Shown here: positions 1 through 23,040 of the stretch, piece by piece
Numbering within the stretch: the first letter of the stretch is position 1
Layout of the letters: the number at the start of each line of letters is the position of its first letter
Source of the DNA: a virus
Direction: 5' to 3' (one strand)
DNA length: 23,040 bases
IMG/VR virus record: IMGVR_UViG_3300009180_000227
Coordinates: 1-23,040 of that record
Translations under genes and position numbers: made by a program
The notes under the pieces: model-generated
The model's database searches: none
Told to the model about the DNA's origin: nothing
What the model saw: the letters and a program-made list of their open reading frames with translations, nothing else

Positions 1-89
1 ACGCCATTACCGTCCAGAATGTCTTGATTGCGGACTACAGAAACGTGAATCACGTATCCCTGGTCGTCAATTTGTGCAAAGTGTGCCAT
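1..89 (-). CDS. N-terminus of a MAHFA-type phage protein (partial)
   Basis: Only the first 29 codons are in the window; the gene runs off the left edge. The ATG at 89-87 lies 2 bases past the TAA of the upstream glycine-rich fibre gene, so the two are probably translated together. The visible protein begins MAHFAQIDDQGYVIHVSVV. This resembles the start of a small protein family often found near tail fibre genes in phages of marine and freshwater bacteria (recalled similarity, not searched). Its function is not known to me. No separate promoter or boundary motif is visible at this junction. Confidence 0.7.
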   Translation of the reverse strand, partial: MAHFAQIDDQGYVIHVSVVRNQDILDGNG

Positions 90-91
90 GG

Positions 92-2113
92 TTACTCGGG
101 GTATTGAATAATTACAATTCCAGCCCCCCCGGTTCCGCCTGACTGAACATAGCCCCCTCCACCTCCTCCGCCACCACCGCCGGTATTGGTAGTTCCTGGA
201 GTTGCAGTAGCAGTTGGATACGGGGAGCTATAAATTCCAGTCCAATTCACATCACCGCCTGTTCCACCCCCGCCTACGCCGCCAGGGCGGCCCATGACAC
301 CAGTATTAGTAATCGGCGAGCCGGGAGGTGCTGGAGATGCACCTCCGCCAGACCCCCCTCCACCAGCAAAATATCTATATCCAGCAACTGGACCAGGAGT
401 TCCATAGGAAGATGGTGATAATACTGAGTACCACCCAGCACCACCGATGCCGCCACCAACTGGAGGGTTATTTAATCCGCTTTCGGTTGAAGTGCCGGGA
501 CCGTTACCTCCGCTAGCACCAGCACCACCTCCTCCAGATCCAGTCGAAGGGTTTGTAGGGAATCCTGAAAATGATCCACCTGAATTTCCTTGAATCAATG
601 GGGATGGGGATGCTGCTCCACCTGTTCCTGCGGTATTAGAAAAAGGCTTCCCAACACCTCCTCCAGAACCGCCACTACCTCCAGGAGTGGCAGCAGAACT
701 AGTGCCAGCACCGCCACCATACGCAATAATTTGGAGTGGTCCTGGCAAACCTATTGTTGTATTAGATCCTGAACTATCACTAGGGCCACCCGTACCAACA
801 CTTACAGGGTAAGCTGTGACACTTACTGGCATCTGCTTTCCAACTCTTACGGAAGAGCCTGGGTTCCAAAGATATGCTTCAGGAACAGAAAGTGGAGTTG
901 TTATGGAAGTATCAATAGAGGTAACAAATCCACCGGCACCGCCCCCTCCACCAGTTGCTCTGATAGCACCTGGAGCTGAACCGCCGCCACCGCCACCGCC
1001 AACCGCAAGATATTCAACAAATTGCAATGATGGGTCAGTAATCGTAAATGTTCCAGGAGCGCTAAAAATATGTCGCCAAACTCCTGGATGCTCTGGGTGT
1101 GTACTTGGTTCTATCGTGCCACCAGTAGCCCTAGAGTAGGGTGCTGGTTTTCTATATCTAATGCAAACAATGCCTGAGCCACCAGTAGCAGAAGTAGGCG
1201 CAGGCACTACGGATTGACCGCCATACCCACTATTTGCAATAGCAATTCTTGCAGGAGTAGCGGGAGTAAAAGATCTACCCCCCGCCGAATATCCACCGGC
1301 CGCAACCAATGAGTACCAATATGTATAATTTGCTGCTGGTATAGCTCGACCAACAATATCCGCAGGAAATTCTGGAATAATTTTTCCCGGTCCAAAATTA
1401 TTTCCAGTTCCTCCAGGCCCTCCAGCACCCCCGCCAGCACCACCTAATGCCGAAGGACCGCCCGGTCCCCCAGGCGACCCGTTATATCCCTGTCTTGGAA
1501 TAGTTGTAGGAGTAGCTATTCCGCCGGGACCGCCATTGTTGGCAGGGTATATAGAGCCGCCGCCGCCGCCGCCAGACCCCCCGCTTCCTCCGGTAGTCAG
1601 GGGAGATGACCCAGGAGGGCCCGGATTAGCCCCGCCACCCCCGCCACCCCCTGTAGCCGTAACTCCAAAAGCACTTGATGGACTTCCATTCCTAGGTGTT
1701 CCTGGAGTTCCAGGAACGTTAGGACCTCCAGCTCCTACCGAAATTGTATAAACTCCAGGAGTATTATTTACAGATACACTTCCGTACAATAATCCACCAC
1801 CTCCGCCTCCGCCTGCATAGGTTGGGGCCTCAATAGTACCCCCACCGCCAGCAACAATTAAATAATTTACAGAATCTATTGCTGCAGAAGGACGAGTTAC
1901 GGTAAAGTTACCACCAGCAGTAAAAATATGATAAATATAGCCATCACCACCATCAAAAACTGTACCGCCTGTGGCGTAGGCACCATTGCCAGGGGCGTTA
2001 TCAAACGTGTAAAACTCCCTAGCTTTGCCGCTGGCGCTAAAACGAGTAACAGGAGAACCTGCCTTCCAGTCTTTACCTCGACCGCCAAGTGAATTAACGC
2101 TTCTTCCAGCCAC
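92..2113 (-). CDS. Glycine-rich tail fibre/adhesin with two tandem Gly-rich domains
   Basis: A 673-residue protein starting at GTG (2113-2111), 3 bases after the stop of the preceding gene. It holds two copies of one domain. Copy 1 is at about residues 48-322: GYIYHIFTAGGNFTVT, then YLIVAGGGG, long glycine runs, and closing SGIVCIRYRK. Copy 2 is at about 330-673: VWRHIFSAPGTFTIT, YLAVGGGGGGG, glycine runs, and closing AGIVIIQYPE at the extreme C-terminus. This beta-strand, poly-Gly, beta-strand layout is known for Gly-rich phage fibre domains, which can form polyglycine II sandwiches at receptor-binding tips. A receptor-binding or distal fibre role is inferred from this and from its position at the end of the tail cluster. 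Proline-rich reading frames on the plus strand here are mirror images of the glycine codons. Confidence 0.85.
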   Translation of the reverse strand: MAGRSVNSLGGRGKDWKAGSPVTRFSASGKAREFYTFDNAPGNGAYATGGTVFDGGDGYIYHIFTAGGNFTVTRPSAAIDSVNYLIVAGGGGTIEAPTYAGGGGGGGLLYGSVSVNNTPGVYTISVGAGGPNVPGTPGTPRNGSPSSAFGVTATGGGGGGGANPGPPGSSPLTTGGSGGSGGGGGGSIYPANNGGPGGIATPTTIPRQGYNGSPGGPGGPSALGGAGGGAGGPGGTGNNFGPGKIIPEFPADIVGRAIPAANYTYWYSLVAAGGYSAGGRSFTPATPARIAIANSGYGGQSVVPAPTSATGGSGIVCIRYRKPAPYSRATGGTIEPSTHPEHPGVWRHIFSAPGTFTITDPSLQFVEYLAVGGGGGGGSAPGAIRATGGGGGAGGFVTSIDTSITTPLSVPEAYLWNPGSSVRVGKQMPVSVTAYPVSVGTGGPSDSSGSNTTIGLPGPLQIIAYGGGAGTSSAATPGGSGGSGGGVGKPFSNTAGTGGAASPSPLIQGNSGGSFSGFPTNPSTGSGGGGAGASGGNGPGTSTESGLNNPPVGGGIGGAGWYSVLSPSSYGTPGPVAGYRYFAGGGGSGGGASPAPPGSPITNTGVMGRPGGVGGGGTGGDVNWTGIYSSPYPTATATPGTTNTGGGGGGGGGGYVQSGGTGGAGIVIIQYPE

Positions 2114-2116
2114 GGA

Positions 2117-2482
2117 TCAAGCCTCCAAGTCTCCCAGAAGGAGAACGTTCAAGTCCTCCCCTGTTGGAGTATTTGTGTTTACAAGTACAAGGGCGTCGTT
2201 TGTGCCGGTCATAATAATAGGGAAAGCTAGTTCTGTAAAATATGTGTCGTAGGCTTCTAGTGTTAGGCGAAAAATACGGTTACCTGTGCTAGCGGTGCCT
2301 ACGGAGCCGCTGCTGTTTTGTATTAGGTGTATGTTTAGTGTTACTGGGTTGACAGTGCTTCGGTTGTGAATAAGAAGCGAACGAACGTAGGTTTTTTTAG
2401 TTGCGGGATTAGCGTAGATAGTTGTTGTTGCGTTTGCTAGGCACGCAACTGGAAATCCAAGACCTGTTTTAGCGAGTGCCAT
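2117..2482 (-). CDS. Small tail-associated structural protein (paralogue of the protein at 8325-8711)
   Basis: A 121-residue protein with no signal peptide or membrane segment. It is rich in beta-branched residues and looks like a compact beta-sandwich. Its core (VRSLLIHNRS, LNIHLIQNSS, a TL..YDT step, and a TGEDLNVLLLGDLE ending) lines up with the 128-residue protein at 8325-8711 (VVRSHAA, LTLYLMQDS, TIDPLDV, MGDVQISYEV). The two are therefore probably paralogues. It starts at an ATG 5 bases after the stop of the preceding adhesin-tip gene and ends just before the GTG of the glycine-rich fibre. A virion role (fibre adaptor or tip subunit) is inferred from context only. Function unrecognised. 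Confidence 0.75.
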   Translation of the reverse strand: MALAKTGLGFPVACLANATTTIYANPATKKTYVRSLLIHNRSTVNPVTLNIHLIQNSSGSVGTASTGNRIFRLTLEAYDTYFTELAFPIIMTGTNDALVLVNTNTPTGEDLNVLLLGDLEA

Positions 2483-2487
2483 CTCAG

Positions 2488-2700
2488 TTACACGAACAGC
2501 ATGGTTTCAATGGTCTCGATGCTGGTTCCGCTGCTTCCTCCTGCCCCAACTTCCACAATGCTCTCCACACCAGACACGCTCTTCTTCAAATAGAGCTTGC
2601 CATCAGTTGTGTTGACTCCTAGCTCCCGCAACTGTAAGTCGCTGGTGGTTGGAACTTTGCCAGCAACTGCTGAGCTTTTGAGCTGGATAGTGTTTGCCAT
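2488..2700 (-). CDS. Short fibre N-terminal-module protein
   Basis: A 70-residue protein beginning MANTIQLKSSAVAGKVPTT, followed by DLQLRELGVNTTDGKLYLKK. This matches, position for position, the first 40 residues of the larger fibre at 2770-3834 (MANT, basic residue, PSS, L..AELAYN, VLYIGKG). That type of N-terminus is common in phage fibre and adhesin proteins, where it probably docks the fibre. Here the module stands nearly alone, with a short Gly/Ser tail and no shaft. An AAGGA element 8 bases before the ATG (2700) is one of the few good ribosome binding sites in the window. It could be a docking or chaperone subunit for a neighbouring fibre, or the remnant of a longer fibre gene. Confidence 0.75.
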   Translation of the reverse strand: MANTIQLKSSAVAGKVPTTSDLQLRELGVNTTDGKLYLKKSVSGVESIVEVGAGGSSGTSIETIETMLFV

Positions 2701-2701
2701 G

Positions 2702-2769
2702 TGGCGATCCTTGGGTGCCTATAAAGGCGGATGCACCCAGTAGAGACTGGGGGTGTTAGCCGAGTTTGC
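2702..2769 (-). promoter_or_regulatory. Structured leader between fibre genes
   Basis: This is a 68-base gap between two minus-strand fibre genes. It contains a perfect hairpin, CCCAGT-AGAG-ACTGGG at 2736-2751, followed on the minus strand by a GGGTGC...GGCACCC pair that could form an alternative stem, and then the AAGGA ribosome binding site. No U-run follows the hairpin, so it does not look like a simple terminator. It also carries a boundary-motif copy at its 5' end (2755-2770). A translation-control or processing role is inferred. Confidence 0.4.
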
Positions 2770-2770
2770 C
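2755..2770 (-). promoter_or_regulatory. Boundary motif copy, long form (before gene 2488-2700)
   Basis: The minus strand reads GGCAAACTCGGCTAAC, a variant of the long form GGMAAYCTCGGTTAC seen before the portal and tape measure genes. Its first G is the last base of the preceding stop codon. It lies 55 bases upstream of the next ATG. Confidence 0.5.
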
Positions 2771-3834
2771 TAAAAGCTGCCGCCGTCGAGTGTTGCGCTG
2801 GGGCTGAGGTAGTCGGTGCCGTCAACCGCTGCGGTGAAGGCGCTGGTGCCGTTGCCCTTAAGAAGACCTGTCAATGTGGTTGCGCCTGTGCCGCCATCAC
2901 CTACAGCCAGCGTTCCGGTAATGGCAGAAGCACCCAGATCCACAGCGATGGCAGTGGATTCAATGACAAGACCACCATTGGCTTTGAGATTGGTGGAGAA
3001 AGTGGTGTCCGTGAGAGCGAGGCCGTTACCAGCGCTGTAGTTGGTGCCGCTGGAGTTGATGGTGATCGAGCCGCTGGCGTTGGTGATCGTGACTCCAGTG
3101 CCAGCAGTTAGCGTTGCTTTGGTGAGACCGCCGCTGCTGTTACCGATAAGCAGTTGACCGCTGGAGTAGGTGGTTGCACCAGTACCGCCGTAAGCACTGC
3201 CAACTGCAGTGCCCTGCCATGTGCCGGTGCCGATTGTGCCGACGCTGGTGAGGGAGGAGCTGGTGACGCCGCTGCCGAGGGCAGTGCCGCTGAGCACTGA
3301 AGTGCCGTTGATGTAGAACGCCTTGCCACTTGCAAGATCAACGTGCTCGCTGGAGGTCCAGGCGCTGGTTGAGCTGACCCAATTAAATGTTTTGTCGGTG
3401 GCACCTTTGAGGCTGATGCCGCCACCGTTGGCTGTGGTGTCGGTAGGGGAGCCGACGTTACCCAGGGTTATGTTTTTGTCGGCTACGTCAACGGTCGTGG
3501 AGTTAACGGTTGTGGTTGTGCCGGAAACTGTGAGGTTGCCCCCAACCGTGACGTTGCTTGTTGTACTGATTGTGCTAATCGTCGCACTGCTCAGGTCAAC
3601 AGTGCCCGTGAAGGTTTTGTTACCGCTGATGGTCTGAGCGCCGGACAGCGATACGAAGGCACCGGGGCCGCCAATCGCAGGCACGGTTGTTGCAGTGCCG
3701 CCAGCACCACCCGTACCCTTACCGATATAAAGTACGTCCTCGACCTCGTTGTAGGCGAGTTCTGCGTTGGCCAGTGAAGACGGTGCGCCTGCGCTACCGC
3801 TAGTACGACGCTTAATGCGCAGGGTGTTGGCCAC
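2770..3834 (-). CDS. Tail fibre / adhesin protein
   Basis: A 354-residue protein starting at GTG (3834-3832) and very rich in Gly, Thr and Ser. Residues 1-40 form the MANT-type N-terminal module shared with the small protein at 2488-2700. Residues about 60-130 hold repeating beta-strand steps (SLSGAQTISGNKTFTGTVDL, VGGNLTVSGTTTTVNS, VADKNITLGN) typical of beta-helical fibre shafts. GGTGATT occurs twice, at 216-222 and 314-320, each followed by a GLLKGNG or GQLLIGNSSG step, a hallmark of many cyanophage and other marine phage fibres. It ends TLDGGSF, much like the DGGNF ending of the neighbouring 93-residue protein. It is probably a trimeric side or tip fibre; no receptor can be named. Confidence 0.85.
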   Translation of the reverse strand: MANTLRIKRRTSGSAGAPSSLANAELAYNEVEDVLYIGKGTGGAGGTATTVPAIGGPGAFVSLSGAQTISGNKTFTGTVDLSSATISTISTTSNVTVGGNLTVSGTTTTVNSTTVDVADKNITLGNVGSPTDTTANGGGISLKGATDKTFNWVSSTSAWTSSEHVDLASGKAFYINGTSVLSGTALGSGVTSSSLTSVGTIGTGTWQGTAVGSAYGGTGATTYSSGQLLIGNSSGGLTKATLTAGTGVTITNASGSITINSSGTNYSAGNGLALTDTTFSTNLKANGGLVIESTAIAVDLGASAITGTLAVGDGGTGATTLTGLLKGNGTSAFTAAVDGTDYLSPSATLDGGSF

Positions 3835-3860
3835 GGGCTCTTGGCGTTACAGTGTTTCGC

Positions 3861-3870
3861 CTAGGTTTCC
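3861..3870 (-). promoter_or_regulatory. Boundary motif GGAAACCTAG (before the fibre gene at 2770-3834)
   Basis: An exact minus-strand GGAAACCTAG in the 42-base gap after the stop of the 93-residue gene. It lies 26 bases upstream of the GTG start of the fibre gene. No Shine-Dalgarno sequence is obvious between motif and start. Confidence 0.6.
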
Positions 3871-3876
3871 CCTACT

Positions 3877-4158
3877 TCAAAAATTCCCGCCGTCAGTTAG
3901 GGTCACAACAGTGTTGACATCGTTACCCACCCACTGAGAAGTCTCCTCGTCATACACAAGCACGCTTCCGCCCACTCGTTCTGAAGTGTTCACGTCCTCC
4001 AACTGGGCGAGGTAGGTAATGTATGGAGGGCCTATGGGACCTTCGGTAACAACCTCGACTACAGCCGGTGCAGATGGCGTGGTGATTTCAATGACTTGTG
4101 CTGCTACTTCAGTGAGTAGTACCTGGCCGGTGCTGAGTACCTCTGCAGTGTTGGCCAT
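3877..4158 (-). CDS. Small fibre-region protein ending in DGGNF
   Basis: A 93-residue protein. It starts MANTAEVLSTGQVLLTEV, ends VVTLTDGGNF, and is acidic and beta-rich with a collagen-like GPIGPP step near residues 55-60. The MANT start and the DGGxF ending are both shared with the fibre at 2770-3834, which suggests a common assembly or trimerisation scheme for these small proteins. It starts at an ATG 3 bases after the stop of the 114-residue gene. It is probably a virion component of the tail tip. Exact role unrecognised. Confidence 0.7.
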   Translation of the reverse strand: MANTAEVLSTGQVLLTEVAAQVIEITTPSAPAVVEVVTEGPIGPPYITYLAQLEDVNTSERVGGSVLVYDEETSQWVGNDVNTVVTLTDGGNF

Positions 4159-4161
4159 CGG

Positions 4162-4506
4162 TTAGGCAGGGGTGGTGTAGCCCTCTGAGGGGCGGACGAT
4201 TCCTTCTAAGTAGTATTCGCGCAGCCCGTCGCCGTTGATCAGCATCACGTCGTAACGCGCCTCCGTAGGCAATGTTGCTGTGATCGCGTAGGGCAACAGG
4301 AGTTGGGTTTCGCCTGTAACAGGGGCGTCCACCGTCACGGTAAAGTCGCCGTATTTGGTGGTGCGATCTTTGCTCCACACCTGCGCAAGGATGTCCCAGC
4401 CGGTGAGGTTGATGGCGGTGCCTTCGCTGTCCTTGAAGCGTACCGTCAACGGGAAATCGGCCCTGCGCTGGGGGCGGATGTTATAAGTTGCGGGGGTGAT
4501 CGCCAT
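4162..4506 (-). CDS. Small Ig-like/baseplate-type structural protein
   Basis: A 114-residue protein. RADFPLTVRFKDSEGTAINL is followed by TGWDILAQVWSK and a C-terminal RYDVMLINGDGLREYYLEG. This pattern (a polar beta-sandwich in which 'added' properties of a field are described by LTG and QVR-like steps) resembles the N-terminal domain of BppU-like baseplate upper proteins and related phage Ig-like domains; this is my recollection, not a search result. The ATG sits 3 bases after a boundary motif whose TAG is also the stop of the upstream gene, so upstream stop, motif and this start lie within 13 bases. A tail-tip structural role is inferred. Confidence 0.65.
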   Translation of the reverse strand: MAITPATYNIRPQRRADFPLTVRFKDSEGTAINLTGWDILAQVWSKDRTTKYGDFTVTVDAPVTGETQLLLPYAITATLPTEARYDVMLINGDGLREYYLEGIVRPSEGYTTPA

Positions 4507-4509
4507 GGC

Positions 4510-4519
4510 CTAGGTTTCC
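4510..4519 (-). promoter_or_regulatory. Boundary motif GGAAACCTAG (before gene 4162-4506)
   Basis: An exact minus-strand copy. Its TAG is the stop codon of the gene at 4510-4920, and the next ATG follows after three bases. If it were a promoter element, the transcript would be nearly leaderless. Confidence 0.6.
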
Positions 4520-4920
4520 CCGGAACCTGAGTTGCCATCAGGCGCGGTGCGGATCGTCACGCGCATTTGAGCAGAGGGTCCGAGGCCCTCGGGCACGGTC
4601 ACCGTGCTCACGGTGCTGTCGGGGTAATACCAAGTAATGATTCCTGCTGCGCTGGTCAAATTGGTACTGCGTGACCAGTCGATGAGAAATACGTTCCATT
4701 CGCGGAACGCTTGGCGGTTGGTGTAGCTGGCAACTGGGGTCAGGGCGGGGTCGCGCAGAATGATTAGCTCCAGCCCGCTTACGACGGTGCCGGCAGGTAA
4801 GGATTCGCCGCTGGAGCGCACGCTCACAGCTGGGGTGGTCATCCCGTTGCCGAGCGTGTAAACGCCTAGATACTCGACGAGCACTGTCTCCAGCTCGTTT
4901 CGTAGGGTGAGAACGTCCAT
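4510..4920 (-). CDS. Hypothetical tail-region protein
   Basis: A 136-residue protein. The N-terminus MDVLTLRNELETVLVEYLGV is helical, followed by TTPAVSVRSSGESLPAG, a beta-strand GLELIILRDP, and FREWNVFLIDWS. The layout of an N-terminal helix plus an alternating beta sheet, with a tryptophan 'W.VFLIDWS' strand, recalls small tail-terminator or tail-completion folds, but I cannot name a family. It ends in GSGET, with the ET codons and stop forming part of a boundary motif. It starts 3 bases after another motif copy. It is most likely a virion or assembly protein of the tail. Confidence 0.65.
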   Translation of the reverse strand: MDVLTLRNELETVLVEYLGVYTLGNGMTTPAVSVRSSGESLPAGTVVSGLELIILRDPALTPVASYTNRQAFREWNVFLIDWSRSTNLTSAAGIITWYYPDSTVSTVTVPEGLGPSAQMRVTIRTAPDGNSGSGET

Positions 4921-4923
4921 GGG

Positions 4924-4933
4924 CTAGGTTTCC
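4924..4933 (-). promoter_or_regulatory. Boundary motif GGAAACCTAG (before gene 4510-4920)
   Basis: An exact minus-strand copy. Its TAG is the stop of the frameshift-extension frame, and the next ATG begins 3 bases later. This is the same compact stop/motif/start arrangement as at 4510-4519. Confidence 0.6.
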
Positions 4934-5574
4934 GCCCGTTGCAGCAATAGACCAGCTTCGATCCAACCCATTGCATTACGTTTGGGGAGCACAAGGTCGT
5001 AGGTAAGCAGTGGTTTGTCGAGGTCGCGGACACGCACCGGACCGCAAATTTGGCCGCGCACCAGCACCAATCCTCCGCGCAGGTTTTTGCCCTCCCACTG
5101 GGGATGGACAATAAAAATATTGTGGTCGTCGCTGTGAAAAGCGCGGCACGCGGGCAGCGTTGTGGTTTCCTTGGCTGATGCCAAAATTTGCGGCCACACC
5201 GAAAGCAGTAGAGGTGGGGTTTTGTCCTCGTGGCGTAGTGCCAACGCAATCGCCGCCACCTCCGCTGAAAACACAGCAGCTTCATCCTCTTCTTTTTTGT
5301 GGAACAACGCGAAGTCCAGTAGGCCGAGGGGCTTGGTTTTGCTGGTGTCCACAGCAAGATTGCGCGTCATCGCTGTGAGCTGGGCGATGGGAAGCTCATT
5401 CAGCGCTGCGGTTTCGCGGCGGATGCGTTGCAGGTGGCGCCAGGCGCTTAAGACCGTATCGCGCAGTTCTCGGCGGAAGGTGTCTCGGTGGAATTGGCCG
5501 GGGTATCCGTGGAAGAGGTCGTAGGCGATTTGCGCCCAGTCCGTTTCATTCCTTTTCCAGAGGCCGGCGACGGC
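4924..5574 (-). CDS. -1 frame extension of the chaperone-like gene (joined by frameshift)
   Basis: This is an open frame of 216 codons with no usable start until an ATG at 5370 that lacks a ribosome binding site. The 68 codons before that ATG read as good protein (LWKRNETDWAQIAYDLFHG, then FRRELRDTVLSAWRHLQRIR). They are therefore probably translated by slipping from the frame of 5448-6098. This frame is closed upstream by a TGA at 5610-5608, just before the A AAA AAG heptamer at 5580-5574. The C-terminal half (VAAIALALRHEDKTPPLLL, GGLVLVRGQ, PVRVRDLDKPLLTYDLVLP) is compact and beta-rich. In known tail-assembly chaperones (lambda gpG/gpGT) the extension made by -1 slippage binds tail proteins. 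That parallel is inference. The alternative is a lesion or sequencing error in the A6 run splitting one gene. Confidence 0.7.
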   Translation of the reverse strand, partial: AVAGLWKRNETDWAQIAYDLFHGYPGQFHRDTFRRELRDTVLSAWRHLQRIRRETAALNELPIAQLTAMTRNLAVDTSKTKPLGLLDFALFHKKEEDEAAVFSAEVAAIALALRHEDKTPPLLLSVWPQILASAKETTTLPACRAFHSDDHNIFIVHPQWEGKNLRGGLVLVRGQICGPVRVRDLDKPLLTYDLVLPKRNAMGWIEAGLLLQRAET

Positions 5575-6098
5575 TTTTTTAGTTCTGCTTCGCTGGTCGG
5601 CTCGACCTCACGACCCTCGGAAGCTTGCTCGTCTTGTACTAGTTGCCAGATGTCGTTGTAGAGCGCTTTGTCGAGTTTGCGGGTGTTTGCGGTGTCCCAG
5701 TTGGGGAGGTTTAGCCGGCAACGCAAGATAGCGGTGACGTTCGCATCCATGTTGCGCTGGCCACTGGCTGCATAAATTCGCGCCACCCGTTGGATTGCGT
5801 CAGCGTGCTTGACGCGGATCGCTTCAGCAGCAGGCTCCAAATCCTTGCCGCTCAGTGATGCCTCCACCAACTCGAACGCTTCGAGCAGAGAGATACCCTC
5901 CTGAACCGCGATGCCGTCTGCAATCTGAGCGCCCTCCACAAAGGCGCTTTGCTCGGAACTCAATAGCTCAGAAACTGTGGCGCTTTCTTCAACCGTGAGA
6001 CCCCCAAGAACGGGAATCTCCAGGATGCCGCTGTTGGTGTTGCCGACCCGCCGGGGGGCATGTGCAGCAGGGGGCTGAATGAAGGGGAGAGCAGACAT
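5448..6098 (-). CDS. Tail-assembly chaperone-like protein, zero frame
   Basis: A 216-residue frame starting at the ATG at 6098. Residues about 25-45 (ILEIPVLGGLTVEESATV) and the helical stretch to about residue 165 (NVTAILRCRLNLPNWDTANT, KLDKALYNDIWQLVQDEQ) look like a folded domain. I recall similar segments in tail-assembly proteins of cyanobacterial phages and prophages, unverified. From codon 176 the frame turns into Ser/Thr/Pro-rich low-complexity sequence and stops at 5448, as expected when a gene is read past its frameshift. Slipping at codons 174-175 (AAA AAG) would give a fusion of about 391 residues ending at 4924. Its position downstream of the tail-tip genes rather than before the tape measure is unusual for a chaperone, so the function is tentative. 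Confidence 0.7.
   Translation of the reverse strand: MSALPFIQPPAAHAPRRVGNTNSGILEIPVLGGLTVEESATVSELLSSEQSAFVEGAQIADGIAVQEGISLLEAFELVEASLSGKDLEPAAEAIRVKHADAIQRVARIYAASGQRNMDANVTAILRCRLNLPNWDTANTRKLDKALYNDIWQLVQDEQASEGREVEPTSEAELKKPSPASGKGMKRTGRKSPTTSSTDTPANSTETPSAENCAIRS
5574..5580 (-). other. Slippery heptamer A AAA AAG for -1 frameshifting
   Basis: In the zero frame the codons are CTA AAA AAG, giving the X XXY YYZ heptamer A AAA AAG, the same as the E. coli dnaX slip site. It lies 28 bases after the only stop that closes the -1 frame upstream. A short GCCG-TCGC-CGGC stem could form directly after it. I see no clear Shine-Dalgarno-like stimulator at the dnaX spacing. Confidence 0.7.
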
Positions 6099-6114
6099 AC
6101 TGGGGAGCAGTTCC

Positions 6115-6249
6115 CTATTTAGGGCGGGTAAGCTTCTCCCGCAGCTTAGTGTCCTTTTCTCGGGCCAGTAGTGCCTGCTTGCGGTTGACTTGGGCGATCA
6201 GCTGAGCGCGTTGGATCAGCTGCTGGAGGTCAGGGTTGTACGAGTTCAT
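6115..6249 (-). CDS. 44-residue helical small protein
   Basis: A small gene of 45 codons including the stop. Its ATG (6249-6247) overlaps the TAA of the 540-residue gene as TAATG, which is good evidence for coupled translation. The product starts MNSYNPDLQQLIQRAQLIAQ and continues through a charged helix (KQALLAREKDTKLREKL) to RPK. The whole chain is predicted as one amphipathic helix. It stops 16 bases before the ATG of the chaperone-like gene. It may be an assembly factor or a small tail-tip component. Family not recognised. Confidence 0.6.
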   Translation of the reverse strand: MNSYNPDLQQLIQRAQLIAQVNRKQALLAREKDTKLREKLTRPK

Positions 6250-7871
6250 TAGCTCAGGTCGGATTGACTAAAACCTAGGGAGGTAAGCTGCGCTTGGTTG
6301 TAGGCAGCCCGCCCCCAATCCCAGGCGACATAAGGAAAGCCCAAGGAGGCGTCGTAAGAAATGGTCTTCTGTTTTGTGTAGCTAAGAGCGCTCAAGTCAG
6401 ATTCGATTGTCAGCCCAGAGGGAATTGCGGCTTCATGGAATCGGATCAGCCCTGCTGCTAAGTCACCACCGGCCTCCTGGACAATTAGCTTGGTCGGTAC
6501 ATTTGCACCAGCATCACTCAGTTGGGAGCGCACAAAACCATAATTGCGCATTGAATTATTTGAAATAGGCAGATTATTATTCAAGTAGCTGTATATAGCT
6601 GGGGTGTAAAAACCCTGCAGTACCCCGTGAGATGCGTCGGTGCTGGGTGTTTCGTAGCCCATGCCATAGTGGATGCCCAGCATTTTATTTAGGTCTGGGC
6701 TGTCTGCGTACTGGGCGGCAGTAGTTGTAGTAGTGAGTATTTGCTTGTACAAAGGCTCACTATTTCCTGTTAAGGAATAGTCATACCCAACAGCAAACAT
6801 GCTGCGCCCTGCTGGTTCACGGTCCCAAATTTGATCTGGGTCCCGCGCAGGGGAAGATACGATGAAGTCAGCAGACGAGCCCCTGGCATAACTCACACCA
6901 GACGTAGCCTTGCTGCCATCTGGTAGCTTCCACCAAAGCTCAAGATCTTCTTGCTCACTGGTGTTGGCAGACAGAAGGTCCCCTGTTGCAGAATTGGCTT
7001 CAGCAATATCTACAAGACGAATTGCTTTTTCACGGAAAATTGATGGTGTTGTAATTTTGCGTATCGTGTTACCCTTGATTAAAGCGCAGAGAACATTGCG
7101 CTCTTGGATGTTAAAACTATTAACCGTGTTGAAACTCAAGGCATAAGTAGAGTAGCTACTGTCTAGAAAATTGTAATAGCTAGGTGGTTCACTGGGGTAG
7201 GAGTTGGGAACGTTGCTAAGGTTGTCTTCGGCAAATGGGCAATTTGTGAAACGGGTTCTCCAGAATCCGCCGTAAGACACACCGCCAACAACTGTTACGG
7301 GGACGTAGTAGTTGTAGGCGCGGCTAAACTCGACGCGGTTTGCAACTGTGCGCGTTCGGTCAAACGTTGAGCTTTGCACTGCGCTCAGGCCCCCGGATAC
7401 CCAACAGGCGATGCAGGTAGATTTATTGATCGGGAGAATTAGAGCGTAGGTGTTGCGGGTTAATCCTGCTCCTGACGTGTAGCCGGTGCGTTGGAGATTT
7501 GGGGTGTTTACGTTGTCTGGGGTGGGGAGGCCTGCCCCTAGGTCTTCTGCGTCCCATGACACTGAAGCCCCAGACGTTGTGCTGATTCGGAAGTTGCCTG
7601 GACTGTTGCCGAGAGGGCGATTAAAAAATGCTAGAGCTATTGAGTAGACACCCGTGGATGGGAATGCTGCGGGGACAAGTTTTGATTTAAGTGCTTGGCC
7701 CTGTTCGCCCTTCATGGGCAGGACGCGCTTTACGGCGCTGTCTACAAACTCCTTCTCTGTCTTGGCGTCCTTCTCGCGCTGGTGCTGGGAATTGCGCTGA
7801 TTGCTGCGGTGCGCTGCATCGCGCCCCAGCAGCTCGCCACCAACAAGCTTGATGTCGATGTTGGTGGACAT
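6249..7871 (-). CDS. Large hypothetical tail-tip/adhesin protein
   Basis: A 540-residue protein whose ATG overlaps the preceding stop as TGATG. Residues 1-50 are polar and charged (GRDAAHRSNQRNSQHQREKD), probably helical. The remainder is rich in Tyr, Ser, Asn and Thr with few charges (YSIALAFFNRPLGN, AYNYYVPVTVVGGVSYGGFW, NYGFVRSQLSDAG), typical of secreted or virion beta-structure. No catalytic motif, signal peptide or glycosidase signature is visible. The base composition of its middle part looks more AT-rich than the head genes, as often seen for host-range proteins. Between tail-tip and chaperone-like genes, a receptor-binding or tip role is plausible but unproven. Confidence 0.7.
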   Translation of the reverse strand: MSTNIDIKLVGGELLGRDAAHRSNQRNSQHQREKDAKTEKEFVDSAVKRVLPMKGEQGQALKSKLVPAAFPSTGVYSIALAFFNRPLGNSPGNFRISTTSGASVSWDAEDLGAGLPTPDNVNTPNLQRTGYTSGAGLTRNTYALILPINKSTCIACWVSGGLSAVQSSTFDRTRTVANRVEFSRAYNYYVPVTVVGGVSYGGFWRTRFTNCPFAEDNLSNVPNSYPSEPPSYYNFLDSSYSTYALSFNTVNSFNIQERNVLCALIKGNTIRKITTPSIFREKAIRLVDIAEANSATGDLLSANTSEQEDLELWWKLPDGSKATSGVSYARGSSADFIVSSPARDPDQIWDREPAGRSMFAVGYDYSLTGNSEPLYKQILTTTTTAAQYADSPDLNKMLGIHYGMGYETPSTDASHGVLQGFYTPAIYSYLNNNLPISNNSMRNYGFVRSQLSDAGANVPTKLIVQEAGGDLAAGLIRFHEAAIPSGLTIESDLSALSYTKQKTISYDASLGFPYVAWDWGRAAYNQAQLTSLGFSQSDLS

Positions 7872-8296
7872 CAGGAGTCCAGGGCGAGCTGGATGCGGTA
7901 GGTGATGACTTGACCGTCAGAGAGGGTAACGGCTGGGGACTCGGTTAAAAGGCTGTGGATGTAAGTGCTTTCGTCAATGACCACGTAGATGCTGTCGTAG
8001 GTGAAGCCGGGGCCGGTGGCGGTAAACTCAGCATCAATAAAGGTGTTGGCGCCTGCGGTGCCGCCGATCTCAAGGCGGCCATCCGTTGCGTCATAGCCCC
8101 CAGCGGGAAGCGTTGCAGTGAAGTCTGCGTAACCGCCACCACTCACTTTTTCCGTATCCCAGTCAGCGCTGGTGGATTCGACCGTTAGCCCGCTAGTGCC
8201 CAACACAGCGAGAGAGACGCGGATCGTCTTGCCTTCGTAGGCCAGTGCTGCTACTCGCGCCAGTTCTTTGGTGCTGAGGGCGCTGGTGATGGCCAT
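7871..8296 (-). CDS. Small tail structural protein
   Basis: A 141-residue protein. An N-terminal helix (LSTKELARVAALAYEGKTIR) leads into a beta-rich body with SADWDTEKVSGGGYADFTAT and a C-terminal SIYVVIDESTYIHSLLTESP, VITYRIQLALD. The final segment resembles the exposed strand pattern of phage tail-fibre attachment proteins. It begins 15 bases after a boundary motif and overlaps the next gene by TGATG, so it heads a small coupled pair with the 540-residue protein. It probably links the long protein to the tail tip; this is inferred from gene order only. Confidence 0.65.
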   Translation of the reverse strand: MAITSALSTKELARVAALAYEGKTIRVSLAVLGTSGLTVESTSADWDTEKVSGGGYADFTATLPAGGYDATDGRLEIGGTAGANTFIDAEFTATGPGFTYDSIYVVIDESTYIHSLLTESPAVTLSDGQVITYRIQLALDS

Positions 8297-8311
8297 GGAT
8301 CAAGCTTTTAG

Positions 8312-8321
8312 CTAGGTTTCC
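8312..8321 (-). promoter_or_regulatory. Boundary motif GGAAACCTAG (before gene 7871-8296)
   Basis: An exact minus-strand copy in the 28-base gap, three bases after the stop of the preceding gene and 15 bases before the next ATG. Confidence 0.6.
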
Positions 8322-8324
8322 GGT

Positions 8325-8711
8325 TTATGCAGCTTCGGGCGGATCTGGTTCGCCGATTACCTCGTAGCTAATCTGCACATCACCCATGAAGTCCTCCGTT
8401 ACTAGGTGCTGGATGCTTACTCCTTCTTCCAAATAGAAGGCTGTATTGCGATTTACGACTTCAATCACATCCAATGGGTCAATCGTTCGTTGGTACATGA
8501 AGCTATATATGTTTGTTGAATCTTGCATAAGGTATAGAGTTAAGGTAAACGGCGTTTCTGCGGCATGGCTGCGAACGACAATGCTGTTGATTTTGAAAAC
8601 TTGACCGCTGTCAGGGTAGTTACCAAGCAGCCAACTATCTTGAGTGGTAAGCGCTGCAGAGTAGGTTTTGCCAGTTACCTGTGTGGGGGACTTGAGGTTT
8701 GGGGCGGGCAT
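8325..8711 (-). CDS. Small tail structural protein (paralogue of 2117-2482)
   Basis: A 128-residue protein with no membrane segments. Its core (INSIVVRSHAAETPFTLTLY, LMQDSTNIYSF, TIDPLDVIEVVNRN, MGDVQISYEVIGE) follows the same strand order as the 121-residue protein at 2117-2482, which supports a duplicated small virion protein. It starts at an ATG 18 bases after a boundary motif. A tail-tip or fibre-adaptor role is inferred from its neighbours: the hub-like gene upstream and the fibre-like genes downstream. Confidence 0.7.
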   Translation of the reverse strand: MPAPNLKSPTQVTGKTYSAALTTQDSWLLGNYPDSGQVFKINSIVVRSHAAETPFTLTLYLMQDSTNIYSFMYQRTIDPLDVIEVVNRNTAFYLEEGVSIQHLVTEDFMGDVQISYEVIGEPDPPEAA

Positions 8712-8729
8712 ACGGCAGGAGCTTGTTCG

Positions 8730-8739
8730 CTAGGTTTCC
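8730..8739 (-). promoter_or_regulatory. Boundary motif GGAAACCTAG (before gene 8325-8711)
   Basis: An exact minus-strand copy placed directly after the TGA of the preceding gene, with 18 bases to the next ATG. Confidence 0.6.
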
Positions 8740-9138
8740 TCAGTTCGCCCATGTGTAGGGCTGAAGCTCGGTGTTCCAGCCGTACACCTGCTGGGACCAC
8801 GAAGCAAAGAAGTTGTCGGCTGTACCCATAAACGAGGTGCAGGTTTCGGAAAGCAGCACCGGGGTGGGGGAGGGTGTGTGTAACTGGGGCGTTAGGGAAT
8901 AGGTGTGGCGGCGGAAAGGAAGGGACAGGGTGAGGATGGGAGTGAGGGTTATTTTTTCGTTGTACGGCGCGACGGAAGTAGCAGGTGTGATCGTTACGGG
9001 AAATGCAGGACTTTCCCCTAACGGGAGGAGAAGACCCATCCAGTTGGGAACTGAAGGATCGAAGCCTTCTGGTACGGGGATGGTGTTGGCCGGCTTTGCG
9101 CTGGGGTTGTAGCTAGGGGTTGCAGGAATGTTGATCAT
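8740..9138 (-). CDS. Hypothetical tail-tip protein
   Basis: A 132-residue protein. I chose the ATG at 9138 because it overlaps the stop of the upstream hub-like gene as ATGA, a typical coupled junction. The longer frame start at 9216 would overlap the upstream gene by about 80 bases. The sequence is proline-rich at the N-terminus (PATPSYNPSAKPANTIPVPE) with a hydrophobic PNWMGLLLPLGESPAFPVTI and a C-terminal FFASWSQQVYGWN. No known family is apparent. Position suggests a small tail-tip component made together with the hub-like protein. Confidence 0.65.
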   Translation of the reverse strand: MINIPATPSYNPSAKPANTIPVPEGFDPSVPNWMGLLLPLGESPAFPVTITPATSVAPYNEKITLTPILTLSLPFRRHTYSLTPQLHTPSPTPVLLSETCTSFMGTADNFFASWSQQVYGWNTELQPYTWAN

Positions 9139-11069
9139 GAGGATGCAGGGGGTGTGGGATACCACGTGTCGTTGGAGCTTGTGATACCACCCCAGAAAAG
9201 TGCGTCTGTACTGCACACCAATCCGCTGGCGTCAAATGTCCAGCTGTTTGCATTGGCGCGATACTGGGCGGTGGCACCATTGGCGGTGAAGTACAGGGGG
9301 TCAAAGGGAGTGGTGGGGAGTAGCTCGGGTGGGAGCTGCATGTTTATGCCGTTGCGGTTGCCCAGCAGCAGAGCGTTCTGAGCGCGTCCAAAACGCAAAG
9401 CTTTGGAGGCTGCGTCTGATGGGATGACAGTGCCGCTGACAATTTGATCGTCGGACGCGAGTGGCATGGAGAACTCGGTGTAGCTGGTGCTCTCGGAGCT
9501 GCCAAGAATCCACTGGAGTTCGGCTTTGTTCTCACTCGTTGTGTTCTTTTGGTTGGTCGCGTTGATGCGGTCCTGCAAGCTCGGGCGCTTTTCAAGGCCA
9601 AACTCGCGGTTGGTAACAATCTGCGTGGCTTGGCTTTGGAGGCTCAGGCCGGCGGCGTCGTTAAGGACGCGGCTGATAGCACCGTCCCACTGCAAAGAGG
9701 AGTAGGAGCCAGAAGATGCAACTTCTTCAAGGTTGGCTAGGTCGCGCCGGAGTGCTTGCTGGCCGGATAGTGTTTGGAAAGAGCTGACCAATGTCGTGCG
9801 CTTTTGCTTAGTAGAACCCGTGTTGTAGATCAGATCTTCAAGTCTGTTTTGGGCATTACGTTTCTGACTGAAGGCCGAGGGGATGATTGTGTCATAATCG
9901 TCAATAGTTTTGGACGTGCTTACTGACTCAGATGAGAGGGAAGCAAGAGCACCTGTGACCGGGTGGATGTATTCGTTGATTCCTAGCGTGCCTGCTACTG
10001 CTCGGCGATCCTCCTCTGTTTCAGTAGTGGTTTGCTTGGGCATGTTGCAGTAAGGGTACTCAGCAGCACTGTTGCTAACGTACTGCGTGTCAGTCGTGAC
10101 GGTCGTGGTAATTGGGGTGATGGCAAGATACTGGCCGCCCCCGTTGCTGGCGGTCATGGCAGCGCCCACCCACTGGCCGTTAACTTCACCCAGGCTTTGA
10201 GTGCGCGTCTCTTTACGCTGAATAACGCGGTCCAGGGCGTCGTAAGTTGTGAGGGTTTTGGTATAATTTGTATACCAATATTTGTAAACTTCTTCAGTTT
10301 TAGTACCTCCTGTATTCAGCGAGTACGGAACGCTGTACTGGTTCAATTCATAGCTTTCATCAACTTCCCAGTTGCGGTTATACGTAAGGGAGTCTGGCTC
10401 CTTAAATCGCAGAGAGTTGTAGTTTACCACCACAGAGGATGCGGGGAGTTGGCCAACCCCGATAGCGCTTACGTCTAAAACTTCTGCGTTGCTAAGTAGC
10501 GGGCCGTAGTTGCTGCCCCCGCTGAGGTCGATAAAGCGCAGCACCTCTTGCTCATCTAGGTAGCCAACAAAGCTCTCGCTAAGCAGTAGGTCGTTTAGCA
10601 AAGCAATGTAGCCGCCGTCTGGAGTGAGGCTATTTCGTGCGTAGGTATTGGTAAGAGGGAAGGTGGCGTGGTCGAGTCCAACTTGCTCGCATACCCACGC
10701 GGCAAGAGTGGCGCCAGTTACCGGGGGGATGGCAATGTCAATCTCGACCTCGTTTTGAAAGGTTGTGGGAGGGGGTTTTAACTGTTCAAGATAGGTCAGC
10801 TGGCACCCCATGCTGATGTCCGTGGTGTTGCGGTACGGATCGGCAAAACTGCTTAGGACGCGAAGGACGCGGGGCAGGCGAGTAAGGTATCCGTTCTTTT
10901 CGTAGGCAAAAGTGATAGTGGTGCCTACGGCTGGGGTTTGAAGGCCCTGGAGCTTGAGGTTGCCGACAGTTTTTATTAGCCCGCTGTTCTGCAGGTAGTC
11001 GTCCGCAAAGCTGCCGCTGATGATCGTGCCAAGGTTGCAGTAGGTTTTGGCACGAAGGTCAATGGCCAT
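9135..11069 (-). CDS. Tail hub / baseplate-like protein
   Basis: A 644-residue protein; its ATG overlaps the stop of the distal-tail-like gene as TAATG. The order of segments fits tail hub proteins: an N-terminal beta region (YCNLGTIISGSFADDYLQNS, VGTTITFAYEKNG), then TGATLAAWVCEQVGL and ALLNDLLLSESFVGYLDEQE, the kind of helix-strand element that in hub folds (gp27/Tal N-terminal type) interrupts the barrels. From about residue 440 there are helices with RRDLANLEEVASS and TNQKNTTSENKAEL that may be shaft-like. I see no peptidase or lysozyme motif. Hub identity is inferred from place (third gene after the tape measure) and general pattern; a Tal-like tail-associated protein is the main alternative. 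Confidence 0.65.
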   Translation of the reverse strand: MAIDLRAKTYCNLGTIISGSFADDYLQNSGLIKTVGNLKLQGLQTPAVGTTITFAYEKNGYLTRLPRVLRVLSSFADPYRNTTDISMGCQLTYLEQLKPPPTTFQNEVEIDIAIPPVTGATLAAWVCEQVGLDHATFPLTNTYARNSLTPDGGYIALLNDLLLSESFVGYLDEQEVLRFIDLSGGSNYGPLLSNAEVLDVSAIGVGQLPASSVVVNYNSLRFKEPDSLTYNRNWEVDESYELNQYSVPYSLNTGGTKTEEVYKYWYTNYTKTLTTYDALDRVIQRKETRTQSLGEVNGQWVGAAMTASNGGGQYLAITPITTTVTTDTQYVSNSAAEYPYCNMPKQTTTETEEDRRAVAGTLGINEYIHPVTGALASLSSESVSTSKTIDDYDTIIPSAFSQKRNAQNRLEDLIYNTGSTKQKRTTLVSSFQTLSGQQALRRDLANLEEVASSGSYSSLQWDGAISRVLNDAAGLSLQSQATQIVTNREFGLEKRPSLQDRINATNQKNTTSENKAELQWILGSSESTSYTEFSMPLASDDQIVSGTVIPSDAASKALRFGRAQNALLLGNRNGINMQLPPELLPTTPFDPLYFTANGATAQYRANANSWTFDASGLVCSTDALFWGGITSSNDTWYPTPPASS

Positions 11070-11812
11070 TACTTCACCTCAGCAATTTGCATTGAGACCT
11101 TGTACCGAATGACCTTTACGCCGTTCTCGATTGCGTTTTCAGCGCTGGGAGTTGGAATGCTTAGGGGGTAAAAGGAGCCGGTGGTAGGAGCAGAGGTGTT
11201 GGATGCGGTGTCGTAAATCCAGGTCTGAAGTGCAGTCCAGTTGGTTTCGTTGCAGTAACCCTCGATCTGATAAAGCGTGGTGATGCTGTGAGCGCCAGTT
11301 ATATAGTGCGTGCCGCCTGCCGTCATGGCCAACGGGGGGAGGTCTTGGAACGTGTCTGGAGGTTGGAGAAGTGTGATTGTGGCGCTTCCAATTTCAAACG
11401 TGCCGAACAGCAGCTGGGGTTGGGTGCTCTTCTCATCAGAGCGCAGCAGAACTTCGAGGCCTTGGTTTGCATCCACAAGTTCGCAGCTGGCCTGAACAAA
11501 GGCGCCGATTTGTGTGCCGCTTGGTGCGCTAATGAACCAGCAGGGGACGGAGGTAAAGGTGATGCCGTTGGCGTCCCCACTTAACGAGACTGTGGTGCCG
11601 ATGACGCCACTCGTCTTGGTGTCGGCGTCAGTAATGCGGGTGTCGCGCCATGTGTCGTATAAGGAAAGCAGCGATTGCCACTCGCTGGGGGTGCAGAGGC
11701 CCTCGACGTGCCATTTGCGGGCCGTAAGGCCGGCACGGGTGTCACTCTCGTCGTAGCCGTAGGGCTGGGCCGTGAGGGCGGACAAAGTTAGAGAGTTGAG
11801 GGTGAGTGTCAT
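11069..11812 (-). CDS. Distal-tail (Dit)-like protein with internal duplication
   Basis: A 247-residue protein directly after the tape measure gene, overlapping it by ATGA. In siphoviruses this place is normally held by the distal tail protein that caps the tube and carries the hub. Two related halves are visible: residues 34-52 (WHVEGLCTPSEWQSLLSLY) match residues 171-190 (YQIEGYCNETNWTALQTWIY), each beginning a helix after a beta strand. Such paired domains could give pseudo-sixfold symmetry from a trimer, as in some baseplate adaptors (inference). It ends with a strand (VIRYKVSMQIAEV) of the type found in tail tube-like folds. Confidence 0.65.
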   Translation of the reverse strand: MTLTLNSLTLSALTAQPYGYDESDTRAGLTARKWHVEGLCTPSEWQSLLSLYDTWRDTRITDADTKTSGVIGTTVSLSGDANGITFTSVPCWFISAPSGTQIGAFVQASCELVDANQGLEVLLRSDEKSTQPQLLFGTFEIGSATITLLQPPDTFQDLPPLAMTAGGTHYITGAHSITTLYQIEGYCNETNWTALQTWIYDTASNTSAPTTGSFYPLSIPTPSAENAIENGVKVIRYKVSMQIAEVK

Positions 11813-14800
11813 CTTGCGTAGGCGTTTGAGACGTCAACAGCGCCGGTATCCCGGTTCACCGTAACGCCAACATTCCATTGCTTATCAACTAATGCCTGCA
11901 AACCAGCAACTACTTCCAATGCGCTTTGTTGAACCGTCGGAAGGTAGTTGGTCAGTTGCTCTGTGGCTACTTGGAGGGAGTTGTTGGCTTTGATGTAGTC
12001 GTCCTGAGCGCGGTTAAGGCCGGTGCCAGCTTGCGTGTCTTGTTGAACGGTGCGAATAAAGTCGATCATCTTCTGGTTTACATCCGCAGTGTTACCGGAA
12101 ATGTTGTAGTCGAAGCGGTTAGAACCGAGAAGATTCCGAGCTTGCTGCTTTGCTGCGTTGAACTGGGGGAGGAGACTGTTAAAGGCTTGTTGCTCGCGAG
12201 CGGCTCTGTCCTGGGCGCCAAGGTACTTGTTGAGGCCGTTGTTGCCGGTGCGGAGCTGCAGGAGGTTGAGGTAGGCATCCTGCAGGGAGGTTGCGGCGTC
12301 TTGGGCTTCGCGGCGGGCACTGCGGAAGGCTTCGACCAGCTGGGTGCGGGCAGTAGCGCTCGCAGTTTCTACAGCTGCACTTGCTTCTCGCAGGTTGCGA
12401 ATCGCTCCTGGATCAGCAGGGGATGCGTTAAGCGCTGCTTGCGCATTTTGCTGGGCACGGATTGCTTCGCGGTAGGAAGCGCTAGCTTGTAAGGCGCTGA
12501 CTCCAGTGCCGCTTAGGTTCAGCGACTGGCGGGTGATTGCAGATTGTTCTTTGCCGGCAGCAATCTTGTTACGAGAGGTGAGATCAGCGGCAAGCTGGTC
12601 GCGTTTTTCCTTGGTAATGTCCTGCTCATTCTTGAGCAGTTTTTCTGCAAAGTCGCTACGAATCTTGTCGGCTGCAATCGCGTCATTGGCAGGGGCTAGG
12701 TTGAGGGCACGGGTGCGCTCGAATAGAAGCTTCTGCCTTTCGTACTCAAGGGTGTTCAGCCTGTTGCCCGAATTAGACTCCAGAATTAGCTGTCTTTCAA
12801 GCTTGCGCAGAGCTACTGTCCGACCAACTGCCCCTGCATATTCCTTGGCTTCCTTTGCTTGAGCTTTCTGCTCTTCTGTGAGCTGGCCGTTGTTTTCGAG
12901 AAGCTGACGGGAGGCTTTGACCGCTGCACCAGTGCTTTCAAATTTAAATTTACCTCCTGATCCGTACTGACCTCCCTGCTCCTTAAAAAGCTTGTCAAAC
13001 TCGGCTTGACGGCTGGGGTCGTTGCCAATGAACGCCTTGGCCTGTTGGATGTCGGCGCCAGCTCGCTTAACAGAAACGCCGCTCAACTTGTCAATAAAGT
13101 CCGCAATCGTATTGGCTGCTGTGGTCAGGGCTGGGGCTAGGCCGTCCACGATGGAGACGCCGAGCTTGCTGAGGCTGCGGCCCACTTCGTCGTAAGCGGT
13201 TTGTAGCGCCTTGAACTCTTCACCGTTGCCAAACTGTTTGGCGATGTCGCCACGGATCAGTGCCGCAGCCTCTTCCTCACGACCTGCCTTGATCAAAGCA
13301 GCAATGTTCTCCTCTAGACCCTTACTGGAGAGCAAAGCACTCTGCTTTAGTTGGTCAAATGCTGCTATGGGATCTTTCAGAGCATCGGCTAATGCAGATG
13401 TTTTTTTCACTGCGTCGTCAACAAATTGGCCAATCTGTGTGCCAATCAGCGATAAGCCAAAGCCAAACTGTCCACCAGCCAATCCACCTACCGCACCGCC
13501 AATGCCGCCGCCGAGACTTGCGCCTGCACCCTGGCCGAAAAGGGCGGGGAATGCGCCGCCAATAATGCCGGAACCAAGGGCATCTTTAAGACGATTTGAA
13601 CCACCCGAACTTTTGGAACTAGCGCGGCGTTCTTTGCGGAATGCCTCAACAGTTGCATTGGCAGTTTTTTCGCGCTCGCGTTGAAGGATCTTCTCAGCGC
13701 GGATCGCAGCTTCGATTGCAGCTGGGGAGCCGGGGAAAGCCGTACCGCCTCTAATTGGGGAGGAGTTAAGGCGGCCAATGCGCAGTCCTTCTGCGCGAGA
13801 AGCGGAAATAGCAGCAGGAGAGCCAGCGATTAAAGCGCTGCCGCCGATGGGAGAGGAGTTAAGGCGACCAAGACGGCGACCTTCACTTTCGCTCGCTTTT
13901 TCAGCAGCTTTTGCAGAGCGTTCACGGGCAGCAGCAAGCCTCTCCTCAGCGCGAATGGCAGCTGGTGAGCCGGGAAATCCTGTGCCGCCTTTGACTGGGG
14001 AGGCATTAAGGCGTCCGACACGCAAGCCCGCAGTGGCTTGGCGCTCGATCTCACGGCTTTGGTCGCGGGAAACGCGCAGCCGGTCGCGCTCTTTGCGCAG
14101 GGTGAACTCCAACGAGTCCGATATTTGGTTGAAACTGCCAAATTGACGCCTGGCTTGGGCAGTGGTGGCTTCACCTAGCTGAGTGCGGAGCTTGGTGGTT
14201 TTGACGCCGTTTGCTTCAAGGCTACGGATTTGCTGATCAAGGTTGTAGCGCCGCTTTTGCGCGTCGGTAATCGCGTTGATGGATTCGCGGGCGCCGCCAC
14301 GGCTTACACCACGAGCGCTGAACACGGGGCTGCCTACATCCCGCTGGCTACCATCAATGTTGATGCGGCCTAAACCGCGAGCGGACCGCACATTTGCGTC
14401 TGCTTGCGTTTTTGCTTCTCGTGCAATGCGTCGGGAACTGCGATCTTTTGCCTCCGAAAGTGTTACTTGACGAGCTAGCTCCTGCGAAATTCGTCTTGCT
14501 GACGTGAACTCGCGGTCAGCGTAGGCAGAAGTAAGGCGACCGAGCTGGGTGCGAAGGCGGGTGGTGGCAACGCCGCGCTCTTCTAAAGAGTCGATCCGAC
14601 GAGCAAGCCGAAAACGCTTTTCCTTTAGTACCTCAAGATCCCTTTCGGCTTTGGTTTCGCGTCGGCCACTCGAAGATGAACTGGTCCCGCCTGCCGAAGA
14701 ATTATTAGCTCGATTGGCGCGAGCAGTAGTGCGGTTTGTGGCTGATTGAAGCTTGTCAATTTCCTTCCGCGCATCCGCAAGCCCCTTTAACAGCGCAGTG

Positions 14801-14847
14801 TCGTTGACTGTAAGGATAAGTTCGGCTGTGCCGAGGGATTCCGCCAC
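11809..14847 (-). CDS. Tape measure protein
   Basis: A 1012-residue protein starting at GTG (14847-14845) with AGGAGG 11 bases upstream, the best ribosome binding site in the window. It is highly helical and rich in Ala, Arg, Lys, Glu and Gln. A glycine-rich hydrophobic stretch at about residues 424-475 (SGIIGGAFPALFG ... GGAVGGLAGGQFGFGLSLIG) is of the kind that inserts into membranes during DNA delivery. Internal repeats are present: LRVGRLNASPVKGG / PGSPAAI three times at 275-298, 325-348 and 355-378, and RRIDSLEERGV..TRLRTQLG at about 83-105 and again at 204-225. At 0.15 nm per residue, the family rule gives a tail of about 150 nm. The gene begins at a divergent junction with the head-closure gene. 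Confidence 0.92.
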   Translation of the reverse strand: MAESLGTAELILTVNDTALLKGLADARKEIDKLQSATNRTTARANRANNSSAGGTSSSSSGRRETKAERDLEVLKEKRFRLARRIDSLEERGVATTRLRTQLGRLTSAYADREFTSARRISQELARQVTLSEAKDRSSRRIAREAKTQADANVRSARGLGRINIDGSQRDVGSPVFSARGVSRGGARESINAITDAQKRRYNLDQQIRSLEANGVKTTKLRTQLGEATTAQARRQFGSFNQISDSLEFTLRKERDRLRVSRDQSREIERQATAGLRVGRLNASPVKGGTGFPGSPAAIRAEERLAAARERSAKAAEKASESEGRRLGRLNSSPIGGSALIAGSPAAISASRAEGLRIGRLNSSPIRGGTAFPGSPAAIEAAIRAEKILQREREKTANATVEAFRKERRASSKSSGGSNRLKDALGSGIIGGAFPALFGQGAGASLGGGIGGAVGGLAGGQFGFGLSLIGTQIGQFVDDAVKKTSALADALKDPIAAFDQLKQSALLSSKGLEENIAALIKAGREEEAAALIRGDIAKQFGNGEEFKALQTAYDEVGRSLSKLGVSIVDGLAPALTTAANTIADFIDKLSGVSVKRAGADIQQAKAFIGNDPSRQAEFDKLFKEQGGQYGSGGKFKFESTGAAVKASRQLLENNGQLTEEQKAQAKEAKEYAGAVGRTVALRKLERQLILESNSGNRLNTLEYERQKLLFERTRALNLAPANDAIAADKIRSDFAEKLLKNEQDITKEKRDQLAADLTSRNKIAAGKEQSAITRQSLNLSGTGVSALQASASYREAIRAQQNAQAALNASPADPGAIRNLREASAAVETASATARTQLVEAFRSARREAQDAATSLQDAYLNLLQLRTGNNGLNKYLGAQDRAAREQQAFNSLLPQFNAAKQQARNLLGSNRFDYNISGNTADVNQKMIDFIRTVQQDTQAGTGLNRAQDDYIKANNSLQVATEQLTNYLPTVQQSALEVVAGLQALVDKQWNVGVTVNRDTGAVDVSNAYAR
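13714..14025 (-). repeat. Three-copy peptide repeat inside the tape measure gene
   Basis: Three copies of about 24 residues with consensus LRxGRLNSSPxxGGTxFPGSPAAI, separated by 26 and 6 residues of helix. A degenerate fourth (ARGLGRINIDG ... VGSPVF) lies about 100 residues earlier in the protein. The repeats sit between helical regions and before the membrane-like segment. Confidence 0.75.
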
Positions 14848-14864
14848 AAGTTGATGCGCCTCCT

Positions 14865-14879
14865 GTAACCGAGATTGCC
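14865..14879 (-). promoter_or_regulatory. Boundary motif copy, long form (before the tape measure gene)
   Basis: The minus strand reads GGCAATCTCGGTTAC, followed by AGGAGG and the GTG start of the tape measure gene. Its TAACCGAG core pairs as an inverted repeat with the copy at 14888-14900 on the plus strand. Confidence 0.6.
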
Positions 14880-14901
14880 GGTTCGCAGGAAAACTCGGTT
14901 A
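14866..14901. repeat. Inverted repeat at the divergent tape measure/head-closure junction
   Basis: TAACCGAG (14866-14873) is the perfect complement of CTCGGTTA (14894-14901), separated by 20 bases. The pair is formed by two boundary motifs pointing away from each other. It could be an operator or a back-to-back promoter. A cruciform or hairpin is also possible. Confidence 0.6.
14888..14900 (+). promoter_or_regulatory. Boundary motif copy, long form (before gene 14901-15290)
   Basis: The plus strand reads GGAAAACTCGGTT and runs straight into the ATG at 14901. This is a plus-strand copy serving a plus-strand gene, which supports a directional role for the motif. Confidence 0.6.
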
Positions 14902-15290
14902 TGGCTTCAGCTCTTTTACCACTGGCAAACGCAACAGCAATACTGCGGCTAGCAGGGGCTGGTGTGATGACGGATCCTGACACCGGCAATGTCACGGCAG
15001 TAGAGCAGGAGGTTGTGTTAAGCCTGTTTCTTAAAGCGGAACAGGTGGCGTACCGTCAACTGCCTGGAGTGGATGTAAATAAAACGATCTACGAGGGCTA
15101 TGTCGTCGATCCGCAGGTACTCCCTGCTGGTGTGGTGGCTAGAACCCCAGGAACGTTGGTTTTTGCGGGGCAGCCGGCGGTCGAGTGTGTGGTGCTAGAG
15201 GCTCGGTTGCCATATGGCTCCACAGGGTTGATTGGTGGGACGTTGCAAGATACGCTTGGGGATCGGGTGCGCTTAGTGGCTGACGCCTAA
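14901..15290 (+). CDS. Head-closure-like protein
   Basis: A 129-residue plus-strand protein beginning MASALLPLANATAILRLAGA. It carries a central beta-rich part (VVLSLFLKAEQVAYRQLPGV, TIYEGYVVDPQVLPAGV) and a closing TLGDRVRLVADA. A small beta-barrel that handles one dimension ('YEGYVVDP') and the position before a neck protein fit the head-completion/closure group (SPP1 gp16, HK97 gp7 type). It is followed after 5 bases by the neck protein. Head-closure genes usually lie in line with the connector, but this pair is transcribed in the opposite direction, convergent with the tube gene. Family assignment rests on length, fold pattern and its partner gene. Confidence 0.6.
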   Translation: MASALLPLANATAILRLAGAGVMTDPDTGNVTAVEQEVVLSLFLKAEQVAYRQLPGVDVNKTIYEGYVVDPQVLPAGVVARTPGTLVFAGQPAVECVVLEARLPYGSTGLIGGTLQDTLGDRVRLVADA

Positions 15291-15295
15291 GCCTG

Positions 15296-15769
15296 ATGGC
15301 AAAGCTTCGCGTTACCGAATGGAATGCTGATCAGCTGCTGGCAAGGTCAGCGCAAATCCTTGAGGACTTTGGGCCGCAGGTTGCGTTTCAAGCTGAGCAG
15401 GAACTAAGCAAAGAGCAATACCAGTGGCCTAGGGAACGCAGTGACGGGACTCAAATTGTCACCTACCGCAAGAACGGCACACAAGTAACTACGCCACGGG
15501 ACATTGTTGATACTGGCGAACTGCTTAACTCAGCTACCGCTCCGGCGGTGCGGAGTGGTCAGCGCGGGCCGCGTCTGCAAATTAAATGGACGGCGCCTTA
15601 CGCAAAAGCGGTGCAGGAGGGTGGATATTTGATTGGCAGTGTACGAGCTAACTATGTGGCACCGGGGCGGGATTGGATTGCAAAGACTTACAAGCAGCTG
15701 AAGGTAGGAGGCGAAAGGCCGTTTATGCCGTATGTGCTGCAGCGCTGGAAATCGCTTGCCAAAAAGTAA
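15296..15769 (+). CDS. Neck / tail-completion protein, HK97 gp10-like
   Basis: A 157-residue plus-strand protein with the HK97 gp10 (neck/tail-completion) pattern: an N-terminal helix region, then PRDIVDTGELLNSA (residues about 68-80), a strand with IKWTAPYAKAVQEGG (96-110), APGRDWI (122-128), and a C-terminal helix VLQRWKSLAKK. The DTG.L..S and W..PYA..V..G blocks are what this family is recognised by. It joins the head to the tail or fixes the tail terminator. It begins 5 bases after the head-closure gene and ends against a terminator that faces the opposite strand. Confidence 0.8.
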   Translation: MAKLRVTEWNADQLLARSAQILEDFGPQVAFQAEQELSKEQYQWPRERSDGTQIVTYRKNGTQVTTPRDIVDTGELLNSATAPAVRSGQRGPRLQIKWTAPYAKAVQEGGYLIGSVRANYVAPGRDWIAKTYKQLKVGGERPFMPYVLQRWKSLAKK

Positions 15770-15796
15770 TCCCCCGCTGCGGTGAGGCAACGGGGG
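15764..15796 (-). terminator. Intrinsic terminator after the tail tube gene
   Basis: The stem CCCCCG(C)TGC - GGTGAG - GCA(A)CGGGGG spans 15771-15796. On the minus strand it is followed by ATTACTTTTT, so it is oriented to end the tail tube transcript. It lies between convergent genes and may also slow plus-strand transcription. Confidence 0.7.
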
Positions 15797-15830
15797 TGGG
15801 AGATGCGCAAGGCGCCGTGGGTGGGGGAGA

Positions 15831-16307
15831 TTAGTCGTCTTCCATCACCCAAGTTGGGGCGCCGTAGCCGGAGAGGGTGAAGCTCACTTTGGCCACGTTG
15901 CCGGCTTGGATGTCCTCGGAGAAGTCGGTGACGTATGCAACGCCAGAGTGCTTCTCAGGAGTGCCGCCGACTGTTTGCTCAGGTGACTCCCTGTACCACT
16001 CAACCAGATCACCTGCCGCTGCGTACAAAGATGCTGATTTCAGAAGCAGGTAGCCCGCATCTTTCAATGAAAGGTTGAGGCTGCAGGGGATGGTGTACGA
16101 CTGTCCGGTTACGACGGTAGCTTTGAAGCCTTGGGGGCTGCCGTAGTCGAGAACGTCGGTGGTGTCGGAAGAACTTTGGATGCCTGCGTTCTCAAGCGAG
16201 AGCACCTCGGTCATCCCCGTCGAGGATGTGGGGTTGGTACTGGCCGTGGTGCCAGCTTTGACCCAGAAGCGGTAGCCGAGGGCCGTGAAAAAGGCACCAG
16301 TAGCCAT
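15831..16307 (-). CDS. Major tail tube protein
   Basis: A 158-residue protein starting at ATG 16307. Composition and size fit a siphovirus tail tube protein: polar beta-strands and glycine turns, with YGSPQGFKATVVTGQSYTIP, SLNLSLKDAGYLLLKSA and AKVSFTLSGYGAPT. The last segment, a strand ending in SGYG, is common in tube proteins. It forms the hexameric rings around the tape measure. The boundary motif lies 24 bases before the start, and a terminator follows the stop, so it is the last gene of the connector/tube unit. Naming is by pattern and neighbourhood. Confidence 0.75.
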   Translation of the reverse strand: MATGAFFTALGYRFWVKAGTTASTNPTSSTGMTEVLSLENAGIQSSSDTTDVLDYGSPQGFKATVVTGQSYTIPCSLNLSLKDAGYLLLKSASLYAAAGDLVEWYRESPEQTVGGTPEKHSGVAYVTDFSEDIQAGNVAKVSFTLSGYGAPTWVMEDD

Positions 16308-16331
16308 TGCAAACAGAAGCGTTGGTTTGTT

Positions 16332-16341
16332 CTAGGTTTCC
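16332..16341 (-). promoter_or_regulatory. Boundary motif GGAAACCTAG (before the tail tube gene)
   Basis: An exact minus-strand copy directly after the stop of the sigma-like gene, 24 bases before the tube gene ATG. Confidence 0.65.
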
Positions 16342-16896
16342 CTAATCATTTTCAGTTGCTTCAAGTTGCTCCCAGGGGGTAGCGCGGGGGCATACGTGGA
16401 GGTCAAAGCCTCGAATGTCGTGGTCCGTTGGTTGGGTGGCGACGAGCGCCAGCTTCAACGCTTCATCGGTAATCTCCAGCTTCTCTAGTATCTCCTCGGT
16501 GCTATGACCGTTATTCATCATCTTGCGGGCTAGCTGACCGTTACGGCGCACGCTGCCGGGGGCTTTTACCATCCAGTTATTGTCACGGATCCAGTGGAGG
16601 ATGTCACCCTCGCAGAAGACCGTCAGCAGGGTGCTGAACGTGCCCTTGGCGGGGTTCCAGGCGCGGCACGTTTTGATGAAGCCTGTGTCGATGCAGCTAA
16701 AGAGATCGTCGCTGGCGACAAATGGGTATTTGCGGCACATCTTCCGGCCCATGAGGCGCACTAGGCCTCGATGGTCCCGATACATCTGCCCGATGGAATG
16801 TCGCTCCTCGTTGCTTAAAGGCGTGGCGAGGTGGCCGGTACGGGGACGGCGTGGTTTTGGGCACACGTCGGACACAGGGGAGTGGCAAACTCTCAC
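16342..16896 (-). CDS. Sigma-70 region 2-like transcription factor
   Basis: A 184-residue protein starting at GTG (16896-16894). Residues about 62-106 carry a sigma-70 region-2-like block: SDDLFSCIDTGFIKTCRAWN, PAKGTFSTLLTVFCEGDILHWIRDN. This corresponds to the core-binding and -10 recognition helices (compare DLIQEG..GL..A...FDP..G..FSTYA...I...I). After a linker KAPGSVRR, residues 119-145 (GQLARKMMNNGHSTEEILEK) look like a helix-turn-helix. It is shorter than a full host sigma factor, as phage late sigma factors often are. It lies between the connector and tube genes, an unusual place for a transcription factor, and probably directs RNA polymerase to phage late promoters. Whether it binds the boundary motif is a hypothesis. 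Confidence 0.75.
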   Translation of the reverse strand: MRVCHSPVSDVCPKPRRPRTGHLATPLSNEERHSIGQMYRDHRGLVRLMGRKMCRKYPFVASDDLFSCIDTGFIKTCRAWNPAKGTFSTLLTVFCEGDILHWIRDNNWMVKAPGSVRRNGQLARKMMNNGHSTEEILEKLEITDEALKLALVATQPTDHDIRGFDLHVCPRATPWEQLEATEND

Positions 16897-16905
16897 CTGA
16901 TTAGT

Positions 16906-16915
16906 CTAAGGTGCC
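16906..16915 (-). promoter_or_regulatory. Degenerate boundary motif (before the sigma-like gene)
   Basis: The minus strand reads GGCACCTTAG, a variant of GGAAACCTAG, 9 bases before the GTG of the sigma-like gene. It is the weakest of the copies I accept. Confidence 0.35.
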
Positions 16916-16929
16916 CTATCTAGGTCGGG

Positions 16930-17472
16930 TTAGCTGCGGGTGATGGCGATTGTGGGGCCTGGGATCACGCCAAGCAGCGGGGCAAGGAGTTGTTTCAGGT
17001 GGGGCAGCGCGGTGAGGGGGGTGATGCGTTGGTTGTTGGCACTGCGCCACTCGATCTCCATTACGTCCAACTTGACACGCTTCAGGTCGCTGTTGGCAAT
17101 GTTGGGGATGAGGGAAGAAGAGGCGCTGGTTTGGGTGAGGAGCGTGGGGGTGGTGATTAGGGCGGAGGCGAGGTCGAAGGTGGCGTCCGCTAGTTCGCTT
17201 GGGATTTCCGTGTCGCTGTAATCGCGCTCACTGGTGTAGGCGTATTTGCGGGGCCAGCAGAGGGCTTGGGTTGTGCTGGTGCGCGATCCGATGTAGCTGA
17301 GGGTGTCGAGGGCGCTGGTGGCGCTGATTAGGGCGCGGGTGCGGGTGTCGGAAGTTGCGTCCTCCCAGTCGGTGGGGTTGACTCGGTTATCTGCAATTAC
17401 CTGGGCAGCAACCAGCGTGATGTAGCTGTTGGCATCGGCTGCGCCTGCTGTAGCAATGATTGAGGCCGCCAT
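16930..17472 (-). CDS. Head-tail connector, DnaT_2-like family
   Basis: A 180-residue protein from the ATG at 17472; a GTG 12 bases further upstream would add four residues (MQRD), and neither start has a good ribosome binding site. The blocks ADANSYITLVAAQVIADNR, W, RALISATSALDTLSYIGSRT and TQALCWPR followed by ..IPSELADAT..LASALI are those of the phage connector family often labelled DnaT-like. Members form the ring below the portal that receives the tail. Its place right after the capsid gene (interrupted by one plus-strand gene) is the usual one. The C-terminal region (residues about 120-180) is less conserved. Confidence 0.85.
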   Translation of the reverse strand: MAASIIATAGAADANSYITLVAAQVIADNRVNPTDWEDATSDTRTRALISATSALDTLSYIGSRTSTTQALCWPRKYAYTSERDYSDTEIPSELADATFDLASALITTPTLLTQTSASSSLIPNIANSDLKRVKLDVMEIEWRSANNQRITPLTALPHLKQLLAPLLGVIPGPTIAITRS

Positions 17473-17490
17473 GTCACGCTGCACTGTTCC

Positions 17491-17500
17491 CTAAGTTTCC
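17491..17500 (-). promoter_or_regulatory. Boundary motif copy (before the connector gene)
   Basis: The minus strand reads GGAAACTTAG, one mismatch from the exact motif, 18 bases before the connector ATG. It faces away from the plus-strand copy at 17506-17520, with CTGCA between them, so the region is an imperfect inverted repeat. Confidence 0.6.
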
Positions 17501-17505
17501 CTGCA

Positions 17506-17520
17506 GGCAACTTCGGTTAC
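17506..17520 (+). promoter_or_regulatory. Boundary motif copy, long form (before gene 17536-17826)
   Basis: The plus strand reads GGCAACTTCGGTTAC, 15 bases before the ATG of the helix-turn-helix gene. It is the plus-strand half of the inverted pair centred on CTGCAG. Confidence 0.6.
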
Positions 17521-17535
17521 ACGCCACAAAGCACA

Positions 17536-17826
17536 ATGGAGTTCGACGTTCAACCTGTAGCTGATGAGAAGCCGGTGGTAAAAACCGTGCGCAAAAAAGC
17601 TGTGAAGGCGGAGGAAGCGCAGGTTGGTGGGGTGCGAAAATGGGAAGATGTTGTGCCGCTGGTGCGGGAGATGAAGGAGGCTGGGGTGTCGGTGCCTGAG
17701 ATTGCTGAGAAGTTGGAGCTTAGTTATGTGCTCGTTAATCAGGTGATGCTGCAGAGCTACAAGATGACGGTGGACACCATTGGGGTGTTTGATCGTCAGG
17801 AGCAGATGCGGGTGGCTGAACAATAA
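17536..17826 (+). CDS. Small helix-turn-helix protein
   Basis: A 96-residue plus-strand protein inserted between the connector and capsid genes. Residues 1-32 are basic and acidic linker (KTVRKKAVKAEEAQ). Residues about 51-73 form a clear helix-turn-helix: VSVPEIAEKLELSYVLVNQV. The C-terminus, residues 74-96, is polar. It starts with ATG 15 bases after a plus-strand boundary motif and stops at a TAA within the A-run that serves the opposite-strand terminator. A DNA-binding regulator of phage late transcription is the best reading. It could act at the divergent junction beside it (inferred). The exact family is not recognised. Confidence 0.75.
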   Translation: MEFDVQPVADEKPVVKTVRKKAVKAEEAQVGGVRKWEDVVPLVREMKEAGVSVPEIAEKLELSYVLVNQVMLQSYKMTVDTIGVFDRQEQMRVAEQ

Positions 17827-17849
17827 AAAACCCCCGCGCTGGGCGGGGG
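17825..17849 (-). terminator. Intrinsic terminator after the major capsid gene
   Basis: A strong stem CCCCCGC - GCTGG - GCGGGGG at 17831-17849, followed on the minus strand by six U. It is oriented to end the capsid transcript. The end of the plus-strand helix-turn-helix gene lies on the other side, so the hairpin separates two convergent units. Confidence 0.85.
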
Positions 17850-17868
17850 TTGGATGCACCGTTGACGA

Positions 17869-18945
17869 TCAGGCGTAAACGCCAGTGTCGTAGGGGGTGT
17901 TGACAAGCAAGCGCACCAGGGGCACGTTCTTGACGTTGTTGTAGGCCAGGGTCCAAGAGGCGATGGCGCCCATGTTGCCAGTGGTGGCAGCATTGGTGGG
18001 GTTGTCGCCTGCGGCAGCCCACTTTGTTCCAGCGACGTGGTAACCGTAGTGGTAATCCACGATCAGCAGGTCCTGGAAGCTGCTCTTGTTGCGGTCGGTT
18101 TCGACGCGCAGATCCTGTTGGATGCCCTCGCCAACCACGCCAGCGCCAAACAGGTACACGGGGTACTTGTTCAGGTGGGTAGAGGTGCCGCCGCTGATCA
18201 CACCCAGCTGGTCGTCAACGATGACGCGAAGACCGGCAAAGGTGTTGTAGGGGACGCCAATAAGGCCGCCGGCAGCGGAGACGGAACCACCGCTGACCTG
18301 CACTTGCAGGTAGCCGGTTTCCTCCAGGTAGTTGGCCACGCTGGAGTGCATGGCAATAGCGGTCATCTCGGAACCGCGCTCACCCAGCTTGCTCTTGGCC
18401 TTGACCACGTTGGCGGCGGTCAGGTAGTTGGCAGAGGTGGCGCTGGTGGTGCCGGTGGCGTTAAAGGTGTTAGAACCCAACACGCCGGAGCCGGAGATGT
18501 TGCCGAATAGACCGCCGATTTGAGCCAGCAGAGTGCCGGTCTTCTTCTTGGCGATGGAGGCAGCCAGTTGGTTGGCAACGTGACCCAAAGGATCAGCGCC
18601 GGAACCCAGACGGCTGAGGTCGTCAGTTCCGAACTGGAAGCCGCGATGCAGGATCGTCATGATCTGCTCGTCGGCAGTCACGCTCTGACTGGTCAGATAA
18701 CCGGCGCCAGATGTGCCCCAGCTGTTACCGCTGGTGATTACTTCTTCGGTTGGGTTGATCGCATCGAAGAAGGGAACGCGGACGCGGGTGGCGCCTGCGC
18801 GGGCATCCAAAGCTGCGTTACGGGTGATCACACCCGATTGCAGGAAGGAAGATTGCTCGAAGATCCGCTCGCTGGTGTACGAGAGGAACTCGGGACGGCT
18901 GATTAGATCGGAGAGAAAGGTCCCCCCGAGGTTTTGTTGGGCCAT
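17869..18945 (-). CDS. Major capsid protein
   Basis: A 358-residue protein, the expected size for an HK97-fold capsid subunit without a large delta domain (the separate scaffold gene precedes it). Features seen: an N-terminal helical arm (GGTFLSDLISRPEFLSYTSE), the block RAGATRVRVPFFDAINPTEE, QSVTADEQIMTILHRGFQFG, the A-domain part GERGSEMTAIAMHSSVANYL, GLRVIVDDQLGV, and the C-terminal strand NVPLVRLLVNTPYDTGVYA. It assembles the icosahedral shell on the scaffold. It ends 20 bases before a strong terminator, so it may be the last gene of the head unit. Subfamily not assigned. Confidence 0.88.
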   Translation of the reverse strand: MAQQNLGGTFLSDLISRPEFLSYTSERIFEQSSFLQSGVITRNAALDARAGATRVRVPFFDAINPTEEVITSGNSWGTSGAGYLTSQSVTADEQIMTILHRGFQFGTDDLSRLGSGADPLGHVANQLAASIAKKKTGTLLAQIGGLFGNISGSGVLGSNTFNATGTTSATSANYLTAANVVKAKSKLGERGSEMTAIAMHSSVANYLEETGYLQVQVSGGSVSAAGGLIGVPYNTFAGLRVIVDDQLGVISGGTSTHLNKYPVYLFGAGVVGEGIQQDLRVETDRNKSSFQDLLIVDYHYGYHVAGTKWAAAGDNPTNAATTGNMGAIASWTLAYNNVKNVPLVRLLVNTPYDTGVYA

Positions 18946-18960
18946 TGTTTGAAAGGGCGG

Positions 18961-18980
18961 GGTTTACCGTGAGTTACCCG
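18961..18980 (-). promoter_or_regulatory. Candidate diverged boundary motif before the capsid gene
   Basis: The minus strand reads CGGGTAACTCACGGTAAACC, which resembles the long form (GGCAACTTCGGTTAC) with extra bases. It overlaps the end of the scaffold gene. The likeness is weak and I count it only as a candidate. Confidence 0.2.
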
Positions 18981-19702
18981 CGAGCGGCTTCGGCTTTGAA
19001 AAGCTTGGCCAGCTCGGGATTTTCGACCTCCAGTCGCAACGCCTCAGTGATGTTGCGCGTCTCGCGTTTGAACGGGTTTGTCATCCCGCTCGCTGCAATA
19101 GGTGCTGAAAGACTGGCGCCCATGCCTCGGCTTGCTGTCGCAGCAAAATGGTGGTCCCATCCGCTACCTGCTGACCGCAAACTGGTCAGATATGTTGCAA
19201 GGGGTTGCTCAATTCCGTTCACAACAACAACCGGAATGCCGGAGGAGTCGCGGAGTTGAGGGGCGATAAGCCCGTACAGTTGCTCCGGGGCTAGAGCACC
19301 GCTGGTGCTCATTTGCTGAATCGCAGCTGCGCGTAGGCGCTCCTGCTCAACAGCCGCTTCCTTTGAGGTCAACTGGGCTTCCAGGTCGCTGATGCGCTGC
19401 ACCAGCTTTGCGTTTTCAGCTTTGGCGTCGTCCCACAACTGTTTGTACTCGCCGCTATTGGCAAGAGACTGTTGTGTGGTGGACTTCAGCTGAGCTTCGT
19501 TGTCCCTGAGGATCTTTTCAAGTTCGCCAAGTCGCTCGTTGAGCTTCTTGTTGGCTTCGCCTTTGGCTGCGTTATCTCGTTGTACGAGTTCGAGCTTGGT
19601 GCGAAGAGCTGAAAAATCGTCAGAAACTTGGGGGGTGGATTGCTGAGTCACGGACTCAACTTGTTCCTCCACGGGAGGAACTCCCACGACTTGCTCAGTC
19701 AT
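18974..19702 (-). CDS. Capsid scaffold protein
   Basis: A 242-residue protein directly upstream of the capsid gene. Residues about 28-120 form a long coiled coil (LRTKLELVQRDNAAKGEANK, LNERLGELEKILRDNEAQLK, AKLVQRISDLEAQLTSKEAA), typical of scaffolds. The C-terminal half contains GIPVVVVNGIEQPLATYLTS and a basic, Met-poor tail ending ELAKLFKAEAARG, probably the capsid-binding part. It should shape the procapsid and then leave. No protease motif is present, so cleavage is not predicted from this gene. It starts at ATG 19702, 21 bases after a boundary motif, with no Shine-Dalgarno. Confidence 0.85.
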   Translation of the reverse strand: MTEQVVGVPPVEEQVESVTQQSTPQVSDDFSALRTKLELVQRDNAAKGEANKKLNERLGELEKILRDNEAQLKSTTQQSLANSGEYKQLWDDAKAENAKLVQRISDLEAQLTSKEAAVEQERLRAAAIQQMSTSGALAPEQLYGLIAPQLRDSSGIPVVVVNGIEQPLATYLTSLRSAGSGWDHHFAATASRGMGASLSAPIAASGMTNPFKRETRNITEALRLEVENPELAKLFKAEAARG

Positions 19703-19723
19703 GTGGAGGGTAATGTGTGCTCG

Positions 19724-19733
19724 CTAGGTTGCC
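19724..19733 (-). promoter_or_regulatory. Boundary motif copy (before the scaffold gene)
   Basis: The minus strand reads GGCAACCTAG, where the TAG is the stop of the MuF-like gene. It lies 21 bases before the scaffold ATG. Confidence 0.55.
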
Positions 19734-20566
19734 GGGAGTATGCGGCAGCGGCACCGGGGGTGGACTGGGGGGATATAAGGGAAGTCGGTTTGGGTGGCGC
19801 CTGTTGTGCCGTCGAGCGGGCGGCAGATGGGGCAGGTCTTGGGGTCAAGAATGCTGTGCCACACCCAACCGCCAGAGGCAAAGGGTTCAGGAGTGGTGGC
19901 TGTCTTTTGTTGTTGGCGGGCGAAAATAGCGCGTTCAACGTGGCCGCTTACGTCCCACACAGCGTTGGCAATTAGCGCGTTGTCGCGGTTCAAAATGGCG
20001 CTGTAGGTTGTGCCTCTGGCGTTTTTGGGTTGCACATAGCCACGCCTCGTGCGTTCTGCTACAACCGTCCGGGCGATCTCGATTGTGCTGTCTTCGCGCA
20101 TTAGGCCGGTTTCAACCTTGGCGCGGATTGATCGCAGGTGGGTGTCCATGAACGGGCTGGTGCCGGTGATGGGGTTTACCTCGAAGAGGGCAAAGAGTGT
20201 TTTGCCGCCGGAGCGGGTGGTCTTGAGCAGGGTGTCTCCCGTGCGGGGTTTGTAGTCGCGCAATGTGGCAGCAAGTCCTGCGTAGGAAGAGGCGCGGGCA
20301 ACGTGCTCACGCTCTACTGTCTCCAGCTCTTGGAGCAGGATCGTGCGGAAGGCGTTGTTGTAGTCCCGTAGCTCGAAGATCAGGGTTGGGAGTATGGAAC
20401 TCCAAATGACGTACCTGCTCATCCCGGTGCTGGGGAGGGAAGCGAGGAGCGATTGGCGTAGACGCCACAACAGCAAAAGCAGTAGCGCTTTGATCTTGTC
20501 CTGCACGTTGCGCTCGTTCTTAGAGAGAACGGCGTAGGAGGCGATTAGGTATTCGTCTGGGGTCAC
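19724..20566 (-). CDS. MuF-like head morphogenesis protein
   Basis: A 280-residue protein starting at GTG (20566-20564). The C-terminus has the signature of the MuF family: WVWHSILDPKTCPICRPLDG at residues 234-253, then FPYIPPVHPRCRCRILP at 262-278, a Cys/His-rich finger (CPIC, HPRCRC). A helical N-terminal half precedes it. MuF proteins are minor head proteins bound at the portal and needed for head morphogenesis; some are injected with DNA. It follows the portal gene by 23 bases. The ending PAT and stop form part of a boundary motif. Confidence 0.9.
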   Translation of the reverse strand: MTPDEYLIASYAVLSKNERNVQDKIKALLLLLLWRLRQSLLASLPSTGMSRYVIWSSILPTLIFELRDYNNAFRTILLQELETVEREHVARASSYAGLAATLRDYKPRTGDTLLKTTRSGGKTLFALFEVNPITGTSPFMDTHLRSIRAKVETGLMREDSTIEIARTVVAERTRRGYVQPKNARGTTYSAILNRDNALIANAVWDVSGHVERAIFARQQQKTATTPEPFASGGWVWHSILDPKTCPICRPLDGTTGATQTDFPYIPPVHPRCRCRILPAT

Positions 20567-20589
20567 AACTCACCGACTGGGGGTGGGAA

Positions 20590-22179
20590 TTAGTTCGGGT
20601 TGCGTCCGGGGCGCATGGGGGTGGGGAGGGTTTGGCTGGCGAGGGAGTCGCCTTGACCTGCGTTGGCAGCGTTAGTGCGGTCTAACGACGCGGGGTTTTG
20701 CGCAAGTGGGTCGAGGCCCATGGAAGTGTTTTGCTGGTCGATGTACTCCTGGGTGCGGGTGATCTCCTCTTGGATGTCCAGACCGGCGGGTAGAACCTCG
20801 CCCTGTTGCAGGATCTCCAGCAGCGTCTCCTGGGAGATTGCGTTCTGCATGAAGAGTTGGAGCATTGCGGTGATCTGGTTGCCGTCAATCAGGCGGTTCT
20901 CGTAGTCCTGCTCGATCACCACTTGCGGGGGGTCGATGCCGACATACTGGGCGGCAATCTCCAGCATGTTGGTAAGGGCGTTGGCAAGATCGGCGCTGAT
21001 GAGCGCCATGATCGAATCGCTGTCGATCCGATCCATTCTTTTCGCTTCTGCAGCGGCGTTGGTGGTGTTTTGACGGGTGAGGGTGTTGATGCCGAGGCGG
21101 GAAATCTGCTCCTCTAGCGCCTCTAAGCATTTGAGTTGGGAGTCGAAAGCGTCGGTCGTGGGGGCGATGTATTCGGCGCCGCCGTCAACTGGGAGGAGGA
21201 CGGCGGTATTGACGCTGATGCCAACTGGGGAGTCGGCATCGGGGTCGAAGCCGCGCATCGTCAGGATCGGCATGGCGCCGACGTGGATGCTGTGCATGAA
21301 ATCGCAGAAGCGTTGGGCGTAGGCGATGTTTAGGTAGGCGACTTCCAGCAGGGGTGGGACGCTCGTAAGGGTGGAGATGCGGTTGCCGTAGACGGTGACG
21401 AGCGGGATGCGGTCGAGGTCGGTGGTGCCGGATTCGTAGATGCCCCATCCAGCACCATCGTCTTTGCGCCATAACTCATAGCGACCTTTTTCCAAAACGC
21501 GCACCTGCTCCACTTCCTCTTCTCCGAAGCGGCCCACGTCTTCGAGCGCAATCTCGTGGATGCGGACTTGGGTCAGGGGGGCCTGGGGGTTGTTGTTTTC
21601 GGTGCGCCAGCCGCGTATTGACTGGGGGCTGACGTGGATTAGATAGGGCTTGGCGTTGTTGGCGCGTTGGGCGGCGAGGTTGGCAGCTTGGATCGGGGGG
21701 TAGTCCACGATTGCGCTGCTGTGGCCGTACAGCAGGGCGGTTTCCAGTTGCTGGCGGGCAAAACTGTTCAGCGTGGTGCCGTCACCGCATACGTTCTGGG
21801 CCCACTCCTCCCAGTAAGGGTCACCCTGTAGTTGGATGCCCTTGCGCAGGATTAGACCGGCGGCTTGAGACGCAAGGCGTTGGAGGAATGGGGGGAGGAC
21901 GGCGTGGAAGATCCGGCGCTTATAGCTTTCGGGGTCTTCGCGGGGCTCCTGCGGAATGAGGCGGCGGGCGTCTTTGCGCAATGCGGCGGTTCCGCCGATG
22001 CACACGTTGATGGGGTCCCACTTGGGCACCATCGCCCGTACCGCGTTGCTCCTGACTTCTGGGTCGTCGGGTGCTCCGGCTGGGGCGGGGATGGCAGAGC
22101 GCGTGAACGATTGAGAAGCAAGGAGTACGGGCGGCGCGGTGAAGTCGTAACCGGGGTAGGAGCTGTTGTTGGCGGCCAT
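20590..22179 (-). CDS. Portal protein, DUF4055 type
   Basis: A 529-residue protein of the usual portal length. The blocks ESYKRRIFHAVLPPFLQRLA, SQAAGLILRKGIQLQGDPYW, ARQQLETALLYGHSSAIVDY, and later RIPLVTVYGNR, PPLLEVAYLNIAYAQRFCDF are those of the DUF4055 portal group. It forms the dodecameric ring at the packaging vertex. The C-terminal helices contain ITAMLQLFMQNAISQETLLE. It starts at ATG 22179, with a minimal ATG-TAG start-stop pair 12 bases ahead. The portal is followed by MuF and scaffold, the normal order. Confidence 0.9.
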   Translation of the reverse strand: MAANNSSYPGYDFTAPPVLLASQSFTRSAIPAPAGAPDDPEVRSNAVRAMVPKWDPINVCIGGTAALRKDARRLIPQEPREDPESYKRRIFHAVLPPFLQRLASQAAGLILRKGIQLQGDPYWEEWAQNVCGDGTTLNSFARQQLETALLYGHSSAIVDYPPIQAANLAAQRANNAKPYLIHVSPQSIRGWRTENNNPQAPLTQVRIHEIALEDVGRFGEEEVEQVRVLEKGRYELWRKDDGAGWGIYESGTTDLDRIPLVTVYGNRISTLTSVPPLLEVAYLNIAYAQRFCDFMHSIHVGAMPILTMRGFDPDADSPVGISVNTAVLLPVDGGAEYIAPTTDAFDSQLKCLEALEEQISRLGINTLTRQNTTNAAAEAKRMDRIDSDSIMALISADLANALTNMLEIAAQYVGIDPPQVVIEQDYENRLIDGNQITAMLQLFMQNAISQETLLEILQQGEVLPAGLDIQEEITRTQEYIDQQNTSMGLDPLAQNPASLDRTNAANAGQGDSLASQTLPTPMRPGRNPN

Positions 22180-22197
22180 CCCGGCGATCTACATTGC

Positions 22198-22212
22198 GTA
22201 ACCGAGGTTTCC
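22198..22212 (-). promoter_or_regulatory. Boundary motif copy, long form (before the portal gene)
   Basis: The minus strand reads GGAAACCTCGGTTAC, the clearest long-form copy, 18 bases before the portal ATG. A weak GCGC-AAAA-GCGC hairpin lies just upstream of it. Confidence 0.6.
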
Positions 22213-22233
22213 GTTGCGGCGCAAAAGCGCGGT

Positions 22234-23040
22234 TTACTTGTAAATGAAATTGCTGCCGCCTGTTTGATAGCGCTTTAGGCCGGCCAGGCTGTGGACGACA
22301 TAACCGGCGGCATCCACTGGGCCCGATTTGTCGTCTAGACCGAGGCCGCTTTTGTCGGGGGTGCCTTTGGCGTTGTAGGTCTGCGTTTCGAGGGCGCGGA
22401 TGAGGTACTTGCACCGGGGGTGGACCCGCAGGCGGTTGTGCAGGAGGAGCACGTTCATGCTGTTGACGCGATCAGCGACAAGGGGGTTGGAGTTTTGGAC
22501 TTTGACGTGGAGGCCGTTGCGCTTCAGGATGGCGAGGTCTGATTCGGCGGCATTTGTGGTGGTGCGGTGCTTTGAGGCGGCGTCGGGAACAACCGTTAAG
22601 AGGCCGCGTTCGATGTGGCGGGGGTAGCGGTCGTTCAACATGGCCGCGACGGATGGGGTGTCCTTTGGGTGTAGTTCGTCTAGGAAGTGGAATACGTCTT
22701 TGCGCCTGACGCACACTTCGAGGAAACAGTTGCCCACGTTGAAGTCAGCGCCGACGTAGATGCGGTCGTCTTCGCGTAGTTCTTCGTCACTCCAATGCAC
22801 GTCGCGGTCGAAGTACGAGTAGACCGTTGTTTTGTCTAGGGCGGTGAAATTGCCCTCGATGTAGGACGCGATTAACTGGGGAGGGTAGGAGGCGTACAGG
22901 CTTTCGATGAAGCCTGGGGGGAGGTGGGGGTTGTCGGTGGTCTTGGCGCGGATTAGGCGCCGGTCTTCTCCCGCTTGTTCGTCGAACGTCTTCCACATCC
23001 AGTTGTAGCCCTCTGGGGTGGATGCGACGGCGAGTTGAGG
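22234..23040 (-). CDS. terL: Terminase large subunit (partial, C-terminal part)
   Basis: The gene runs off the right edge; 268 residues are visible (the frame is open to 23040). The first residues, LAVASTPEGYNWMWKTF, are the coupling segment (motif III region) between the ATPase and nuclease parts. The RNase H-like nuclease follows: RIYVGADFNVGNCFLEV with Asp at visible residue 99, VVPDAASKHR with Asp at 153, and SGPVDAAGYVVHSL with Asp at 243, giving the three acidic positions expected. It cuts and translocates the genome into the head. The ATPase part (Walker A/B) lies outside the window. The portal follows after 54 bases. Confidence 0.92.
   Translation of the reverse strand, partial: PQLAVASTPEGYNWMWKTFDEQAGEDRRLIRAKTTDNPHLPPGFIESLYASYPPQLIASYIEGNFTALDKTTVYSYFDRDVHWSDEELREDDRIYVGADFNVGNCFLEVCVRRKDVFHFLDELHPKDTPSVAAMLNDRYPRHIERGLLTVVPDAASKHRTTTNAAESDLAILKRNGLHVKVQNSNPLVADRVNSMNVLLLHNRLRVHPRCKYLIRALETQTYNAKGTPDKSGLGLDDKSGPVDAAGYVVHSLAGLKRYQTGGSNFIYK

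Follow-up and report, generated by a model that had tools for sequence, protein, structure and literature searches.

The window, a stretch of 23,040 nucleotides from the IMG/VR virus record IMGVR_UViG_3300009180_000227 (positions 1 to 23,040), encodes on its minus strand two overlapping open reading frames, the second in the -1 frame relative to the first. The features of this locus and the genes discussed with it are:

5448-6098, minus strand: zero-frame open reading frame of 216 aa, the putative short, G-like tail assembly chaperone
4924-5607, minus strand: -1 frame, open from stop to stop, with the ATG at 5370 as its first start codon
5574-5580, minus strand: slippery heptamer A_AAA_AAG, with AAAAAAG or GGGAAAG at the homologous place of 92 loci
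5448-5573, minus strand: zero-frame tail past the heptamer, of low complexity and predicted to be disordered
4924-5573, minus strand: putative T-like extension read after a -1 slip, 216 aa and a stop
4510-4920, minus strand: gene of 136 aa, which comes after the chaperone pair in every relative examined
11809-14847, minus strand: probable tape-measure gene, judged by its length, a Gly-rich hydrophobic stretch and its position; conserved in the clade and located upstream of the pair
15831-16307, minus strand: gene of the major tail (tube) protein (PHROG 38654 and 1407)

The frames overlap by 160 nt, and the heptamer at 5580-5574 is the only sequence of the form XXXYYYZ in the interval 5607-5448 (the following one, at 5298, is beyond the overlap). 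It is read as CTA AAA AAG in the zero frame and as AAA AAA, then GCC, in the -1 frame, and its last base (5574) is the first base of the first codon of the T-like extension. Given the codon usage of the window, 0.0023 in-frame A_AAA_AAG are expected in the overlap, and we found no second one in the structural genes counted. Past the heptamer, the zero-frame tail is rich in Ser, Thr and Lys, while the -1 frame lacks ATG, GTG and TTG codons until the ATG at 5370, 68 codons away. A slip at the heptamer would join 175 zero-frame residues to 216 others in a fusion of 391 aa, with the junction ELKKAVAGLWK. An earlier note on this DNA had claimed the overlap of the two frames, the single slippery heptamer, the missing start codon, the low-complexity zero-frame tail, and a 391-residue fusion made next to a 216-residue short form. 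The coordinates, the scan for XXXYYYZ heptamers and the sequence itself bore out all of these claims. The arrangement of frames and heptamer in the window is therefore real.

We collected relatives from IMG/VR and from cultured phages, and retained 94 loci with both frames, including the window, the cultured PSS2 and S-CRES3; S-CBS2 and S-CRES1 were read separately. Since one contig can be represented by several overlapping loci, we reduced the 94 loci to 52 representatives less than 95% identical. A scan of bacterial genomes found no relatives there. The second frame is in -1 relative to the first in all 94 loci, and 92 of them have a single in-frame heptamer, found at the homologous place, either AAAAAAG (44 loci) or GGGAAAG (48 loci, among which S-CRES3, read as G_GGA_AAG). 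The other two loci, L042 and L043, are nearly identical to each other and have a non-canonical GGAAAAG followed by a stop (around 3936-3945); this could be a weak site, a case of decay or a sequencing error. None of the 94 loci encodes a single continuous gene. The earlier note had suggested comparing the same site in related phages, and had named a different length of the A-run upon resequencing, or one continuous gene in relatives, as grounds to abandon the frameshift. The comparison favours the frameshift: a canonical heptamer is kept at the homologous place, about half of the loci have GGGAAAG, and the continuous gene is nowhere found.

The zero-frame protein is conserved up to residue 175 (51 aligned relatives), whereas its tail past the heptamer shrinks to 0-1 codons in distant relatives. 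A zero-frame stop immediately follows the heptamer in six phages or loci (L040, L041, L092, L095, S-CBS2 and S-CRES1; in the last two, TAA after A_AAA_AAG), and in L008 a stop of the -1 frame lies one codon 5' of it. In these seven cases the slip is therefore possible only at the heptamer. The codon that precedes it depends on the type of heptamer: among the 52 representatives it is CTA in all 23 A-type loci and ends in G in all 29 G-type loci, when CTA makes up 13% of the Leu codons of the window. We mapped the two types on a tree of fused proteins (51 sequences, from which the two residues encoded by the heptamer were left out), and counted about 10 switches between them (8-10 in bootstrap trees, at least five of which are forced by well-supported branches). 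The use of only two canonical heptamers, the repeated switches and the synonymous base that follows the type argue that the frameshift site has been kept by selection in these relatives. By eye, heptamer type showed no visible association with the length of the tape measure, as given by open-frame lengths.

The pattern of substitutions indicates where the coding frame changes. In 13 pairs of relatives, differences upstream of the overlap concentrate on the third positions of the zero frame (469, vs 129 and 88 on the other positions). Within the overlap they concentrate on the third positions of the -1 frame (59 vs 31 and 30), as they do beyond it (275 vs 86 and 50). Because the third-position bias passes from the zero to the -1 frame, we place the switch at the heptamer. 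This is also where the conserved -1 protein sequence starts; in most of the relatives checked, the first start codon comes about 40-70 codons later. Four residues of this sequence (G6, W15, P27 and F30) are invariant or nearly so.

These data bear on three explanations that dispense with a ribosomal frameshift. Indel errors occur at runs of six A's like the one held by the heptamer of the window, and the true gene might then be one continuous frame broken by a sequencing or assembly error. Polymerase slippage can also occur at A-runs, and might produce the second protein from altered transcripts, although six A's are short for this. The relatives with GGGAAAG, where no homopolymer exceeds three and no run suits the polymerase, exclude both homopolymer error and polymerase slippage as a general explanation. 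Furthermore, the same arrangement recurs in 92 database loci and in the cultured PSS2, S-CBS2, S-CRES1 and S-CRES3. We thus give an error in the A-run practically no credit, and regard transcriptional slippage as extremely improbable. The remaining explanation is that the -1 frame is a separate gene, started at the ATG at 5370, which leaves an open reading frame of 148 aa, or by translational coupling. This is what the GenBank annotation of PSS2, S-CBS2 and S-CRES1-3 implies, as the -1 frames of these records are annotated as separate genes or hypothetical proteins. Yet, the conserved -1 sequence and the -1 coding bias both begin at the heptamer, well ahead of the starts, and the positions of the latter vary among relatives. 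A separate gene is hence very unlikely. The records GQ334450 (34537-35765), GU936714 (9251-10413) and OQ587941 (36772-37913) start the -1 frame at internal codons, a TTG in PSS2, and miss the fusion. In the literature searched, we did not find this frameshift described for any cyanobacterial siphophage.

The proposed ribosomal frameshift has known counterparts. The heptamer of the window is identical to that of Escherichia coli dnaX, where an upstream Shine-Dalgarno-like element and a downstream hairpin accompany a slip of about 50% (PMC3711429). In contrast with dnaX, neither element is conserved in the cyanophage family, which does not have its cassette of stimulators. We found no conserved RNA structure downstream of the heptamer (mean z of -0.5 over the 52 representatives). 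Some G-type loci, e.g., L060, could form a stem of 6-7 bp about 5 nt past the heptamer, but we rejected this hairpin since it is inconsistent over the 52 representatives. Many relatives have GGAGGAG-like runs upstream, which encode a Glu-rich sequence; the window has no Shine-Dalgarno-like run just 5' of the heptamer, and we therefore did not class these runs as a stimulator. Given the lack of conserved downstream structure, the heptamer may be able to act without strong stimulators. The g-t genes of the haloarchaeal phages HCTV-1, -2 and -5 also have -1 heptamers (PMC5009743), which differ between phages at the same gene junction, as in the cyanophage family, but these phages have archaeal hosts.

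In most members of the family, the protein encoded past the heptamer resembles a known tail protein. The profile PF06223 (Phage_tail_T, Minor tail protein T, the family of lambda gpT) matched the -1 part in 43 of the 50 members of the family, with a best value of 6e-6; the -1 protein of the window itself scored below the threshold. The -1 part was also matched by the PHROG tail-protein families 337 and 5297. On these profile matches, we class the T part of the family in PF06223. The direct comparison of the profiles of the family with lambda gpG and gpT was not significant. The G part had no family match and gave only scattered weak hits in the Pfam and PHROG scans, and a PDB sequence search with its profile returned nothing relevant. 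We modelled the two halves of the fusion apart. The G part was predicted to form a beta-hairpin followed by helices, confidently for residues 1-160, and to end in a tail that is disordered from about residue 165 on. The -1 part was predicted to form a helical T domain and, C-terminal to it, an alpha/beta region. Neither model had a significant fold match in the PDB, Foldseek included; the solved chaperone YqbN (3klu) matched the G part with a Z of 4.5, within noise. In BFVD the best fold match was F4YCJ6 (181 aa, the same length as gp015 of S-CBS2), and a "pre-tape measure frameshift protein G" came at rank 5, without significance.

Published proteomic data for a relative concern the fate of these proteins. 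The mass spectrometry of the P-SS2 virion lists ORFs 061-063 and 066-069, but neither 064 nor 065 (PMC2784084, Table 2), and these two ORFs are the two frames of the chaperone gene. Their absence from the mature virion, which concerns homologues of the proteins of the window's phage, is as expected for tail assembly chaperones, which leave the virion (PMC5009743).

The order of the genes is partly atypical. In S-CRES3 a neck gene is followed by the chaperone pair, the 136-aa homologue, the major tail protein gene and the tape measure, and in PSS2 the pair comes directly after the neck genes. By its position alone, the 136-aa gene, whose homologue precedes the major tail protein gene in S-CRES3, perhaps encodes a tail terminator. 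In the clade of the window, the pair and the 136-aa gene are encoded downstream of the tip genes in all nine contigs examined. A tape-measure match was detected in seven of these contigs, where the pair is 5.3-7.2 kb past that gene; in the other two it lies 4.7-5.3 kb past a 247-aa gene that follows the tape measure. The usual order, in which a G/GT pair stands between the major tail and the tape-measure genes, is found neither in the window nor in its clade. In S-CRES3, S-CBS2 and S-CRES1 (L003, L117 and L118) the end of the -1 frame is overlapped by an HNH endonuclease gene, encoded on the opposite strand, which lies between the pair and the 136-aa homologue.

This displacement beyond the tip genes, constant in all contigs where both the pair and the tape measure were found, raises the possibility that the frameshift is real but its products assemble the tail tip or the fibres. 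Against this, the family includes both PF06223 matches and the heptamer of lambda, the pair precedes the major tail protein gene in S-CRES3, and its products are absent from the P-SS2 virion. Besides, the window has no other candidate pair between its major tail and tape-measure genes, where we found only reversed neck genes. A role in tip or fibre assembly thus seems unlikely. As gene order defines neither the protein nor the mechanism, the assignment to tail assembly chaperones stands despite the displaced position. The earlier note had made this assignment by analogy with such chaperones; it is now supported, by comparison only, by the PF06223 matches, the gene order of cultured cyanophages and the virion proteomics of P-SS2.

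Taken together, the sequence evidence makes it very probable that this locus is a lambda-type pair of G/GT tail assembly chaperones made through a -1 frameshift. The model system is gpG/gpGT of lambda (Levin 1993; Xu 2004, 2013, 2014; reviewed in PMC5009743). Like the lambda genes, the window and the 92 loci have two frames in -1 overlap, and a slippery heptamer close to where the first one ends. The lambda heptamer, G_GGA_AAG near the end of G, is one of the two sites used in the cyanophage family, whereas the window has the other. As in lambda, the T part falls in PF06223 and the products were not found in the virion (of P-SS2). The lambda T part opens with GKVFDG, that of PSS2 with GKVAEG and that of L039 with GKVADG, a short resemblance to be taken as a lead only. 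There are also differences: the T part of the family has an additional C-terminal alpha/beta region (about 216 aa vs 144), the G part has no detectable sequence similarity with that of lambda, and the lambda pair directly precedes the tape measure, whereas that of the window's lineage is found far downstream of it.

Most ribosomes would read from 6098 to 5448 and make the 216-aa short protein. We infer that a minority slips back one base with tRNA-Lys on the AAA and AAG codons of the heptamer (5580-5574), and continues in the -1 frame to 4924. This would yield the 391-aa fusion, i.e., the first 175 residues followed by the T-like extension of 216 residues. If the ratio is that of lambda, the short product would dominate and the fusion would amount to a few per cent. 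The common part would, by analogy with lambda, coat the tape-measure protein, the T part would recruit subunits of the tail tube, both presumed partners, and neither product would remain in the virion.

The mechanism and the class of proteins are already known, and the frameshift is unannotated in this family of cyanosiphophages. The displaced position of the pair and the repeated exchange of the two heptamers are modest novelties. Correcting the false starts of the -1 frames would improve the annotation of a large and widely sampled family of phages, which includes PSS2, S-CBS2 and S-CRES1-3. Within a single gene, the family offers a natural series of slip sites exchanged for one another, which is useful to study what sets the ratio of the products, and a chaperone pair working away from the tape-measure gene is a useful case for the same question. 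It is possible, if rather doubtful, that the pair and the gene that follows it moved as a cassette from its usual place ahead of the tape measure to one beyond the tip genes, with a site that toggles between A_AAA_AAG and G_GGA_AAG. If so, the slip site alone would set the dosage ratio of the chaperones, uncoupled from the order of the tape-measure gene.

Other genes of the window deserve mention. The portal is closest to those of the cyanophages S-2L, S-H1 and KBS-S-2A, and this similarity suggests that the phage probably infects cyanobacteria. Two neck or tail-completion genes (14901-15290 and 15296-15769, plus strand; one weakly matched by PHROG 5) are encoded on the strand opposite to the structural module. 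This reversed pair directly follows the major tail protein gene, and the reversal is found in all of the nine relatives examined; in PSS2 and S-CRES3 the neck genes have the normal orientation and come before the chaperone pair. A very Gly-rich protein of 673 aa (92-2113, minus strand) is probably a tail fibre or an adhesin. A 96-aa HTH-like gene (17536-17826, plus strand) lies on the opposite strand beside the major capsid gene, and the closest relatives (G002, G003 and G004) have it too. Finally, a sigma-factor-like gene (16342-16896, minus strand; PHROG 351, 2e-14) is encoded within the structural module, between the head-tail adaptor and the major tail protein genes, and is kept at the same place across the clade of the window.
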